Source: Edaphobacter aggregans DSM 19364 (GTDB lineage Bacteria > Acidobacteriota > Terriglobia > Terriglobales > Acidobacteriaceae). Taken from it: a stretch of 64,000 nucleotides of DNA. Under the pieces are notes generated by a model. That model did not search any database. It saw nothing but the letters and a program-made list of their open reading frames with translations, and had not been told where the DNA came from. The stretch is from assembly GCF_000745965.1 (NCBI RefSeq), contig NZ_JQKI01000001.1:310087-374086 (forward strand), written 5' to 3'. Position numbers and translations under genes: made by a program. Position 1 is the first letter of the stretch. Every line of letters begins with the position of its first letter. Shown piece after piece: positions 1 through 64,000 of this stretch.

Positions 1-1
1 C

Positions 2-970
2 CTTGCGAGGGGATGCGATGTGGTGACGCTGGAGATCGAGCAGATCTCGCTGGCGAGCATGGATGCGGCGGCGGGCTTCGCTCCGGTGCGGCCGGGGCAC
101 GCGATGCTGGCCGTGATCCAGGACAGGATCGAGCAGAAGGACTGGCTGCGGAAGCACGGCTTTCCGGGAGGGGAGTATCGCGCGGTGCGGTCGCTCGACC
201 AGGTGCGCGAGGCGGTAACGGCGCTGGGTGGGCGGGTCTTCTGCAAGAGCGCGACGGGCGGCTACGACGGACGCGGGCAGGGCAAGGTTGGTTTTCGGGT
301 GGGTGCGGACTTCGAGCAGGAGGTTCGTGGCGCGTGGGAGGCCTTGGGCGAGGCTGCGGGAGTTGTGGAGAAGGCCGTCGATCTGGAGCGCGAGATCTCC
401 GTGCTGGTGGCGCGTTCGCCATCGGGCGAGGTGAAGGTGTATCCCGCGGCGTGGAATCATCATGAGAACCAGATTCTGGCGTGGAGCGTGATGCCTGCGC
501 CGATCACGGACGAGATGGCCGAGGAGGCGAGCGGGCTCGCGGAGGAGATCGCCGACACGTTTCAGCTTGAGGGGATTCTGGCGGTCGAGATGTTCGTGAC
601 GACCGATCGTAAGCTGCTGGTGAACGAGCTAGCTCCGCGTCCGCACAACAGCTATCACGCGAGCGAGCGCGCTTCCGTCACGAGCCAGTTCGAGCAGCTT
701 GTGCGCGCGGTGTGCGATCTTCCGCTGGGAGATGTGGACGTCGTGCAGCCGTGTGCGATTGCGAATCTGTTGGGAGATGTCTGGCTGAATGAGGATGGCT
801 CGGCGCGCGAGCCGCACTTTGATGCGGCGCTGGCGGTCGAGGGCGTGAGGCTGCATCTGTATGAGAAGCATCGTCCGCGGAAGGGGCGGAAGATGGGGCA
901 CCTGAGTGCGGTGGGGGCTACGGCGGATGAGGCTGTGGCGGCTGTGCTGCGGGCTCAGGAGCTGCTGTAG
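2..970 (+). CDS. purK: N5-carboxyaminoimidazole ribonucleotide synthase, 5'-truncated by the window edge
   Basis: PurK is an ATP-grasp enzyme of purine synthesis; it makes N5-CAIR from AIR, bicarbonate and ATP in the cytoplasm. The open frame runs unbroken to the left edge (reading CDVVTLEIE), so the N-terminal nucleotide-fold part lies outside and the apparent GTG at 20 is not the real start. Visible are the glycine-rich loop CKSATGGYDGRGQG that contacts ATP and the C-terminal ligand segment ELAPRPHNSYHASE followed by SQFEQ, both typical of PurK. About 320 residues are seen of an expected ~380. The partner mutase purE, often adjacent, would be upstream and cannot be seen. Identification is secure from the motifs. 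Confidence 0.93.
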   Translation, partial: LARGCDVVTLEIEQISLASMDAAAGFAPVRPGHAMLAVIQDRIEQKDWLRKHGFPGGEYRAVRSLDQVREAVTALGGRVFCKSATGGYDGRGQGKVGFRVGADFEQEVRGAWEALGEAAGVVEKAVDLEREISVLVARSPSGEVKVYPAAWNHHENQILAWSVMPAPITDEMAEEASGLAEEIADTFQLEGILAVEMFVTTDRKLLVNELAPRPHNSYHASERASVTSQFEQLVRAVCDLPLGDVDVVQPCAIANLLGDVWLNEDGSAREPHFDAALAVEGVRLHLYEKHRPRKGRKMGHLSAVGATADEAVAAVLRAQELL

Positions 971-998
971 CAATTGCTCATTAATGCTGCAGGCGTAT

Positions 999-1277
999 TT
1001 ACTTTACGGATGAGCTGGGGCGAGTTCCTTTTAAAACATGGCTGATCTTTACAACATCTTTGAAGCAAAGAATGCCGATCAGGATCACGAGGGTCACCCC
1101 GAGCAATTTACCCGTTGCTAGAGCCAACTGATCTCTTTCTCTCCATATCTGCGGGAGAAGAAGTAAGTCGACGAAACAAACTGCTCCAAATACGGCTTCG
1201 ATAACGAGACGAACAATTAGAAATACTTTTTCAGTTACCGGGCATGCTCTTGCGTTCAAGATACCCCATCTCGTCAA
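999..1277 (-). CDS. Small two-helix membrane protein of unknown function
   Basis: The 92-residue product has two hydrophobic stretches (about residues 18-42 and 53-73), so it probably sits in the inner membrane as a hairpin. No family is recognised. The frame has no ATG; the first possible codon is TTG at 1277, preceded by a GAGG about seven bases upstream, which is why I use it. It is convergent with purK, 28 bp away, and its DNA is more AT-rich than its neighbours, which may mean transfer or relaxed selection. It could be a chance frame; the membrane pattern and the ribosome site argue for a gene. Confidence 0.45.
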   Translation of the reverse strand: MTRWGILNARACPVTEKVFLIVRLVIEAVFGAVCFVDLLLLPQIWRERDQLALATGKLLGVTLVILIGILCFKDVVKISHVLKGTRPSSSVK

Positions 1278-1373
1278 ACCCGAACCTCAACAAGCACGCG
1301 CTATTTTCCACTTTGCGTGGTATCTTCAGAGCGGATGCACTGAATTTCGTGCAGTGCGTTTGAGGGGTTTTCG

Positions 1374-1586
1374 ATGAGCAGCTCTGAGCTTGAGTATGTG
1401 CTTTCGCTGCGCGATGACAACATCGGCACCAGTCAGAAGCGGCTGCGCGCCGAGATCATCGACTTCATTCAGCGGCATGAGGATGCGGTGCTGGCGCAGC
1501 TCCGCACACACGAGTCGGCCGTGATTCCCACGTCGTTCGGCGAGATTACGCTGAACCTTGCCGACCTCCGCGAAGCCGTCGCCTAG
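1374..1586 (+). CDS. Conserved-looking small soluble protein of unknown function
   Basis: This 70-residue, charged, probably helical protein starts at an ATG preceded by GAGGGG at a good distance. It contains no signal peptide, membrane segment or cysteine. The stop lies only 11 bases before the GTG start of the next gene, so the two are almost certainly co-transcribed, and a role linked to that membrane protein is a reasonable inference. I do not recognise the family. Confidence 0.6.
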   Translation: MSSSELEYVLSLRDDNIGTSQKRLRAEIIDFIQRHEDAVLAQLRTHESAVIPTSFGEITLNLADLREAVA

Positions 1587-1597
1587 GAGACTCTCTG

Positions 1598-2449
1598 GTG
1601 CTGGCGCTTCTTGTCAGCTTCCTCATCGCCGTCTACCTGCTGGGACCCAACCTGATCGCTCGCTGGGCCGCAGACCTTGTCGTCTTTCGCAAGACGCGTG
1701 CGGAGAGTCGGGCCGAAGAGGTGGCGCGCTCCGTCATCGGCGCCACGGTTCCGCTGGTGATTGCCGTGGCATGGGCGCGGTGGTCGGGCGCGCTGTGGAG
1801 CAGCGGCACGCAGGGTGACGTGGAGACGGTCTTCTCCGCGCTGCAGAGCGACAGCTTTTTTCAGCAGCACCACGCTCCATTCTTCACCAGCCTGTACGCG
1901 TTCTTCTGGATGAACTACGCGATCCTTTGGCGGTTGTACCTGATTGTGCTGATTGCGTGCGCGGTGCGCGTGATGATCGTCCTGAACTACAACCTGATAT
2001 GGCGGCGTCTGCGCCGGCGCTGGATGCGCACGCTGCTGGCGACGATCGTGCCGCGGCTCTCGGAGTGGGACCTGCTGTTCAGCGACATGCTACTGCCCGA
2101 GGGCACGTTCCGCATCATGGCCGACGTGCTGACGAAGACGGGCGGTCTCTACCAGGGCACGGTGCAGGATCGCATGCTGAACAGCGACGGCTCGCTCGCG
2201 AGCATCACGCTGGCGAATCCGCGGCGGTTCGAGCGCGCGGAGTTTCGCAAGGCGAAGGCGGAGGATCTGGAGACCGTCCCGGACGAGTACTGGTTCAACA
2301 TTCCGGGCAACCTGTTCATCGTGATGGCCTCGGATATTGCGAACCTGAACCTGCGATATATACGGCGGAAGCCGCTCCAGTTCCAGCCTTCCGAGGAGGA
2401 GCGCGAGGTGCTTACGCGGCTGCTGGACCGATTGAAGGAAGGGAAGTAG
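1598..2449 (+). CDS. Membrane-anchored protein with a C-terminal cytoplasmic domain, function unknown
   Basis: The 283-residue protein begins at GTG with GGAG seven bases upstream. It has an N-terminal hydrophobic helix (residues 1-20), further hydrophobic helices around residues 45-65 and 90-130, then an Arg-rich stretch (IWRRLRRRWMR) and a soluble C-terminal domain of about 140 residues. The architecture and the segment GGLYQGTVQD resemble proteins annotated as DUF6338, but this is a recollection and needs a profile search. It follows the 70-residue gene in an apparent operon. No enzymatic motif is visible. Confidence 0.65.
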   Translation: MLALLVSFLIAVYLLGPNLIARWAADLVVFRKTRAESRAEEVARSVIGATVPLVIAVAWARWSGALWSSGTQGDVETVFSALQSDSFFQQHHAPFFTSLYAFFWMNYAILWRLYLIVLIACAVRVMIVLNYNLIWRRLRRRWMRTLLATIVPRLSEWDLLFSDMLLPEGTFRIMADVLTKTGGLYQGTVQDRMLNSDGSLASITLANPRRFERAEFRKAKAEDLETVPDEYWFNIPGNLFIVMASDIANLNLRYIRRKPLQFQPSEEEREVLTRLLDRLKEGK

Positions 2450-2478
2450 GCGTATGGTCTACGTCGCGAGGTGCGACG

Positions 2479-2580
2479 ATGATGAATGGCAAATGGCTTG
2501 AGCGTCTCAACATTGCACGAGCGTGGCTGCTGGGTGCAGGGCTTGTCACGATTGGGATCGCCTGGCTGCTTCAGCGCTAG
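2479..2580 (+). CDS. 33-residue putative single-helix membrane peptide
   Basis: The frame starts with two ATG codons and encodes MMNGKWLERLNIARAWLL followed by a hydrophobic run ending in WLLQR. A single membrane helix (about residues 13-30) with basic residues on both sides is what small inner-membrane proteins look like. It lies 29 bp after the preceding membrane protein gene in the same direction. The upstream GCGAGGTGCG contains a weak ribosome site. Because it is so short, a chance frame cannot be excluded. Confidence 0.35.
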   Translation: MMNGKWLERLNIARAWLLGAGLVTIGIAWLLQR

Positions 2581-2594
2581 CTGGATGGAAAATC

Positions 2595-2661
2595 CCATGC
2601 GGTCGTGGCCGCATGGCGAAAAGCAGATCCCTCCACTTCGCTGCGCTTCGGTCGGGATGAC
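2595..2661. repeat. Hairpin plus dispersed GTCATCCC-type repeat, copy A
   Basis: A perfect 8-bp inverted repeat (CCATGCGG at 2595-2602, CCGCATGG at 2609-2616) is followed by 39 bases (2623-2661). Read on the minus strand these begin GTCATCCCGACCGAAGCG and end GGATCTGC. The same type of sequence recurs at 42962-43026, 62162-62195 and 62936-62972. This copy sits between convergent genes and may also act as a terminator. Confidence 0.7.
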
Positions 2662-2685
2662 ACCGTTTTAGGCTGGACTGAGTTT

Positions 2686-3261
2686 TTACGCGCGGCCGGC
2701 GAAGTCGCGGGTTTCGGTGGAGACCTTCACCTTCTCGCCTTCCTTGATGAAGAGAGGCACGCGGATCTCGAGACCGGTCTGGAGCGTGGCGACCTTGGTG
2801 ACGCTGCCGCTCTGCGAGGCGCCGCTGAGGCCCGGTTCGGTCTCGGTGACTTCGAGATCGACGAAGATTGGGAGTTGGAGGCCGATGGGGTTGCCGTTGT
2901 ACTTGTGGACCTGGATCTCGAGGCTCTCGACGAGGAAGTCCGTTGCGTCGCCGACCATCGAGTCTGTGAGCGTCAGCGTCTCGAAGCTCTGCTGGTCGAG
3001 GAAGTGGAAGCCGTCGCTGTCGGCGTAGAGAAACGTTGCGGGCACGAGCTCAAGGTCGGGCTCCTTGAACTTTTCGCCGGCCTTGAAGGTCTTCTCGAAG
3101 ACTGCGTTGGTCAGCAGGTTGCGCATCTTCAGGCGCACCAGCGTCTGTCCGCCGCGCGCGGTGGGCGAGCTGACGTCGGCTTCCATGCAGTAGTAAGGCA
3201 TATTTTCGTGCTCGAACAGGGTCTTGCGCTTGACGTTGATCGCTTCGATGAGTGCAGCCAT
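2686..3261 (-). CDS. efp: Translation elongation factor P
   Basis: EF-P binds the ribosome E site and relieves stalling at consecutive prolines. I start at the ATG at 3261 (191 residues) because AGAGGAG lies just upstream; the frame remains open further upstream but without family similarity. The KOW-like N-terminal domain holds the segment RLKMRNLLTNAVFEKTFKAG, which matches the family well, followed by two OB-type domains ending in STETRDFAGRA. The tip loop that normally carries a modified Lys or Arg reads SSPTARGGQ here, with Arg36 and a slightly longer loop than in E. coli (PGKGQ). No modification enzyme gene (epmA, earP, ymfI) is in the window. An atypical EF-P-like paralogue is possible. 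Confidence 0.88.
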   Translation of the reverse strand: MAALIEAINVKRKTLFEHENMPYYCMEADVSSPTARGGQTLVRLKMRNLLTNAVFEKTFKAGEKFKEPDLELVPATFLYADSDGFHFLDQQSFETLTLTDSMVGDATDFLVESLEIQVHKYNGNPIGLQLPIFVDLEVTETEPGLSGASQSGSVTKVATLQTGLEIRVPLFIKEGEKVKVSTETRDFAGRA

Positions 3262-3491
3262 GAAACTCCTCTTCCCATGTTTGAGTATAGGTGCGGAGAG
3301 GGGCTGGAACAAAGCTTGTAGCGTGCTTGCCTTCTGCTTGTAAAGGGTCGCCATCGGGGCGGTTTCGCCGGATTTTTAAGGCGTTGTTTGTAACCCTCAC
3401 CGCACGGAGTGCTCTAATGAGAACCGGTCCCCGGCCTGGCTCACGCTGCGCAGTTCGGCACCGCTCGAATCTTGAAAAGGAGAGAACACGC

Positions 3492-3794
3492 ATGTTTGAC
3501 ATGAAGAATCTCACCCAGCTGAAGAAGCTGGACGAAAACGCGCCTGAGTCGATGAAGGCATTCTGGGAGTTCGACAAGCTAGCGTTCCAGCCAGGTACCA
3601 TTGATGCTCTGCACAAGCAGCTGATGGCGCTTGCGGTGGCGCTGACGACACAGTGCCCATACTGCATCGAGCTTCATCGCAGAGCCGCAGTGCAGGCGGG
3701 TGCGACAGAGCCGATGCTGGCCGAGACTGCTGTAGTCGCCGCAGCCATGCGCGCGGGCGCAGCGGTTACGCACTCCACGCATCTGTTCAAGTAA
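3492..3794 (+). CDS. AhpD-like carboxymuconolactone decarboxylase family protein
   Basis: The 100-residue protein carries TTQCPYCIELHRRAAVQAG, i.e. the CxxC...H redox motif of AhpD/CMD-like alkylhydroperoxidases, in an all-helical fold. Such proteins reduce peroxides or serve as small thiol oxidoreductases in the cytoplasm. The start at ATG 3492 is chosen because AAAAGGAGAG precedes it; the longer frame upstream looks non-coding. A hairpin terminator follows at 3829. The sequence cannot distinguish a true peroxidase from a related enzyme. Confidence 0.88.
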   Translation: MFDMKNLTQLKKLDENAPESMKAFWEFDKLAFQPGTIDALHKQLMALAVALTTQCPYCIELHRRAAVQAGATEPMLAETAVVAAAMRAGAAVTHSTHLFK

Positions 3795-3828
3795 TCGCGG
3801 TCTGAAGATGTAAGTGAGGTAAGACAAA

Positions 3829-3859
3829 AGCGGCGGCTCCATGGAGGAACCGCCGCTTG
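3829..3859. terminator. Hairpin, first copy of a duplicated 31-bp element
   Basis: AAGCGGCGG (3829-3837) pairs with CCGCCGCTT (3851-3859); the loop contains a second inverted repeat, CTCCATGGAG. It stands 35 bp after the AhpD-like gene and probably terminates it. An identical hairpin with identical flanks occurs at 4753-4783. Confidence 0.7.
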
Positions 3860-3910
3860 ATGTCTGCGCTTCTTCCCCGAAGGCGCCTTTCGCCGTCTAC
3901 GGAATCGAGC

Positions 3911-3936
3911 CTCTTCGGCAAGCTCAGGGCAGGCTG
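3911..3936. repeat. PACPEL-type dispersed repeat
   Basis: The sequence CTTCGGCAAGCTCAGGGCAGG is a widespread bacterial dispersed repeat. Read on the minus strand it yields the spurious peptide PACPELAE found in many false ORFs. It lies within the 405-bp gene-poor stretch 3795-4200, which otherwise holds only a hairpin and a transposase remnant. Confidence 0.7.
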
Positions 3937-3946
3937 GCGAACCCGG

Positions 3947-4051
3947 CTGCGCAGCGTCCTCCCGGCACAACGCCAGATAGAGCGCCACGAACCTCCACTC
4001 CTCATTGCTCACATCGCTCGGATAACCCACAGACCATTGTTCCCCATCCAA
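3947..4051 (-). pseudogene. IS5-family transposase N-terminal remnant
   Basis: The minus-strand frame reads GYPSDVSNEEWRFVALYLAL followed by CREDAAQ. This closely resembles the conserved N-terminus of IS5-type transposases (YPSDVSDEEWAFVAPYL...). The similarity stops after about 35 codons, where the dispersed repeat at 3911-3936 begins, and no catalytic DDE region is present. It is therefore a relic, not a functional insertion sequence. Its position between two identical hairpins suggests past rearrangement. Confidence 0.7.
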
Positions 4052-4200
4052 AGTATGCGGCGCACCACAACAGGCTCCATCCCTCCAGGCCCAGGCTGTC
4101 CAAGACTTTGGAATGTGTTCTACCGTCTTTGCGCGTTCGGAAGAACCCCACCGGCCATTTGCTGAAAACCCGAAGCCGCAAACAATCCCAGGAGGATTCT

Positions 4201-4689
4201 ATGAAGTCTGCGACTCGCTTCTTCAGCTTTGTTTCTAGTGTGGCCCTGTTGACGGCATTGCTTACAGTAAACGGATTCGCAAAGAATAAAACCTGCTCAG
4301 ACGTTGGCGGAGCAATCCTTACAAATGTAGGGGGCTTCGGACAGATAGACGGCCATCCCACAACGCTGGGGGTCGTAACCGGCGACCTGAAGGGAGCCAT
4401 CGGAGTCGAGATATTGTCTACCAGCTCCGATTCCACAACCGTCACGGTGGAGCACCACTTGGTAACCGATACAGGAGAGACGCTGACGATCGACCAGGCT
4501 CAGGCCCATGGCACATTTGTTAGGGCAGGGTTGTTTACAATCACCGACTACAAGGTTCACCTAACGGGAGGCACGGGCCGGTTCGCCAACGCTACCGGGG
4601 ATATGACTGCCATAGGCGAAATCGATTTCAACACCGGTCACGCCATTCTGCGTTACTCGGGCCAGGTTTGTTACGCGAGCAAAGACTAG
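4201..4689 (+). CDS. Secreted small beta-barrel protein, allene-oxide-cyclase-like
   Basis: The 162-residue product has a clear signal peptide (about residues 1-27, cleaved near NGFA-KN) and a mature part rich in alternating hydrophobic residues. The segment YKVHLTGGTGRFANATGDM resembles the allene oxide cyclase barrel-like group, in which a glycine-rich GGTGRF.xATG motif is typical. Function is unknown; it is likely periplasmic or extracellular. The start is fixed by AGGAGG six bases upstream. It is flanked on both sides by the duplicated hairpin, which may mean the gene arrived with the rearrangement that left the IS5 relic. Confidence 0.75.
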   Translation: MKSATRFFSFVSSVALLTALLTVNGFAKNKTCSDVGGAILTNVGGFGQIDGHPTTLGVVTGDLKGAIGVEILSTSSDSTTVTVEHHLVTDTGETLTIDQAQAHGTFVRAGLFTITDYKVHLTGGTGRFANATGDMTAIGEIDFNTGHAILRYSGQVCYASKD

Positions 4690-4752
4690 CAAACCGATAG
4701 AGGCAGCGAAACAATCGCCAAGCCTGACTCGGCTGACGGAAACGAAGGACAA

Positions 4753-4783
4753 AAGCGGCGGCTCCATGGAGGAACCGCCGCTT
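4753..4783. terminator. Hairpin, second copy of the duplicated element
   Basis: Identical to 3829-3859 over the whole stem and loop, with identical bases (ACAAAA...CTTG) on both sides. It lies between convergent genes (the barrel protein and the E2 gene), where it can act as a bidirectional terminator. The next ~35 bp also resemble the sequence downstream of the first copy, ending in TTCGCCGTC in both, so about 75 bp were duplicated. Confidence 0.75.
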
Positions 4784-4831
4784 GTGATTTGCGCTGACGC
4801 GCCGAAGAGGCTCTTCGCCGTCCGCGAAGGA

Positions 4832-6493
4832 CTAGCCGATGTCTTCGGACCAGTTCTCGAGGTAGGCCTTGAAGTCGCTCATGAACTTGCCGGCGTCGGC
4901 TCCGTCGACGATGCGATGATCGAAGCCGAGCGTGAAGCGCTGGATCGAGCGGATCGCGATGAAGTCGTTGCCCTCCTTATCAGTGATGACCTCGGGCTCC
5001 TTGTTGAGACCGCCGATGCCGAGGATGGCGACCTGCGGCTGATTGATGATCGGCGTTCCGAACTGCTCGCCGAAGATGCCGGAGTTGGTGAGGGTGAAGG
5101 TGCCTCCTCCAACCTCGTCGGGGGCGAGCTTCTTGTTGCGGGCGCGCTCGGCGAGGTCGACGATGCTGCGCGCGATGCCGAGGAAGTTCTTCTCCTCAGC
5201 CTGCTTGATGACAGGGACGATCAGGCCCCACTCGAGCGCGACGGCGATGCCGATATTGATGTTCTTGTTGTAGAGGATGGCGTCGCCCTGCACGGCGGCG
5301 TTGACCACCGGGTGCTTGCGCAGCGCGACGACGGCGGCGCGGGTGATGAACGGCATGTAGGTGAGCTTAACGCCGTTGCGCTGCTCGTACTTCGACTTCT
5401 CCTTCTCGCGCAGACGCACGATGCGGGTCATGTCGACCTTGAAGACGGTGTGGACGTGCGGCGAGGTGCGCTTCGATTCGACCATGCGCTGCGCGATGAT
5501 GGCGCGCATCTTCGACATGGGGACGAGCTCGCCGGGCTGCGGCGCAGGAGCGGCCGGGGCGGCGGGCTTCGGTGCGGCCGGGGCCGGTGCGGCTGCTGCT
5601 GGTGCAGCGGCGGCAGGGGCAGCTGCAGGTTTGCCCTCGATGTAGCCGAGGATGTCTTCCTTGGTGATGCGGCCGGCGGAGCCGGTTCCGGGGACCTGCG
5701 CGAGATCGACGGCGTTCTCCTGGGCGATCTTGCGGACCAGCGGCGAGGAGCGTCCGCGCTCACCGACAGAGGCTGCAGCAGCGGGAGCGGCAGGAGCGGC
5801 GGTAGCAGCAGGAGCAGCGGCGGCGGGAGCGGCCTTCGCGGGAGCAGGAGCGGCCTTGGCGGCGCCTCCGCTGATGACGGCGACGGCGGTGTTGACGGTG
5901 ACGGTCTTGCCCTCGGGGACCTTGATCTCGGTGAGGGTTCCGGCAGCGGGCGAGGGGATCTCGGCGTCCACCTTGTCGGTCGAGATCTCGAAGATAGGCT
6001 CGTCGCGCTGGACGGAGTCGCCAACCTTCTTGAGCCACTTGGTGATGGTGCCCTCGGTGATGGACTCGCCCATCTGCGGCATCAGGATTTCGGTGCCACC
6101 GCCTGCCTCGATGGTTGTGCCCGCGGCTGCGGAGTCGGCCTCGGCGGGATTGGCCATCGTGGTGGCGGGCGCGTCGACGGCGGGAGGAGTCGCGGAGTCG
6201 ACCGGCGGCTCAGCAGCGTTTGCGGCCTTGGCGGGGGCAGCCGCGGAGGCCGCGCCGCCCGCGTCGATGACGGCGACGACGGTGTTGATCGTGACGGTAG
6301 TGCCTTCGCCGATCTTGATCTCCTTCAGGGTTCCAGCAGCGGGCGAAGGGATCTCGGCGTCGACCTTGTCGGTCGAGATCTCAAAGAGCGGCTCGTCGCG
6401 CTGGACAGAGTCGCCCGGCTTCTTGAGCCACTTGGTGATGGTGCCTTCGGTGATGGACTCGCCCATCTGGGGCATAACTACGTCTGTCGGCAT
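4832..6493 (-). CDS. sucB: 2-oxo acid dehydrogenase E2 (dihydrolipoyllysine succinyltransferase) with two lipoyl domains
   Basis: E2 transfers the acyl group from lipoyl-lysine to CoA in the 2-oxoglutarate (or a related 2-oxo acid) dehydrogenase complex. The 553-residue protein has two nearly identical lipoyl domains (about 1-78 and 118-195), each with the DKVDAEIPSP motif holding the lipoylated Lys. Long Ala/Pro linkers follow, then the peripheral-subunit-binding domain (SPLVRKIAQENAVDL...GRITKEDI) and the catalytic domain ending with the active-site motif DHRIVDGADAG. ATG 6493 is preferred because AGGGAGAG precedes it; a longer frame lacks this. The architecture fits TIGR02927-type SucB; a pyruvate or branched-chain E2 remains possible because the E1 gene is not in the window. 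lipB and lpd lie on the same strand within 5 kb. Confidence 0.9.
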   Translation of the reverse strand: MPTDVVMPQMGESITEGTITKWLKKPGDSVQRDEPLFEISTDKVDAEIPSPAAGTLKEIKIGEGTTVTINTVVAVIDAGGAASAAAPAKAANAAEPPVDSATPPAVDAPATTMANPAEADSAAAGTTIEAGGGTEILMPQMGESITEGTITKWLKKVGDSVQRDEPIFEISTDKVDAEIPSPAAGTLTEIKVPEGKTVTVNTAVAVISGGAAKAAPAPAKAAPAAAAPAATAAPAAPAAAASVGERGRSSPLVRKIAQENAVDLAQVPGTGSAGRITKEDILGYIEGKPAAAPAAAAPAAAAPAPAAPKPAAPAAPAPQPGELVPMSKMRAIIAQRMVESKRTSPHVHTVFKVDMTRIVRLREKEKSKYEQRNGVKLTYMPFITRAAVVALRKHPVVNAAVQGDAILYNKNINIGIAVALEWGLIVPVIKQAEEKNFLGIARSIVDLAERARNKKLAPDEVGGGTFTLTNSGIFGEQFGTPIINQPQVAILGIGGLNKEPEVITDKEGNDFIAIRSIQRFTLGFDHRIVDGADAGKFMSDFKAYLENWSEDIG

Positions 6494-6664
6494 GAATCTC
6501 TCCCTGAAACAGTTGCGGCGGTTCAACACAGACACTCGCTACGGCCCGGCCTGAACCGAGCATACGAATCGGATTATACGGCGATTTCAACAGGGCTGGC
6601 GTGGATGGTGCGGTTAGCGGTCGGAGAGTCCCCAAACGAGCAAATGGCGTCGTACCGAAAGAAA

Positions 6665-6702
6665 AAGCGCAGAGACCTCCGATTGGCGAGGTCTCTGCGC
6701 TT
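6665..6702 (-). terminator. Rho-independent terminator of the phosphoesterase gene
   Basis: AAGCGCAGAGACCTC (6665-6679) pairs perfectly with GAGGTCTCTGCGCTT (6688-6702) around an 8-base loop. On the minus strand the hairpin is followed by TTTTTCTTT, as expected for transcription leaving the phosphoesterase gene. Confidence 0.88.
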
Positions 6703-6746
6703 GTCGTACGGGAACGACACAACAAAAGGCCGGCAATCTAGAAGGG

Positions 6747-7946
6747 CTACTTCTGGATCGCGCCGGGCTGGAAGAGGTCGGAGAGATCGTTGACGTTGAC
6801 CGTGTCGCCGAGCAACGGCTCTACGTGGAAGATTTCCTGCATGGTCTTGAGGTCAGAGGAGTGGCTGAGGTTGACCGGGCTGGCGTAGGGGATGCCGTTC
6901 TCGTTCTTGTGAGCGTGCTTGGAGATGATGATCTCGGGCACTGTGTGGTCGAAGGCATCGGGGTTGTCACCGGTGATGCCGTCGGTCTCGGACTCGTCCC
7001 ACCAGAGGATGATGACGCCGTTGTCCTGATAGGCCTTCGACGCCATGATCACGGGGATCACCTGGCGCAGAAAGTCATCGCCCTGAAGGATCTTGGCGGG
7101 GTCGCCTGTCAGGCCTTTGTAGCCCGCGGAGAGTGTGGTGTGCATGTCGTTGAACTGGTTAGGCGTGATCCAGTTGTAGTCAGCCACGGTGTTGTTCTCG
7201 AGATCGGAGAAGAACTGCTGCAGCGGAGCGTAATGCGATGCGAGCGGGTTGGAGGTGGACTTGTCGTTGCCGCCGTTCGAGTCGGTGAAGAAGACCATGG
7301 GGTTGTGCTTGGCGGCGTAGTTGTACTGAGCGGAGCCGTTGAACTGGTTGACGCCGCTGGTAAAGGTTCCGGAGATACTGCTGAGCGGGACCGTGTACTG
7401 GCTCGGGGATAGTGGAACGTTGGTGAGTTTGCCGTTGGCGTCAGGAGTGAGTTCGGTATCTTCCTGGTAAGACTTCCACGTCTTGCCCGCTTTGGTGAGC
7501 AGTGTGACCAGGTGCTGGGTGGTGTTCTGGTTGTTGGGGCCGTTGGCGGCGAACGGATCGTTGTCGTTGGCTACGCCGAAGTTGTTGCCTGCCTCCGCCC
7601 AGATGTAGTTGGGCTCAGAGGGATGGATGTGTGGGTTGCTGCCGTTCATGGTGGCGAGGACGTTGTGATAGGCGCTGGCGTAGGCGACCTGTTCGCTGAT
7701 GTGCTGGGTGCGGCCATCGATCTCTGCCCAGGCAGTGCCGTCGACGAGGCTGTTGATGAAGGGCGCGTTGGGGTTCTGGAAGATCTGCTGAATGCCACCG
7801 GTGGACTGGTTGGCGGGCTGGGTCCAGTTGTGGTTTTCCATCGCAATCACGAAGACGGTCTTGACCTCTTGTGCGTGTGCGCTGAGGTTGCATGCGGCAC
7901 AGAGTGCGAGCGTGCCGAAAAGCCGGGGGAGTCGGGGCGTATACAT
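6747..7946 (-). CDS. Secreted phosphoesterase family protein
   Basis: The 399-residue protein starts with a signal peptide (residues 1-25, ending SAHAQ). It continues with KTVFVIAMENHNWTQ, a conserved N-terminal motif of the phosphoesterase family that includes acid phosphatase AcpA and phospholipase C (PF04185); this Glu-Asn pair is part of the metal/active site. Further family features are the DSNGG and WWDESETDG segments, the latter with acidic metal ligands. It likely hydrolyses phosphate monoesters or phospholipids outside the cytoplasm. It has its own strong terminator downstream and no obvious operon partner. Confidence 0.87.
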   Translation of the reverse strand: MYTPRLPRLFGTLALCAACNLSAHAQEVKTVFVIAMENHNWTQPANQSTGGIQQIFQNPNAPFINSLVDGTAWAEIDGRTQHISEQVAYASAYHNVLATMNGSNPHIHPSEPNYIWAEAGNNFGVANDNDPFAANGPNNQNTTQHLVTLLTKAGKTWKSYQEDTELTPDANGKLTNVPLSPSQYTVPLSSISGTFTSGVNQFNGSAQYNYAAKHNPMVFFTDSNGGNDKSTSNPLASHYAPLQQFFSDLENNTVADYNWITPNQFNDMHTTLSAGYKGLTGDPAKILQGDDFLRQVIPVIMASKAYQDNGVIILWWDESETDGITGDNPDAFDHTVPEIIISKHAHKNENGIPYASPVNLSHSSDLKTMQEIFHVEPLLGDTVNVNDLSDLFQPGAIQK

Positions 7947-8105
7947 TTTTTAGTCTCCACGCAGTGATTTACGAGTTGCCGAAGTCTGCTTCATGCCACG
8001 CGCTCGCAGTCCACTTCATACCGGCAACACCGCTTTCAGCCATGAAAGCAACGCGGTCTTGCTGCACGATGAGAGGCATGTGAAACGATGTAAAGATTTC
8101 GTCGG

Positions 8106-8849
8106 CTAGGAATGTGACGGAGTGATGAATATCTCGTCGAGCGAGGTGGCCCAGATCATCTGGCGCTCGAAGATGCGGCCGAAGTTGCGCGCGGTGGAGT
8201 TGACTGCATTCTCCATAGTGACCTGCCGCGCAGGGTCGTCGGTGGGCTGTGCTTCAAGCTCAAGCGAGGTGACGGTGCGGTCGGTGATCCCGCAGGGGAC
8301 GATCAGTTCAAAATCGCGCAGGTCAGTCGTGACGTTGAGCGCGAAGCCGTGCGAGGTGACTCCCTGGGAGACGTGAATGCCCATCGCGGCGAGCTTCTTC
8401 TCCTGAACGTTGCCGCTGGCAATCGTCCAGGCGCCAGTGCGGCCGGCGATGCGCTGCGCGGGGACGCCGAAGTCGTAACAGATCCGAATGACGACCTCTT
8501 CCATCATGCGCATGAAGTCGACGGGGCCGAGGTGCGGGCCTTTTTTTCCGGGCCAGTCGCCGCGCAGGTCGACGATGGGATAGCCGACGAGCTGACCGGG
8601 ACCGTGGTAGGTGACGTCTCCACCGCGGTTGATCTCGTGCAGCTCGACGTTACGGGATGCGAGGAGTTCATCGCTTGCCAGGACGTTCTCGCGATGCGAG
8701 TTGCGGCCGAGCGTAAGGACGGGCGGATGCTCGAGCAGCAGGAGCGTGTCGCCGATAAGGTTCTGCTTGCGCGCGTCGACTACACGCTTTTGAACGGCGA
8801 GACCTTCGGTATAGGAGATACGGCCGAGTTGGAGGAGGTGGATGTACAT
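8106..8849 (-). CDS. lipB: Octanoyltransferase (lipoate biosynthesis)
   Basis: LipB moves octanoyl from acyl carrier protein to lipoyl domains, the first step of protein lipoylation. The 247-residue product has the signature RGGDVTYHGPGQLVGYPI, the Lys-containing segment KLAAMGIHVSQGVTSHGFALN and the catalytic cysteine in IVPCGITD. The start ATG at 8849 is set by homology (MYIHLLQLGRISYTEG). It shares one base with the TGA stop of the toxin gene upstream (TGATG), so translation of lipB is probably coupled to vapC. The related E2 and lpd genes lie on either side. No lipA is present in the window. Confidence 0.93.
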   Translation of the reverse strand: MYIHLLQLGRISYTEGLAVQKRVVDARKQNLIGDTLLLLEHPPVLTLGRNSHRENVLASDELLASRNVELHEINRGGDVTYHGPGQLVGYPIVDLRGDWPGKKGPHLGPVDFMRMMEEVVIRICYDFGVPAQRIAGRTGAWTIASGNVQEKKLAAMGIHVSQGVTSHGFALNVTTDLRDFELIVPCGITDRTVTSLELEAQPTDDPARQVTMENAVNSTARNFGRIFERQMIWATSLDEIFITPSHS

Positions 8850-9283
8850 CAGTGCTTCGCGAGCGGATTCTTCCAGCGCAGGCCGGGGAAGCGGGCAAAG
8901 TCGCGATCGTTGGTCTGCAGCTCGCCTCCATATTCCATGGTAATCGCCGCGATCTCGGCGTCGGTGACGAGGCGGCCGGTGGCGCGGCCTTCGAGGAGCG
9001 TCCGGCGAAGAAGAGCCCAGTGCCGTTCGCCGGGTGCGAGCAGGCGCACCTGCGGCAGGGAGAGCCACTCGTCGACGGTTTCGATTGCTTCTTCGAGCGA
9101 GAACCGGCCGCTGCGCAGTCCGGGATGCGTCATGATGCGCAGAAAGGCCGCAATGCTGTGGACAGGAAGACCGATCGGATCCGGGGCTGAGAAGACGCGC
9201 TCAAGATACGCGCGCGCGACGCGATGCTGTGCAGCTTCCGCATCGTAGGCATAGAGAAGAATGTTGGCGTCGAGCACGATCAT
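8849..9283 (-). CDS. vapC: PIN-domain ribonuclease toxin, VapC family
   Basis: The 144-residue protein has the PIN-domain layout: MIVLDANILLYAYD with the first acidic residue, a central Glu region (SLEEAIETVDEW) and the C-terminal acidic cluster TDAEIAAI...TNDRDFARF that completes the Mg-binding site. VapC toxins cleave tRNA or rRNA when released from the antitoxin. The gene overlaps the antitoxin gene by four bases (ATGA) and its own stop overlaps the lipB start by one. All acidic residues expected for activity appear present. Confidence 0.9.
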   Translation of the reverse strand: MIVLDANILLYAYDAEAAQHRVARAYLERVFSAPDPIGLPVHSIAAFLRIMTHPGLRSGRFSLEEAIETVDEWLSLPQVRLLAPGERHWALLRRTLLEGRATGRLVTDAEIAAITMEYGGELQTNDRDFARFPGLRWKNPLAKH

Positions 9284-9525
9284 CGATGCAGCGGCCCTTC
9301 AAGCATCTCGATCAGCTCGGAGACGGAGCCGGAGGTCCATTTGGCCGGCAAGCCAAGCTTTCGCGCCTTCACGCGAAAGGGCTTCGGCTTCGCAGGAGTG
9401 GCCGCCTGTTGCAGGCCGGAGCGAAGCAGTTGGTTCACGGTCTGCTTCAATGGCTGGCCGGTACGGCGCATCTCCTTTTCGAGGAGGGTGGCGACGTCGT
9501 CGTCGATGGTCAGGGTGGTTCGCAC
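9280..9525 (-). CDS. vapB: VapB-type antitoxin
   Basis: The 81-residue product begins MRTTLTIDDDVATLLEKEMR, typical of ribbon-helix-helix antitoxins, and has a basic linker and a C-terminal tail (SVSELIEMLEGPLHR) suited to wrapping the PIN toxin. The start is GTG at 9525; the overlapping ATG pair upstream is out of frame. The start codon lies inside the first of two identical palindromes, so antitoxin binding would block both transcription and initiation. It heads a vapB-vapC-lipB operon. Confidence 0.88.
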   Translation of the reverse strand: MRTTLTIDDDVATLLEKEMRRTGQPLKQTVNQLLRSGLQQAATPAKPKPFRVKARKLGLPAKWTSGSVSELIEMLEGPLHR

Positions 9526-9558
9526 ATCATGATGTTTTCATTGGGAACATCATGATGT
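9524..9558. promoter_or_regulatory. Twin operator palindromes of the vapBC-lipB operon
   Basis: The perfect 12-bp palindrome ACATCATGATGT occurs at 9524-9535 and again at 9547-9558, centres 23 bp apart (about two helical turns). This is the arrangement expected for two ribbon-helix-helix dimers. The proximal copy covers the vapB start codon. Confidence 0.8.
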
Positions 9559-9602
9559 CAAGATGGATGACTGCTGTAGATTGAGGGTTAGAGTGCCATT
9601 TC

Positions 9603-9987
9603 TTATTCACGCCAGAATTCGACGAATCGGTAGGGGCCTGCTTCCTCGACGATTAATCTGTCGCCGAAAAACATGACCTCACGACCATCCTCTCTGAAAG
9701 TGATCTTCATCTTTACCGGGCTTGCAGTCTTGAACGGAAGTGGAATCAGATCGTTTCTGATTCAGATTCGAGGCAAAGATAGTCCAGTCATAAATATCTC
9801 CGGAGAGCGCGCTTTTGTCGCTCTCCATCCGAAGATTTTCGAACCTGAAGAGAGTGTGCTGATAGCCGCCCTCTCGCCGAACGTCGACGCCACTCCGATG
9901 GACATACGCATCAATCAAAAGCGTTCCCGCTTCGATGTCAACCTTGAGCAGTTCGGAATCGTGTAGCTCGATTTCTGTATCCATCAT
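9603..9987 (-). pseudogene. Frameshifted small hypothetical protein gene
   Basis: From ATG 9987 the frame reads MMDTEIELHDSELLKVDIEA and runs to ...SNLNQ. Then the sensible reading continues in another frame (NDLIPLPFKTASPVKMKITF, then REDGREVMFFGDRLIVEEAG, then PYRFVEFWRE-stop at 9603). Adding a single A to the AAA run opposite 9754-9756 would restore one ~128-residue protein. Either the gene is recently inactivated or the assembly has a homopolymer error. No family is recognised; the composition is that of a small cytoplasmic beta-rich protein. Confidence 0.75.
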
Positions 9988-9991
9988 TCCA

Positions 9992-10025
9992 AAAAGGTGG
10001 AATGCAGAAATGCATCCCACCTTTT
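9992..10025 (-). terminator. Terminator downstream of lpd
   Basis: AAAAGGTGGAATGCA and TGCATCCCACCTTTT form a 15-bp stem with one mismatch and a GAAA loop. On the minus strand it ends in a run of five T, so it terminates lpd, whose stop is 11 bp away; it can also work in the other direction. Confidence 0.85.
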
Positions 10026-10035
10026 CCGTGCAATC

Positions 10036-11454
10036 TTACACATTCACCGCTTTGCCTTCGACGCTGGAGAAACCGTCGAGCAGCGCTTCAGCTACCGTTG
10101 GGTGAGCGTGGATGGTGAACATCATCTCCTCCACCGTCGCTTCCAGCTGGATGGCGGTGACGCACTCGGCGATGATCTCCGTCGCGTTGGGTCCGATGAT
10201 GTGGACGCCGAGGATCTCGCCGTATTTTGCGTCGGAGACGACCTTCACGAAGCCGTCGTGCGCGTCGAGGATCGTCGCCTTCGAGTTGCCGACGAAGGGG
10301 AACTTGCCGACCTTGACGTTGTAGCCCTTCTCCTTGGCCTGCGCCTCTGTGAGGCCGACCGAGCCGATCTGCGGCTCGCAGTAGGTGCAGCCCGGGATGC
10401 GCTGGCGGTTGACCGCCTTCGCGTATTTGCCCGCGATGCGCGCGGCGACGACGAGTCCGGCCATCGAACCAGAGTGTGCGAGCTGCGGCATTCCGGCGAC
10501 GATGTCACCGATCGCGTAGACGCCCGGCTCGGTCGTCTCCATCCACTCGTTGGTCATGATGAAGCCGCGGTCGGGCTTGATGGAGGTCTTCTCAAGGCCG
10601 ATGCCCTCAGTGCGCGGCGCGCGGCCGACGGCCATCAGTACCTTCTCGGCCTGCTTGGACTGCTGCTTGCCGTTCGCGTCGGTCCAGGTGACGAGAGCGC
10701 CGTCCTTGTTCTTCTCGACTTTCGTGTCCTTGATGGAGAGGTACGTGTCGATCTCGCGCTTCTTGAACTGACGGAGCAGCTCCTTGGAGATCTCCTCGTC
10801 CTCGACCGGCACCACGCGCGGCAGCACCTCAAGCACGGTCACGTCCGCGCCGAAGCTCTTGAAGAGGGAGGCAAACTCGACGCCCACCGCGCCAGAGCCG
10901 ATGACGACCAGCGACTTCGGCATCTCGGCGATCTTGAGAATCTCGTAGTTGGTGAGGATGGTGTCGTCGGGCTTGTAGCCGGGCAGCACGCGCGCGTCAG
11001 AGCCGGTGGCGAGCACAACCTTCTTCGCCTTGATTGTCTCGGCCTTTCCGTCCGCCAGCTTGACGTCGATCGTGTGGACGCCGTCCTTCGCCGGGCCGGT
11101 GAGTTTGCCGAATCCCTTGAAGGTGGTGATCTTGTTCTTCTTCATCAGGAAGTCGAGGCCCTTGGTGTGACGCGTGATGACGTCGTCCTTGCGGGCGAGC
11201 ACGCCCTTCCAGTTCAGCTTGGGCGTGACGCCGTCGATGCCGTAGCGCTCGGAGTGTTTCAGGTGGTCCCAGAGCTCGGCTGAGAAGAGCATTGCCTTGG
11301 TGGGGATGCAGCCCCAGAGCAGGCAGGTTCCGCCCAGGCGGTCGTTTGCGTCCACCAGCGCTACCTTCAGTCCATACTGCGCCGCGCGGATGCCGCAGGT
11401 GTAACCGGCAGGTCCGCCGCCAAGAATCACTATGTCAAAGATCGTGTCAGCCAA
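10036..11454 (-). CDS. lpd: Dihydrolipoyl dehydrogenase (E3)
   Basis: E3 is the FAD-dependent enzyme that re-oxidises dihydrolipoyl groups of 2-oxo acid dehydrogenase complexes and the glycine cleavage system. The 472 residues show the N-terminal FAD motif (VILGGGPAGY), the redox-active disulfide GGTCLLWGCIPTKAM, the NAD-binding motif VVIGSGAVGVEFAS around residue 185, the second FAD contact YAIGDIVAG and the C-terminal His-Glu pair in HAHPTVAEALLD. The start is TTG at 11454 with AGGAG six bases upstream. It lies near the lipoylated E2 and lipB genes, supporting a role in the 2-oxoglutarate dehydrogenase complex. A terminator hairpin follows immediately. Confidence 0.95.
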   Translation of the reverse strand: MADTIFDIVILGGGPAGYTCGIRAAQYGLKVALVDANDRLGGTCLLWGCIPTKAMLFSAELWDHLKHSERYGIDGVTPKLNWKGVLARKDDVITRHTKGLDFLMKKNKITTFKGFGKLTGPAKDGVHTIDVKLADGKAETIKAKKVVLATGSDARVLPGYKPDDTILTNYEILKIAEMPKSLVVIGSGAVGVEFASLFKSFGADVTVLEVLPRVVPVEDEEISKELLRQFKKREIDTYLSIKDTKVEKNKDGALVTWTDANGKQQSKQAEKVLMAVGRAPRTEGIGLEKTSIKPDRGFIMTNEWMETTEPGVYAIGDIVAGMPQLAHSGSMAGLVVAARIAGKYAKAVNRQRIPGCTYCEPQIGSVGLTEAQAKEKGYNVKVGKFPFVGNSKATILDAHDGFVKVVSDAKYGEILGVHIIGPNATEIIAECVTAIQLEATVEEMMFTIHAHPTVAEALLDGFSSVEGKAVNV

Positions 11455-11572
11455 AGCTATCTCCTATTTTCGCTACTCAAACATTTTAGAGTACGCGAGT
11501 TGTCAAGCGCCTTCGGGCGGTTTCGCGATACCCTTGCCGTTACATATCTTCTTCGCGAAGAAGGGAACTGAC

Positions 11573-12574
11573 GTGATTGCGTTCCGGCGAAGTCCTCTCG
11601 TTCTCCTCACCGCGCTTGCCCTCTTCGCGGCGGCCGCATCGGCACAGTCTCGCGCGCCGGGCGAGCCGCGGATGAAGGTCATCCTCGACACCGACGTGGG
11701 CGATGACGTGGATGACGCCTTCGCGATCGACCTTGCGCTGGCCAGCCCTGAGTTCGAGATCCTGGGAATCTCCTCGGCGTGGGGAGACACGGCGATGCGG
11801 GCGCGCATGCTCGACCGAATGCTGTGCGAGACGGGCCGCACCGAGATCGCGGTCCGGGCGGGCATTCCAACCGGGGCAACCGCCGCCTTCACGCAGCTGC
11901 CGTGGGCCAGGGCCGGAGCAGCGCGCAACCTGCGCGAGGATGCTGTGACGTTTCTGCTGCAGCAGATCACAGCGCATCCCGATGAGATCACGCTGATCGC
12001 GCTGGGCCCGCTGACCAACATCGGCGCGGCAATCGACCGCGACCCGGCGACGTTTCGCAGGCTGAAGCGCGTGGTGCTGATGGGAGGATCGATCTATCGG
12101 GGGTACGACAAGAAGGGATCGGCGGCCGTGCAGCCGGCGGAGCCGGAGTACAACATCGCGCGCGATCCGAGGTCGGCACAAAAGCTGATGCGCTCCGGCG
12201 TGCCCGTCTTCATGCTGCCACTCGATTCGACGCAGATCCGGTTCGACGAGGCCAGGCGCTCCGAGCTGGCGACCGTCAGCACGCCGATGACGGACGCGCT
12301 TCAGATCCTGATCGCGGAGTGGAGCCACGCGACACGGCAGGCGAACCCGACGCTCTTCGATGCGGTTGCGGTGGCGTATGCCATCGATGCGCAGACCTGC
12401 GCGATGACGCCCGTGCACATCGAGGTGGACGACGTAGGGCTGACGCGCCCGACGCCGGGCGTCGCCAACGCGCAGGCTTGCCTTTTGCCGAAGGAAGACG
12501 CCTTCTTCAACCTGCTGATGCCGCGGCTGCTGCACCAGCGGCTGATCGGCAATGGGGCGTGTCTCGCGCGCTGA
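11573..12574 (+). CDS. Exported inosine-uridine preferring nucleoside hydrolase
   Basis: The family hydrolyses the N-glycosidic bond of ribonucleosides. The motif ILDTDVGDDVDDAFAIDLAL near the mature N-terminus holds the calcium-binding aspartates; later segments (LTLIALGPLTNIG, VLMGGS, LFDAVAVAYAID) follow the family order. I start at GTG 11573, preceded by AAGGGA, which gives a classic signal peptide (residues 1-24, ending ASAQ). The ORF is open further upstream but overlaps the lpd promoter region. Export implies salvage of extracellular or periplasmic nucleosides. About 333 residues, normal length. It is divergent from lpd and convergent with the reductase gene. Confidence 0.88.
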   Translation: MIAFRRSPLVLLTALALFAAAASAQSRAPGEPRMKVILDTDVGDDVDDAFAIDLALASPEFEILGISSAWGDTAMRARMLDRMLCETGRTEIAVRAGIPTGATAAFTQLPWARAGAARNLREDAVTFLLQQITAHPDEITLIALGPLTNIGAAIDRDPATFRRLKRVVLMGGSIYRGYDKKGSAAVQPAEPEYNIARDPRSAQKLMRSGVPVFMLPLDSTQIRFDEARRSELATVSTPMTDALQILIAEWSHATRQANPTLFDAVAVAYAIDAQTCAMTPVHIEVDDVGLTRPTPGVANAQACLLPKEDAFFNLLMPRLLHQRLIGNGACLAR

Positions 12575-12577
12575 GGC

Positions 12578-13504
12578 TCATCGCGCGGTCATCGCCTGCA
12601 GCAGCGCGACGGCCATGCTGTTGGCCGGCGTCGGAATGCCGTGCTTCTTCCCCATACGCACGATCACGCCATTGCGTGCGTCGATCTCCATCGGCCGGCC
12701 AGCGAGACGGTCGGCGTGGAGCGAGTTGACGGAGTCGGGCGCCGAGCGGCGATAGGCGGCCAGCACCTCCTCGGGCACGGCGTCGCTGAGCGTTGCACCC
12801 ATGGCCCGTCCCACGGCGACGCACTCGCGCACCAGGTCGAGCGCAACGTCACCCACGGCCTCGCCGCGGAGAACGCCAGCGGGTTGAAGCAGCAGCGCCG
12901 GCAGCACTCCAGCGGCGTTGTGGCAGAGCTTCCTCCAGGCCACGGTGGTCCAGTCGGGCACTGTCGCGGCGTCGGCGGCCGTGCCGGAGAAGAGTTCGAC
13001 GAACCCCCTGCTGTGCGTACCTTCCGGGACCTTCAGGCTCATCGTGCCGCGCTGAATGATCCTCTCGACGCCAGCATCGTCTGCGGGCCTTCGCTCGGCC
13101 GGGCAGTCGACGATGACGGGAACGATGCGCTCGGGGGCGACGTACGACGCAAACCGCTCGCGATGTTCGACGCCGTTCTGCAGCACAGCAACGGGAGCGC
13201 CGCCGCCGCACAGCCACTCCAGCCACAGCGCAGCGCCGGCCGCGTCGTACGCCTTGGTTGCGACGACGACCCAGTCGACGGGCTGCGCCTCCTCGGGCTG
13301 TGTCAGAATCGTCGCCTCGATGCGCATCTCAGGGCGTATCTCGTGCTGCATGTCGCTGCGCAGGCCGATGGCCGGGGTCTCCACCACGAGTTCCTTGAGC
13401 GGCCTGCGCATGCACAGCACCAGCTCGTGCCGCCCTGCCGACTGCAGCAGCGAAGCCACCACGCCTCCAATTGCACCTGCACCCACTACCGCCACTCGAG
13501 CCAT
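12578..13504 (-). CDS. panE: 2-dehydropantoate 2-reductase family protein
   Basis: Ketopantoate reductase (ApbA/PanE) reduces 2-dehydropantoate to pantoate with NADPH in coenzyme A synthesis. The 308-residue protein begins MARVAVVGAGAIGGVVAS, with the dinucleotide-binding GxGxxG, and has the helical C-terminal domain with the catalytic lysine region WRKLCHNAAG and the later SVNSLHADRLAGRPMEID segment. ATG 13504 is the family start; it is only 21 bp from the divergent racemase start. Paralogues acting on other 2-oxo acids exist, so the gene symbol is the most likely, not certain, assignment. Confidence 0.82.
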   Translation of the reverse strand: MARVAVVGAGAIGGVVASLLQSAGRHELVLCMRRPLKELVVETPAIGLRSDMQHEIRPEMRIEATILTQPEEAQPVDWVVVATKAYDAAGAALWLEWLCGGGAPVAVLQNGVEHRERFASYVAPERIVPVIVDCPAERRPADDAGVERIIQRGTMSLKVPEGTHSRGFVELFSGTAADAATVPDWTTVAWRKLCHNAAGVLPALLLQPAGVLRGEAVGDVALDLVRECVAVGRAMGATLSDAVPEEVLAAYRRSAPDSVNSLHADRLAGRPMEIDARNGVIVRMGKKHGIPTPANSMAVALLQAMTAR

Positions 13505-13525
13505 GCACCATTCTAAAATCAGAGA

Positions 13526-14263
13526 ATGGCCCGGCACATAGGAATCGTCGCCTGCTCGGCCGAAGGAGCGGCGCTCTGCTATCGGACGGTCTGCGCGGAG
13601 GGCGCGGAGTGGATGGGCACGCACGGCCACCCCGAGGTCTCGATGCACACGCACTCGCTGCGCGATTACATGGAGTGCATCCACCGCGACGACTGGAAGG
13701 GCGTCGGCGAGCTGATGCTCTCCTCGGCCGAGAAGCTGGCGAAGATCGGAGCGGACCTCCTGATCTGCCCGGACAACACCATCCATCAGGCGCTGCCGCT
13801 GATCGAGGCACGATCACCCAAGCCCTGGCTGCATATCGCCGAGGTCGTCGCCGAGGAGGCCGAGCGGCGCGGCTTCCGGCGAATCGGCCTGACCGGAACG
13901 CGCTGGTTGGTCGAGAGCGAGATCTATCCGGAGAAGCTTGCGGCGCGGGGGCTGGAGTTTGTGCGGCCCACGGCGGAGGAGCGCGAGGAGATCAACCGCA
14001 TCATCTTCGACGAGCTGCTCCGTGGAGTCTTCCGGCCTGAAGCCGTCGCTACGTTTCAGCGGATCATCACACACCTGAAGGCCGAGGGCGCGGACGCCGT
14101 CGTTCTGGGCTGCACGGAGATTCCGCTGCTAATGAACGATCAGAACTCGCCGCTGCCAACGCTGGACTCCACGCGCCTGCTGGCGCGCGCGGCGCTCCGG
14201 AGAGCCGCGGACACGACGGCCCGCGGACCCGAGCTTCATCCCATCCAAAGCCGAACCCGCTAG
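13526..14263 (+). CDS. Aspartate/glutamate racemase family protein
   Basis: This 245-residue protein belongs to the cofactor-independent Asp/Glu/hydantoin racemase superfamily. The first catalytic cysteine is in LLICPDNTIHQA and the second in VVLGCTEIPLL, so both proton-transfer thiols are kept. Substrate cannot be told from sequence; D-aspartate or another D-amino acid precursor is likely. It is divergently arranged with the ketopantoate reductase with just 21 bases between the start codons, so the two promoters must overlap each other's coding sequence or the transcripts are nearly leaderless. No Shine-Dalgarno is evident. Confidence 0.83.
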   Translation: MARHIGIVACSAEGAALCYRTVCAEGAEWMGTHGHPEVSMHTHSLRDYMECIHRDDWKGVGELMLSSAEKLAKIGADLLICPDNTIHQALPLIEARSPKPWLHIAEVVAEEAERRGFRRIGLTGTRWLVESEIYPEKLAARGLEFVRPTAEEREEINRIIFDELLRGVFRPEAVATFQRIITHLKAEGADAVVLGCTEIPLLMNDQNSPLPTLDSTRLLARAALRRAADTTARGPELHPIQSRTR

Positions 14264-14307
14264 GAAAGTATCTGTGGTGACCGCCGGAGCTGCAGGCGCA
14301 GGGTTAG

Positions 14308-15297
14308 CTAACCCAGCACTTTCGCCGCATCCTTGGCGAAGTACGTCACGATAAAGTCCGCGCCGGCTCTTCGGATCCCCGTCAGCGACTCCATCATCGT
14401 GCGCTCCGGCTCCAGCCATCCGCGCTCGAACGCAGCGTGCAGCATGGAGTACTCGCCCGAGACCTGGTAGGCGCCCATGGGCAGATCGAAGCGCTGGCGC
14501 GCCTCCTGGATCACATCGAGGTAGGGCATCGCCGGCTTCATCAACAGCATGTCCGCGCCTTCGGCAATGTCCAGTTCTATCTCGCGCATGGCCTCGCGCA
14601 GGTTGGCGCCGTCCATCTGATAGCTGCGGCGATCGCCGAACAGCGGGGCCGAGTCCGCAGCCTCGCGGAAGGGGCCGTAGAAGGCGCTCGCGAACTTCGA
14701 GGCGTAGCTGAGGATGGGTGTCTGCTCGTGGCCGCTGGCGTCCAGCGTCTCGCGCATCGCGGCGACGCGGCCGTCCATCATGTCGCTCGGCGCAACGATG
14801 TCGGCACCGGCCTTCGCGAGCGACGCCGCCGTCTTCGCAAGCAGAGCGACGCTCGAATCATTCTCAATGGTGTAGTGATCGCCATCGCGCGCGACGACGC
14901 CGCAGTGGCCGTGCGAGCTGTATTCGCACAGACAGACGTCGGCCATCGTCACCAGCGTGTCGAGCCTGCGGTTCGCCTTGAATGCGCGCAGCGCCGTCTG
15001 CACGATGCCGTCGTCAGCCCATGCTCCGCTGGCCTGCTCATCCTTCTCGGCAGGAAGGCCGAAGAGCAGCAACCCGCCGATGCCTAGTGCGGCGCAGGCC
15101 TCAGCCTCTTTCATGGCCTCGTCCAGCGAGAGGTTGAAGACGCCGGGCATCGAGCCGATCGGCTTGCGAACGCCTTCGCCAGGGCATATGAAGAGCGGAT
15201 AGATCAGCGCGCCGGGATGGAGATGCGTCTCGCGCACCAGCGAACGCATCGCCTCGGTGCGGCGCAGCCGGCGCATGCGTGTTACGGGAAAGTTCAT
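14308..15297 (-). CDS. hemB: Delta-aminolevulinic acid dehydratase (porphobilinogen synthase)
   Basis: HemB condenses two 5-aminolevulinate molecules to porphobilinogen in heme synthesis. The 329-residue sequence holds the metal-site cysteines ([14 protein letters not shown]) and the two Schiff-base lysines ([15 protein letters not shown] and [12 protein letters not shown]), with the usual C-terminal end [10 protein letters not shown]. The presence of all three cysteines points to the zinc-dependent type. A zinc-ribbon membrane protein gene ends 17 bp upstream on the same strand, so the two may form an operon. Identification is certain. Confidence 0.96.
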
Positions 15298-15314
15298 GGG
15301 TCCAGTTTACGCGG

Positions 15315-15887
15315 CTAGCGCGGTGGAGGCATGCCGGGCCGATATCCGGCATCCACCATCGCGTCGTACTCCACTCCCGAAGCCGAGGGAGCCATGACCC
15401 ACAGCGTGTAGATTCCCAACGCCGTTCCCAGCAGCGGCTTGAACAGCACGAGCACGCCTGCAACGATGGCCAGGACGCGGCCCCACGTCTGGCGCGTAAG
15501 CAGGCTGTATCCCACGAAGAGCCCGAAGAGCGACGCCGTGATCGTCATGGCGATGATGAAGGGGACCAGGTGCATCCAGCCGTGGCCCCAGTCGCCCCAA
15601 TGATTCAGCGGCCAGTCGGGACCCCAGCGGTGCCACGTGACGGCGCGAAAGACGAACAGGCCAAGCAGGCCGCTGACGATCCGGTAGAGCGCATAGAGGC
15701 ACCACAGCGTGCCGAGCGCCTGCAGATGCCGCTGCACCCGCGGAATGTAGGGCATAGGAGCGTAGGCCGGATACGCAGTGTACTGCGGAGGCGGGCCCGG
15801 CGGCGCGGCGGCTACGATCTGCGCTCCGCAGCGGGGGCAGAATCTGCCTCCTGGTTCGACAGCACTTCCACATGCCTGACAGACCAT
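15315..15887 (-). CDS. Zinc-ribbon membrane protein of unknown function
   Basis: The 190-residue protein starts with a zinc ribbon (CQACG near residue 3 and CPRCG near residue 18), then a Pro/Tyr-rich linker and about four hydrophobic segments (near 55-80, 105-125, 130-150, 155-170). It is probably an inner-membrane protein with a cytoplasmic metal-binding head, a common and poorly understood design. The gene is directly upstream of hemB (17 bp), so it is likely transcribed with it. It is divergent from mutS2. Confidence 0.75.
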   Translation of the reverse strand: MVCQACGSAVEPGGRFCPRCGAQIVAAAPPGPPPQYTAYPAYAPMPYIPRVQRHLQALGTLWCLYALYRIVSGLLGLFVFRAVTWHRWGPDWPLNHWGDWGHGWMHLVPFIIAMTITASLFGLFVGYSLLTRQTWGRVLAIVAGVLVLFKPLLGTALGIYTLWVMAPSASGVEYDAMVDAGYRPGMPPPR

Positions 15888-15978
15888 ACAGCACCTCCGT
15901 GCTCCCGTGGGTCCCGTTTGCTGTAGCAGCTACGCACGCCGCCTGCGGCGGGTTCCATGCGCGATTACGATAATAGAC

Positions 15979-18525
15979 GTGCCCTCGCTCGAATTAGTCC
16001 CACGGATTCCGTCGCCTCTCGCCGAAGCCAGCTCCGCCGCGCTGGAGTGGCCGCGCCTGCGCGACTCCCTCGCCGGGCGCACCTTTTCGCCGCTCGGCCG
16101 CGCGTGGGTGCTGGTGCTCGAACCCTCCGCCGATCAGGCCTGGATCGACGCGCAACACCAGCGCACAGAAGAGATGCGCGCGCTCTACGCCTCCGGCGGC
16201 AGCTTCGACTTCCACGGCCTCTTCGACCCCACCACGCTACTCGAGAAGGCGCGCATCGAGGGCTCGGCTCTGGAAGCATTGGAGATCCTCTCACTCATCA
16301 CCGTCGTCGAGCGCATCAACGCGTGGCGCGGCCTGATCGTCCCGCAGGGCGGCACGCAGCCGCGCGACTGGCCCGGCATCGCCGCGCTCTCGCTCCCCAT
16401 TCGCGACTCCGACCTGACGCCGCTGCTGCGCCAGCTTCGCGGCAAGATCGAGCCCGACGGCTCGCTCTCCGACGACGCCTCGCCCGAGCTACGCCGCATT
16501 CGCCGCGCCATGGAGCACCAGCGCCGCGCCATCGAAGAGAGCCTGCGCCGCTCGCTCGCGCGCCTCTCCGCCGAGGGCAGCACCCAGGACGCCGTCATCA
16601 CCATCCGCGGCGACCGCTTCGTCATCCCCGTGCGCGCCGAGTTCAAACGCAAGGTTCCGGGCGTCGTGCACGGCTCGTCCTCATCCGGCCAGACCGTCTT
16701 CGTCGAGCCGCTCGAGACGATCGAGCAGAACAACGAGCTCGTGCGCCTGCTCGACGAGGAGCAGTCGGAGATCCACCGCATCCTCGTCGCCATGACGCGT
16801 GCGCTCGCCGCCGATACACCGACGATCCTCGCGGGTGCGGCGATCCTCGCGGAGATCGAATCCCACGCCGCCCGCGCGCGCTTCGCCAATGACCTCCGCT
16901 GCACCCGCCCCGTCTTCACCGGCACAAATGCGGGTGCCCCACGTCTCGATTCTGAGACGTGGGTTTCGCAGGATGCCTCCGCAGGCACACACCTCTCTCT
17001 GACTTCGGCGCGTCACCCACTACTCGAGCTTCGCATGATCGCCGAAGCGCGCGCCGAAGGCACGGAGGCGAAGTCCCCAGTCCCGCTCACTGTTGCCCTC
17101 ACCAACGACGCGCGGCAGCTCATCATCAGCGGCCCGAACACCGGCGGCAAGACCGTCTCGCTCAAGACCATCGGCCTCCTCTCCCTGATGGCGCAGGCCG
17201 GAGTTCCCGTGCCTGCTGAAGAGGCGCGGCTGCCGCTCTTCACCGGCATCTTCGCCGACATCGGCGACGCGCAGTCGATCGAGCGCAACCTCTCGAGCTT
17301 CTCCGCGCACGTCGTCAACCTCGACCGCATCTCGCGCGAGGCCACCTCGTCGTCGCTCGTGCTGCTCGACGAACTCGGCTCCGCCACCGACCCCGAGGAG
17401 GGCGCAGCACTCGCGGTCGCCGTGGCGCAGCACTTCCTTCGCGCCCGCGTCTGGAGCTGCATCACCACGCACCTCACCTCGCTGAAGGTCTACGCCGCGA
17501 ACAACCCCGGCGTTTTGAATGCCGCCGTCGGGTTCGACCAGGAGACCCTGACCCCGACCTACCAGCTTCGCCTCGGCGTACCCGGCGCCTCCGCCGGCCT
17601 CAACATCGCCTCGCGTCTCGGCCTCTCGCCCGAGATCATCGCCGCGGCCCGCACACAGCTCTCCACCCAGACCGCCGACATCGCCGCCTTCCTCGACAGC
17701 CTGCACCAGCAGCTCACCGCGGTTGCCGAGGAACGCGAGTCCCTGAAGCAGCGCGAGCATGAACTATCTCGAGCAAAGATCCAGCTCGACCTCGAAGGCC
17801 GCGCCGAGGTCAAGGCGCGCACCAAGGAGCTCGAGAAGAAGCTGGAATCACTCATCAACGATTTCGAGTACCAGCTGCGCGAGTCCGTGAGGGCAATCGA
17901 CGACAAGGCCGTCGCGAAGAAGATCGCGCGCGACTCTGCCACCACGCTCGCCCGCGCACGGCGCGAGTTTGGCGAGCAGTTCAAATCTACCGTCGTCGCG
18001 CACATGACCGGCGCTGACAAAAACGACCCCAACGCGCAGCCGCACATCGTCAAAGGCGCAGGAGTCGGCGACCTCGTCAAACTGAAGTCGCTGGGCCGAC
18101 AGGCGCGCGTCGAACGCGTGATCGACGCAAAGACCTTCGAGGTCTCCATCGGCCCGATGAAGATGAAGGTCCCGATCGACGACATCGCCGAGGTCGAACA
18201 AGTGAAGGTGGTCACGCCGCTCGAAGCAGCACGCAAGCGCGGAGGCGTCACCGTCTCGACCGCCGAAGATCCCGACTACATGTCGTCGGAGATCAACGTC
18301 ATCGGCCGCACCGCCGACGAGGCCCACGACGAGGTGGCCCGCTTCCTCGACCGCGCCTTCCTCGCCGGCCTGCCGCGCATCCGCATCGTGCACGGCACCG
18401 GCATGGGCGTGCTTCGCCGCACGCTGCGCGACTACCTGCGCAGCCACCCGCACGTCGCCAACATCACCGAGCCACCACAGAACCAGGGCGGACAAGGTGC
18501 CACTGAGGTCGAGCTACGGCAGTGA
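15979..18525 (+). CDS. mutS2: Endonuclease MutS2
   Basis: MutS2 is a MutS-like ATPase with a nuclease tail; in bacteria it suppresses homologous recombination or rescues collided ribosomes. The ~848-residue protein has a core domain (residues ~1-350), a Walker A loop SGPNTGGKTVSLKT, Walker B LVLLDELGSATDPEEG, a coiled coil (~550-640) and a C-terminal Smr domain (INVIGRTADEAHDEV...IVHGTGMGVLR) with the nuclease-associated motif. No in-frame ATG exists; GTG 15979 fits the family start and a GATAAT lies just upstream, so the mRNA may be leaderless. Residues ~315-335 are an unusual insert encoded by a palindromic repeat (16921-16989), just before the conserved THLSLTSARHPLLEL. Confidence 0.92.
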   Translation: MPSLELVPRIPSPLAEASSAALEWPRLRDSLAGRTFSPLGRAWVLVLEPSADQAWIDAQHQRTEEMRALYASGGSFDFHGLFDPTTLLEKARIEGSALEALEILSLITVVERINAWRGLIVPQGGTQPRDWPGIAALSLPIRDSDLTPLLRQLRGKIEPDGSLSDDASPELRRIRRAMEHQRRAIEESLRRSLARLSAEGSTQDAVITIRGDRFVIPVRAEFKRKVPGVVHGSSSSGQTVFVEPLETIEQNNELVRLLDEEQSEIHRILVAMTRALAADTPTILAGAAILAEIESHAARARFANDLRCTRPVFTGTNAGAPRLDSETWVSQDASAGTHLSLTSARHPLLELRMIAEARAEGTEAKSPVPLTVALTNDARQLIISGPNTGGKTVSLKTIGLLSLMAQAGVPVPAEEARLPLFTGIFADIGDAQSIERNLSSFSAHVVNLDRISREATSSSLVLLDELGSATDPEEGAALAVAVAQHFLRARVWSCITTHLTSLKVYAANNPGVLNAAVGFDQETLTPTYQLRLGVPGASAGLNIASRLGLSPEIIAAARTQLSTQTADIAAFLDSLHQQLTAVAEERESLKQREHELSRAKIQLDLEGRAEVKARTKELEKKLESLINDFEYQLRESVRAIDDKAVAKKIARDSATTLARARREFGEQFKSTVVAHMTGADKNDPNAQPHIVKGAGVGDLVKLKSLGRQARVERVIDAKTFEVSIGPMKMKVPIDDIAEVEQVKVVTPLEAARKRGGVTVSTAEDPDYMSSEINVIGRTADEAHDEVARFLDRAFLAGLPRIRIVHGTGMGVLRRTLRDYLRSHPHVANITEPPQNQGGQGATEVELRQ
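16921..16989. repeat. Palindromic element inserted in frame in mutS2
   Basis: A 10-bp stem (CCCACGTCTC at 16938-16947, GAGACGTGGG at 16954-16963, loop GATTCT) lies within a segment bounded by direct repeats GGCACA (16921-16926 and 16984-16989), a period of 63 bases or 21 codons. It encodes NAGAPRLDSETWVSQDASA-like residues that are not part of the MutS2 fold as I know it. Confidence 0.7.
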
Positions 18526-18581
18526 TCTTTGAGCTGCGCTTCGCGTCAAAGGCGCGACTGAAGTGGAACGACGGCAGTAAT

Positions 18582-20168
18582 CTAACGCCTGAACACTACT
18601 TTCGCCCCCGACTGCGGCACCCGACATACAAAGCTCGCTGCATCCGTCGTGCTCCCCTTGCCGGCATACACTGCCATCTGTGGATACGGGCACAGCGGGC
18701 GCGTGCGATCCACGTGTCCCTGAGCCTTGTGCGAAGCCACGATCCTCTCCGGCGCCTCATCTTTTTCCACCCAGCGCTCCATCGCCAAGACTGCGTCGAA
18801 CGTATCCGGCCCCGGACCTCCGCCGCAGTGCTGCATCCCCGGCACCAGGAACAGGCGCGCGAACTCCGGCGTCTTCGCTCCCGTGATCCCCACCACCTGG
18901 CGGTAGTAGTGGATCGTGTTCAACGCCGAGATATCCGGGTCGCTGAGCCCGTGATAAAGAATCAGCCTGCCGCGGCGGCGCGCGAACGGCCGCAGGTCAG
19001 CGTCCACTGCGTCGAGCGCCGGGGCCAGCTTTGATAGAGCTGCCTTATCGCGGTCATAATCAAAATTCATAGCGTCGTACTTCGCATTGCCCATCACCAT
19101 GTAGCGGAAGAAGCCATCTGCGGCCTTCCAGTGCGTCGCCTGAAACGGCGCCGAGCCCGTCACCCACGACGACCACCCTCCCGAGCCAGCCTCGCCGCCC
19201 GGAAGCAGTCCGGGAAAGATCAGCCTGCCTTCGTCGTCCTTCATCCCCGCCCATATCTTCCTCACCGCCTCCACCTGCTTCGGCGTGTAGCAGTTCACCG
19301 GGTCCTCGCCTTCCCTGCACGCCAGCACCGCAGGATCGACGTGGCACGCCATCGGATCATCCAGAACTCCATCGGCAAACCCATCGCTGGCGTCGCAGGC
19401 ACGGTTCACCGCATCGGCCAGCAGCTTCACCTTCGCCGGAGGAATGTAGCTCTCCGGATCCTTCAACGTGGACTGCGCGTAGTAGAGGTGCGCGCCGGCG
19501 TAGAGGCTCGTCCAGTTGTACGCCGGGTCTCCCGCAACGATGCCGTCGAAGTCTGCCGGATACCGCTGCGCCTCCATCAGCCCCTGTCCGCCGCCCTTCG
19601 AGCAGCCCACGTAGTACGAGTGCTCCTGCGGCCTGCCATAGAACGCCGCAACGATCTGCTTGCCATGCGCTGTCGTCAGGTGCAGTGCCCGGTGTCCGAA
19701 GTCCTCCACCAGTCCGGGCTCGCCGAGCGACCAGCTGGAATCGAAGCCCTGGCCCGGGATCGCCACATGGCCTGTGTTCGTGCTCGCCGTCGCGTTCCCC
19801 CGTCGCAGCGCATTCAGCATCGCGCCGTAGGGGATCGTTCCCGCCATGCCGCCGTTGCCCACCACCTCAAACCGTCCGGTCCACTTCGCGAGCGGCAGCC
19901 ACACCTCGAAGCTCACGGCTGGCTTCGACACCCCGGCGACGCGGCAGAACGCCGGTTGGTTGCGAACAGCATTCGCCGCGCCCGGCGGAATCCACGAGCC
20001 CGCCTCCACTACCGCCGCTGACTCGATCGTCGTCTCGTCGAGGCGAACCGCAGTGAGCTTCGCGCACTCGCTCGTCCGGCCCTGGCCCATCGCATGCGCC
20101 GCGCCCGCCGCCAGCAACATTGCACCCAGCACCCAACGTCCCGGCCTCATCCCCCAGCGCGCCTTCAT
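18582..20168 (-). CDS. Secreted tannase/feruloyl esterase family protein
   Basis: These serine hydrolases cleave esters of plant phenolics such as gallate or ferulate. The 528-residue protein has a signal peptide (residues ~1-28, ending AHAMG) and the nucleophile motif YYVGCSKGGGQGL (GxSxG with the preceding cysteine). Further on come the calcium-loop-like acidic segment DASDGFADGVLDDP and the C-terminal acid/histidine region SDPDIS...GHVDRTRPLCPYP, whose cysteine pairs with the one near the catalytic serine. ATG 20168 is chosen because GGGAGG lies just upstream; the open frame extends further. It is a stand-alone gene convergent with mutS2. Substrate is not predictable. Confidence 0.9.
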   Translation of the reverse strand: MKARWGMRPGRWVLGAMLLAAGAAHAMGQGRTSECAKLTAVRLDETTIESAAVVEAGSWIPPGAANAVRNQPAFCRVAGVSKPAVSFEVWLPLAKWTGRFEVVGNGGMAGTIPYGAMLNALRRGNATASTNTGHVAIPGQGFDSSWSLGEPGLVEDFGHRALHLTTAHGKQIVAAFYGRPQEHSYYVGCSKGGGQGLMEAQRYPADFDGIVAGDPAYNWTSLYAGAHLYYAQSTLKDPESYIPPAKVKLLADAVNRACDASDGFADGVLDDPMACHVDPAVLACREGEDPVNCYTPKQVEAVRKIWAGMKDDEGRLIFPGLLPGGEAGSGGWSSWVTGSAPFQATHWKAADGFFRYMVMGNAKYDAMNFDYDRDKAALSKLAPALDAVDADLRPFARRRGRLILYHGLSDPDISALNTIHYYRQVVGITGAKTPEFARLFLVPGMQHCGGGPGPDTFDAVLAMERWVEKDEAPERIVASHKAQGHVDRTRPLCPYPQMAVYAGKGSTTDAASFVCRVPQSGAKVVFRR

Positions 20169-20258
20169 CGTCCTCCCATGCATTGGGGTCGATTGTAGCG
20201 TCCCTCTCCCGCAACGCCAGAGCCTTGTTTCGCCGCCATGTTGCGATAGGCTTGCAGT

Positions 20259-20981
20259 ATGCCCAAGCCAGGACTCTGCGGCCTTCTTTTGTCCATCGCG
20301 CTCGTCTGCACCGCTGGCGCCCAACAGGTAAGCTTCCACATCACGCCGCTGCAGCCCGTCGCCGAGCTGCGTACCGCCGCGCTCAAGGCAGAGCCGCCGC
20401 ACGAGCAGGGAAGCTTCCGCCCCTCAGACCTCGTCGAGGTGGTGAAGCTCGACCCCACCATCAAGCTCGACATCCGCTACGCCACCACAAACAACTTCCT
20501 CGGCACGCCGGTCTACACCCAGGCGCGGGCCTTCCTGCAGCGCCCCGCCGCCGAGGCCGTCGTTCGCGCTAATCAAAGCCTGAAGGCGCATGGATACGGA
20601 CTTATCCTGCACGACGGCTACCGCCCCTGGTACATCACGAAGATCTTCTGGGACGCCACGCCGGACCCTCAGAAGATCTTTGTCGCCGATCCCGCGGAAG
20701 GCTCGAAGCACAACCGCGGCTGTGCCATCGACCTCTCGCTCTACGATCTGAAGACCGGCCAAGAGGTGGTGATGCCCAGCGGGTACGACGAGATGACCGA
20801 TCGCGCCTACGCCGACTACCCCGGCGGAAGCGCCGACGAGCGCGCCCGGCGAGCGCTTCTTCGCCAGGCGATGGAAGAGCAGGGCTTCGCCGTGATCCCC
20901 CACGAGTGGTGGCACTTCGACTACAAGGACTGGAGAGAGTACGGCATCCAGAACCTCCGCTTCGAAGACCTTGGCAAGTAG
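20259..20981 (+). CDS. Exported D-alanyl-D-alanine dipeptidase (VanX/DdpX family)
   Basis: This zinc peptidase family hydrolyses D-Ala-D-Ala. The 240-residue protein has a signal peptide (1-21) and the zinc motifs SKHNRGCAIDLSLYD (SxHxxGxAxD) and HEWWHFDY (ExxH); upstream are LHDGYRPW and IRYATTNNFLGTPVY, both typical. With its signal peptide it probably acts in peptidoglycan turnover or in using D-Ala-D-Ala as a nutrient, not in glycopeptide resistance, since no vanH or vanA is nearby. It converges with the L,D-transpeptidase gene, 4 bp between stops, so both neighbours act on the cell wall. Confidence 0.9.
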   Translation: MPKPGLCGLLLSIALVCTAGAQQVSFHITPLQPVAELRTAALKAEPPHEQGSFRPSDLVEVVKLDPTIKLDIRYATTNNFLGTPVYTQARAFLQRPAAEAVVRANQSLKAHGYGLILHDGYRPWYITKIFWDATPDPQKIFVADPAEGSKHNRGCAIDLSLYDLKTGQEVVMPSGYDEMTDRAYADYPGGSADERARRALLRQAMEEQGFAVIPHEWWHFDYKDWREYGIQNLRFEDLGK

Positions 20982-20985
20982 CAGC

Positions 20986-21786
20986 TCAACGACCAGGCAC
21001 ACCTGGTAGGGTCACGATCAGCGGCAACTTCCACTGTTTCATCACCTGCGCAAACTCGCCTGCCGTCAGTTGCACCAGCAGAGGCCTGCGCTTTGGATCG
21101 AGCCATCGCAACAGCACCTCAAGCTCAGCCGGGGCCATCGCAGTACATCCTGCAGTGCCGTGTCCTGCTCCCTGCCAGATATGAAGAAAGATGCACGACC
21201 CTCCTCCCTGTACCGGTTGCTTCGACTGCGGCCCCGCGATCCCGTTGTGGTCCACAACGATGCCCCAGCGATAGGCTTCCCCCGTATTGCGCATGTGCTC
21301 CGAGCTTTTCCAGTCAGGCCTGACGGTCGATCGATCCACGATGCGGTTGTAGTACTTCGAGCCCGTATCGTCGACACACTCCACCGTCGAAGTCAGCTCC
21401 AGGTAAGGCATCTTCGATCCGTTCAGCGGGCCGGAAGCGTAGCCAAAGGCAGTGCCCAGTTGAAACACTCCCGCGGGGGACTTGCCATCGCCCTCTCGTT
21501 TCACTGGATCATCAGGCCTGCGGTCAGCCGCGACTGCAGCCACTCCTGACCCCCAGCCCAGGCCATGCCTCCCGACCACGATAGCGATTGAGTCCCCTAC
21601 CGGCTGCCACGCCTCGCGTGTTGAAGCCCGCTCGTAACGCTGCAGCCTCCCGTCGACCGCATCCCACGCCGCAGTCGTCACTACGATCATCTGGGTAGAC
21701 TGCGCGGCCACGTCGTTTGCCTTCGCATAACTGATTCCGGAGGTCATCGCAATCATGGCGCAGCACACCGCAAGCATCGCTCTCAT
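20986..21786 (-). CDS. Exported L,D-transpeptidase-fold (YkuD-like) protein
   Basis: The 266-residue protein carries a signal peptide (1-22) and the catalytic motif IFLHIWQGAGHGTAGCTAM, with the active-site histidine and cysteine of the YkuD fold. Such enzymes form 3-3 crosslinks in peptidoglycan or attach proteins to it. The stretch REGDGKSPAGVFQLG is also typical of this subgroup (DPxKREGDGxTPxG). It is divergent from nothing close and convergent with the D-Ala-D-Ala dipeptidase gene. The exact reaction cannot be told from sequence. Confidence 0.87.
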   Translation of the reverse strand: MRAMLAVCCAMIAMTSGISYAKANDVAAQSTQMIVVTTAAWDAVDGRLQRYERASTREAWQPVGDSIAIVVGRHGLGWGSGVAAVAADRRPDDPVKREGDGKSPAGVFQLGTAFGYASGPLNGSKMPYLELTSTVECVDDTGSKYYNRIVDRSTVRPDWKSSEHMRNTGEAYRWGIVVDHNGIAGPQSKQPVQGGGSCIFLHIWQGAGHGTAGCTAMAPAELEVLLRWLDPKRRPLLVQLTAGEFAQVMKQWKLPLIVTLPGVPGR

Positions 21787-21811
21787 ACGAGGCAGTGTAA
21801 GCTACCGGACC

Positions 21812-22825
21812 TCATCGCACGGGTGCGTAGCCCACGTCGCGGTGCTGGCCCGCGGTGATCTCCTTCCACAGATCCCACAGGAACTTCACCACCGAGATGG
21901 CCAGCGCGACCTTGAAGGCGAAGGTGATGCCCGCGTTGATCCCCGCCAGCGACCGCAGGTTCTCCGCCGAGATCTCCGTCCCCGCCACAAAGAACGTCCG
22001 GACCTGCACCATCACCACCAGGATCAGGATCCCCATCGCATTCACCGCCAGTTTCAGCCAGCCGCGCACGCGCCGCAGAGAAGGCAGCAGAATTGCAATC
22101 TTCAACGGCAGCATCGCGATCAGCAGCCCCACGATCTGCCAGTAGAAGACGTGCCACTCCGGAGTCAGCCCGAACGGCGTCCCGTTCACCACCTTCGCGC
22201 CCGGCCCGATGATCAGGTACGGATGATTCGGCACCGCGAGCAGCCAGACCACGATCAACACGCTCACGATCAGGTCCGCCACGCCGTTCGCCAGCGAGTG
22301 CTTCTTCTGCCCCGGCTCCAGCTCCGGAAGATCGCGCACGGTCCACCTCGGCAGCATCAGCTTCGGGACGTAACTGCCCTGCGCGTACTCGAAGACCGCG
22401 AAGCCCAGCGTGATTACGCCCCAGAACGTCAGCGCAACCGCCGGGAAGTGAGCAGCCGCGGCCCCGATCCTCTGCCCCAGGTCCTGCCCCGAGCCCGACT
22501 GCACAATCGCCGCCACCAGTTGCACTACAGAGTACGCCGCCAGCACCAGCGGAAAGCTGCGCTTCAGCGTGTACGAGTAGAAGGGAAACAGCTGCGGACC
22601 GATGAGGAAGTGCTGCGGCCCGTAGCGCGCCGCCACCAGCACTGGCATTCCGTGCGCCTCCAGCACCTGGGCCACCTCGGCCTCGGTCAGCGGACGGCCT
22701 GCGGCGTCCTCGCGGCCTTCAATCTCCGCCTCAAGATTGGCCCTCAGCTCGGCCAGCGTGTCGGCGCGGCCGCGCACCGGAAGATGCTCTCCAACTGCCT
22801 GCAGATAACGCTCCAGAAGCTCCAT
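21812..22825 (-). CDS. HAAS-domain multi-pass membrane protein
   Basis: The N-terminal ~70 residues (MELLERYLQAVGEHLP...AEVAQVLEAHG) match the HAAS/DUF1700-type helical module found in proteins encoded next to PadR regulators. It is followed by about six hydrophobic segments. The 337-residue product is probably an inner-membrane sensor or transport-related protein; in other bacteria such proteins act with the PadR partner in envelope stress. The start is 2 bp after the padR stop, so they form an operon. No catalytic motif is visible. Confidence 0.8.
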   Translation of the reverse strand: MELLERYLQAVGEHLPVRGRADTLAELRANLEAEIEGREDAAGRPLTEAEVAQVLEAHGMPVLVAARYGPQHFLIGPQLFPFYSYTLKRSFPLVLAAYSVVQLVAAIVQSGSGQDLGQRIGAAAAHFPAVALTFWGVITLGFAVFEYAQGSYVPKLMLPRWTVRDLPELEPGQKKHSLANGVADLIVSVLIVVWLLAVPNHPYLIIGPGAKVVNGTPFGLTPEWHVFYWQIVGLLIAMLPLKIAILLPSLRRVRGWLKLAVNAMGILILVVMVQVRTFFVAGTEISAENLRSLAGINAGITFAFKVALAISVVKFLWDLWKEITAGQHRDVGYAPVR

Positions 22826-22827
22826 CG

Positions 22828-23226
22828 CTATCTCTCCTTATCGACCTTCTCCCCTTGCACGATCCTGCCCAGCGAGTCGTTGATCCCGTTCCACTCCGCC
22901 AGCAGAAGCCCCAGAATTCGCTCGCCCTCCGCAGAGAGCCGGTAGAAGCGCTTGTTGCGCCGCTCCTCCTCGCGCCACTCGCTGGTCAGCAGCCCCTGGG
23001 TCTCCAGACGGCGCAGCAGCGGGTACAGCGTGCTCTCCTCGATCTCCAGTCCCGCCTCGGCCAGCGACTTGCGCAGCGTATAGCCGTAGTGCTCTGCCCG
23101 CAGCTGCGCCAGCACCGCCAGCACCAGGCAGCCGCGTCGCAGCTCCAGCCGCAGCGAGTCAAACAGCTCGCCGCCAGCCTGTCCACCGCCCGCTCCGTTC
23201 ACGCCGTCTTTGATCGCTGGTCCCAT
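22828..23226 (-). CDS. PadR-family transcriptional regulator
   Basis: The ~132-residue protein has the PadR winged helix: ELRRGCLVLAVLAQL, YGYTLRKSLAEAGLEIEESTLYPLLRRLETQGLL and the wing SEWREEERRNKRFYRLSAEGE. The C-terminal helix for dimerisation is short, as in the 110-140-residue subgroup. I start at ATG 23226 because the upstream part of the frame falls in an operator-like palindrome. It is co-transcribed with the HAAS membrane protein and probably represses the pair. Confidence 0.88.
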   Translation of the reverse strand: MGPAIKDGVNGAGGGQAGGELFDSLRLELRRGCLVLAVLAQLRAEHYGYTLRKSLAEAGLEIEESTLYPLLRRLETQGLLTSEWREEERRNKRFYRLSAEGERILGLLLAEWNGINDSLGRIVQGEKVDKER

Positions 23227-23263
23227 ACACTGTACGAAACATACTGTATGACAAACAGTGTAC
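23226..23263. promoter_or_regulatory. Nested palindrome at the padR start, probable auto-operator
   Basis: ACACTGT (23227-23233) and ACAGTGT (23255-23261) form an inverted repeat centred at 23244. Inside it is CATACTGTATG (23240-23250), itself a palindrome. Two nested symmetric sites at a PadR gene start suggest cooperative dimer binding and autorepression. Confidence 0.7.
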
Positions 23264-23403
23264 GGCGTCAAGTATAGGCCCCATTTTTTCTTTCAAGCCT
23301 TGCAAGCCTATTGGAACCAGTGCGATAGCCGCCTACCAAAGGAAATGCGCCGCGGCCGTGGGAGGGTCCCACTTCAACAGATCATCGTCTCAGGAGGAAT
23401 AGC

Positions 23404-24600
23404 TCAGCTCGCCTCCTCCACAGCCACTCCAAGCTTCGTCGGCCCATCGCTGTCCCGTTTGCGAAGCCAGAGATTCATCGGCTCCGCGTACAGCCTTGCG
23501 AGGATCCATCCCACAACGCCAGCGCAGACGATCACAGCCGCAAACAGCAAGGGCACACCGCGCATCGGCTTACCCGCACGCACGAAGACTGCGAACAGCC
23601 CCAGCACCACAAACATGTGGGTCAGGTATATCTCGTAGCTCAACTGTCCCAGAGCGAGCAGCGGACCAAGCACTCGTGGCGAGCGCCACCCGGACTGTGC
23701 AGCCGTCGCGATCACAAGGCAAGTACCCACAGCAAGCACACTCATGTCCAGCCCGTTACGCCCCAGTCCCCGCGCATTGGCCTTGATCGAAAAGCAAAGA
23801 ATAAAGATCAGCAGCCCCGATCCCAGCGCAGCGCAGACCGCGATCCAGCGCTTCGACAGTTTCGTGCTCCCCAAAGCGATCGCCGTCAGGCAGCCCATCG
23901 CGATCGCATCCATGCCTCCCATGTAGGAGTACTCCCGCCAAACAGGATTCGGATTGAAGGCGATTGCCCGCGCAAAGGGCCCGGCGATCACGAACGCCAG
24001 GAGCACAGGAACCAGAAACCGCGTGCGCTTTGAGAGTAAAGCGGCCAGCGGAAAGAAGAGATAAAACATCTCCTCCACCGAGAGCGACCACAGAATGTCC
24101 CAGTTGCCAGGAAGATAGCCGCGCGTCGCCTCCAGCACGTTGATGCGGAACGTCAACGCCGCAAGCACCGCATGCCACAGTCCACCCACCTTCTGCGAGA
24201 CGACGTACCCCTGGGCGCCCACTATATGTAGCGTCAGGAGCACAACCAGCAGAAGCAGCATCAGCGGAGCGATGCGCGCAAAGCGCAGCGTGTAGAACTC
24301 CTTCGCCGACACTTTGTCAGGAAAGCTCCAACGCCGCATGCTCGTTGAGGTGATCAGGTAGCCGGAAACCGCAAAGAAAATCTGGACGCCATACTGCCCG
24401 TTCCACACCAGCGACGACGTAAGCTGCGGTGGCAGGCCCTTCGTGTATGGAACCCTCGCGAGCAACAGCCGCATGTTGACGTGATTCATCAACACGAAGA
24501 AGATCGATAGTCCACGCAGCAGGTCAATACCATCGATGCGTGTCCAGCTGCGCCCCGCGACACCCGTTTCTGTCAAAGCCACCCATGCAGTATCCGGCAT
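23404..24600 (-). CDS. Acyltransferase family 3 membrane protein (OafA/YrhL-like)
   Basis: The ~398-residue protein has about ten hydrophobic segments and the family motifs IDGIDLLRGLSIFFVLMNHV (active-site His) and FFAVSGYLIT, with R-x10-H-type spacing. NWDILWSLSVEEMFYLFFPL is also typical. Such enzymes O-acylate sugars of lipopolysaccharide, exopolysaccharide or other envelope molecules. ATG 24600 is a plausible start, though its ribosome site is weak; the frame continues upstream into the divergent Nudix gene. No glycan gene cluster is next to it, so the acceptor is unknown. Confidence 0.87.
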   Translation of the reverse strand: MPDTAWVALTETGVAGRSWTRIDGIDLLRGLSIFFVLMNHVNMRLLLARVPYTKGLPPQLTSSLVWNGQYGVQIFFAVSGYLITSTSMRRWSFPDKVSAKEFYTLRFARIAPLMLLLLVVLLTLHIVGAQGYVVSQKVGGLWHAVLAALTFRINVLEATRGYLPGNWDILWSLSVEEMFYLFFPLAALLSKRTRFLVPVLLAFVIAGPFARAIAFNPNPVWREYSYMGGMDAIAMGCLTAIALGSTKLSKRWIAVCAALGSGLLIFILCFSIKANARGLGRNGLDMSVLAVGTCLVIATAAQSGWRSPRVLGPLLALGQLSYEIYLTHMFVVLGLFAVFVRAGKPMRGVPLLFAAVIVCAGVVGWILARLYAEPMNLWLRKRDSDGPTKLGVAVEEAS

Positions 24601-24635
24601 GGCACGCGCCGCATCAATCTTTTGAAGGAGTACCC

Positions 24636-25118
24636 ATGCCGAAGCAGAGCGCAGGCCTGTTGATGTACCGCCACCGCAACGCCGCCCTCGAGGTCTTCCT
24701 CGTCCACCCCGGCGGCCCCTTTTGGGCGAAGAAGGATCTCGGCGCATGGACCATTCCCAAGGGCGAGTACACCGCCGGCGAGCCGCCCCTCGACGCCGCG
24801 CGGCGTGAGTTCACCGAGGAGACCGGCTTCCCCGCGCAGGGAAACTTTCTTGAGCTCGGAACGATCAAACAGGCAGGCGGAAAGCTCGTCTCTGTCTGGG
24901 CCTTCGAGGGCGACTGCGACCCCACCGCGCTCGTCAGCGGCACCTTCCAGATGGAGTGGCCGCCGCGCTCTGGCCGCCGGGCCGAGTTCCCCGAGGTCGA
25001 TCGCGGCGCCTGGTTCTCGCTCACTGAAGCGCGCACACGCATCCTCGAGAGTCAGCAGCCCGTGCTCGATCTCCTCCTCGACAGACTCTCCGCAGCGGAG
25101 CCGGAGAACGTCTCATGA
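24636..25118 (+). CDS. Nudix hydrolase
   Basis: Nudix enzymes cleave nucleoside diphosphates linked to another group. The Nudix box is intact in GEYTAGEPPLDAARREFTEETGF (residues ~48-70), with the REFTEETG metal-binding core. The preamble MPKQSAGLLMYRHRN...WTIPKGEY resembles NTP pyrophosphohydrolases of the diadenosine-polyphosphate type. Start ATG 24636 has GAAGGAG upstream. The gene overlaps the following thpR by four bases (ATGA), so both proteins are translationally coupled; both act on nucleotide or RNA phosphodiester chemistry. Confidence 0.9.
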   Translation: MPKQSAGLLMYRHRNAALEVFLVHPGGPFWAKKDLGAWTIPKGEYTAGEPPLDAARREFTEETGFPAQGNFLELGTIKQAGGKLVSVWAFEGDCDPTALVSGTFQMEWPPRSGRRAEFPEVDRGAWFSLTEARTRILESQQPVLDLLLDRLSAAEPENVS

Positions 25119-25672
25119 GCATGCGTCTCTTCGTGGGTATCGCCCTGGCGCCCGCCGTCATCGACGAGCTCTCGCGCATGACTGCGAAGCTCCGCCACGC
25201 CGACGACGGACTGCGCTGGTCCGCCCCGGAGTCATGGCACATCACGCTGCAGTTCCTCGGCGCGAGTGATCGCAACGCGTATGAGTGCGTGATCGCCCGG
25301 CTCGGCGAGATTCATCTCCCGCCCTTCACCGTGCGCCTCGACGCTCCCGGCGTCTTCGAGCGCGCCGGAGTCTTCTTCGTGGGCGTGCATCCCTCGCCGG
25401 AGCTCACCGCGCTCGAGCGCCACGTCGTCGCAGCCACCACGCTCTGCGGCTTCACGCCCGAGACGCGGCCCTACCATCCGCACATCACTCTGGCGCGCAC
25501 AAAAGGAAGAAGCGGCAACAACGCACTTCGCGGCCTGAAGACAAGGCTGTCCTCAGCGCCCCGGTTCACGCCATCTTCTGTGGACGAATTTCTCCTCTAC
25601 GAGAGCAAACCCACCGCAACCGGCTCGGTCTACGAGGTTCGCGAGCGATTCAGGCTCTCATCTCCCACCTGA
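25115..25672 (+). CDS. thpR: RNA 2',3'-cyclic phosphodiesterase
   Basis: The 185-residue protein is a 2H phosphoesterase (ThpR, formerly 2'-5' RNA ligase). Both HxT motifs are present in WHITLQFLG (residues ~42-50) and YHPHITLAR (~120-128). It opens 2',3'-cyclic phosphates to 2'-phosphates. It overlaps the Nudix gene by 4 bp and is followed by a terminator. The start at the overlapping ATG is supported by MRLFVGIAL, the usual family beginning. Confidence 0.9.
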   Translation: MSMRLFVGIALAPAVIDELSRMTAKLRHADDGLRWSAPESWHITLQFLGASDRNAYECVIARLGEIHLPPFTVRLDAPGVFERAGVFFVGVHPSPELTALERHVVAATTLCGFTPETRPYHPHITLARTKGRSGNNALRGLKTRLSSAPRFTPSSVDEFLLYESKPTATGSVYEVRERFRLSSPT

Positions 25673-25705
25673 ACAACAGCACACGAGCACCTGAACAACA
25701 CGAGA

Positions 25706-25732
25706 AAGGCCCGGCGACGAGCGCCGGGCCTT
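25706..25732. terminator. Bidirectional terminator hairpin
   Basis: AAGGCCCGGC (25706-25715) pairs perfectly with GCCGGGCCTT (25723-25732) around a 7-base loop. It lies between thpR and the convergent four-helix-bundle gene and can serve both. Confidence 0.8.
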
Positions 25733-25755
25733 CTTCAACTCCTCTGTGATGCGGA

Positions 25756-26211
25756 CTATGCCGCGGTAGAATCGCGCATCGCCCTTACCTTGTCGTGCGA
25801 TTCGAGGATGTGCGTCTGTTGCTGGCGAAGCATGGACTGAATCGGTGCGGGAACATCCTTCATCCTGAGCACCTCTTCGTACGCCTTCTTGGCGGCGTCC
25901 TCGCCCTGCTCTGCCGTCTCCAGCAGCGTGTGATCGCTGCCTCCCATCTTCGCCTTCAGCTCGCCCCATGCGCGAAGGAGCGACCCTGACGTTGTGCCAC
26001 CTTCCGCCACCTTCTTGCCGGTTGCGGAGCTCAACGCGGACTCCAGCTCCGACGCAAACTTCCTGCGAGTCGCCGACTCCTCAATGAAGAACGACTTGGC
26101 GCGCGAATCCTTTAGCTGTTCGCCCAACGACTGAAACCCTTTCTCGCCGTCGTGGAGTACCTCAATCACGGTACGAACTGCCTTCTGCTCAAAAACCTGC
26201 TCAAAAGCCAT
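25756..26211 (-). CDS. Ferritin-like four-helix bundle protein, PA2169/DUF2383 type
   Basis: The 151-residue protein starts MAFEQVFEQKAVRTVIEVLHDGEKGF and continues as four predicted helices with acidic and histidine residues (for example the final segment QQQTHILESHDKVRAMRD). This pattern fits the DUF2383/PA2169 group of ferritin-like proteins found in stress regulons. ATG 26211 is chosen for its GAGGTG ribosome site; the longer frame upstream has no family similarity. It is on the same strand as the DUF892 protein 165 bp upstream, a frequent pairing, which suggests a shared stress response. Metal binding is inferred, not shown. Confidence 0.8.
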   Translation of the reverse strand: MAFEQVFEQKAVRTVIEVLHDGEKGFQSLGEQLKDSRAKSFFIEESATRRKFASELESALSSATGKKVAEGGTTSGSLLRAWGELKAKMGGSDHTLLETAEQGEDAAKKAYEEVLRMKDVPAPIQSMLRQQQTHILESHDKVRAMRDSTAA

Positions 26212-26376
26212 AAAACACCTCACTAGATAAGTGGGATGGCCGTTTTCTCTCAACGGTTGCGCCCGAACATGGTTGCCTGCGAAAGCGCAAAAGCCGCATA
26301 AAATGCGGCCTTTTCCCGGATTCCAAGGCCCAGCCATCTTCTTGAAAAGGTAAGACATGGCCTCGCGGCCTCGTCT

Positions 26377-26937
26377 TCAACGCGAGACGCGATGCGCGGA
26401 TCTCCTGGCGACGGTCTTCGTAGCGCGGCCAGCGGGCTCCGCCTCCTCCTCTTCGCCCTCGCTCGCGGCCTCTTCCAGCAGAGGCTCGGCCTGCGCCTGG
26501 ACCTTCTGCCCCGCCGCTTCTTCTTCCTCCAGCGACTCCGACAGCAGCGAGACAATCTCGTCCTGCCCCAGCGACTTCGCAACCGCAATCGCTGCCGTGT
26601 AGCCCGCGATCTCGTAGTGCTCCACCCTCAGAGCCGCGCCCGCGATGCAGACGTCCTTCGCGGCACCCTCTTCGTCGCTCTGCAATTGCGCCTCGCCCTC
26701 TTTCACCAGGCCCTCCATGCCCTTGCACACCTCGCCCGAAGGCTTCTTACCCAGCTGCTCGAAGATATGTTTCAGCCGGTCTACCTGCCCCCTGGTCTCT
26801 TCCAGATGCGTTGTGATCAGGTCCTTCAGCTTCGGGCTCGACACGCCCTTCGCCATCTTGGGAAGCGCCTTTACCAGTTGATTCTCGGCGCTATACAAAT
26901 CTCTCAGCTCGTCCACCAGAACAGTTTGCAGACTCAT
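26377..26937 (-). CDS. YciE/YciF-type ferritin-like protein (DUF892)
   Basis: The first 160 residues match the DUF892 family: TVLVDELRDLYSAENQLVKALPKMAKGV, HLEETRGQVDRLKHIFEQLG, and a late ALRVEHYEIAGYTAAIAVAK with the Glu and His of a di-metal site. The last ~30 residues form a low-complexity Glu-rich then Arg-rich tail, unusual for the family. ATG 26937 has GAGGAG upstream. The long open frame further upstream is not coding. The role is probably protection under osmotic or oxidative stress. Confidence 0.88.
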   Translation of the reverse strand: MSLQTVLVDELRDLYSAENQLVKALPKMAKGVSSPKLKDLITTHLEETRGQVDRLKHIFEQLGKKPSGEVCKGMEGLVKEGEAQLQSDEEGAAKDVCIAGAALRVEHYEIAGYTAAIAVAKSLGQDEIVSLLSESLEEEEAAGQKVQAQAEPLLEEAASEGEEEEAEPAGRATKTVARRSAHRVSR

Positions 26938-27125
26938 CGCAGTTATCTCCTCTATGTCTCTGTCGCGTGCGTTCTCCCTTCTTTCGCGGGGTGAATGATA
27001 GGAGGCAAATCGCCGCGCTGCGGTTGGCCGCCCGCGCATCGTCGAGCGAAATTCGGCGGTAGAAAGCGCACGAAGCGAGGCCCGGCTTATCGACCGGCCT
27101 TTCTGGGTTTTGACATTACAGATGC

Positions 27126-27588
27126 CTAGGCCAGCGGGCGGTTCAACTCCGTGCGCCACTCCTCCGGCCGCGCGCTCGACTCCGAACCAACAAGATAGCG
27201 CTCCCACAGATCCTCGCGAGTCTCCAGCTTGTTCGCCTCGATCCACACAATGAACTCGCCCCACGCCGCCGGAAGCCCTGTGTAGTCGCCGCTGTACACC
27301 GAGCGCACCACCGTTGCCGGCGGGAGCGAGCCCATCTCCACGCGCCCCTCCGGCCTCACGTCCTCGTTCACCGGAAAGCATATGCGATAGTCGAAGGTCG
27401 CCGTGGGGCGACGAAGGTGATGCGTAAACCACGGCCCCGTCGGCGCAACCCCCTGAGCCTTCAGCGCCGCAGTCAGCTCAGCGAGCCCAGCGTGCATGGC
27501 CTCTGCGATCTCCGCACGCGGAACCGTGACGTGGATGAACGCGAACTTCTGACCAGTTGCTTGGAACGATCTCCGGTGTCGTGATCAC
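27126..27588 (-). pseudogene. GyrI-like ligand-binding domain protein, frameshifted near its N-terminus
   Basis: The main frame (124 residues visible from an internal ATG) resembles the GyrI/effector-binding fold: TGPWFTHHLRRPTATFDYRI followed by CFPVNEDV, and PPATVVRSVYSGDYTGLPAAW. The natural start is GTG 27588 with GGAGGA upstream, reading (M)ITTPEIV; the expected continuation QATGQKFAFIHVTVPRAEIA is one base out of frame. Deleting one base of the pair at 27563-27564 would restore a ~153-residue protein. This may be decay or a single-base assembly error. If intact the protein would bind small ligands. Confidence 0.72.
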
Positions 27589-27641
27589 AAGTCCTCCGTG
27601 GTTGTTTGATCTGGAAATTAGCATTCCCGTCGGGAAAAGAC

Positions 27642-27668
27642 AAAGGCTCGGCTGGATGCTGAGCCTTT
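27642..27668. terminator. Isolated terminator-like hairpin
   Basis: AAAGGCTCGGC and GCTGAGCCTTT form an 11-bp stem with one G-T pair around TGGAT, followed on the plus strand by CGTTTT. No plus-strand gene precedes it, so it may be a relic of a lost gene. The rest of 27589-27938 holds no recognisable gene; a plus-strand reading ending in NEDDEYFDLLPNI (stop near 27928) could be the tail of one. Confidence 0.5.
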
Positions 27669-27938
27669 CGTTTTGGGCTGAAACTTGGTGGCCTGCTGCT
27701 AGAAGGAATATGTAATTTATTCAGCTCTTCCGCAATTGCTACGCTGACGTTTCAGAGATGTCCCCACACAGAGCCTATGCGAACTAAGACCGATCGCGAC
27801 AGAGGAAGACCTATTGGTCCCTAGTCGGCAGCGATGAAGAGTTTGTGGAGTCGGAGAAGCTGTTGGGCAAGGGCGAGGGCGGAAAGAACGAGGACGACGA
27901 ATACTTCGACCTGCTGCCCAATATCTAGCGAGGTGCGG

Positions 27939-28572
27939 ATGGCAGGTGAGCGATTGGCGGTCGAGGAGCAGGCGCGGCATGTTCTGGAACTGGTGGAGCG
28001 GCTGCGGTTGACGTGGCTGTTGGACCATCTGCCGGCGCGCCTGGTGTGGTCGGCGTATATGTTCCTCAACGGGTTCATGACGATCGCTCTGCTTGCCCTG
28101 TTGAGCGTGGCGACGAGGACACCGTTTGTCTTTCCATCACTGGGGCCGACAGCTTATCTGTTCTTCTTTACACCGCTGGGGGAGTCGTCGAGCCCACGGA
28201 ATGCTGTACTTGGACACACGATCGGTCTGGTCTGCGGATACGGGGCATACATCGTGACTGGGTCACACGGCTTCGGAGGGAGCGCGCTCCAGCAAGCCCA
28301 CTGGCCGGAGGTCCTGGCAGCTGCACTGTCGCTGGCGTCAACGGGAGCACTGATGGTGTTCTACGGGTAAGCCATCCGCCGGCGGGAGCAACGACTATGA
28401 TTGTGTCGCTCGGGATTCTCGCGAAGGTGGAGTGTATCTAGTGGTGATTGAAGTAGCAGTGGTTCTGCTGACCGTGCAGGCGTTTGTTATTAATCGGCTG
28501 GCAGGGCTGAGGTATCCGATATGGGCGAACAAGGTTGTGGGAGAACCCCTCAAACCGCGTGATTCACTCTGA
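27939..28572 (+). pseudogene. HPP-family integral membrane protein, multiple frameshifts
   Basis: The first segment (MAGERLAVEEQARHVLELVE...LGPTAYLFFFTPLGESSSPR, then NAVLGHTIGLVCGYGAY...) matches HPP-family membrane proteins. The frame breaks near 28357-28366, after which the family's HPPAGATTMIVSLGILAK appears in a second frame. Near 28425-28440 it breaks again, and LVVIEVAVVLLTVQAFVINR followed by LAGLRYPIWA appears in a third, ending at 28572. Two independent indels make this a decayed gene, not a sequencing slip. Some HPP proteins transport nitrite, but the role here is unknown. Confidence 0.85.
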
Positions 28573-28791
28573 GGTCGCGAATAACCTCGCTCTGTCACCT
28601 CAGCCGGTATGTGACGACAGCCTCCGGGCGAAGTCGAGGAAGACGAGTGCGGCGATGGCCGCATATCTGGAAAAGGTAATTTCTTGCAAAATCCGGGAGA
28701 TCAATGCAGGGACTAGACTAGACCTTTCGTTTTAGGTACCGGGAAGTGCCGACCCGGCACCCGGCGATCAATTCCGCAAAGGCCATATTGA

Positions 28792-28815
28792 TATAGGGAA
28801 TGTACTTTCCCTATA
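28792..28815. promoter_or_regulatory. TetR operator upstream of its own gene
   Basis: TATAGGGAA (28792-28800) and TTCCCTATA (28807-28815) are perfect 9-base arms around TGTACT. The site ends 8 bases before the tetR ATG, so binding would block initiation. The same GGGAA-N6-TTCCC layout recurs at 29454-29473. Confidence 0.82.
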
Positions 28816-28823
28816 ATAGCTGG

Positions 28824-29438
28824 ATGGCAGCATCTTCATCCACAGCATCCAGGGACCGGGGTCGTCCACGCGAGTTCGACATGAAAACAGCGCTCGCCAA
28901 GTCTGTGCGCGTCTTTCGCGAACGGGGTTACCATGCGACCTCGATTGCCAATCTGACGGAGGCCATGGAACTAGCCTCAGGCAGTGTTTACAAAGCATTC
29001 AAGGATAAACGTGCGGTTTTTCTGGCCGCTTTCGATCACGAAGCGACGATGCGTTGGGAAAAATTGCGGCCGATCATCAGTGCGGCCAAGTCCGGCCGGG
29101 ATCGCATACACGCTGCGTTGATCTTTTGTGCCGAATCTTCGCATGGCATAGAAGGCAAACGAGGATGCCTTATCGTCGGCACAGCAGCGGAATTGGCCAC
29201 CTTCGACAGCGAGATCGCGCAGCGGGTGACAGCGGCGCTTCACAGGCAGGAAATGCTCCTGGTCGACTTAATTCGTCAGGGTCAGGCAGACGGTTCCATC
29301 CCGGCCACCATTGACAGCAACGCGACAGCTCGCCTGATGCTATGCCTGCTGCAGGGCATGCGAGTTGCCGGAAAGACCGGACGGAGTCGCGCCGATATGA
29401 CGGCAGTAGCCGATGCCGCGATGAAGTTACTGAGCTAA
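28824..29438 (+). CDS. TetR/AcrR-family transcriptional regulator
   Basis: The 204-residue protein has the N-terminal helix-turn-helix GRPREFDMKTALAKSVRVFR...YHATSIANLTEAMELASGSVYKAF and a C-terminal ligand domain with CLIVGTAAELATFD, as in the YxaF/AcuR-like subgroup that responds to organic compounds. ATG 28824 gives the standard N-terminus; the earlier ATG at 28800 is inside the operator. A palindrome overlaps its promoter and the same palindrome precedes the next gene, so it very probably represses itself and the cupin. Confidence 0.92.
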   Translation: MAASSSTASRDRGRPREFDMKTALAKSVRVFRERGYHATSIANLTEAMELASGSVYKAFKDKRAVFLAAFDHEATMRWEKLRPIISAAKSGRDRIHAALIFCAESSHGIEGKRGCLIVGTAAELATFDSEIAQRVTAALHRQEMLLVDLIRQGQADGSIPATIDSNATARLMLCLLQGMRVAGKTGRSRADMTAVADAAMKLLS

Positions 29439-29453
29439 AAATTTTTAGCGAAT

Positions 29454-29473
29454 TAGGGAATAGACATTCCCTT
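29454..29473. promoter_or_regulatory. Second TetR operator, upstream of the cupin gene
   Basis: AGGGAA (29455-29460) and TTCCCT (29467-29472) with a 6-base spacer TAGACA reproduce the geometry of the operator at 28792-28815. It lies 73 bp before the cupin start, in promoter position. Confidence 0.8.
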
Positions 29474-29546
29474 AACAGGGTTAAACCTACGTCGCATTTA
29501 AGCGATGGATTTAGCCAATCAACATACCGTGGAAAAGGAAGTACAC

Positions 29547-30053
29547 ATGCCAGAAGTTCAAGCCCTCATTCAAAAAGCCCCGTCCATCAAACATCAGCCA
29601 CTATCCAAACGCTATTACTTCGATGTCGGCTTGGGTTCCGTATGCTTAACGGGAGCAGACACTGGAGGAGCATACTGCCTCCTGGAGGTAAGTCTCGCGC
29701 CGGGCATAGGTGTGCCTCGCCACATCCATACGCGTGAAGATGAAACGTACTATGTAACCTCGGGAGAGTTGGAGGTCATCGTCGGAGAAGAGGTTTTTGT
29801 TCTCAAGGCAGGTGATACTCTTATGGCCCCGCGCGACATCCCTCACGAACTACGTAATTCTGGCAATGTCACGAATCACTATCTCCTCGTATTTTCGCCC
29901 TCCGGGTTCGAGGAATTTGTGATGGCGACGGCTCTTCCCGCACCGGACAATGCGGTTGCTCCAACCGAACGGCAACTTCACGTTGAGGACCCTGCGATTG
30001 CCATTCAGAATGTCCATCGACTCGCCACCGACTATGGAATTATTTTCTGCTGA
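29547..30053 (+). CDS. Cupin-domain protein under TetR control
   Basis: The 168-residue protein is a single cupin barrel: motif 1 PRHIHTREDETYYVTSGELEV (His/His/Glu metal ligands) and motif 2 AGDTLMAPRDIPHELRNSG (His). The family includes quercetin dioxygenases and small-molecule-modifying enzymes. ATG 29547 is chosen because AAAAGGAAG lies upstream. It follows the tetR gene and carries the same operator, so it is probably induced by the compound that the TetR protein binds. Substrate unknown. Confidence 0.87.
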   Translation: MPEVQALIQKAPSIKHQPLSKRYYFDVGLGSVCLTGADTGGAYCLLEVSLAPGIGVPRHIHTREDETYYVTSGELEVIVGEEVFVLKAGDTLMAPRDIPHELRNSGNVTNHYLLVFSPSGFEEFVMATALPAPDNAVAPTERQLHVEDPAIAIQNVHRLATDYGIIFC

Positions 30054-30126
30054 TTGATAGATCATGCAAATGCCAGCCCTACAGATTCGCCCGGTCGTCC
30101 CAATTTAGCCATGGAAGACAGAGCGA

Positions 30127-30157
30127 GGAGGGAAGGCTATAAACCAGCCTTCCCTCC
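30127..30157 (+). terminator. Hairpin downstream of the cupin gene
   Basis: GGAGGGAAGGCT (30127-30138) and AGCCTTCCCTCC (30146-30157) pair perfectly. No T-run follows, so it may work as a weak terminator or an mRNA 3' stabiliser. The 342 bp between cupin and dnaN hold only this and the next hairpin. Confidence 0.55.
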
Positions 30158-30326
30158 GAGGGTACCTGCGTTCGCGAAGAAGGCGAACACCTCTTCTCTG
30201 GGCCGGGGGATGAACAGCGTCGTAGGTGGTAGGGCATGTCGCCTCACGCCGCTTCTGTACCGCGTTTTGCGCGATTACTAACCCACGCCATGAGACTGCA
30301 TGAAATGGATATGCAGCGTTATAACT

Positions 30327-30370
30327 AAATCAACCATAACTTGGCCAGATGGCCAAATTATGGTTGATTT
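30327..30370. repeat. Long near-perfect hairpin between convergent cupin and dnaN
   Basis: AAATCAACCATAACTTGGCC (30327-30346) and GGCCAAATTATGGTTGATTT (30351-30370) form a 20-bp stem with one mismatch and a 4-base loop. It is AT-rich compared with its surroundings. It sits 25 bp beyond the dnaN stop and may terminate dnaN, although no clear T-run follows. Confidence 0.75.
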
Positions 30371-30394
30371 TGCACTTCGCCGTGCGCGCAGCAC

Positions 30395-31582
30395 TCATAT
30401 TCTCATCGGCATCAGGATGTAGCGGTACTTCACATCTTCGTTGCCGTCCTCGGGACGCATCTGCCCAGCCGACTGCGCGTCCTTGAACTCCAGCCGAACC
30501 TCGCCCGTGTTCCCAATCGCCTTCAGGAAGTCCAGCAGGTACTGGCTATTGAACCCGACCACCAGAGGATCGTAGTTGTACGGCGTCTCGATCGAGTCCT
30601 CCGACTCGCCCGCGTCCGTTGACGACGACGACAGCTTCAGCTCGTTCTGCTCCAGACGAATCTTGATCGCGCCCGAGCGCTCATCCGCAAACTGTGCCAC
30701 GCGCTGGATCGAACCCATCAGATCCTCCGAGCGCACGATCACAAACTTGTTGTTGTCGCGTGGAAGCACGGCCTCGTAGTTCGGGAACTGCCCCGTAAGC
30801 TTGCGGCTGGTCAGTACGCGTCCGCCCACGCGGAAGAACAGCGTCTGGTCGTCGTCCGCGAAGTCCAGCGTCTCCGCGTCCGTATTCGCCAGCAGGCCCG
30901 AGAGCTCGCCCAGCGCCTTGCGCGGAATCAGCGTCTTCTTCTCGCCCTGCACGCCGTCCAGCTGCTCGCCCATCTTCTCGATGTGCGCCAGGCGATGGCC
31001 GTCGGTCGCCACCATCGCCATCGACTCGGCCTTCAGCACCAGCAGCGCGCCGTTCAACGTGTAGCGGCTCTCTTCGTTCGAGATCGCGAAGATCGTCTTC
31101 AAGACCATGTTCTTCAGCGACGACACCTGAATCTTCACCGCGCCGGCGGCCGGAAACTCTGGCACCTGCGGGAAGTTCGCCCGCGCCATGCCGACCATCT
31201 TCGTATTCGACCGGCCTGCGCGAATCTGCACCCAGTGGTTGTCCATCAGCTTGATGGAGATGTCGCCCTCGGGCAGCAGCTTGATGTAGTCGTACAGCTT
31301 GCGCGCCGGAATCGTGCACGCTCCGGCCTTCTTCACCTTCGCCGTGCAGCTGGTGCGCAGCGACTGATCGAGGTCCGTCGCCGTGATCGTCAGCTTGCCG
31401 TCTTCGGTCGCCTCGAAGAGAAAGTTCGAAAGGATCGGGATCGTCGTCTTGCGCTCGACGACGGACTGCGCCGCCGTCAGCTCACGCAGAAGCTCCGCAC
31501 GCGAGACGCTGATCTCGAGGTTGCCCGTAGGCGCTGCGTTTGCGGTCATCTCGGAATCGTGGGTAGCGGTCGTCACAGTCAC
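30395..31582 (-). CDS. dnaN: DNA polymerase III beta subunit (sliding clamp)
   Basis: The 395-residue protein forms the ring that tethers the replicative polymerase to DNA. It shows three repeated clamp domains; recognisable segments are FLFEATEDGKLTITATDLD, VATDGHRLAHI and the usual C-terminal YRYILMPMRI. The first ~18 residues (MTVTTATHDSEMTANAAP) are an extra extension; ATG at M12 is an alternative start. dnaA is encoded 6 kb away on the same strand in the ancestral order dnaA-dnaN, so the pair has been separated by inserted genes. Identification is certain. Confidence 0.96.
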   Translation of the reverse strand: MTVTTATHDSEMTANAAPTGNLEISVSRAELLRELTAAQSVVERKTTIPILSNFLFEATEDGKLTITATDLDQSLRTSCTAKVKKAGACTIPARKLYDYIKLLPEGDISIKLMDNHWVQIRAGRSNTKMVGMARANFPQVPEFPAAGAVKIQVSSLKNMVLKTIFAISNEESRYTLNGALLVLKAESMAMVATDGHRLAHIEKMGEQLDGVQGEKKTLIPRKALGELSGLLANTDAETLDFADDDQTLFFRVGGRVLTSRKLTGQFPNYEAVLPRDNNKFVIVRSEDLMGSIQRVAQFADERSGAIKIRLEQNELKLSSSSTDAGESEDSIETPYNYDPLVVGFNSQYLLDFLKAIGNTGEVRLEFKDAQSAGQMRPEDGNEDVKYRYILMPMRI

Positions 31583-32262
31583 TCTCTCCCGTCGCTGGCT
31601 CGAAAAAGCCTAAGGTCGACTCTATTTGGTTTCGCTGCTGGCCAAACTGTACACCGAATCCGGGCTGCCATGCACTCGGAAGCAGTGTCGGGCCGGGGTG
31701 CATCTGCCGCCCCTGCCTGATTCTAGGGCGTTGTCCGCACGCCGCGCGACACAATTCTTTGTGGAAACCTCGCCGTTTGTGTTGACTGCACAGCAGTTCA
31801 GGTGGGGGCACGAAATACACAAAGCCAGGCCAGCCACGAAAGCCCCGGGGCGAAGCGAAACAAAGGCGGGGCGCGAGAGGCTTCTAAGAAGAAAGAATGA
31901 TTTAAAGACAAATACTCGTAGCCGTAATCGTTGGCTGCTGAAAAGTGGATAACTATCCTATCCTCTTTGCCATCATCGACTTCCACTCGTGTCCTGTTTT
32001 AGAAAACCCGTCCCCGCAAAAAGCAAGACGCGGAAGAGCTGTTCACAACTCCCCGCTCCGTCCCGCGTTATCCCACTTCTTCACAGCCCACCCCGCCTCA
32101 TCGCTGAGAAGACTCACGCCACTTCGTGGGAATAGCCGCCAAATAAAACCGAATCAGCCACTTGACCGCCCCTCTTTTTTCACACCTTCCGCCAGCGGCG
32201 GAGGATAATCAGTCCCGAATCTGAAACCGCCCAGAAGACCGGTCGGGAAGGAGGACACGCTC
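31583..32262. other. Gene-free region upstream of dnaN; candidate replication origin
   Basis: This 680-bp divergent intergenic region is locally AT-rich (around 31890-31935). It holds several DnaA-box-like sites relative to TTWTNCACA/TTATCCACA: AGTGGATAA at 31944-31952 (complement of TTATCCACT), TTTTTCACA at 32176-32184, TTCTTCACA at 32077-32085 and TGTGGAAAC at 31760-31768. Being next to dnaN in a dnaA-dnaN neighbourhood supports an origin, but no tight cluster of perfect boxes is visible. Confidence 0.35.
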
Positions 32263-32904
32263 ATGCACATCGCCATCTTCGGTGCCAGCGGAGCCACCGG
32301 CCGTCTCCTCACCGACCACTCGCTTGAGGCTGGCCACACCGTAACCGCGCTCGTCCGCTCGCCGGCATCCTTCCCCTTCCGCGATCGCGTTACCGTCGTC
32401 CAGGGCAACGCCTTCGATCCCGCCGCTGTCGCGCTCACCGTAGATGGCGCCCAGGTCGTCTTCTCCGCGCTTGGTGCGAAATCCCCCCTCCGCAACGAGA
32501 ACGTTCTGCCCCGCGCCGTGCCGCTCATCATCGAAGCGATGCGACATGCCGGCGTCCGCCGCATCATCGTCCTCGGGGCCGCGGGCGCCCGCCCCGACGC
32601 CCTCCGCAATCAGCCGGCCTGGCGCCGCTGGGTTATCCAGAGCCTCATCTTCAACACCGTGCTCAAATGGCCCATCCACGATCAGATCGTGCAGCTCAAC
32701 CTGCTCTCCGCCAGCGGCCTCGACTGGACCATGGTCCTGCCCCCCAGGCTCACCAACGGTCCCGCGCACGGCATCTGTCGCATCGACGCCGACGCCCTGC
32801 CCCGCCTCGGCTCCAGCATCTCCCGCAGCGACGTCGCCGACTTCATGTTCCAGCAGATCGCCAACTCCGAGTGGATCGGAAAGAGCGTGTACCTCAGCGA
32901 CTGA
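32263..32904 (+). CDS. NAD(P)-binding atypical short-chain dehydrogenase
   Basis: The 213-residue protein begins MHIAIFGASGATGRLLTDHS, with the GxxGxxG nucleotide motif of the NAD(P)H-binding (NmrA/atypical SDR, biliverdin reductase-like) group. VVFSALGAKSP, RRIIVLGAAGA and ISRSDVADFM follow the family order. Such proteins act as reductases or redox sensors in the cytoplasm. GGAAGGAGG lies just upstream. It is monocistronic, divergent from dnaN. Confidence 0.87.
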   Translation: MHIAIFGASGATGRLLTDHSLEAGHTVTALVRSPASFPFRDRVTVVQGNAFDPAAVALTVDGAQVVFSALGAKSPLRNENVLPRAVPLIIEAMRHAGVRRIIVLGAAGARPDALRNQPAWRRWVIQSLIFNTVLKWPIHDQIVQLNLLSASGLDWTMVLPPRLTNGPAHGICRIDADALPRLGSSISRSDVADFMFQQIANSEWIGKSVYLSD

Positions 32905-32931
32905 GCCTCTGATTTCTGACGCTCCGGACGT

Positions 32932-34449
32932 CTACCAGATCGACCGGAGCGTCCAAACCTCGCCCTTCACTGCCGGCTTCTCTCCATCCCGCGCGAAGAA
33001 CACGACCCTGGTCCGCGGAGAGCGAGGGAAGACAAGGTTCGTCATCGCGATCGTCCCATCCTGCGCGAACGCCTCGACCGACGACCGATCCACGATCAGG
33101 TGCAGATCGTACAGCCGGTCTTTACTGAGAGGCGCATCTGTCTTCACCGGAAACTCCGGCGCTACCGCCTCGCCCGCGTGCATGCGGTCCATGTAGAAGA
33201 CGCGCGTCACGGGGTCGAAGCCGATCTCGGTCCAGTGCTCCTCGTCGCTGTACAGCTTCACCCCGAACGCCGTCTGGGCCTTCGGATCAAAATGCAGCAC
33301 CATCTCGAACGGAGCCTCGCGCACGATCTCCGCCGCCGAGACGACCCCCGCATGCGCGCCCCGCAGCTGAGCGATCACCGGCTCCTGCCGCAGCGCCACA
33401 CCCGCAGCATCGCGAACGTACGAGAGCCTGCGCGGCACGCTCATCTGCCCCCGCCACGGCGACGTCGGCAGCTTCGCCGCATACTGCCAGTTGCTCATCC
33501 AGCCCAGCAGCATAGGCTTCGCGCCCGCCGGAAGGTTATTGAAGCTGATCGCGCAGTAGTCATCCTTCCCGTAGTTCGTCCACCCATGGGCTCCGCTCTC
33601 TGTACCTACATTGAAGCGCGTTCCATCAAAGCTGCCGACAAAGTACTGCTCGCCCGATCCGCCCTGCAACGCTCCCGGATTCAGCCCCACCTTCATCACC
33701 CACACCTCTGCGCCGCCCTTCTTCTCCGGAGGAACCCGCACCAGGTCCGGACACTCCCAGTCTCCCGACACGGCGCCCATCGGCCCGAACTCGCTCATCT
33801 GCGTCCATTGCTTCAGGTCAGGCGAACGGTACAGCCGCACCTTGTGCTCCAGCGGCAGCGCCACCGCCATCACCCAGTGGCCCTTCTTATCCGACCCGCC
33901 CTTCTCGTCCCAAAACACGCTCGGATCGCGGAAGTCCGACATATGCAGGTCGAGCACAGGATTCCCCTCGTACCGCGTCCACGTCCTCCCTGCGTCGCGG
34001 CTGTACGCCAGGTTCTGATTCTGCAGCGTGCGCTTCTCATCCTTGCGATAGCCGGTGTACACCGCGACCATGCACTCCGTGCCCGCCGCGCACAGCCCGC
34101 TCGAGTTCGCATGATCCACCACAACGCTTCCGGTGAAGACCATCTCGCCGGCCTTCTCCGGAATCGCCACTGGAAGCTCGCGCCAGTGCAGGAGATCCGT
34201 GCTCACCGCATGCCCCCAGCTCATGTGCCCCCACACATCGCCGAACGGGTTGTACTGAAAGAAGAGATGGTACTCGCCGCGAAAGTAAACGAGGCCATTC
34301 GGGTCGTTGGTCCAGTTCTCGCGCGGTGAGAAGTGCACTTGCGGACGATACGGCTGATCGTACCCGGCCCTCTGCGCACCGGCCAGCAGCGCACCGAAAC
34401 CCGCAACCAGCAACACCATCGACCGAATCATCGCAGGATCATCGCTCAT
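32932..34449 (-). CDS. Secreted glycoside hydrolase family 32 (levanase/invertase/inulinase)
   Basis: GH32 enzymes cleave fructose polymers or sucrose. The ~505-residue protein has an N-terminal signal segment (after MIRSMVLLVAGFGALLAGAQ) and the three catalytic motifs: WTNDPNG (nucleophile Asp), FRDPSVF (transition-state stabiliser) and WECPDLV (acid/base Glu). A C-terminal beta-sandwich domain follows. The start could be ATG 34449 or ATG 34431; the signal peptide fits the latter better. No fructose transporter or kinase is adjacent, so it probably feeds general fructan or sucrose use. Confidence 0.92.
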   Translation of the reverse strand: MSDDPAMIRSMVLLVAGFGALLAGAQRAGYDQPYRPQVHFSPRENWTNDPNGLVYFRGEYHLFFQYNPFGDVWGHMSWGHAVSTDLLHWRELPVAIPEKAGEMVFTGSVVVDHANSSGLCAAGTECMVAVYTGYRKDEKRTLQNQNLAYSRDAGRTWTRYEGNPVLDLHMSDFRDPSVFWDEKGGSDKKGHWVMAVALPLEHKVRLYRSPDLKQWTQMSEFGPMGAVSGDWECPDLVRVPPEKKGGAEVWVMKVGLNPGALQGGSGEQYFVGSFDGTRFNVGTESGAHGWTNYGKDDYCAISFNNLPAGAKPMLLGWMSNWQYAAKLPTSPWRGQMSVPRRLSYVRDAAGVALRQEPVIAQLRGAHAGVVSAAEIVREAPFEMVLHFDPKAQTAFGVKLYSDEEHWTEIGFDPVTRVFYMDRMHAGEAVAPEFPVKTDAPLSKDRLYDLHLIVDRSSVEAFAQDGTIAMTNLVFPRSPRTRVVFFARDGEKPAVKGEVWTLRSIW

Positions 34450-34523
34450 CCATCCCGGCGCTTACAAGCGCGATAAACTGCCGAAGGGCCGAAGATAAAA
34501 CGGCAACGGAGACCGGACAGACG

Positions 34524-35117
34524 ATGAAACGCCTCGCCACGCTCGCACTTCTCGCAGCAACGACAGCTTTTGCCCAGCGCCCCGCCGTGCCCACCGCTCC
34601 CACGCAGCCGCCTCCGTCACCCCTCAAAGGCTCGCTCGCCGGTCACCCCTCCTGGCCCGCCGCGAAGCCCGAGGACGTGCGCTCCATCGACGCCATCGTC
34701 GCCGCGCTCTACGACGTCATCTCCGGCCCCAAGGGCCAGCAGCGCGACTGGGACCGCATGCGCTCCCTCTTCCTGCCCGACGCACGCCTGATCCCCTCGC
34801 GGCTCGACCGCGACACCCACCGCGCCGACGCCATCATTCTCTCCATCGACGGCTACATCGAGCGCTCCAGCCCCACCATGTCCGCCAACGGCTTCTTCGA
34901 GCGCGGCCTTCACAACCAGGTCCAGCAGTTCGGCAACATCGCCCACGTCTGGAGCACCTACGAGTCGCGCCACGCCTCCACCGACCCGCAGCCCTTCGCC
35001 CGCGGCATCAACAGCATTCAACTGCTCAAGAGCGGCGACCGCTACTACATCGTCCAGGTCCTCTGGGACAGCGAGACTCCCGCCTCGCCCATCCCCGCCG
35101 AGTACCTGCCGAAGTAG
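34524..35117 (+). CDS. Exported NTF2-like protein of unknown function
   Basis: The 197-residue protein has a signal peptide (MKRLATLALLAATTAFAQ), a Pro-rich linker and a domain with an NTF2/SnoaL-like pattern (RSIDAIVAALYDVISGPKG, then MRSLFLPDARLI and FGNIAHVWSTYESR). NTF2-like pockets bind or transform small molecules, but no catalytic residue set can be named. It is divergent from GH32 and converges with the DUF3617 protein, 3 bp between stops. AT-poor like its neighbours; no sign of recent transfer. Confidence 0.75.
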   Translation: MKRLATLALLAATTAFAQRPAVPTAPTQPPPSPLKGSLAGHPSWPAAKPEDVRSIDAIVAALYDVISGPKGQQRDWDRMRSLFLPDARLIPSRLDRDTHRADAIILSIDGYIERSSPTMSANGFFERGLHNQVQQFGNIAHVWSTYESRHASTDPQPFARGINSIQLLKSGDRYYIVQVLWDSETPASPIPAEYLPK

Positions 35118-35120
35118 CCG

Positions 35121-35666
35121 CTACTTCATGATCATCTTCGGCGTGTCCGGCGAGATGCCTTTGCAGTCCGCGCCTTGGTACGTGTTGTCGAACGTGACGT
35201 CCACCACGATCGGCTGCGGCTGACTCTGCGCCATCATCTCCATGTGCATCGTCCCGTGCACCTTCTCCGTGCTCAGGAAGTTCACCTGCACGTGGCCCTT
35301 TCCGGTCCCACCACGCACCGAATCGCACACCATGTCGGCCGACATGCTGCTCGAGTCCTGCTTCAGGTTCTCCACCTTGCAGCCCTCGCGATCCTGCTGC
35401 AGCTTCGTGAACATCTCCTTCCACTTCTCCGCCGTCAGGCACGACTCCGTCTCAATAGTCCGCGGCTCCGAGCCCGGCACAGGCTTCCCCATCGCCTTCA
35501 GCTTCTCGAGGACCTCCGGAGGAAGCTGAAGCCCGGTCAGCTTCGTCACCGTCGTCCCCGACCACAGCCCCATCTTCACCGGAGGAGCACTCGGCGCCTG
35601 AGCCACACACGGCGCCATCATCACGGCGGTCATCGCAAAGCTCGCACACCATCTCTTCACAGCCAT
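35121..35666 (-). CDS. Exported DUF3617 family protein
   Basis: The 181-residue protein has a signal peptide (1-23) followed by KMGLWSGTTVTKL, a single-cysteine loop (TESCLTAEKWKEM), REGCKVENL and the terminal ADCKGISPDTPKMIMK. This run of conserved positions (KxGLWE..., C, C...) is typical of DUF3617. Such proteins are periplasmic or secreted with unknown role. It converges with the NTF2-like gene. Confidence 0.8.
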   Translation of the reverse strand: MAVKRWCASFAMTAVMMAPCVAQAPSAPPVKMGLWSGTTVTKLTGLQLPPEVLEKLKAMGKPVPGSEPRTIETESCLTAEKWKEMFTKLQQDREGCKVENLKQDSSSMSADMVCDSVRGGTGKGHVQVNFLSTEKVHGTMHMEMMAQSQPQPIVVDVTFDNTYQGADCKGISPDTPKMIMK

Positions 35667-35840
35667 CTATCCCTCCGATTCAGTAGGTAGAGACCCACGG
35701 GCAATGCCAAGTATCCTCCTCGCATGACGGCTTGCGCAAATGAGTTTTCGCACACAAAGAAGATGAAATGAGGTTGGTGCCGCGTATTGATGCGCAGACG
35801 ATTCCCTCTTGAGCGGTTGTATCTGTCGATGCAATAGAGC

Positions 35841-36515
35841 TTAGAGCGACGACTTCAATCGCGCGAAGACTGCCATCACGACGCGATCACAACGTTCTCC
35901 CATGAACGGAAAGGCATTCTTCCCCTGGCTGCCAACGCGCTCGCACAGCCCGGTGCGCATCATGCCATGTCCCCTGTGCAGTCGAATCTTCACGTTCTCC
36001 TCCGTGAGATCCAGCGCCGCCGCCGTCTCTGCCGTGCTCATCTCCTCGATATCGCGCAGCATGACCACGCTGCGGTACTGACTCGGAAGCGCAAGGACCG
36101 CATCCTCCAACAGCCGGGCAAGCTCGCTCACCGACGCTCTCTGCTCAGGATCAGGCGAAGTCTCCGCAGCATCCATAGAACCCTCTCCGTCTACCTCAAT
36201 CTCCTCCATTTGCATGGTGCGCCTGCGGCCAGGCAGCCTGCGTAAAGCTTCGTGGACCGCGATGCGCGTCAACCACGTCGAAAAAGAGGAGTGCCCCGCG
36301 AACTGGTCAAGATGTTGGTAGGCCCGGACATACGCATCCTGCATCACGTCCTCCGCCTCTGCATCGTCCCGCAGAATCGACCGCGCAACACGGTAGAGCC
36401 GTTGGTTGTAGCGGCGCATGAGGATCTCGTACAGCGCAAGATCGCCGGCCAGTACCCGATCGATGACCTCCCGATCGGTCCAACTCTCGGAACGGGCCCG
36501 CTCCAGGCTCTCCAT
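35841..36515 (-). CDS. ECF-type RNA polymerase sigma factor
   Basis: Region 2 (ILMRRYNQRLYRVARSILRD...DAEDVMQDAYVRAYQHLDQF) and region 4 (LPSQYRSVVMLRDIEEMS...LDLTEENVKIRLHRGH) of a group IV sigma factor are clear. About 224 residues when started at ATG 36515, which has GGAGA eight bases before it; ATG 36524 is possible. No anti-sigma factor gene follows, so control may be transcriptional or through the divergent operon. A TGTAACC-N16-CTCTAC motif upstream suggests it transcribes itself, and a twin motif faces the DoxX gene. Confidence 0.92.
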   Translation of the reverse strand: MESLERARSESWTDREVIDRVLAGDLALYEILMRRYNQRLYRVARSILRDDAEAEDVMQDAYVRAYQHLDQFAGHSSFSTWLTRIAVHEALRRLPGRRRTMQMEEIEVDGEGSMDAAETSPDPEQRASVSELARLLEDAVLALPSQYRSVVMLRDIEEMSTAETAAALDLTEENVKIRLHRGHGMMRTGLCERVGSQGKNAFPFMGERCDRVVMAVFARLKSSL

Positions 36516-36537
36516 AGTCTCCATCGCTCTGCAGATT

Positions 36538-36566
36538 GTAGAGTGTTTCTGCCGGAAAAGGTTACA
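36538..36566 (-). promoter_or_regulatory. Predicted ECF promoter of the sigma factor gene
   Basis: On the minus strand TGTAACC (complement of 36560-36566) is followed after 16 bases by CTCTAC (36538-36543). The expected transcript start, near 36531, gives a short leader before the GGAGA and ATG at 36515. Confidence 0.6.
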
Positions 36567-36607
36567 TCCACGCTGGCGCAAAGCAGGTCAAGTATTTGGG
36601 CGGGCTT

Positions 36608-36637
36608 TGTAACCGAATTCCGCTTGCGCTGCTCTCT
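36608..36637 (+). promoter_or_regulatory. Predicted ECF promoter of the DoxX operon
   Basis: TGTAACC (36608-36614), 17 bases, then CTCTCT (36632-36637) mirror the motif in front of the sigma gene. GGAGGGG and the ATG of the DoxX gene follow 6 and 21 bases later. Confidence 0.6.
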
Positions 36638-36657
36638 TAGGCGGAGGGGTAAATCGA

Positions 36658-37098
36658 ATGGCATACTCCGCAAACGCCACCGATCGCCTGAACATCAGCT
36701 GGTGGGCACTCAAGATAGCGCTCGGCGTGGGCCCAATCATCGCCGGCATCGACAAATACTTCAATAAACTCGCCGACTGGGGAATGTACCTTAGCCCACT
36801 GGCGACAAAGGCTCTGCCGGTCAGCATACCGACCTTCATGCACGTTGTCGGTCTCATCGAGATTCTCGCCGGCATCATCGTGCTCAGCCGCTGGACGAAG
36901 ATTGGCGGCTACATCGTCATGGCATGGCTCATCGCGATTGCCATCAACCTCGTCACCACTGGCATGTTCTACGATCTTGCCGTGCGCAATCTCGAGATCG
37001 CAGTAGGGGCTTTCGTCCTCGCCCAGCTGACAACAGCTCGCGAGGCGCAGTCTGCGCTTCAAATCAATAGCAACGCGGCTCCACACCTTGCTGCATAG
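36658..37098 (+). CDS. DoxX-like four-helix membrane protein
   Basis: The 146-residue protein has four hydrophobic helices (about 18-36, 58-78, 82-104, 110-130) and the DoxX/TQO pattern (WWALKIALGVGPIIAGIDK...HVVGLIEILAGIIVL). Members handle quinones or thiosulfate, or serve in redox stress responses; the sequence does not tell which. Its start has GGAGGGG upstream and a predicted ECF promoter. It is followed 42 bp later by a small secreted protein gene in the same direction. Confidence 0.87.
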   Translation: MAYSANATDRLNISWWALKIALGVGPIIAGIDKYFNKLADWGMYLSPLATKALPVSIPTFMHVVGLIEILAGIIVLSRWTKIGGYIVMAWLIAIAINLVTTGMFYDLAVRNLEIAVGAFVLAQLTTAREAQSALQINSNAAPHLAA

Positions 37099-37140
37099 TC
37101 CAAAAATGCATCTTCAACCGCTTCAAACGGAGGATCCACG

Positions 37141-37482
37141 ATGAGAAGAATCACTTCAGTCCTCATGCTGGCAGGCCTGTGCGCGATGCCGGCATTCGCA
37201 TCTGCCGCCAGCTATCAAAACGTGGCGGTCGTCGACGTCAGTTGCTCCAAGAGAGTGGCTGCCGATCCCGATTCACACACACGCGATTGCGCTCTCAAGT
37301 GCTCCGGCGACGGTTTCGGGATCATCACTAGTGACCAGAAGTTCCTGAAGTTCGACGCCGAGGGAAATGCCAGGATCACCGAAGCCCTCAAGACCTCCAG
37401 CAAAAAAGATCATCTCCGCGTGAATGTAGAAGGAGACGTCCAGGGCGACACATTGAAGGTCACCTCCATCGAACTGCTCTAG
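37141..37482 (+). CDS. Small exported protein with a cysteine pair, function unknown
   Basis: The 113-residue product has a signal peptide (1-22, ending ASA-AS) and a mature domain with three cysteines (VDVSCSKRVAAD, RDCALKCSG), followed by a beta-rich end (KDHLRVNVEGDVQGDTLKV). This resembles short periplasmic OB-like proteins. It has its own GGAGG ribosome site and very likely belongs to the ECF-controlled DoxX operon. A hairpin follows at 37512. Confidence 0.75.
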   Translation: MRRITSVLMLAGLCAMPAFASAASYQNVAVVDVSCSKRVAADPDSHTRDCALKCSGDGFGIITSDQKFLKFDAEGNARITEALKTSSKKDHLRVNVEGDVQGDTLKVTSIELL

Positions 37483-37511
37483 CTTCGGTCGCTCTAACTC
37501 AAAGAGAAAGG

Positions 37512-37530
37512 GGGCCGCACCAGGCGGCCC
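37512..37530 (+). terminator. Hairpin terminator after the DoxX operon
   Basis: GGGCCGC (37512-37518) pairs with GCGGCCC (37524-37530). A pyrimidine-rich run of repeating TCCCTA-like units (37533-37560) follows and separates it from the convergent dnaA stop. Confidence 0.65.
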
Positions 37531-37564
37531 TCACTCCCTACTCCCTATTCCCTACTTCCTGCCT

Positions 37565-38998
37565 CTAACTCAGCGTCTCCATCAGCTTGTTGATGGTCCG
37601 ATTGAGGTCCTTGTCCGCCCGCCGCTGCTCGTCGATCTTCGCGATCGAGTGCATCACCGTCGTGTGGTGCTTGCCCCCGAACTGCCTCCCGATCTCCGGC
37701 AGGCTCGCCTCCGTGAGCTGCTTGGCCAAATACATCGCAATCTGCCGCGGCACCACGATCTGGCGCGAGTTGTTCTTCTGCTTCAGCTCCGCCACGCGCA
37801 TCCCGAAGTTCTCGGCGACGGTCCGCTGAATCGTCTCGATCGTGATCTTGCGCACCTGCGTGTCGATGAACTGCTTCAGGCACGTCTGCGCGACCGCCAG
37901 CGTAATCTCCACGCCGTGCATCGAGCACCACGCGATCAGCCGCACCAGCGCGCCCTCAAGCTCGCGAACATTCGTGCGAACATTCGAGGCGATGAACAGC
38001 GCAACGTCGGTCGGAAGCTGCGTCTGCTCGCTCTCCGCCTTCTTCTGCAGAATCGCGACCTTCGTCTCGAGATCCGGCGGCTGAATGTCGGTGATCAGTC
38101 CCCACTCGAAGCGCGACCGCAGACGGTCTTCAAAGTCAGCAAGCTCCTTGGGAGGGCGGTCGCTCGCAATCACGATCTGCTTCATCGACTCGTGCAGAGC
38201 GTTGAAGGTGTGGAAGAACTCCTCCTGCGTGCGCTCCTTGCCCGCGAGAAACTGAATGTCGTCGATCAGCAGCACATCCACGTTGCGGAACTTGTCCCGG
38301 AAGCTCGTCATCTTCTGGTAGCGCACGCAATCGATCATCTCGTTGGTGAACTTCTCGCCGCTCACGTAGCAGATCGCCGCGTGCGGCTGACGGCGCTTCA
38401 CCTCGTGGCCGATCGCCTGCATCAGGTGCGTCTTGCCCATGCCCACGCCGCCGTAGAGGAACAGCGGGTTGTACGCCTTGGACGGCCGCTCGGCGACCGC
38501 CTGCGCCCCAGCCACGGCAAACTGGTTGCCGCTGCCCACCACGAACGCGTCGAACTGATACTTCGGGTTCAGTTGCGATGCCGTGTTCCAGTCGAACCGC
38601 GATTGCTCCGGCATCGGTCCCGCCTGCGCTCCCGTCGTCAGCGTGCCCGGGCGCGTCTGCTTCGGAGCGCTCTGGCTGTGGCTCGGCACCGGCGCAAATC
38701 CGCCGTCCTCGCGTACCTTCGGGGCTCTCGGGTCCTGCTCGGGGGTCGTAAACGCCACCGCTTCAATGTCCAGGCCCAGGTTCTCGATCGCCTCCTGGAT
38801 CAGGTCCGCATACCGGTCCCCGATGTGCTGGAAGTCTGAGGAGGGGATTCGCACAAAGAGCTTCTTGCCCTCTAAGTGAGAGAAGCGCGTCGGCTTCAGC
38901 CATGTTTCGTACGACTGGCGATTGATCTTCTTCTCGAGCGCGGCAAGGATGCGAACCCAGTAATTCAACACGGCGGTGGCCGTTGGAACGAATGACAT
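37565..38998 (-). CDS. dnaA: Chromosomal replication initiator protein DnaA
   Basis: DnaA opens the replication origin and regulates transcription. The 477-residue protein has domain I (NYWVRILAALEKKI...), a Pro/Gln-rich linker and the AAA+ core with Walker A GGVGMGKTHLMQAIGHE and Walker B VLLIDDIQFLAGK. The C-terminal DNA-binding helix-turn-helix reads REIAMYLAK-like VVPRQIAMYLAKQLTEASLP, followed by FGGKHHTTVMHSI. dnaN lies 6 kb downstream on the same strand and rpmH is divergent, the common order around bacterial origins. Identification is certain. Confidence 0.97.
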   Translation of the reverse strand: MSFVPTATAVLNYWVRILAALEKKINRQSYETWLKPTRFSHLEGKKLFVRIPSSDFQHIGDRYADLIQEAIENLGLDIEAVAFTTPEQDPRAPKVREDGGFAPVPSHSQSAPKQTRPGTLTTGAQAGPMPEQSRFDWNTASQLNPKYQFDAFVVGSGNQFAVAGAQAVAERPSKAYNPLFLYGGVGMGKTHLMQAIGHEVKRRQPHAAICYVSGEKFTNEMIDCVRYQKMTSFRDKFRNVDVLLIDDIQFLAGKERTQEEFFHTFNALHESMKQIVIASDRPPKELADFEDRLRSRFEWGLITDIQPPDLETKVAILQKKAESEQTQLPTDVALFIASNVRTNVRELEGALVRLIAWCSMHGVEITLAVAQTCLKQFIDTQVRKITIETIQRTVAENFGMRVAELKQKNNSRQIVVPRQIAMYLAKQLTEASLPEIGRQFGGKHHTTVMHSIAKIDEQRRADKDLNRTINKLMETLS

Positions 38999-39599
38999 CT
39001 CTCTTTTTCCTTCTATCTGTTCCTGTGTTTCCGAAAACCAGCGGTCCGCACACGGTTCTCACTAACTGCTCAAACTAAAAAGTCGAAGCCAGCAAACAGA
39101 AGTCCATCCCGCCATTGCAGGCAAGTCGAGACATATCTGTGTCGCTAGAATTCTCTTCACCCGACATCCATCACATGCGTCATGAAGAGGAGTTGCTACA
39201 AAAGGCAGAGTGCGGAATTGCTGGACCTGCAGAAAAAATCTTGCGAATCGGGTTCGATAGTAGCACGGATTTCCAGAGCCTTTTCAAGCTCCCCCTCCGA
39301 AAAAAATGGAGTTGCACCATCTACGGTGAAGAAGGGAATTTCTTCCGCTATGCCTTAGGAAATTCGTCCGCTTATCGGAAGAATCTCTATCAACTCGAAG
39401 GACTTTGTGATATGCCTTACGAGTCTCATTCCCCTCTTCGAGCATTACAACTTTCGTTTCGTCGAGAACCCCCTGCCCGGGCCTCCCGCCGCGCGCAAGG
39501 CCCCTGTGAAAATCCAGTCCGATAGGGTACAATCAATACTTGCTGCAAGAAGCGAATTTGATCGGCAGGAGACTCCTGCCACTTTGAGGAGTTAGTTCC
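38999..39599. other. Divergent intergenic region dnaA-rpmH
   Basis: This 600-bp stretch has no convincing gene. It is less GC-rich than its surroundings. Only one DnaA-box-like site was found (TGTGAAAAT, complement ATTTTCACA, near 39505), so it looks more like promoter DNA than an origin. The plus-strand frame 39115-39525 has no coding character. Confidence 0.5.
39505..39533 (+). promoter_or_regulatory. Sigma-70 type promoter of rpmH
   Basis: TGTGAA (39505-39510) and TACAAT (39528-39533) are spaced by 17 bases, a good housekeeping promoter. A perfect 8-base inverted repeat (GGCAGGAG-A-CTCCTGCC, 39564-39580) lies in the resulting leader, between promoter and start codon. Confidence 0.65.
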
Positions 39600-39755
39600 A
39601 TGCCGAAGCGTACCTTTCAACCCAACCGCCGCCGCCGCTCCAAGACCCACGGCTTCCTGAGCCGCATGAAGACCAAGGCTGGCGCCAACGTTCTCAGCCG
39701 CCGCCGCGCCAAGGGCCGTCACAAGATCGCCGTCAGCGCCGGTTACCGCGACTAG
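39600..39755 (+). CDS. rpmH: 50S ribosomal protein L34
   Basis: The 51-residue basic protein [20 protein letters not shown] followed by [20 protein letters not shown] and [11 protein letters not shown] is unmistakably L34, slightly longer than the usual 44-46 residues. GAGGAG lies eight bases before the ATG. It is the divergent partner of dnaA, as in most bacteria. A terminator follows at 39770, so unlike in many genomes it is not co-transcribed with rnpA. Confidence 0.97.
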
Positions 39756-39769
39756 TTCTTTCCTCTCAT

Positions 39770-39792
39770 AGGGACGCCACCCCGGCGTCCCT
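39770..39792 (+). terminator. Hairpin terminator after rpmH
   Basis: AGGGACGCC (39770-39778) pairs perfectly with GGCGTCCCT (39784-39792) around ACCCC. The remaining ~250 bp to the cupin gene contain nothing recognisable. Confidence 0.8.
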
Positions 39793-40042
39793 CCTTCGGG
39801 TTCCCCAAATCAAAAAATTCTGTGAGCGCCTGCGTGTTTCTCAACACTTAGCCTCAGTTACAGCCTGACGGGGCTTCAGAGGGGGGCACTCACAAATCCC
39901 CGCAGATCCGCCGCATCACAGGCGCTCCCTCTCCGCTCGTCACACTCCTCCCGCCGCTTGTCACAAAGGCCTTGTCCCTCCGCGTCGAACAGCGCACTCA
40001 GTCATCCTTTCCTCCAGAGCTAAGTCGAAAAGGAGAAACGGA

Positions 40043-40525
40043 ATGAGTTCCGCTGCATTTGACCGTGCCCTCCCCCCGCTACATCCTGTACCGTCTGCGT
40101 CCTCGTCTCGCCGTCGCTTCGCTGTTCTCGGTGCAACCATCGACATCCACGCCACGCTCGACGACACCGGCAGCAGCACCTCCGTCATCGAGCTCGGCAT
40201 CCCGCCACGCTTCCCCGGAGCGCCGCCGCACCTACACCAGCACATGACCGAGAGCTTCTACGTGCTCGAAGGAACCATCGAGGTGTCCCGCGAACAGGAG
40301 CGCATCCAGGCGCGCCGCGGCGACTTCCTCCTCATCCCTCCGCACACCGTCCACGCCTATCGCAATGCCACTGATGCGCCGGCACGCTTCCTCGTCATGG
40401 CCCCCGGGCACGACCGCTTCTTCTTCGAACTCGTCGACTGGATGCACCGCGAGCCCGTCTGGCCTCCCACCGATCGCCAGGCCCTCATCGACTTCGGCCG
40501 TCGCCACGACACCATCTACGTCTAA
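40043..40525 (+). CDS. Cupin-domain protein inserted between rpmH and rnpA
   Basis: The 160-residue protein has a cupin core: motif 1 PHLHQHMTESFYVLEGTIEV (His/His/Glu) and motif 2 RRGDFLLIPPHTVHAYRNA (His), followed by a tail DRFFFELVDWMHREPVWP seen in other small quercetinase-like cupins. It starts at ATG 40043 with AAAAGGAGA upstream. The position is unusual: rpmH and rnpA are normally adjacent. No regulator gene is nearby. Substrate unknown. Confidence 0.87.
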   Translation: MSSAAFDRALPPLHPVPSASSSRRRFAVLGATIDIHATLDDTGSSTSVIELGIPPRFPGAPPHLHQHMTESFYVLEGTIEVSREQERIQARRGDFLLIPPHTVHAYRNATDAPARFLVMAPGHDRFFFELVDWMHREPVWPPTDRQALIDFGRRHDTIYV

Positions 40526-40683
40526 CGACCTCCCCAACCAACCCGCGAACGAGCAAGCCTACCTTCGCGGGAATTTTTTTGCCGCGTCACGCCTTCGCAT
40601 GCCCGAGCATAGCGCGCGACTAATCCGATCGACGCGATAGACTGGAGTCTCCGCGGCGCATCGAACGTCCGCCACACCCAGCC

Positions 40684-41052
40684 ATGGCGCTCACATTTCG
40701 CCTCCGCAAACACGCCGATTACCAGCGCGTCTACCAGTCCAGCCGCAAGCAGTTCTCGCGTCAGATGACCTACTTCGTCGCCCCTCGTCCCGCGGACTCC
40801 ACCTTCACCGAACCCACCCCGCGCATCGGACTCACCGTCGGCAAGGTCATGGGCAAGGCCGTCGATCGCAACCGCATCAAGCGCCGCATGCGCGAGGCGG
40901 TGCGCCGCAACATCGCCGCTCTTGAAGGCCCCATCGACGTCGTCCTGCATCCGCGCCGCAGCATCATCGATCTCGACTTCGCCACTCTCGACCGCGAGGT
41001 CGCGCACGTCTTCCGTACCATCCAGAAGGCCGCGCAATCGTCGCAGCACTAA
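40684..41052 (+). CDS. rnpA: Ribonuclease P protein component
   Basis: RnpA is the protein subunit that helps RNase P RNA mature tRNA 5' ends. The 122-residue protein has [38 protein letters not shown] and RRMREAVRR, the last two forming the conserved RNR-type RNA-binding region. yidD starts 6 bp after its stop. Identification is certain from the motif and context. Confidence 0.95.
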
Positions 41053-41057
41053 ACGCC

Positions 41058-41300
41058 ATGCCCGACCCCGAGCACAGCCCCGCTGCCCGCGCTCTCTTCC
41101 GCATCTACAAATCCGTGCTCTCCCCCGCGCTGCACGTCATCAGCCCGTCGCAGTGCCTCTACCTCCCCACCTGCTCGGAGTACGCCTACATCGCTCTCAC
41201 GCGCTTCGGTGCCATCAAAGGCTCGTGGCTCACCCTGCGCCGCATCGCCCGCTGCCACCCCTTCGCCAAAGGCGGCCTCGACCCCGTCCCCGACCGCTGA
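41058..41300 (+). CDS. yidD: Membrane protein insertion efficiency factor YidD
   Basis: The 80-residue protein with [40 protein letters not shown] and [19 protein letters not shown] has all the family's hallmark cysteines and the terminal HPF..GG.DPVP. It assists YidC-dependent insertion. It is linked to rnpA (6 bp gap), but its normal partner yidC is 4 kb downstream, after an inserted ABC module. Confidence 0.95.
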
Positions 41301-41324
41301 GTGCCGCCGCAAAAAAATTCTTGC

Positions 41325-41360
41325 CCGACTAGTCGGAATCCGATATAGTCGGCTTCCGAC
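41325..41360. promoter_or_regulatory. Operator array at the promoter of the PadR-ABC module
   Basis: CCGACTAGTCGG (41325-41336) is a perfect palindrome. It overlaps AGTCGGAATCCGAT (41331-41344), and AGTCGGCTTCCGAC (41347-41360) follows. The half-site AGTCGG/CCGACT thus recurs around a TATAGT that can serve as the -10 box, twelve bases before the PadR start. Confidence 0.75.
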
Positions 41361-41371
41361 CAGGAGCTGTT

Positions 41372-41722
41372 ATGAAGGACGCCACCAAATCCTCACCACT
41401 CTCTACTGCCGCGCAATACATCCTCCTCGCCCTCGCCAGCGAAGACCTGCACGGCTATGGCATCCTCCAGGAGATTGCCCGGCAGACCCAGGGCGCCTAT
41501 CGCATCGGCCCCGGCACCCTCTACGACAACCTGAAGAAGCTGATGGATGCCAAACTCGTCATCGACGCACCCCGCACCAGCCGCAACAAAGATGACGACC
41601 GCCGCTTCTACCGCCTCACTCCCGCAGGCCGTGTCGTCCTCTCCGCCGAGGTCGAACGCCTCCAAAGCATCGTCCAACAAGCCCAGCTCCGTCTCCGCGA
41701 AAGGAAGCCGCGCAACGTATGA
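41372..41722 (+). CDS. PadR-family transcriptional regulator of the ABC module
   Basis: The 116-residue protein has the compact PadR winged helix (YILLALASEDLHGYGILQEI, GPGTLYDNLKKLMDAKLVID, DDDRRFYRLTPAGRVVL) plus a short dimerisation helix. Its stop overlaps the next gene's start by four bases (ATGA). The palindrome array directly upstream points to autorepression of the whole padR-membrane protein-ABC operon, possibly relieved by the exporter's substrate. Confidence 0.9.
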   Translation: MKDATKSSPLSTAAQYILLALASEDLHGYGILQEIARQTQGAYRIGPGTLYDNLKKLMDAKLVIDAPRTSRNKDDDRRFYRLTPAGRVVLSAEVERLQSIVQQAQLRLRERKPRNV

Positions 41723-42111
41723 CATCGATCCTCCGCCTGGCCTATCGCGTCATCCTTCGATTGCATCCGCACTCCTTCCGCTCCGAATTCGGCGACGAGA
41801 TGTTGTGGATCTTCGACGAGCAGCTCCACTCCGGCACCGCGGCTGAGCTTCTGTTCGACGGCGTCCGTTCCCTCGTCACCCAGCACGCCGCACGCGAGCG
41901 CAGCCCCCAGGTCGTCGAAGGCTGCTATCACGAGATCAACTCCGCGCCACCACTCTTCCGATTCACCCAGGCAGGCTCCATCATCCTCACCATCGCCTTC
42001 GTCTTCAGCCTGCTCTTCACCCACCTGGTGCCAAAGGTCACGCGCACCGACTACGCCGCACAAAAGAGCTGGCTCTTCGCACGGATTCAGGTTCTCACTT
42101 CATTCCATTAG
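41719..42111 (+). CDS. Small membrane protein of the PadR-ABC operon
   Basis: The 130-residue protein begins with YRVILRLHPHSFRSEFGDEM, a motif common at the start of acidobacterial permease-like proteins linked to PadR, and has one clear membrane helix (about residues 85-105). It overlaps padR by 4 bp and precedes the ATPase gene by 22 bp. It could be an accessory subunit of the transporter. Function unknown. Confidence 0.7.
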   Translation: MTSILRLAYRVILRLHPHSFRSEFGDEMLWIFDEQLHSGTAAELLFDGVRSLVTQHAARERSPQVVEGCYHEINSAPPLFRFTQAGSIILTIAFVFSLLFTHLVPKVTRTDYAAQKSWLFARIQVLTSFH

Positions 42112-42133
42112 ATAGCCCGCAACGAGGCGATCC

Positions 42134-42898
42134 ATGATCGAGCTTCGCAACATCACGAAACGCTACTCCAGCCTAGCGGTGGTCGAAGACGTCAGCTTCG
42201 TTGCGCGCGCAGGTGAGATCACCGGCTACCTCGGCCCCAACGGCTCCGGCAAATCCACCACGATGAAGATCATCACCGGCCTCATCGAGCCCAGCTCCGG
42301 CGAAGTGCTCTTCGACGGCCGCCCAATTCGCGACGACCTGATGGCCTACCGCCAGCGCATGGGCTACGTTCCCGAGGAGCCGCATCTCTACACGCACCTC
42401 AGTGGCATCGAGTACCTCGTCATGGTCGCGCAGCTTCGCGCCATGGATCGCACCGCGGCCAACGTGCGCATACGCGGCCTTCTGCGCCTCTTCGGCCTCT
42501 ACAGCGACCGCGACGTTCCCATGTCTTCCTACTCCAAGGGCATGCGCCAGAAGATCCTTCTCTCCGCCGCGCTCCTGCACAACCCCGATCTCGTCCTGCT
42601 CGACGAGCCCTTCTCCGGACTCGACGTCGGCACATCGCTGGTGCTGCGCAGCCTCATCGAAGAGCTCGCCCGTCGCGGCAAGGTCGTCCTCTTCAGCTCG
42701 CATGAGCTCGAGACCGTCGAACGCATCTGCTCCCACGTCATCATCCTGCATCGCGGCAAGGTCGTCGCCGACGACTCCATCGAGCACCTCCGCACACTCA
42801 TGGAGCTGCCCACGCTCGAAGGCATCTTCTCCCAGCTCGCCATCGAGCATGACTTCCTTGCCATCTCACGCGAGATCGCGGACCTCATCCATGCATAG
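42134..42898 (+). CDS. ABC transporter ATP-binding protein
   Basis: The 254-residue ATPase has Walker A (GPNGSGKSTTMK), Q-loop, signature (YSKGMRQKIL, a drug/antibiotic-exporter variant of LSGGQ), Walker B (LVLLDEPFSGLD) and H-loop (LFSSHELETVE). The order and the signature point to the DrrA/CcmA-like exporter class. It powers the permease encoded next (166 bp later). Export of a lipid, antibiotic or other hydrophobic compound is likely; the substrate is not visible. Confidence 0.93.
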   Translation: MIELRNITKRYSSLAVVEDVSFVARAGEITGYLGPNGSGKSTTMKIITGLIEPSSGEVLFDGRPIRDDLMAYRQRMGYVPEEPHLYTHLSGIEYLVMVAQLRAMDRTAANVRIRGLLRLFGLYSDRDVPMSSYSKGMRQKILLSAALLHNPDLVLLDEPFSGLDVGTSLVLRSLIEELARRGKVVLFSSHELETVERICSHVIILHRGKVVADDSIEHLRTLMELPTLEGIFSQLAIEHDFLAISREIADLIHA

Positions 42899-42961
42899 AC
42901 CATGTCATCTGCCGTATAGAAACCGATGGGGCAAACGTAAACAGACGTCACGAAAAACAGT

Positions 42962-43026
42962 GTCATCCTCAGCGGATCCTGAAGCGAACGAAGTGAGTCG
43001 AAGGGGTAGTCGAAGGATCTGCGGTT
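42962..43026 (+). repeat. Dispersed GTCATCC-type repeat, copy B
   Basis: Starting GTCATCCTCAGCGGATCCTG and ending AAGGATCTGCGGTT, this element lies in the gap between the ATPase and permease genes. It resembles the copies at 2623-2661 and 62936-62972. It does not disturb a reading frame. Confidence 0.7.
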
Positions 43027-43064
43027 CGCGTGCAGCGCCACTTCTCTTGAAGGAATTCGTGAAT

Positions 43065-44771
43065 ATGCTTGGACAGTTAATACCACCAAGCTGGAACCGC
43101 TTCATATTCCAGTTCCGCGTCCTCTATCGCGTCTTCCTCCTCCGCGTCATCGATCTCGAGGTCCTCTCCTCCGACGGCGACCCCTCGCGCCTCATGGGCC
43201 AGTTCGCCTCCGTCTTCGCCACCCTTAGCTTCTTCTGCACCTTCCCCGTGCCGTTCCTCATCGTCGGGCGTCGCCCCATCCCCGTACCTGCCGCCTACAT
43301 GTTCGAGCACTTCTTCATCGAGACCACGATGTCCATCGCCGGGCTCATGGCTGTCCTCAGCTGGGACTCCGCCTTTCCCGACCGCCGCGACATGCTCGTC
43401 CTCGGTCCTCTGCCCATGCGCTCGAGCACCCTCTTCTTCTCGAAGATCGCCGCCCTCTTTGCCGCGCCCGCGCTGGCGATCCTCAGCTTCAACCTCTTCA
43501 CAGGCTTCGGATGGCCCCTGGTCTTCGCCGTCGGGGTCGGCAGTCAGTTCAGCCTGCTGCGCACGCTGCCCGCCTACTGGTTCACCGTCTTCGCCGCAGG
43601 AGCCTTCCTCGTCTTCACCGTGCTCGCTCTTCAGGGACTCGCCGCCAACCTGCTTCCGCGCCAGATCTTCCTGCGCCTCTCCGCAATATTGCAGGCAGCC
43701 GCGCTGTGCCTTCTGCTCAGCGCCTACTTCCTCGGCCCTTCCTTCAACTCGCCCGCCGCCCTCGCCGCGCCCCAGAACCAGCGCACGCTTCAGTGGCTCC
43801 CGGCCTACTGGTTCCTCGGACTCTTCAATCAGTTAAACGGCTCCATGCGTCCTGAGCTTGCGCCCCTCGCGCATCACGCCTGGATCGCGCTTGCTCTGTC
43901 GGCTCTCGGCGCACTCACCGCCCTGCTGCTCTCCTACTTCCGCATGCTTCCCCGTATCGTCGAGCAGCCGGACATCCTGCCCTCCGCGCGTACGCGCTCC
44001 TTCGGCCTCGGCTTCTCGCTCGGAACATCGCTGGCCGGAGTCATCACTCTCTTCAGCCTGCGCACCCTGCTCCGCAGCCGACAGCACCGCATGATCCTCA
44101 GCTTCTACGTCGGCATCGGACTCACCATCATCCTCGGCTTCATCGACACGAAGTTCGTACAGGCCGGCGCATTGCATCCGGGATTGAACACAACCTTCCT
44201 TCTCGCCAGCGTCCTCACCGTCTCACTCACCGTCCTCGCCCTGCGCGTCGTCATCGCCATCCCCATCACGCTGCGCGCCAACTGGATCTTCCGCGTCACC
44301 CAGGTTCGTCAGGCACACCGGTACCACCGCGCCGTCCGCGTCTCTCTGCTACTCATCGGAGTCGCTCCCGCGCTGCTGGCTCTCTCCACGGCTCTCTTCC
44401 AAGGAGACCCCCCTCCACAGATCGCCGGCCACCTCATCACGATGGCGCTCCTCGGCATCCTCATCGTCGAGCTCTGCCTCCTCACCTTCCAGAAGATCTC
44501 TTTCGCCTGCTCCTACCTGCCCGGCAAGGCGAACCTCCACTTCGTCTTCTGGGCCGCGCTCTTCGCCTCCATCTACTGGCTCAAACAAGCCGCAGACTTC
44601 GAAGGCCGCATGCTCGCCAACCCCCGCAGCTTCGCACTCATGGTCGCCGTTCTCGCCGTCGCCGCAATCCTCCTGCACGTCGTCACCAGCCTGCGAGCGC
44701 GACAGTCCACCCAGCTCATCTTCGAAGAAGACCTGCTGCCCGAGATCGTCTCACTCAAGCTAAACCAGTGA
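43065..44771 (+). CDS. ABC transporter permease of the PadR-linked exporter
   Basis: The ~568-residue protein has about ten to twelve hydrophobic segments and no soluble domain. It would be the membrane partner of the upstream ATPase. ATG 43065 is preferred (AAGGA ten bases before); GTG 43059 is nearer to it and also possible. The long open frame upstream runs out of phase through the ATPase gene and is not coding. Length is roughly twice that of typical half-permeases, so one copy or a homodimer could complete the transporter. Confidence 0.85.
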   Translation: MLGQLIPPSWNRFIFQFRVLYRVFLLRVIDLEVLSSDGDPSRLMGQFASVFATLSFFCTFPVPFLIVGRRPIPVPAAYMFEHFFIETTMSIAGLMAVLSWDSAFPDRRDMLVLGPLPMRSSTLFFSKIAALFAAPALAILSFNLFTGFGWPLVFAVGVGSQFSLLRTLPAYWFTVFAAGAFLVFTVLALQGLAANLLPRQIFLRLSAILQAAALCLLLSAYFLGPSFNSPAALAAPQNQRTLQWLPAYWFLGLFNQLNGSMRPELAPLAHHAWIALALSALGALTALLLSYFRMLPRIVEQPDILPSARTRSFGLGFSLGTSLAGVITLFSLRTLLRSRQHRMILSFYVGIGLTIILGFIDTKFVQAGALHPGLNTTFLLASVLTVSLTVLALRVVIAIPITLRANWIFRVTQVRQAHRYHRAVRVSLLLIGVAPALLALSTALFQGDPPPQIAGHLITMALLGILIVELCLLTFQKISFACSYLPGKANLHFVFWAALFASIYWLKQAADFEGRMLANPRSFALMVAVLAVAAILLHVVTSLRARQSTQLIFEEDLLPEIVSLKLNQ

Positions 44772-44784
44772 CGGGCGCCAAGGT

Positions 44785-45147
44785 CTACTTCGGCTTATCG
44801 AGAAAGGTATACAGCGCTGTGATGCGTTCGCCGGCGACCACCACCACATCAAGCCCTGTGACGGCTGGCTCCTGCCCGGCAGGCCCGAACCCCCACCCAA
44901 GTCTTCCCAGGCCATGAAAGGCATCCAGCGGCTCACGCTCGACAAAGACGAACTCCGGAAACCTACGCAGCAAACTCTCCACGGCCTCATCCAGGGCCGC
45001 ATAACCGGAATGCCTTCCTTCAGGATCGATGAAGACACCATCGGTGGCCCAGATCTCGGAAATCACGGCGAGACGTTTTGCCCGGTCACGCTCTCCAAAC
45101 ACGCCGTGCAGGTTCAGCTTCATCAACTCCTCGGTCGATCTCGGCAT
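44785..45147 (-). CDS. NTF2/SnoaL-like small protein
   Basis: The 120-residue product MPRSTEELMKLNLHGVFGER with RHSGYAALDEAVESLLRRFP and AGERITALYTFLDKP follows the SnoaL-like ketosteroid-isomerase fold, probably as a small cytoplasmic enzyme or binding protein. ATG 45147 has GGAGAG six bases upstream; ATG 45159 is an alternative. It converges with the ABC permease (13 bp) and diverges from yidC. Its substrate is unknown. Confidence 0.75.
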   Translation of the reverse strand: MPRSTEELMKLNLHGVFGERDRAKRLAVISEIWATDGVFIDPEGRHSGYAALDEAVESLLRRFPEFVFVEREPLDAFHGLGRLGWGFGPAGQEPAVTGLDVVVVAGERITALYTFLDKPK

Positions 45148-45383
45148 GGGTCTCTCCATGAATATTCCGTCTTTGAACTCGCGACTCAGATACAGCGACG
45201 ACACCGAAGCACTGGCGGGCCAAACGCTGAGCCCCCGGGTGGGTCATGTATCCATAGATACTAAGTTAGTTCGGCTTGAATTTACGCCACTTCCCGGCAC
45301 CATTTACCATAGAAGTTGCGTCTTTCGCGCCCCCGGCGCGTCCGTGCGTAAGTCCACGTCGTAACAGAACAGGAACCATCCCC

Positions 45384-47198
45384 TTGGCAGAGTTCAAAAA
45401 CCCAAATCAGCAAGGCGGCGGCGGGCAGGACAGCCGATCGCTCTTCGTCATGATGTTCCTCATGCTGGCGGTCTTCTTCGGCCTCAGCTACTACCGCCAG
45501 AAGACGAACCCCCAGACGGCGAACCCGCAGCACGTGTCCTCCAACGCCCCCGCGCCCACTCAGTCGCAGCCCGCCGCCCAGCAGGCGGCGCCCGACGCAG
45601 CCGTCCCGGCGCCCACCGCCGCGAAGCCTTCTGCCACCCCCGCCGTTCAGGCCGCCGCCGAGCAGACCACCGTCGTCGAAAACGAGCTCTACCGCATCGA
45701 GTTCACCAATCGCGGAGCCCAGGTCAAGAGCTGGATCCTCAAACAGTACAAGGACTCCGACAACAAGCCCCTGAACCTCGTCCACACCCAGGCCGCCGAG
45801 CAGTACGGCTACCCGCTCTCGCTCCACACCTACGACGCCGCCCTCAGCACCGCGCTCAAGCAGGCGCTCTTCCAGCCCTCGGCCACCGGCAACGTCACCG
45901 CGCCCGCAACCCTCACCTTCAAGTACTCCGCCAACGGCGTCGACGTCACCAAGACCTTCTCCTTTGATGAGACCTACGTCCTCCACGCCGACGTCCAGGT
46001 CATCCGCAACGGCTCGCCCGTCCGCGCGCTCATCGCCTGGCCCGGCGGCTTCGGCGACCAGGACCATGCCGAGGCCTACGCCGGCGCCGAGGTCGACCTC
46101 TCCCGCAACGCGACCGAGGAGCACTTCGCCGCCAAGAAGGTCTCCGGCGGCGACACCCTCAATGGTCCCTTCGACTGGGCCGGCACCTCCGACACCTACT
46201 TCGCCGCCGTCTTCCTCCCCGACTCGCCAGGCACCGCCACCGTCGCCACGCTCCACAACGAGCTCGACGTCGCCAGGACCATCAAGCGCACCGGCTTCGG
46301 CTCCGGCTCGCCCGCCAAGGGAGCCATCAACGTCTCCGTCCTCGGTGCCGCGCTAGGCGATACCAGCGGCCACACCCAGACCCGCGTCTACGCCGGCCCC
46401 AAGGCCGTCAACATCCTCCGCAACATCTACTCCACCCCGTACAACGGCAAGCGCGTCTCGCTCGAGCCTCTGCTCGACTTCGGCTTCTGGGGCATCATCG
46501 GCAAGTTCCTCTTCCTCACCCTTCAGTGGATCCACTTGCACATCGTCGGCAACTGGGGATGGGCCATCATCGCCCTCACCCTCATCATCAACGTGCTTCT
46601 CCTCCCGCTGCGCATCAAGACCATGCAGTCCGGCCTCAAGATGCAGCGCATCCAGCCCCAGATGGACGCCATCAAGGAGAAGTACAAGAAGTACAAGATC
46701 AACGATCCCAAGCGCAACGAGATGAACGTGGAGATCATGAAGCTCCAGAAGGACAACGGAGTGAACATGTTCGGAGGCTGCATCCCGACCCTCGTCCAGC
46801 TCCCGCTGCTCTTCGCCTTCTTCACCATGCTCCCCAAGGTCGTCGAGCTGCGCCACGCCCACTGGGGCTGGCTGCCCGACCTCACCGCCGCCGACCCGTA
46901 CCACATCCTGCCCATCGTCATGGTCGTCAGCCAGTTCCTCATGCAGTTCTACACGCCATCCCCCGGCGTCGACCCGCAGCAGCAGAAGATGATGGCCTTC
47001 ATGATGCCCGCCATCTCCGGCTACTTCGTCTGGAACTACGCCTCCGGCCTCGGCCTCTACTGGGCCGTCGGAAACTTCTTCGGCATCGCCCAGCAGATGA
47101 TCATGAACCGCACCTCCCTCGGCCGCGAGATGCGCGAGATCGCCGCCAAACGAGCCCGCCGCAAAGCCGGAGCCCCCGTCATCCAGGGCAAACGCTGA
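45384..47198 (+). CDS. yidC: Membrane protein insertase YidC
   Basis: YidC inserts and folds inner-membrane proteins alone or with Sec. The ~604-residue protein has an N-terminal anchor helix (SLFVMMFLMLAVFFGLSYY), an Ala/Pro-rich linker and the periplasmic P1 domain (~80-330). The core five-helix region follows (LHIVGNWGWAIIALTLIINV, LPLRIKTMQSGLKMQRIQP, FGGCIPTLVQLPLLFAFF). TTG 45384 fits the family start (LAEFKNPNQQ), with AGGA nine bases upstream; no in-frame ATG is better. Upstream partners rnpA-yidD are separated by the ABC module, downstream jag by a large permease. A terminator follows. Confidence 0.95.
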   Translation: MAEFKNPNQQGGGGQDSRSLFVMMFLMLAVFFGLSYYRQKTNPQTANPQHVSSNAPAPTQSQPAAQQAAPDAAVPAPTAAKPSATPAVQAAAEQTTVVENELYRIEFTNRGAQVKSWILKQYKDSDNKPLNLVHTQAAEQYGYPLSLHTYDAALSTALKQALFQPSATGNVTAPATLTFKYSANGVDVTKTFSFDETYVLHADVQVIRNGSPVRALIAWPGGFGDQDHAEAYAGAEVDLSRNATEEHFAAKKVSGGDTLNGPFDWAGTSDTYFAAVFLPDSPGTATVATLHNELDVARTIKRTGFGSGSPAKGAINVSVLGAALGDTSGHTQTRVYAGPKAVNILRNIYSTPYNGKRVSLEPLLDFGFWGIIGKFLFLTLQWIHLHIVGNWGWAIIALTLIINVLLLPLRIKTMQSGLKMQRIQPQMDAIKEKYKKYKINDPKRNEMNVEIMKLQKDNGVNMFGGCIPTLVQLPLLFAFFTMLPKVVELRHAHWGWLPDLTAADPYHILPIVMVVSQFLMQFYTPSPGVDPQQQKMMAFMMPAISGYFVWNYASGLGLYWAVGNFFGIAQQMIMNRTSLGREMREIAAKRARRKAGAPVIQGKR

Positions 47199-47217
47199 AC
47201 GATACGAACGACCGAAG

Positions 47218-47235
47218 GGCTCCCGCAAGGGAGCC
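47218..47235 (+). terminator. Rho-independent terminator of yidC
   Basis: GGCTCCC (47218-47224) pairs with GGGAGCC (47229-47235) and is followed by TTTCCTTTTG. It ends the yidC transcript before the permease gene. Confidence 0.85.
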
Positions 47236-47427
47236 TTTCCTTTTGCCTATCCTAACTTGTCCAATAGCGGACATCGATCCCTGAAATCGAACAGCCACGC
47301 CTTCTCTCCCGTCCTCTAAGTTGCTGATCTCCCGTAAAAGCAGCCCCTCACGCAATGGCCTCGGACGTGCAACTTTCTGGAACCACGGCACCGTTCTGCG
47401 CCGTACCTGATCTGTGACTGGAGAGTA

Positions 47428-49980
47428 ATGATGGAAGCGATCCTCAACGACCTGCGTCATGGACTACGCCGCCTGCGCCGCGCGCCCGGCTTCACCTTCA
47501 CCGCGCTCGTCACCCTCGCCCTCGGCATCGGAGCCACCACCGCCATCTTCACTCTTACCTACCAGGTCGTCCTCCGCTCTATGCCCGTCGACCATCCCGA
47601 GCAGCTCTACAAGGTCGGCAAAGAGATTGAGTGCTGCGTCGATGGCGGGCTCCAGGGTCACTGGCGGATCTTCTCCTACGACCTCTACCGCACCCTCCGC
47701 GACCATACCCCCGGCATCGACGGGATGGCCGCCGTCCAGGCCGGAAACATCACCATCGGCGTACGCCGCAAGAGCGACACTGCCGCGCAGCCGCTCGAAG
47801 CCCGCGCCATCTCCGGCAACTACTTCTCCGTCCTCGGCGTGAAGCCCTTCGCCGGACGCCTCCTCACCCCCGACGACGACAAAGAAGGTGCGCCTCCGGT
47901 CGCCGTCATCAGTCACGCTATCTGGCAGTCCAAGTTCAACAGCGATCCAACTCTTGTCGGCTCCTCCGTCACCTTTACCGGTCATCCCTTCACCATCGTC
48001 GGTATCACCGCCAAAGGCTTTCTCGGTGATCGCAACTCCGCCGACCCCGCGGGCGTCTGGATTCCTCTCGCAGAGGAGCCAATCCTTGAACCGGAGCGCA
48101 AACTCTACATCCTGCCGCAGTCTCACTGGCTCGATATCCTCGTCCGCATCCGCGACCCCCGCTCCGTGCCCGCCGTCCAAAGCGCTATGCAGGTTGAGCT
48201 CCTACGCTGGATCCGCGCCAACCGTGGCGCGGCAACGCACGACTCTGAAGCCGATATCGCCAAGCAGACCACCGAGCTCGCCCCCGCCAGCGACGGCATC
48301 AACAACCTTCGCGACGAGTACGAAAAGAGCCTCACCATGCTGCAACTCATCGCTGCCTTCGTCCTCGTCATCGCCTGCGCCAACCTCGCTAACCTCATGC
48401 TCGTCCGCGGCGTAGCCCGCCGGCAGGAGCTCAGCGTCCGTAGCGCCCTTGGTGCCTCCCGCTCTCGCCTTGTTCGCGAGATGCTCGTCGAATCCATCAC
48501 GCTCGCCATCTTCGGCGGCGCTCTCGGCCTCTTCGTTGCCTACGCCGGCGTCAAGGCCATCCTTGCCATCGTCATGCGCGGCGTCTCCGTCAATCCCCTC
48601 AGCGCCTCGCCCTCGCTCCCCGTCCTGCTCTTCGCTCTCGCCGTTTCCGCCATCACCGGCGTGCTCTTCGGCATCGCTCCCGCACTGCTCGCCTCACGGC
48701 TCGACCCCGCCGATGCTCTGCGCGGAGCTAATCGCACCACCGGAAACGTCAGCGGACTCCAGCGCGCTCTCGTCATCCTCCAGGCCGCGCTCTCCGTCGC
48801 TCTCGTCAGCACCTCCGGCCTCCTCATCCTCAGCCTCCAGCGGCTTCAGCAGCAGGACTTCCGCTTCGAGACCCACGGCCGCCTCATCGCCTTTACCGAT
48901 CTTCAGTCCGCCGGCTACCAGTACGAGCAACTCGATGGACTCTACCGGCGGATCGACCAGACATTCGCCGCCATTCCCAACCTCTCCGACACCTCCTACG
49001 CCACCTACAGTCCCATGTCCTACAACAACTGGGGAACAGGCATTGCCATTCACGGTGGCGACCCCAACGCCCAGCTCAACGCCAGCTACACCTCCGTCAG
49101 TCCCCGTTTCTTCGACGCCGTTGGAACCCGCGTGCTTCAGGGACGCGTCTTTACCGAGAGCGATACCGCGACCAGCACGCACGTCGCCGTCGTCAATCAG
49201 ACCTTCGTCAAAAAGTTCCTCAACGGCAAGCAGCCGATCGGCCTGCACTTTGGCCCTGATCCCAGCATGACCGGCGAGTATGAGATCGTCGGTGTCGTCG
49301 ACGACAGCAAGTACGGTGACCCCTCACGCCCCACCAACCCCATGTTCTTCACCCCTATGGCGCAGACCACCAACTTCGAAACCATCGACGCCCCGGCTGT
49401 CATGCGCGAGCAGGCCATCAAGGGCGAGCGCTTCAAGCACTACGCCTCAAATCTCATTGTCCGCTACCAGGGCGACCCTGCCGAGGCCACGGCCCAGGTC
49501 CGCAAGGCGCTCGCGCGGATCGACTCCAACATCCCCATCCGCCAGCTCACCACCTACGACGAGCAGGTCGGCAACTACTTCACCCGCCAGACCCTGGTCG
49601 TCCGCCTCACTGCCATCTTCGGCGTGCTCGCCCTTATCCTCGCCTCCATCGGGCTCTACGGAGTCACTGCCTACAGCGTCGCCCGCCGCATCCCCGAGAT
49701 CGGCCTCCGCATGGCTCTCGGGGCCGACCGCGCCAGCGTCGTCCGCCTCATCCTCAAGGGAGCCGCCACACAGATCGCCATCGGCCTCGCTATCGGCGTT
49801 CCCGCTGCCCTCATCGCCGGACACTTGCTCCAGTCGCAGCTCTACCAGGTCACCGGCTACAATCCCCGGACCATCCTTGCCGCCTGCGCCGCTCTCATCC
49901 TCAGCGCCGTCGTCGCAAGCGTCATGCCCGCACGCCGCGCCTCTGCCGTCGAGCCAATGCAGGCCCTCCGCACCGAATGA
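47428..49980 (+). CDS. Acidobacterial duplicated orphan permease (MacB/FtsX-type)
   Basis: The 850-residue protein has an N-terminal helix (LRRAPGFTFTALVTLALGIG), a large extracytoplasmic MacB-type domain (~50-330) and a first FtsX domain (~350-470). A second periplasmic domain (~490-720) and a C-terminal FtsX domain ending in MPARRASAVEPMQALR follow. This doubled architecture without its own ATPase is the hallmark of the ADOP family abundant in acidobacteria. Partner ATPases are usually elsewhere. ATG 47428 follows a GGAGAG. It interrupts the normal yidC-jag neighbourhood. Confidence 0.93.
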   Translation: MMEAILNDLRHGLRRLRRAPGFTFTALVTLALGIGATTAIFTLTYQVVLRSMPVDHPEQLYKVGKEIECCVDGGLQGHWRIFSYDLYRTLRDHTPGIDGMAAVQAGNITIGVRRKSDTAAQPLEARAISGNYFSVLGVKPFAGRLLTPDDDKEGAPPVAVISHAIWQSKFNSDPTLVGSSVTFTGHPFTIVGITAKGFLGDRNSADPAGVWIPLAEEPILEPERKLYILPQSHWLDILVRIRDPRSVPAVQSAMQVELLRWIRANRGAATHDSEADIAKQTTELAPASDGINNLRDEYEKSLTMLQLIAAFVLVIACANLANLMLVRGVARRQELSVRSALGASRSRLVREMLVESITLAIFGGALGLFVAYAGVKAILAIVMRGVSVNPLSASPSLPVLLFALAVSAITGVLFGIAPALLASRLDPADALRGANRTTGNVSGLQRALVILQAALSVALVSTSGLLILSLQRLQQQDFRFETHGRLIAFTDLQSAGYQYEQLDGLYRRIDQTFAAIPNLSDTSYATYSPMSYNNWGTGIAIHGGDPNAQLNASYTSVSPRFFDAVGTRVLQGRVFTESDTATSTHVAVVNQTFVKKFLNGKQPIGLHFGPDPSMTGEYEIVGVVDDSKYGDPSRPTNPMFFTPMAQTTNFETIDAPAVMREQAIKGERFKHYASNLIVRYQGDPAEATAQVRKALARIDSNIPIRQLTTYDEQVGNYFTRQTLVVRLTAIFGVLALILASIGLYGVTAYSVARRIPEIGLRMALGADRASVVRLILKGAATQIAIGLAIGVPAALIAGHLLQSQLYQVTGYNPRTILAACAALILSAVVASVMPARRASAVEPMQALRTE

Positions 49981-50352
49981 TCCATCGCCGGGTGCCCATT
50001 CATGTGGCTTCATCGATGAGCAGGTCATTCGCGCAATGCGCGAACCGTTCTCTTCGCTCCCGAAATACTTCAGGCACACGCTGAAACCCGCACCAGCCGC
50101 GGCCCCAACCCACTTCTCCACAGCCGTTTTCTTGACACCGCCTGCTATTCTTAAATAAGAGAGAAAGAAAAAGAGCCCGGCCACCCGCCGGGCTCTGTCG
50201 TCTCCCCGAGAGCGGCCTACTTCACCGGAAGTACGGACCTATCTCCCATCCATTGAATACTTTGCACACTTTTGACGGGCGGGTGGGGTCCCCGGAGTTT
50301 TACTCCAGTGCAAACTTTTGTCACGCTTCTTCCGTATACTGAAGAGGTCCCG
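49981..50352. other. Intergenic region with degenerate repeats and a hairpin
   Basis: Holds sequences of the GGGTGCCC type common in acidobacterial intergenic DNA (near 49990-50030). It also has a perfect hairpin AGAGCCCGG/CCGGGCTCT (50172-50196), with an A-run on its left that would be a T-run for minus-strand transcripts, and a GGGTGGGGTCCCCGG segment (near 50280) related to the one inside jag. No gene seen. Confidence 0.55.
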
Positions 50353-50973
50353 ATGCAAGACCCTGAAGCAAATAAGAAGAAGGTAGCTGACTTCCTCCAG
50401 ACCCTCACCTCCGCAGGCCGTCTGAATCTGAAGTTCAACATCCTCGCCAGCAACGGCCCCGTGCAACCGGGGTCCCCGGCCGACTCGTCGGCTGGGGTGG
50501 AAGTGCAACCCAACGCCAGCGACTCCGCCGGTGCAACCACTGCTGCTCCCGAAATCTCGGTCGAGCTCTCCGGCCCGGACGTCCCCCTCGTCCTCGCCCG
50601 CAACGGCGAACTCCTCCTCGCGATCGAACACGTCGCCGCCAAGATCCTCCGCTTCGAGCACGAGGACCACGACCGCATCTCCTTCGACGCCGACAACTTC
50701 AAGGTGCTCCGCCACCAGGAGCTTGTGCTCGCCGCCGAGGCTGCCATCGAGCGCGTCCGCCGCACCGGCCAGCCCTTCTCCTTCTCCCCCATGAGCTCCC
50801 GCGAACGCCGCCTGCTCCACCTCGCGCTCGCCCCCTCAGGACTCGCGACCGCCTCCTCCGGCGAAGGCCCGCGCCGCTTCGTCGTCCTCTACCCTGAGGG
50901 CGAAAAGCCTCCCGCCGAGCCGAGCCCCGCCGACCGCGCACAGGCCATCCGCCAGCGCTTCCGCCGCCGCTAG
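50353..50973 (+). CDS. jag: RNA-binding protein Jag/KhpB (KH plus R3H domains)
   Basis: The ~206-residue protein has an N-terminal part (VADFLQTLTSAGRLNLKFNI), a KH-like core (LARNGELLLAIEHVAAKIL...FEHEDHDRISFDADNFKVL) and an R3H domain (MSSRERRLLHLALAPSGLAT, then GPRRFVVLYP). Jag acts in RNA metabolism and is commonly encoded next to yidC. ATG 50353 has AGAGG upstream. Between the N-terminal part and the KH core is an extra segment encoded by a repeat flanked by an 8-bp duplication (50461-50510). It is separated from yidC by the large permease. Confidence 0.88.
   Translation: MQDPEANKKKVADFLQTLTSAGRLNLKFNILASNGPVQPGSPADSSAGVEVQPNASDSAGATTAAPEISVELSGPDVPLVLARNGELLLAIEHVAAKILRFEHEDHDRISFDADNFKVLRHQELVLAAEAAIERVRRTGQPFSFSPMSSRERRLLHLALAPSGLATASSGEGPRRFVVLYPEGEKPPAEPSPADRAQAIRQRFRRR
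50461..50510 (+). repeat. In-frame repeat insertion in jag with 8-bp flanking duplication
   Basis: GTGCAACC occurs at 50461-50468 and at 50503-50510, a period of 42 bases (14 codons). Between them is an imperfect palindrome, CCCCGGCCGAC (50474-50484) and GTCGGCTGGGG (50487-50497). The layout is that of a small inserted element with a target duplication. Confidence 0.75.
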
Positions 50974-50988
50974 CTCCCGATCATCCGC

Positions 50989-51690
50989 TCAGGCGACCCG
51001 CAGCCGCCTCCGAATCGCTCCCGCCACGCCCGCAAGCCCCGTCGCCATCAGCACCAGGCTGCCCGGCTCCGGAGCCTCAGCCGTAGGAGGCGGCGGCGGT
51101 GGAGGAGGCGGATTATCCCCACCCGTTCCCGTTGCCGGAGGATTAAACGGCGTCTGTCCATGAGTTCCACCCCCACCTGGAAACCCTCCGAATCCCGGAG
51201 GATAGACCCCCCCGTACCCGCCCGTCGGGTAACCCACGCCACCCCCCGCATAACTCGGCGGCGCCGCCAGCGCCAGGAACCCTGGAGAATCCGACTCAAG
51301 CGGCATCTCATCCGGTTTGCGGTACGCGAGGAATGCAGGCATCGGGTCCTGCGGCAGATCTCCCAGTGCCGGGGTGTCCTCAGGAAGATCCCCGCACGCA
51401 AGTTCGAATTTGCGCAGCATCTCTTCGCGGCTCATCGGGGGCCTGCGGTGCGCCGGCAGAACATACGGCTTTGGCGTCGGCTTCGGATGAGTCAGTGCCG
51501 CGATCTTGCGATGAACGTAGCGGTGCAGCCGGTGCCGGGCTGCGTTCGCCCGCTTCACCGCGTTTGAGTGAGCCAGATCGTTGCGGTATTCCGCGATCCA
51601 GCGCTCGCACTCCGTCGAGGCGTGTACCCGAACACCTGCGGAGGCACAGACCAGAAGAATTACCAAGGCAAAGACAACACGGCGCATCAA
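50989..51690 (-). CDS. PEP-CTERM sorting-signal protein
   Basis: The 233-residue protein has a signal peptide (1-24), an N-terminal Cys/Arg-containing domain (STECERWIAEYRNDLAHS...), a Gly/Pro-rich low-complexity stretch (residues ~150-205) and the C-terminal tripartite PEP-CTERM signal: EAPEPGSLVLMATGLAGVAG followed by a basic tail IRRRLR. Such signals are cut by exosortases and target proteins to the outer surface or exopolysaccharide. No exosortase gene is in the window. Function unknown. Confidence 0.88.
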   Translation of the reverse strand: MMRRVVFALVILLVCASAGVRVHASTECERWIAEYRNDLAHSNAVKRANAARHRLHRYVHRKIAALTHPKPTPKPYVLPAHRRPPMSREEMLRKFELACGDLPEDTPALGDLPQDPMPAFLAYRKPDEMPLESDSPGFLALAAPPSYAGGGVGYPTGGYGGVYPPGFGGFPGGGGTHGQTPFNPPATGTGGDNPPPPPPPPPTAEAPEPGSLVLMATGLAGVAGAIRRRLRVA

Positions 51691-51870
51691 AGTATCCCAG
51701 GCCCAGGGCGCGATTACTCACGCCCGAAATAGCAAATCTGCCTTGGAATTTGCAATTGATACGCCAAAGAATTATGTGCAGGGATCGCCCACATTTGTGT
51801 GCAATTTGCAGAAAACGTAACGCTTCTTTTTCCCTCTTACAAAGAATCGGGGAAGGCGTTTTCCTCTGAG

Positions 51871-52407
51871 CTAGGCAAATCGTTGCATCTTAGCAACCTT
51901 TGCGCGAGGCTCCGAAACCGCCTCTGAATCTTGCCCGCCTTGCAGGAAGGTTTGCCACTCGACTGATTCTGCCGCCCGCTTAACCCTCATGTGGCGCCGG
52001 ACAAGCAGCCTCATCACATGCTTCTTCAGAAGCAGTCTCCCGACCACGTCGCCCATCGATCCCATCGGTGCCGTAAAGTGAACCTCATCTCGCATCCGGG
52101 TTCCGTCGTCCATCGGAGCGAAGTGATGCTCGTGCACATAGTGCCGGAAACCACCGGAGGCCATCACCTCCCGGTAGTAGGTGCAGGGCCGGATCTCCTC
52201 GATCCGGCATGTGTGGGATAGCCGGAGTCCACATCGCCATCCCTGCCAGGAGACGGTATCCCCCACCCGGAGCGATCCCGACCTCCTGCCATCGACCGCA
52301 GTCACCGATCCGGCCAACGCATGGAGCTCCGCGCAGGTCGCCAATCGGAAGCAGCGATCCACCGGGGCGTTTACCCAAGTTGTCAACCGAACCGTAACCA
52401 TAGCCAA
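51871..52407 (-). CDS. SRPBCC-fold (polyketide cyclase-like) protein, paralogue 1
   Basis: The 178-residue protein begins VRLTTWVNAPVDRCFRLATC, the usual start of the SRPBCC ligand-binding helix-grip fold, and has the later segments SWQGWRCGLRLSHTCRIEEI, HHFAPMDDGTRMRDEVHF and GRLLLKKHVMRLL. Members bind hydrophobic ligands. A paralogue with the same length and layout lies 1.6 kb upstream (53973-54455), so the two probably arose by duplication. No operon partner. Confidence 0.85.
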   Translation of the reverse strand: MAMVTVRLTTWVNAPVDRCFRLATCAELHALAGSVTAVDGRRSGSLRVGDTVSWQGWRCGLRLSHTCRIEEIRPCTYYREVMASGGFRHYVHEHHFAPMDDGTRMRDEVHFTAPMGSMGDVVGRLLLKKHVMRLLVRRHMRVKRAAESVEWQTFLQGGQDSEAVSEPRAKVAKMQRFA

Positions 52408-52589
52408 GACCGAATCCCCTGGGGAGGGTTGGCATCCGAAGATGCAAAGGAATCCTCTTACCCGGTAAACTCCATGTCCGTTGGATGCACACTCCGGCCC
52501 CGAGGAGAGCTATCGCTGCGCAAAAATCCCGTCACAATGTCTTGGCTGCGCCACAAACTCTTTTATTTCAGTGTGTTCTCAATAAGGCA

Positions 52590-52633
52590 GCACGCTAACC
52601 ACGCAAGCAACGGTGCCTGCGCGGTTAGCGTGC
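52590..52633 (-). terminator. Hairpin after the TonB receptor fragment
   Basis: GCACGCTAACC (52590-52600) pairs with GGTTAGCGTGC (52623-52633) around a 22-base loop that contains its own partial symmetry. It lies 27 bp after the fragment's stop on the minus strand. Confidence 0.6.
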
Positions 52634-52659
52634 CGGAGGATGTTCACGATCCCCGTGCG

Positions 52660-53972
52660 TCAAAACAGATACTTGACCGCAAGCTGCAGCTCACGATTGT
52701 TGATCTTTGTCGACGATATCTGACCGAACGCGCTCGCTCCGAGCGACGCGCCGGGGTTGGAGAACTGCGGCGTGTTCAGGGCGTTAAAGGCTTCGAACCG
52801 AACCTGCAGGTTGTGCGACTCCGCATACGGCATCGCAAAGTTCTTCATCACCGAGACGTTCACGGTCTTTACTCCCGGTCCTATGAGGTAGTTCCTGGGC
52901 GTCGTTCCGAAGGCGTATCCGCTCAGCGCGAAGGCGTTGCTGTTGTACCAGCCGTTGATCGCCGACTTGTTCGAGAGGTAGGGATTCGCGCCGGGCACCA
53001 GGCTGGGCCGCTGCCATGGATTGTCGTTGTTCTGCGAGTCCGTGCTCTGCGTTACGTTCACCGGGTTTCCTGAGGCCAGGGCGATCAGCCCATTCAGCGT
53101 CCACCCGTTGGCCGCCAGCCCCGCCATCTTGCTCTGGGCGAAGTCCGGCAGCCGATAGACGTAGGCCACGACGAGGTTGTGCCGCTGGTCGTTGGTCCCG
53201 TTTGCCCACTCATGCGGATGTCGCACGTCCTGGCAGGTGCAACCGCCCGTATTGGTCGAGTTGCCTTGGTTGTCGAACATGTGCGACCAGACGTACGAGG
53301 CCGTGATATTCGAGCGCGGATTCACCCTCCACTCCAGGTGTTCCTGCAGGGCGTTGTAGTTCGATGCTCCCGTGAAGTCCAGAGCGCGAATGCGCGCAAA
53401 CGTCGGATACGGCCGCCGCGTCTGGATGGTGCCCGGACCCGGCTGCGGCGAGTTGTAGTACTGGATGCTGGTATCAAGGTCCGATCCGTGCGTGCCGACA
53501 TACGACGTGTCCAACACCAGCTTGCCGAATTGCTGTTCGATCGTCGCATTCCACGTCTGCACCATCGCATCAGGACGGTGTCGGTCGGCAGGCATCGTCA
53601 CCACGTTGAAGAAGGGGTTCGCCGGATACAGCGCCGCCGGAACCGGAGTCTGGATACTGGCCACCGGAGGTGCCGTCGGCCCCGAGTTCGGATTCGTGAT
53701 CGTCAGGCTTCCCGCCGTCGGCGGATTCAGCTGCAGGATGTTGATGTTGTCGAACTGGCCGCCGTAGTACGTGATGCCGTAGCCTCCGCGGATGATCGTC
53801 GTCGGGGTCCAACTCCACGCAAAGCCCAGTCGCGGCGCGAGGTCCTTGTACGTGATGCTCCATATATCGTTCAGCCGCTGCCCCGGAGCCGGCGTCAGCA
53901 CCGGCGGCGTCTGGCTGAAGTCCAGCGTGCGCGACACATTGTTGGTATCCACTGGCGACTTAGCGTCCGGAC
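52660..53972 (-). pseudogene. 3' fragment of a TonB-dependent receptor (Oar-like), 5' truncated
   Basis: The 430-residue open frame is the C-terminal beta-barrel of an acidobacterial Oar/CarbA-like TonB receptor: DLAPRLGFAWSWTPTTIIRG, QTWNATIEQQFGKLVLDTSY, NITASYVWSHMFDNQGN and the terminal barrel strand NRELQLAVKYLF. Full-length relatives are ~1100 residues with a carboxypeptidase-regulatory domain, plug and barrel start; all that is absent. The frame runs open, without a proper start, up to the stop of the adjacent SRPBCC gene, where the similarity ends. This is a recombination relic, probably not expressed. Confidence 0.88.
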
Positions 53973-54455
53973 TTATCGTTCGTTAGCGAGGTATCGCTGC
54001 CAACCGTTCGATTCAGCAATTCTCTTAATTGTGGTGTTTCGCTCCACGAGAAATCGCCGCATGTAGTCGCGAAGAACAAGCCTCTCCGCCATCAAGCCCA
54101 ATGCGCCGAAGGGCGCCGCGAACTCCAGGACATCACGCATGATCGTCTCATCGCCGACCGCTTCGAAAAAGTGCTCATGACGAAAGCTTTTAAATGCGCC
54201 ATAGGTCATCTCGTCGCAGAAGAAGCGATATGGCTCATAGTCCACGATCTTACTAGTGTGGCGCAGTCGAAATCCGAAGTGCGTGCCCTCCCACGTGACT
54301 GACTCGCCATGGCCGATCAATCCATTCGTCACGCCGGCTATCGCTCGTTCACCCGTAGGAACGGTCGAATCCATGTGCAGATCAACACTCAAAGACAATA
54401 GAAAGCACCGCTCCGCAGAAGCAGCGATCCTCGTCTCGAGGCGGACCGTTTGCAC
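53973..54455 (-). CDS. SRPBCC-fold protein, paralogue 2, directly after thrS
   Basis: The 160-residue protein (VRLETRIAASAERCFLLSLS..., HTSKIVDYEPYRFFCDEMTY, FRHEHFFEAVGDETIMRDVL, ERLVLRDYMRRFLVERN) shares the helix-grip fold with the protein at 51871-52407. The start is GTG 54455, only 3 bp after the thrS stop, so it is probably co-transcribed with thrS. The truncated TonB barrel lies directly downstream of its stop. Ligand unknown; the lack of any tRNA-related feature suggests the linkage is incidental. Confidence 0.85.
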   Translation of the reverse strand: MQTVRLETRIAASAERCFLLSLSVDLHMDSTVPTGERAIAGVTNGLIGHGESVTWEGTHFGFRLRHTSKIVDYEPYRFFCDEMTYGAFKSFRHEHFFEAVGDETIMRDVLEFAAPFGALGLMAERLVLRDYMRRFLVERNTTIKRIAESNGWQRYLANER

Positions 54456-54458
54456 CGA

Positions 54459-56504
54459 CTACAGCCCTACGCCTCGGCTCGCCACCAAGCCGTTCGCTCT
54501 CTCAATAAACCTAGTCAACGCAACCGAGCCCTCATCGCCCTTGCCGCGCGTGCGCACGCTCACCGCCCCGCTTGCGGCTTCCTTGTCGCCCATCACGAGC
54601 ACGAACGGAACCTTCTGCATCGTAAACTCGCGGATCTTCGCGTTCATCTTCTCGTTGCGCGCGTCGAGTTCCACGCGCAGGCCGGCGGCCTCCAGCTCGC
54701 GCTTCACCTTCGTCGCGTAGTCGAGATGCTTCTCACTGATGGGAACGATGCCCACCTGCACCGGAGCCAGCCACATCGGGAACGCTCCCGCGTAGTGCTC
54801 GATCAGCACGCCGAAGAACCGCTCCACTGAGCCAAACAGCGCACGATGCACCATCACCGGGCGATGCTTCTCGCCGTCCTCGCCCGTGTACTCGAGCTCA
54901 AAGCGCTGCGGCAGGTTAAAGTCAAATTGAACTGTGGACAACTGCCACAGCCGGCCCAGCACGTCCACCAGCTTGATGTCGATCTTCGGCCCATAGAACG
55001 CGGCCTCACCGGGAATCTCGCGGTACGGAATCCCCTTCGCATCCAGCACCTTCTTGAGCGAGCCGACCGCCGTCTCCCAGTGCTCGGCCGAGCCGACGTA
55101 GCTCTTCTGGTCCTTCGGGTCCCACGTCGAAAGCTCTACCTTGAACTCAGCGAAGCCAAAGGCCTTCAGCACCTCGTCGGCGAACTCAACGCATGCCGCG
55201 ATCTCGCTCTCAATCTGCTCCGGCGTGCAGAAGATGTGCGCATCGTCCTGCGTAAACCCACGCACGCGCAACAGCCCGTGCATCGTTCCCGACCGCTCGT
55301 AGCGATACACATTCCCCAGCTCCGCGTAGCGCTGCGGCAGGTCGCGATAGCTCTTCGGCGAGTTCTTGTAGATAAGGATGTGCCCCGGGCAGTTCATCGG
55401 CTTCAGCCGGTACTCAGCATCATCCAGCTCCATCGGCGGATACATGTTCCCCGAGTAAAATCCCTCGTGCCCGGAGATCTTCCACAGCTCCCGGCGCATG
55501 ATGTGAGGCGTGAAGACCATCTCGTAGCCGCGGCGGATGCACTCATCGCGCATCCAGTCCTCCATCGTCTTGCGGATCAGCCCGCCCTTCGGGTGCCAGA
55601 AGATTAGCCCCGCGCCCGCGACCTCCTGGATCGAGAACAGATCAAGCTGCTTGCCCAGCACGCGATGATCGCGCGCCTTGATCTCCTCCAACCGCTTGAA
55701 GTGCTGCTCCATGTCCTTCGCGTTGAAGAAGGCCGTGCCGTAGACGCGCTGCAGCTGCTGGTTCTTCTCATCGCCCAGCCAGTAAGCTCCCGCGACCGAC
55801 GTCACCTTGAACGCCTTCACCCGCCCCGTCGAGGGCACATGCGGCCCTCGGCAGAAGTCCGTGAAGCCGCCGTTCTTATAGAGCGAGATCTCGTCGCCCG
55901 GCTTCGTGAAACGCTCGATGAAGTGCACCTTCATGAAGTCGCCGTTGGCCCTGTACTCCGCGAGCCCCTTCTCGCGAGTCTCGTGCTCGCGCACAAACCT
56001 CTCGTCGCGCGCTACCACATCCGCCATGCGCTCTTCGATCGCAGCCAGGTCCGCCTCCGAGAAAGGCGTCTCGCGATACACGTCGTAGAAGTAGCCCGAG
56101 TCTGTTGCCGGCCCATGCCCCAGCTTCGTCTCCGGAAACAGCTCCAGGATCGCCGTCGCCATCACGTGCGCCGCCGAATGCCGCACTACCTTCAGCGCCG
56201 CCTCATCCGACTCCTTCAGCAGCTCCAGCGCAACGTCCTCGTTGAGCGGAGCCGCAAGGTCCACCAGCCGCTCGCCGGTCTCGGCGGCCGAGCTATACAT
56301 CCCGGCCTCGCTCTGCGCCTCCGTCGCCTCGTCCTCTGCCGTCTCGCCCACAGGCGCAGGAACGGCCAGCGGACGAATCCGCGCCACAACGACAGCGGCG
56401 GCCAGCCGCGGAGAGATGCTCATGGCAACGTCATACGGTGTAGTCCCGCGCACAACCTCGCGCACCGACCCATCTGGAAGCTGTACCTTAATCTGCTCGC
56501 TCAT
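54459..56504 (-). CDS. thrS: Threonyl-tRNA synthetase
   Basis: ThrRS attaches threonine to tRNA-Thr. The 681-residue protein has an N-terminal TGS domain with an unusual insert (residues ~45-80, Ala/Glu-rich), the editing domain with HSAAHVMATAI and the class II core with motif 2-like NVYRYERSGTMHGLLRVRGF. Zinc-site segments (MNCPGHI, TQDDAHIF) and the C-terminal anticodon-binding domain (RVELDARNEKMNAKIREF) are also visible. No T-box leader is visible before the start. Downstream, an SRPBCC gene follows after 3 bp. The usual infC-rpmI-rplT neighbours are absent. Confidence 0.96.
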   Translation of the reverse strand: MSEQIKVQLPDGSVREVVRGTTPYDVAMSISPRLAAAVVVARIRPLAVPAPVGETAEDEATEAQSEAGMYSSAAETGERLVDLAAPLNEDVALELLKESDEAALKVVRHSAAHVMATAILELFPETKLGHGPATDSGYFYDVYRETPFSEADLAAIEERMADVVARDERFVREHETREKGLAEYRANGDFMKVHFIERFTKPGDEISLYKNGGFTDFCRGPHVPSTGRVKAFKVTSVAGAYWLGDEKNQQLQRVYGTAFFNAKDMEQHFKRLEEIKARDHRVLGKQLDLFSIQEVAGAGLIFWHPKGGLIRKTMEDWMRDECIRRGYEMVFTPHIMRRELWKISGHEGFYSGNMYPPMELDDAEYRLKPMNCPGHILIYKNSPKSYRDLPQRYAELGNVYRYERSGTMHGLLRVRGFTQDDAHIFCTPEQIESEIAACVEFADEVLKAFGFAEFKVELSTWDPKDQKSYVGSAEHWETAVGSLKKVLDAKGIPYREIPGEAAFYGPKIDIKLVDVLGRLWQLSTVQFDFNLPQRFELEYTGEDGEKHRPVMVHRALFGSVERFFGVLIEHYAGAFPMWLAPVQVGIVPISEKHLDYATKVKRELEAAGLRVELDARNEKMNAKIREFTMQKVPFVLVMGDKEAASGAVSVRTRGKGDEGSVALTRFIERANGLVASRGVGL

Positions 56505-56649
56505 AGTTCAATTTATCCAGCATATTTGCTTTACGGGCTGCGCACCAACTTCTGCAGTCGCGCCCGCATCTACCTCCATGAGCCCCCGGACCGCCACGCG
56601 GCCCAGAAATCGCAGCAATAGAATTTTGTTTTCCGTATCAGGAGTGCTT

Positions 56650-56907
56650 ATGCAGGTTTTGTGCGCCCCCTCTGAATCGTCCCCTGACATCTACTGCCCC
56701 GTCTGCTTGATGGGCTTTCGCCTCTTCTGGGAGCGAACCAGCATCGCGGACCGCCAGGCCAGGCTTTCCGACATCTACGACAAGCTTCGGGAACATCACG
56801 CAGACCTCGCGGTTGTCGCACATCCCGAGACCCCGTTCACGATTCCAGAATGGTCCGGACTCCCGCAGTTCTCCGGTGCGGCCCTCCTCGGCGGAGCTTC
56901 GTTTTAA
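56650..56907 (+). CDS. Small CxxC protein, paralogue A of a conserved pair
   Basis: The 85-residue protein MQVLCAPSESSPDIYCPVCL continues GFRLFWERTS and ends TIPEWSGLPQFSGAALLGGA. It keeps a CxxC pair near residues 16-19, an HH and HP midsection (REHHADLAVVAHPETPF) and a strongly conserved C-terminal end. The second copy lies at 60621. AGGAG precedes its ATG. The CxxC pair with only two cysteines suggests half a metal site that could be completed by dimerisation, or a redox pair. No known family recognised. Confidence 0.72.
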   Translation: MQVLCAPSESSPDIYCPVCLMGFRLFWERTSIADRQARLSDIYDKLREHHADLAVVAHPETPFTIPEWSGLPQFSGAALLGGASF

Positions 56908-56933
56908 CTGCTAAGCGCAACAATGCTCTCCCG

Positions 56934-57605
56934 CTAGCGCTCTGAGGCTCCAGCCCTGGCGCTGCTCGCTCTTGACGCCACCGCGCAGGCGTTCACATAC
57001 GCCCGCACCATCACCTGCAGGCCCTCGCGCATGGCCTCGAGCGTCCCCGGAGCCTTGCTCGCCTCCAGCATCGTCCGGCTCACCCCGTACATCGCCGCTA
57101 ACGCGGTCGCCGCTATCACGTGCACGTCTTCAGTGAAACTCGCGCCGGACGACTCCAGCATCTCCGAGATCGCCTTCATTCCACGCGGGGTGAGATGCCG
57201 CACAATCTCCGCCCCGCCCACATCGTCGCTCACGTAGTAGATCGCCTTGCTAGCCTCAACATCTCTCAGCTTGGCCGCCAGATACTCCGCCACGAGCACA
57301 TCCGCCATCTGCTCCAGCGCCGCACCCCTTTGCTGAGCGCACGCGGCCTCGACCGCGCGCGTTATTTTTTCCATGTGCCTCCGCACCACCGCCTGCAGCA
57401 GCGAGCTCTTGTTCGGGAAGTACTGGTACAGCGTCCCGACCGAGACTCCGGCCCGCGCCGCGACCTTTGTCGTCGTCAGCCGCTGCTGGCCGACGCTGAG
57501 CAAAACCTGAATCGTCGCCTCGCAGATCGCCTCCACGCTCGCGTTCGAGCGTGCCTGAACTGGCGATTTTCGCGGCTCCAGCTGCGGTTTCGATCTCCTG
57601 GGCAA
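56934..57605 (-). CDS. TetR-family regulator, probable repressor of the adjacent reductase gene
   Basis: The 223-residue protein has the TetR helix-turn-helix (SVEAICEATIQVLLSVGQQR...AGVSVGTLYQYFPNKSSLL) and an all-helical ligand domain. It is divergently placed from pdxI, with 41 bp between the start codons and a palindrome covering the pdxI start. The best guess is that it represses itself and the reductase. Inducer unknown. Confidence 0.9.
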   Translation of the reverse strand: MPRRSKPQLEPRKSPVQARSNASVEAICEATIQVLLSVGQQRLTTTKVAARAGVSVGTLYQYFPNKSSLLQAVVRRHMEKITRAVEAACAQQRGAALEQMADVLVAEYLAAKLRDVEASKAIYYVSDDVGGAEIVRHLTPRGMKAISEMLESSGASFTEDVHVIAATALAAMYGVSRTMLEASKAPGTLEAMREGLQVMVRAYVNACAVASRASSARAGASER

Positions 57606-57630
57606 ATGCGAACTCCTGAGGTAAAACTTT

Positions 57631-57652
57631 GCTCATCTAAAGAAACATGAGC
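57631..57652. promoter_or_regulatory. Inverted repeat over the pdxI start, candidate TetR operator
   Basis: GCTCAT (57631-57636) and ATGAGC (57647-57652) are perfect 6-base arms separated by 10 bases; the right arm contains the pdxI start codon. No Shine-Dalgarno precedes that ATG, so the transcript may be nearly leaderless. Confidence 0.45.
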
Positions 57653-58534
57653 GATCAAATAAATCTCGGCGGCACCTTCACTGTTACCGGTACGAACTTC
57701 AGTGTCAACCGCGTCGGCTACGGAGCCATGCAACTGGCCGGCCCTCACGCCTTCGGCCCGCCCAAAGACCGCGCCGCTGCCGTTGCCGTTCTGCAGGAGG
57801 CCGTCGCCACCGGCATCAACCACATTGACACCAGCGACTACTACGGTCCGCACGTCACCAACCAGATCATCAAGGAAGCGCTGCACCCGTACAAGGACAA
57901 CCTCGTTATCGTCACCAAGGTCGGCGCTCGCCGCGGCCACGATGGCTCGTGGATCATGGACTCCTCGCGCCAGTGCCTCATCGGCGGCGTGCACGACAAC
58001 CTCCGCAACCTCTCACTCGACGCGCTGGACGTGGTCAACCTCCGCGTAGGCGGCTTCACAACGCCGACCGACGGCTCGATCGAAGAGCCCTTTACGGTCC
58101 TCGCCGAGCTGCAGCGCCAGGGCCTCATCCGCCACCTCGGCCTCTCGAACGTCACCTCCGCGCAGCTCGCCGAAGCGCAAAAGATCGCCCCGGTCGTCGG
58201 TATCCAGAACTTCTACAACATCGCCAATCGCAGTGACGACAGCTTCATCGCCGCGCTCGCTGCGCAGGGCATCGCCTACGTCCCCTTCTTCCCGCTCGGT
58301 GGCTTCACGCCATTGCAGTCGTCCACGCTTGACGCAGCTGCAAAGGCCCTCGACGCCACACCCATGCAGGTCGCACTGGCATGGCTGCTCCAGCGCGCGC
58401 CCAACATGCTGCTGATCCCCGGCACCTCCTCGGTCGCGCACCTTCGCGAGAACATCGCCGCCGCCAACCTGAAACTGCCGCCCGAGATCCTGGAAGGTCT
58501 GAACGCGATCGCAATCGTGGCGGCCGAGCGCTAA
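57647..58534 (+). CDS. pdxI: Aldo/keto reductase, pyridoxal reductase (PdxI/YdbC) type
   Basis: The 295-residue protein closely resembles E. coli PdxI: VNRVGYGAMQLAGPHAFGPP, HIDTSDYYGPHVTNQIIKEA, VVTKVGARRG-like IVTKVGARRGHDGSWI, YVPFFPLGGFTPLQSSTLD and ALAWLLQRAPNMLLIPGTSS. The catalytic Asp, Tyr and Lys are present, while the usual His is replaced in DVVNLRVGG, as in the PdxI group. The enzyme reduces pyridoxal to pyridoxine with NADPH. It is divergent from a TetR gene that probably controls it. The role in acidobacteria is inferred from similarity. Confidence 0.85.
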   Translation: MSDQINLGGTFTVTGTNFSVNRVGYGAMQLAGPHAFGPPKDRAAAVAVLQEAVATGINHIDTSDYYGPHVTNQIIKEALHPYKDNLVIVTKVGARRGHDGSWIMDSSRQCLIGGVHDNLRNLSLDALDVVNLRVGGFTTPTDGSIEEPFTVLAELQRQGLIRHLGLSNVTSAQLAEAQKIAPVVGIQNFYNIANRSDDSFIAALAAQGIAYVPFFPLGGFTPLQSSTLDAAAKALDATPMQVALAWLLQRAPNMLLIPGTSSVAHLRENIAAANLKLPPEILEGLNAIAIVAAER

Positions 58535-58592
58535 TCGGACACTCGCACGATTCGCGTCGCCCAGCAGGGCCCGCCGCTGCATCTCACTAAAC

Positions 58593-60419
58593 ATGGGAGA
58601 GGCAGCGGCGGAGTTCCAACCGATTGAAAACTACGGCGTCATCGGAGACATGTCCTCCATCGCCCTCGTCTGCGCTACCGGATCGATCGACTTCTTCTGC
58701 TATCCCCGCTTCGACAGCCCCAGCGTCTTTGCCGCACTCCTCGACCCCGCGCAGGGAGGCTTCTTCTGCATCCAGGCCGACCTGAAGAACAGCCACACCA
58801 AGCAGCTCTATCTTCCCGACACCAACGTCCTGCTCACACGCTTTCTCTCCGAGGACGGCATCGCCGAGATAGCCGACTTCATGCCGGTCTTCAAGCACAA
58901 CCAATCCAGCCGCATCGTGCGCCGCCTCCACGTCATCCAAGGTCAGATCACGTTCCGCCTCGAGTGCCATCCGCGCTTCGACTACGCCCGCACGCGCCAC
59001 ACCGCTCGCCAGACAAAGCACTGCGTCGTCTTCCAACCAGAAGGCGATCAACCGGCGCTAACGCTTCAGGCCACTGTGCCACTCGAACACACCGACGGCC
59101 ACGTCAAGCAGAGCTTCACCCTCAAGGCCGGCGAGACCGCCACCTTCGTCCTCGGCCCGGACTCCCCCGAGGCGCACGCCCCGCTCGATGCGGCACTCCT
59201 CGAGACCTGGTTCCAGGACACCCTGCACTACTGGCGCTCCTGGATCGCGCAGTCCAACTACACCGGCCGTTGGCGTGAGATGGTCAATCGCTCCGCGCTG
59301 CTGCTCAAGCTGCTCACCGACCGCGAGTACGGCTCCATCGTTGCCGCCCCCACCTTCGCCCTGCCTGAGGAGATCGGAGGCGAGCGCAACTGGGACTACC
59401 GCTACACCTGGCTGCGCGACTCCTCCTTCACCCTCTATGCCATGATGCGACTCGGCTTCGTCGAAGAGGCCGCGCAGTTCCAGCGCTGGATTCACGACCG
59501 CCTTAACTACGACTCTCCGCTTGGCCCGCTGCAGGTGCTCTACCGCATCGATGGCTCGCAGGAGACGCCCGAGACCGTGCTCGATAACCTTCGCGGCTAC
59601 ATGGACTCCAAACCCGTCCGCGTCGGCAACGCCGCTTACGATCAGCTACAGCTCGACATCTACGGCGAGCTGATGGACGCCATCTACCTCGCCAACAAGT
59701 ACGGCGACGCCTCCAGCCACGACGACTGGGAGAACGAGAAGCGCGTCCTGCGCTGGCTCGCCGATAACTGGAACCGCGAAGACGACGGCATCTGGGAGGT
59801 TCGTGGCGGCCGCAAGCACTTCTTGCACTCGCGCCTGATGTGCTGGGTCGCCTTCGACCGCGCCGTCCGCCTCGGCAGCAAACGCTCCTTCGCCGGGCCC
59901 TTCGGCTGGATGGAGGAGGCCCGCGACGCCATCTCCGACGACATCCACAACAACTTCTGGGACGAAGAGCGCAAGGCCTTCGTGCAATACAAGGGAGGCA
60001 AGGACCTCGACGCCTCCGTGCTGCTGATGCCGATGATGCGCTTCATCAGCCCCTCCGACCCGCGCTGGCTCTCCACCCTCGATGCGATCGAGCGCGAGCT
60101 AACCGTCGACACGCTCGTCTATCGCTACCGCAACCAGGGCCAGATCGACGGTATCCCCGGCGGCGAGGGCTCCTTCACCGCCTGCTCCTTCTGGTTCATC
60201 GAGGCGCTCGCCCGCTCGCACCAGACCACCAAGGCGCGCCTGCTCTTTGAAAAGATGCTGGGCTACGCCAACCACCTCGGCCTCTACTCCGAGGAGATCG
60301 GCCTCAACGGAACCCACCTCGGCAACTTCCCCCAGGCCCTCACCCATCTCGCGCTCATCAGCGCGGCCACCTACCTCGACCGCGCCCTCTCCGGTGACTC
60401 CAAGGGGCCGTGGAGCTAG
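58593..60419 (+). CDS. Glycoside hydrolase family 15 protein (glucoamylase/trehalase-like)
   Basis: The 608-residue protein has the N-terminal beta-sandwich ([20 protein letters not shown]...[15 protein letters not shown]) and an (alpha/alpha)6 barrel with [58 protein letters not shown] and the terminal [20 protein letters not shown], where the catalytic glutamates are expected. No signal peptide, so it is cytoplasmic and more likely a trehalase or intracellular glucan hydrolase than an extracellular glucoamylase. No sugar gene cluster is adjacent. It follows pdxI by 58 bp in the same direction. Confidence 0.9.
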
Positions 60420-60620
60420 CCCTTTGCACGAAAACAGGTGCGACTCCTAGACACGTTCGTTGCCATTCCTGCCGCGACTGACACCTTCGTTGTATAGCCG
60501 CCGTCCGTACCCACCCATACCTTAGAGTTCTCTCATCTTCCGGATTCAGGACTCGGCCGGCCAGCATGAGGGAACTCCAGAGAAAGGCTCGATCCCAATC
60601 GAGATCCGGAACGCGTTTCC

Positions 60621-60920
60621 ATGCAGGTTTTGCTCAAACCGTCCACAGAGAGAAAAGACATTCAGTGCACCGTCTGCCAACAGGGCTTCCGTCTCTACTG
60701 GGAGCGCAGCGAATTTGCGGAACGCGAGACCATGCGCGCCATCGTCCTCGCTGATCTGCGCCGGCACCATGCCTCCGACCCCACGCCCGCCGCGCACCCC
60801 GCCGGACTCTTCAACCTCCCGGACTGGGGAGGCGAGCCCCAATTCTCCGGAGCCGCTCTCCTCGGCGGCCACTCCGCCGTTCGCCCCGCCTTCTCTCCCA
60901 CACGCCGCCAGGCACGCTAG
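60621..60920 (+). CDS. Small CxxC protein, paralogue B of a conserved pair
   Basis: The 99-residue product reads MQVLLKPSTERKDIQCTVCQ, then GFRLYWERSEF and LPDWGGEPQFSGAALLGGHS. It matches paralogue A at 56650 in the first four residues, the CxxC, the GFRLxWER motif, the HH/HP midsection and the whole W.G.PQFSGAALLGG end. It has a slightly longer C-terminus. No clear ribosome site precedes it. The 200 bp between GH15 and this gene show nothing else. Family unknown. Confidence 0.72.
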   Translation: MQVLLKPSTERKDIQCTVCQQGFRLYWERSEFAERETMRAIVLADLRRHHASDPTPAAHPAGLFNLPDWGGEPQFSGAALLGGHSAVRPAFSPTRRQAR

Positions 60921-60944
60921 CTCACGCGCGTTGATCAAAAAAAG

Positions 60945-60969
60945 GGACCGCAGCTCTTCGCTGCGGTCC
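60945..60969. terminator. Terminator shared by converging small genes
   Basis: GGACCGCAG (60945-60953) pairs with CTGCGGTCC (60961-60969). An A-run on the left (60937-60943) is a T-run for minus-strand transcripts, so it ends the 49-residue gene; it may also serve the plus-strand gene. Confidence 0.85.
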
Positions 60970-60995
60970 TGTCGTCTTGTGCTTACTCTACTTCT

Positions 60996-61145
60996 TTAGC
61001 GGGCTGGGTTCTCTGCCAGCTCCGCCGTCACCTGCTGAGTACGGGTCCGCTTTACGTTCTTGCTCAGCCACACATTCGCCCGCCAGCGTCCCACCAGCGG
61101 CGCTACGGCAATCAGAACAAACGGCAGAATCAAAGCAAACTTCAT
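60996..61145 (-). CDS. Small single-helix membrane protein
   Basis: The 49-residue product MKFALILPFVLIAVAPLVGR has one N-terminal membrane helix and a basic tail (VWLSKNVKRTRTQQVTAEL). ATG 61145 has AAGGAG eight bases upstream, better than the longer frame. It has its own terminator, which supports a real transcript. Small positively tailed membrane proteins often help larger membrane complexes; the partner is unknown. Confidence 0.6.
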   Translation of the reverse strand: MKFALILPFVLIAVAPLVGRWRANVWLSKNVKRTRTQQVTAELAENPAR

Positions 61146-61398
61146 TGGCCAACTCCTTTCGCTCCAGCGCCGTACAAGCCGCCGGGGCACAACAGGCCCG
61201 GATTCGTCAAGCCCCCAAGGCCTCGTTCAACAGCAGCATTTCCACACTATCCGCCCATCGAACCACGCTCGATATCCCACCTTCGGGTCATTCCCTCCCC
61301 CGTCGGCGTTATGCCTTCCCATCCCGAACCGCCTCGCCCCCCGACCCCACCGACCCCACCGACCCCGCCGTCGTGGCGCGGTCGCCTAAAATATCTCC

Positions 61399-62895
61399 AT
61401 GTCCTACTCCGCAGCGGTCGATCACCTCTACGCCCGAGGCCTCGAGCTGGCCCCCGAACCCTCCTCCTTCGCCCCTCGCCGCAAGTTCGACCTCGACCAC
61501 ATGCGCATCCTCGCCCAGGCCCTCGGCGACCCGCAGAAGTCCTTTCCCTCCCTCCTGATCGCCGGGACCAATGGCAAGGGCTCAACCGCCGCCACGCTCG
61601 CCAGCATCCTCCAGGCCGCTGGCTACCGAACCGGCCTCTACACCTCGCCGCACCTCTCCCGCGTCAACGAGCGCATCCAGATCGATGGCGCCCCAATCTC
61701 CGACGACGACTTCGCCCGGCTCTACTTCCAGGTCGACACCGCCGGCGAAGCCCTCGTATCTCGAGCTCAGCTCGGCAGCGACGGCCCGTCCCTGCCCAAC
61801 CACCCCAGCTTCTTCGAGACCCTCACCGCCCTCGCCTTCCTCTACTTCGCCGAGCAGAAGGCCGACATCGCCATCCTCGAGGTCGGCCTCGGCGGACGCC
61901 TCGACGCCACCAACATCGTCGATCCGCTGCTCTCGATCATCACCGACATCTCGCTCGACCACCAGGAGTACCTCGGCAACACCATCGCCGAGATCACACG
62001 CGAAAAAGCCGGCATCCTCCGTCCCCACGGCACGCTCGTCACCCTGCCCCAGCACCCCGACGCCAACCAGGCCATCGGCGAGGCCGCCGTGGACCTCGAC
62101 CTCCATGCCATCAGCGCCGCCAACTACATCCCCCCCACACCAATTCCTTCCCCTCAGCCCCGTCATTCTGAGCCGAAGGCGAAGAACCCCCGCATATCGC
62201 CTGAGGTGCCACAGACGGTCGCTCAGCTACTCCCGCGCAACCACTACACCGTCACCCTCGCAGGCAATCCACTCACAGTAAACTCCCCACTCATCGGTCA
62301 GCACCAACAACGCAACATCGCCCTCGCCATCGCTGCGGTGGAGGAGTTACGTAACCCAATGGGTTACAATTTACAAAAAAGTAACCCAAAGAGTTACAAA
62401 ATCCCAACAGGAGCTATCGAACAGGGCATTCGCAACACCAGCTGGCCCGGCCGACTCGAACTCCTCCCCCTCGCCAACTCCGCCCCCATCCTGCTCGATG
62501 TAGCCCACAACCCCGCCGGAGCCTGGACCCTCCGCGCCGCCCTCGCGCAGCTTCCCGACGACCTCCCCCGCACCCTCATCTTCTCCTGCCTCCGCGACAA
62601 GGACATCCGCGAGATGACCCAGATCCTCCTCCCACTCTTCGACTCCTCCTCGCCGGACCGCCCGCACGACCACATCCTCTTCGCGCCCATCGCGAGTCCC
62701 CGCGCCGCGTCGCTCGAAGAGCTCACCGCAGCCGCAAGCGACCTCGAGATACCCGTCCAAACGGCGCCCTCGGTCGCCGAGGCCCTCACCGAGGCCCGCC
62801 GCATCACCCCGGCCACCGGCCTCATCGTCGCCACCGGCTCCCTCTACCTCATCGGCGAGCTGCGCAGCCTCATTCCCTGCCCAAGCCATAGATAA
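61399..62895 (+). CDS. folC: Bifunctional folylpolyglutamate/dihydrofolate synthase
   Basis: FolC adds glutamates to folates and completes dihydrofolate. The 498-residue protein has the P-loop LLIAGTNGKGSTAATLA, the conserved TSPHLSRVNERIQIDG, NIVDPLLSIITDISLDHQ...EKAGI and the C-terminal HNPAGAWTLRAAL with RDKDIREMTQIL. It is longer than usual (typically 420-450), and two extra stretches coincide with repeat DNA: a GTCATTC element at 62162-62195 encoding RHSEPKAKNPRI, and an AT-rich palindrome pair at 62351-62400. Both keep the frame. The stop lies in a short tandem repeat. Confidence 0.94.
   Translation: MSYSAAVDHLYARGLELAPEPSSFAPRRKFDLDHMRILAQALGDPQKSFPSLLIAGTNGKGSTAATLASILQAAGYRTGLYTSPHLSRVNERIQIDGAPISDDDFARLYFQVDTAGEALVSRAQLGSDGPSLPNHPSFFETLTALAFLYFAEQKADIAILEVGLGGRLDATNIVDPLLSIITDISLDHQEYLGNTIAEITREKAGILRPHGTLVTLPQHPDANQAIGEAAVDLDLHAISAANYIPPTPIPSPQPRHSEPKAKNPRISPEVPQTVAQLLPRNHYTVTLAGNPLTVNSPLIGQHQQRNIALAIAAVEELRNPMGYNLQKSNPKSYKIPTGAIEQGIRNTSWPGRLELLPLANSAPILLDVAHNPAGAWTLRAALAQLPDDLPRTLIFSCLRDKDIREMTQILLPLFDSSSPDRPHDHILFAPIASPRAASLEELTAAASDLEIPVQTAPSVAEALTEARRITPATGLIVATGSLYLIGELRSLIPCPSHR
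62162..62195 (+). repeat. Dispersed GTCATTC repeat inside folC, copy C
   Basis: The 34 bases starting GTCATTCTGAGCCGAAGGCG and ending AACCCCCGCAT match the intergenic copy D at 62936 and lie in frame within folC. Confidence 0.8.
62351..62400 (+). repeat. AT-rich palindromic tandem inside folC
   Basis: GTAACCCAATGGGTTACAA (62351-62369) and GTAACCCAAAGAGTTACAAA (62381-62400) are imperfect copies 30 bp apart. The first contains the palindrome GTAACCC-AAT-GGGTTAC. Base composition is unlike the surrounding gene. Confidence 0.7.
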
Positions 62896-62972
62896 TTGAG
62901 TCGCCAGATAATTAGTCGCCAGATAATGAGGAGTCGTCATTCCGAGCGGAGCGAGGAACCCCCGCATTTTTG
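62890..62972 (+). repeat. Short tandem repeat at the folC end followed by repeat copy D
   Basis: AGATAATTGAGTCGCC (62890-62905) is repeated with small changes at 62906-62920 and begins a third time at 62921; the folC stop codon lies within the first unit. Directly after comes GTCATTCCGAGCGGAGCGAG...GAACCCCCGCATTTTTGC (62936-62972), an intergenic member of the family seen inside folC. Confidence 0.75.
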
Positions 62973-63007
62973 CTCGAAGCGCCACTGAAGTCCAAGGATG
63001 CCAAAGC

Positions 63008-63829
63008 GTGCCTGAACCGACACAATCGACAGCCCTGACCCCTGCTCCATCAGAGGCTCACCCCGGTCCGCCAGCCCCGGCCTTCTTCAGGTGGCTCACC
63101 TATCTCGTCCTTCTCCCCCTCATCGCCATCTCCACGACCTTCTTCGGCTGCATCTCCCTGCTCTGCGGCCTGTGGGACAAGTCCGGCCGCCAGCAGCACT
63201 TCATCGCCCACCTCTGGGCGCGCTCGCTGCTCCTCCTCTCCCTCTCCCCCATCACCCTCATCGGCAAGGAGAAGCTCCACATCCACGAGACCGCCGTCTA
63301 CGCCGCGAACCATCTTAGTTACTACGACACCCCGGTCCTCTTCGCGCGGCTCCCCTTCCAGTTCCGCATCCTCGCCAAGCAGAGCCTCTGGAAGATCCCC
63401 TTCATCGGCTGGTACCTCCACCACTCCGGGCAGGTCCCGGTCGACCAGTCCAGCGCGCGCAACGCCGTCGCCAGCCTCAACCGCGGCGTCCAGACCCTCA
63501 AACACGGCCTCCCGCTCGTCATCTTCCCCGAAGGCGGCCGCACCCCCCACGGCCAGACCCAGCCCTTCGTCTCCGGAGCGGCCTACATGGCTATCAAGGC
63601 GCAGGTCCCGTTGGTCCCCATCACCCTCATCGGAACCTACGAGCTGCTCCCGATGCACACCTACCACCTGCACCCGCGCCCGCTGGCCATCATCGTCGGC
63701 GAACCCATCCCCACTACCGGCCTGACCACCCGCGACGCCGACGCCCTCACCGAGCGCCTGCTCTCCGTCATCACCCAGACCTATTTTAAAAATCACCCTG
63801 CGCACCAGGGAGTCACGGCAGAGCTTTAG
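63008..63829 (+). CDS. plsC: 1-acyl-sn-glycerol-3-phosphate acyltransferase family protein
   Basis: PlsC makes phosphatidic acid by acylating lysophosphatidic acid at the inner membrane. The 273-residue protein has an N-terminal membrane segment (LTYLVLLPLIAISTTFFG...) and the acyltransferase motifs NHLSYYD (HX4D) and FPEGGRT. PVDQSSARNAVASLNRGV and VPITLIGTYELLP complete the pattern. No ATG gives this start; GTG 63008 has AAGGA about nine bases upstream. Its stop overlaps that of a partial minus-strand gene by 3 bases. The exact acyl acceptor is not certain. Confidence 0.88.
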   Translation: MPEPTQSTALTPAPSEAHPGPPAPAFFRWLTYLVLLPLIAISTTFFGCISLLCGLWDKSGRQQHFIAHLWARSLLLLSLSPITLIGKEKLHIHETAVYAANHLSYYDTPVLFARLPFQFRILAKQSLWKIPFIGWYLHHSGQVPVDQSSARNAVASLNRGVQTLKHGLPLVIFPEGGRTPHGQTQPFVSGAAYMAIKAQVPLVPITLIGTYELLPMHTYHLHPRPLAIIVGEPIPTTGLTTRDADALTERLLSVITQTYFKNHPAHQGVTAEL

Positions 63830-63999
63830 CGGCTGTTCGCCAGGCACCTCCTCTGCTCCGCCATAGCATCCTGCAGGCACGTGTCCGGAGGACTCATCTG
63901 CCCCGGCGCCGGCGGCGGCAGCCTGCGCGAGTTGCATGCCAGCTGCTGCTGCTGGAAGTTCGTCATGCAGGTCGCCGAGTCCGTAGTTTTTGCTGGAAA
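63826..63999 (-). CDS. C-terminal part of a cysteine-containing hypothetical protein, cut by window edge
   Basis: The minus-strand frame from the right edge to a TAA at 63828-63826 is open for 57 codons, reading KTTDSATCMTNFQQQQLACN, then PPDTCLQDAMAEQRRCLANS. The evenly spaced cysteines and hydrophilic composition suggest a small secreted or periplasmic protein whose start lies outside. The stop overlaps the stop of plsC, an arrangement seen in compact convergent pairs. Family unknown and the frame is short, so confidence is limited. Confidence 0.45.
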   Translation of the reverse strand, partial: FPAKTTDSATCMTNFQQQQLACNSRRLPPPAPGQMSPPDTCLQDAMAEQRRCLANSR

Positions 64000-64000
64000 G

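Follow-up and report, generated by a model that had tools for sequence, protein, structure and literature searches.

The window analysed here, a 64,000-nucleotide stretch of the genome of Edaphobacter aggregans DSM 19364, contains a jag gene whose product carries an R3H domain by Pfam. Residues 64-180 matched the NCBIfam Jag/EloR model at a score below its cut-off, and the solved Jag-like chains 3gku and 9lrg matched from residues 65 and 67 onward. Within this gene, at 50461-50510 on the + strand, two copies of GTGCAACC enclose a 32-base hairpin unit followed by AA. The exact copies lie at 50461-50468 and 50503-50510, GGGGTCCCC occupies 50469-50477 between these two in-register copies, and the 42-base period equals 14 codons, which keeps the open frame of jag. 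This confirmed the original prediction of an 8-bp repeat around a palindromic GGGGTCCCC unit, with a period of 42, a preserved frame and 14 added residues. The features of the locus, parsed as argued below, are:

50353-50973, + strand: jag (KhpB/EloR-like), host of the insertion, 206 aa, R3H domain at residues 127-181
50459-50466, + strand: left copy of the target duplication, now CCGTGCAA; inferred ancestor AAGTGCAA, with its first two bases altered (from alignment with empty sites)
50467-50500, + strand: inserted palindromic element of 34 bp, CC + GGGGT + hairpin + TGG (from alignment, covariance model and family)
50469-50473, + strand: GGGGT, unpaired 5' tag, identical in 27 aligned copies but required by the search pattern
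50474-50497, + strand: 10-bp stem with CTCG loop, CCCCGGCCGA / TCGGCTGGGG, with one G-T pair on the + strand
50498-50500, + strand: TGG, the 3' tail
50501-50508, + strand: right copy of the target duplication, AAGTGCAA (from alignment)

On composition alone the word counts are not striking. GGGGTCCCC occurs twice in the window against 0.41 expected (at least two in 5 of 100 shuffles) and GTGCAACC five times against 1.52 expected (at least five in 2 of 100 shuffles). The jag feature rises above chance because three sister genes show a 42-bp gap at exactly this place and because a dispersed family shares its ends. A third GTGCAACC, at 50531-50538, does not share the frame register of the other two. 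Upstream of jag a second GGGGTCCCCGG (50285-50295) was considered as another family copy and rejected, as it gave no match to the family model even at E 10 and folded with a z of -0.06. It is enclosed by a 7-bp outer inverted repeat, TTTGCAC and GTGCAAA, spanning 50261-50314 just 5' of jag; TATACT follows close 3' of this repeat and presumably resembles a -10 box.

We found jag in 90 of the 100 genomes searched and read 50 loci, our own included, from 46 of which the segment could be cut out. Among these 46, only the jag of the window's genome (G000) contains GGGGTCCCC. The tract I-L-A-C-N-G-x-V-Q, or a near form of it, is present in 20 loci and runs uninterrupted in 18; the two exceptions are G000 and G039. 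A MAFFT alignment of jag from G000, G039, G057, G033 and G026 displayed one 42-base gap, located between GGCC and AAGTGCAACCC. The three sister genes aligned therein lack the 42 bp and have the empty site, with GGCC directly abutting AAGTGCAACCC, as had been anticipated for jag in sister species. G039 carries a decayed insert at the same place, with 30 bases present (12 shorter) and the same TGG-AAGTGCAACCC junction. From the placement of the gap it follows that the target was GGCCAAGTGCAACCC, that the insertion consists of CC-GGGGTCCCCGGCCGACTCGTCGGCTGGGGTGG plus the second AAGTGCAA, and that the left copy now reads CCGTGCAA.

The best parse of the jag feature would be an 8-bp target duplication of AAGTGCAA and a 34-bp element, CC-GGGGT-(CCCC-stem-GGGG)-TGG. 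We assign CC to the element on the following grounds: AA stands before the right copy, just as it does in the empty sites, whereas on the left AA has given way to CC. When parsed in this way, GTGCAACC would be the still-identical part of the duplication, its CC being common to target and element. The 8-bp duplication proposed originally is thus real but better read as AAGTGCAA.

G039 branches outside the G000 clade in both jag and YidC trees, and therefore a single insertion needs losses elsewhere, or else two insertions occurred. The whole tract is missing from jag of six close relatives (G040, G028, G038, G055, G059 and G012). yidC was not found within 8.8-8.9 kb around jag in G057, G033, G024 and G028 which, together with the position of G039 in the trees, indicates that jag may have a mixed history. 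In several other relatives, yidC ends less than 1 kb from jag. In the window, yidC and jag are separated by an 850-aa open reading frame (47428-49980) that reads like an ABC-type permease; tblastn against the surroundings of jag in seven relatives did not recover it.

The 25-mer TTGCCTGCAACGGCCANGTGCAACC of the jag tract next to the insertion was evaluated as a mobile repeat and rejected: within three mismatches it occurs once each in 11 of 61 genomes, always at jag coordinates, and it is therefore a conserved tract and not a repeat. Across 18 loci compared (jag of L008, L010-L013, L019 and L021-L032), the tract ATCCTTGCCTGCAACGGCCAnGTGCAACC at 50440-50468 was more conserved at synonymous sites than the conserved core of jag itself, with GGC in 20/20, GTG in 20/20 and the second CAA in 18/19. 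It is most altered in the two insertion-carrying genomes. The tract could be a binding site in RNA or DNA.

The first proposal, which had placed the insertion between the N-terminal and KH parts of Jag, found no support. According to the alignment and a single-sequence AlphaFold model, which at a mean pLDDT of 39.6 is no more than a weak hint, residues 25-31 and 67-73 form strands, and the stretch between them is variable, ranging from about 9 to 36 residues in aligned Jag relatives. Considering the alignment, this poor model and the known anatomy of Jag, the insertion probably falls into a loop of the KH-like fold and not into a linker ahead of it; this Jag seems to begin with the first helix and strand of that fold, and the insert to follow them. 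The 14 extra residues would lie within VQPGSPADSSAGVEVQP, in this apparent loop. Little effect on the Jag protein is expected, and nothing points to a loss of function.

Sequences with the same core are dispersed well beyond jag. The exact pattern GGGGTCCCC-N(10-40)-GGGGTGG was present in 53 of 100 related genomes, with 3 matches in our own, while a reversed-pattern control gave 11 matches in all. A covariance model built from 27 copies, the jag copy included, matched in 41 of 61 genomes, with 4 matches in our own genome (three of them placed), 50 in G017, 86 in G034, 94 in G028 and 111 in G068; the complete genome G023 had none by the model and 1 match to the exact pattern. REPs in general are short palindromes of 20-40 bp in tens to hundreds of dispersed copies, and the 86-111 matches in three genomes are of this order; our own genome has only 4. 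It had been suggested to look elsewhere for the same core with different flanks, and it does recur in our own genome and in relatives, some of the flanks being duplicated. Among the matches listed in a wider scan, the pattern also occurs with good stems in contigs labelled as Clostridia, Oscillospiraceae, Defluviitaleaceae, Pullulanibacillus, Nitrospirae, Sphingomonas and other Acidobacteria; the stems of many of those listed, for example from Streptomyces, are poor, and these matches seem to be fortuitous. An Rfam search of eight loci returned a cobalamin riboswitch in L076 and two matches below gathering scores, none of them overlapping the copies.

The copies share a plan, 5'-CC GGGGT CCCC-stem-loop-stem-GGGG TGG-3', or more generally [N]CC-GGGGT-CCCC-variable stem and loop-GGGG-TGG over roughly 32-41 bp, and we refer to them as GGGGT-REPs. 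The copies were gathered with a pattern that fixes GGGGTCCCC and GGGGTGG, and the invariance of those letters is by construction. The CC just left of the hairpin is supported statistically: among 69 non-redundant copies, C is found at position -1 in 62 and at -2 in 59. Stem bases display compensating changes, with a covariation of 0.432 compared with 0.122 after shuffling, a value inflated by the choice of alignment rows for pairing (at least 8 of 9 pairs, one copy being added by hand). The first variable stem pair among 86 distinct elements was G-T in 42, A-T in 27, G-C in 13, another pair in 4 and A-C in none. Over all inner stem positions G-T outnumbered A-C by 105 to 16, a count that leans to G-T through the stem rule, as position 5 does to a much smaller degree. 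The excess of G-T over A-C at the first variable pair marks the GGGGT strand as the folding strand. Consistent with a better fold on one strand, the jag copy gave -11.2 kcal/mol as DNA, versus -9.0 kcal/mol for the opposite strand; as RNA on the coding strand it folded with -20.1 kcal/mol (z -2.1).

Flank statistics were collected from 130 distinct copies in loci L075-L104 and L215-L317, leaving out the RAYT loci and 80 of the 116 stretches of the wider scan (L135-L214). Stems of at least 8 were present in 116 copies, and removal of similar flanks reduced these to 69, of which 24 came from other organisms in the wider scan and are in some cases perhaps chance. Each left flank was then compared with its own right flank, with 5000 reshufflings as the control. 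An abutting duplication scoring at least 4 was observed in 14 of the 69 copies against 1.99 expected, and no reshuffling reached 14; three of the 14 (L251, L276, L259) are members of tandem arrays or contain N. For the genus and order copies the figures were 11 of 45 against 1.64, again without an equal in 5000 shuffles. The duplications range from about 3 to 8 bp, their exact ends being blurred by the CC. The jag copy failed this strict test because of the change from AA to CC on its left, and had the longest duplication (8) in a looser test. It had been argued that copies elsewhere without flanking duplications would speak against the reading; 55 of the 69 indeed score below 4, while 14 are duplicated. 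The former may reflect age or nesting, or not every insertion may duplicate its target. Many copies adjoin other repeats, which obscures what the target originally was. In L232, L236, L251 and L276 the hairpin and one short spacer (TAATC or GGCC) form tandem arrays, as expected if element and duplication multiplied jointly.

The genomic settings are varied. We grouped 89 copies from the genus, order and class by what adjoins them: 15 come after an arm of a GGGTGCCCC palindrome (its right arm could also be recognised in 5 cases), 19 after an arm of a GTCAT-type palindrome, 23 belong to a single compound repeat (CACGAAGTG...) and 32 have other surroundings. In-frame copies reside in at least six protein genes, encoding gamma-glutamyltranspeptidase (GGT, L316), PrmC (L307), GH92 (L103), Dus (L313), uroporphyrinogen decarboxylase (HemE, L309) and an OPT transporter (L098). 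The Pfam match spans the element in GGT, GH92 and Dus; in HemE and OPT, Pfam matches surround it in two stretches each (the best one of two displayed). In PrmC the methyltransferase matches stop just 5' of the element and the NPPY motif follows it. PrmC matched in 31 of 31 genomes, and of 20 loci fetched 19 included the NPPY region: the element stands between two GACGC in G017 and G008, and the remaining 17 are continuous without it. Insertion in frame with empty sites in relatives, as for Rickettsia palindromic elements (RPE), was thus found for jag and PrmC, and the copies in GGT, GH92, Dus, HemE and OPT are in frame. The HemE and Dus insertions of G017 are longer, also in frame, and hold the hairpin together with other palindromic repeats. 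A different outcome was seen near the ends of contigs C4 and C113 of our own genome, which carry identical 39-base copies flanked on either side by AGATC. The frame changes across this element; the insertion counts 44 bases and the frame is therefore broken. The two halves match the IS110 transposase family PF01548 at profile positions 50-107 (E 0.013) and 117-149 (E 0.0036), both below cut-off, and the predicted empty site of this IS110-like copy was not found in our own genome.

We consider it likely that the jag feature is a copy of this dispersed, non-coding REP-like palindrome, inserted with an 8-bp target duplication of AAGTGCAA. Counting against it are the imperfect left duplication in jag, the 55 of 69 copies without a duplication and the placement of G039. 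One competing account is that this is an ordinary REP moved by RAYT, the HUH tyrosine transposase related to IS200/IS605, with no true target duplication and with flanking repeats due to target preference or host-repeat structure. Genes matching PF01797 (RAYT) do occur in 24 of 30 genomes searched, our own included, and some RAYT genes of the genus (L114, L120, L123) are flanked by inverted pairs of a second REP of the same plan, GGGTGCCCCAT-stem-TGGG(TGGG), with a G-rich tag, a CCCC stem and a TGG(G) tail. In our own genome this REP lies at 38011 (+) and 38607 (-) of contig C19, around a PF01797 match at 38267-38497 (-). The arrangement in these loci and at C19 38011-38646 resembles a REPtron, but its tag is not GTAG. 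However, G028 has 94 GGGGT-REP model matches and no PF01797 match. RAYT as a direct neighbour was also rejected, in that only 1 of 30 RAYT loci (L118) contains GGGGTCCCC, more than 1 kb from the gene, a word looser by one base adding only L122. The two REPs, though alike in plan, do not simply go together by their distribution. The GGGTGCCCCAT REP has 37 pattern matches in our own genome against 3 for GGGGT-REP, and 18 in G028, which is without a PF01797 match. It has 0 or 1 matches in nine order and class genomes searched, including the GGGGT-rich G061, G062, G063 and G068; the six family f2 genomes searched have up to 111 GGGGT matches and 0-1 of the RAYT-linked REP. Moreover, known IS200/IS605 members make no larger target duplications, according to the passages of Nunvar et al. 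on this point (PMC2817692), yet jag, PrmC and others are duplicated. We therefore regard movement by RAYT as unlikely, if clearly the strongest of the alternatives.

It is very improbable that the hairpin is instead kept as an RNA element in jag mRNA, serving stability or autoregulation by an RNA-binding Jag. The good fold of the coding strand, the family-wide G-T pairs that favour this GGGGT strand and the adjoining tract conserved at the DNA level in relatives would all suit such a role. Against this, jag lacks the element in 18 of the 20 tract-bearing loci and has it in decayed form in G039, copies lie in unrelated genes of other species, and Rfam had no match over the copies of the eight loci. 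Local slippage or duplication, or plain chance, has less still to recommend it and is hardly credible as the origin of the period-42 repeat. There are indeed three copies of GTGCAACC in the region, and TGCAAC is found twice even where the tract is uninterrupted. But no source of the inserted core was seen within jag, the whole 42 bp are absent from the three aligned sisters, and the core matches the dispersed family (the jag copy being one of the 27 in the training set of the model).

Returning to the insertion of a GGGGT-REP, the duplications suggest that the element would move as one folded strand, namely the one with GGGGT. A trans-acting enzyme would join it to a target cut with staggered ends, and filling-in would yield the duplications of about 3-8 bp. 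Insertions with a total length that is a multiple of three could survive in protein loops, since the elements seldom hold a stop codon in any frame: stops are absent in all six frames in 56 of 62 distinct elements, compared with 48% after shuffling. No transposase could be tied to GGGGT-REP in a parent-element search that covered PF01797. The movement of REPs without an associated transposase is described as an open question for CGTC REPs in the abstract of PMC3733652. As GGGGT-REP insertions have empty sites and duplicated target bases, the chemistry of their joining is legible in the sequence itself, and G028, with about 100 copies and no detected RAYT, narrows the search for the enzyme. The family also provides clear cases of non-coding repeats turned protein segments outside Rickettsia. 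Tentatively, and with somewhat less than even confidence, we propose that GGGGT-REPs form a tag class of their own among REP-like elements, the third, and that they also occur outside Acidobacteriota. Their spread would duplicate the target, unlike the route of RAYT/IS200 enzymes, would place CC at the junction, would favour the tips of other hairpins and would repeatedly furnish housekeeping proteins with in-frame loops.

Several parts of this picture have precedents. Passages of PMC3733652 and PMC10969869 already describe palindromes inserted in frame (RPE), REPs nested in other palindromes and REPs that lack a dedicated transposase. Titles, abstracts and passages on REPs, RAYT and Acidobacteria genera, with most subscription literature outside this scope, contained no description of the GGGGT family, and the papers listed as containing the word GGGGTCCCC seemed unrelated by title and abstract. 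Where passages of PMC3733652 mention Acidobacteria, it is for transposase genes with long inverted repeats and not for such repeats. As treated there, the GTAG and CGTC REP superfamilies (Di Nocera et al. 2013) have in common with GGGGT-REP a dispersed hairpin of 20-40 bp that has G-T pairs in the stem and an unpaired tag on one side, sometimes inside other palindromes and sometimes in frame within genes. The GGGGT tag, TGG tail, upstream CC and short target duplications distinguish GGGGT-REP. Its tag at the hairpin foot is neither the unpaired GTAG or GTRG of GTAG REPs and REPtrons, which flank RAYT genes, nor the CGTC of CGTC REPs and RPE-4/RPE-6, whose stem starts with AT pairs and whose tail is CCA. 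RPE likewise place palindromic DNA in frame in housekeeping genes but, by the passages available in PMC3733652 and PMC10969869, measure about 150 bp in the first families, carry the CGTC tag in RPE-4 and RPE-6 and belong to another phylum. The original term, a mobile miniature element, holds in a loose sense; the element, a palindrome that duplicates its target, looks closer to REPs than to a classical MITE. MITEs too are short, non-coding and mobile with a target duplication, which GGGGT-REP shows in jag, in PrmC and as an excess over shuffles, and which is unseen at most copies. In contrast, the account of MITEs in PMC3733652 gives them 70-300 bp with 15-30 bp terminal inverted repeats, and the PF01797 search found no parent insertion sequence for GGGGT-REP. 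The RAYT-linked REP shares the G-rich tag, CCCC stem start and TGGG tail, and 15 of the 89 GGGGT-REPs stand directly behind the left arm of such a palindrome, but it flanks some RAYT genes and is the commoner of the two in our own genome. As far as literature searches show, both the GGGGT tag and the target duplications at the flanks are new.
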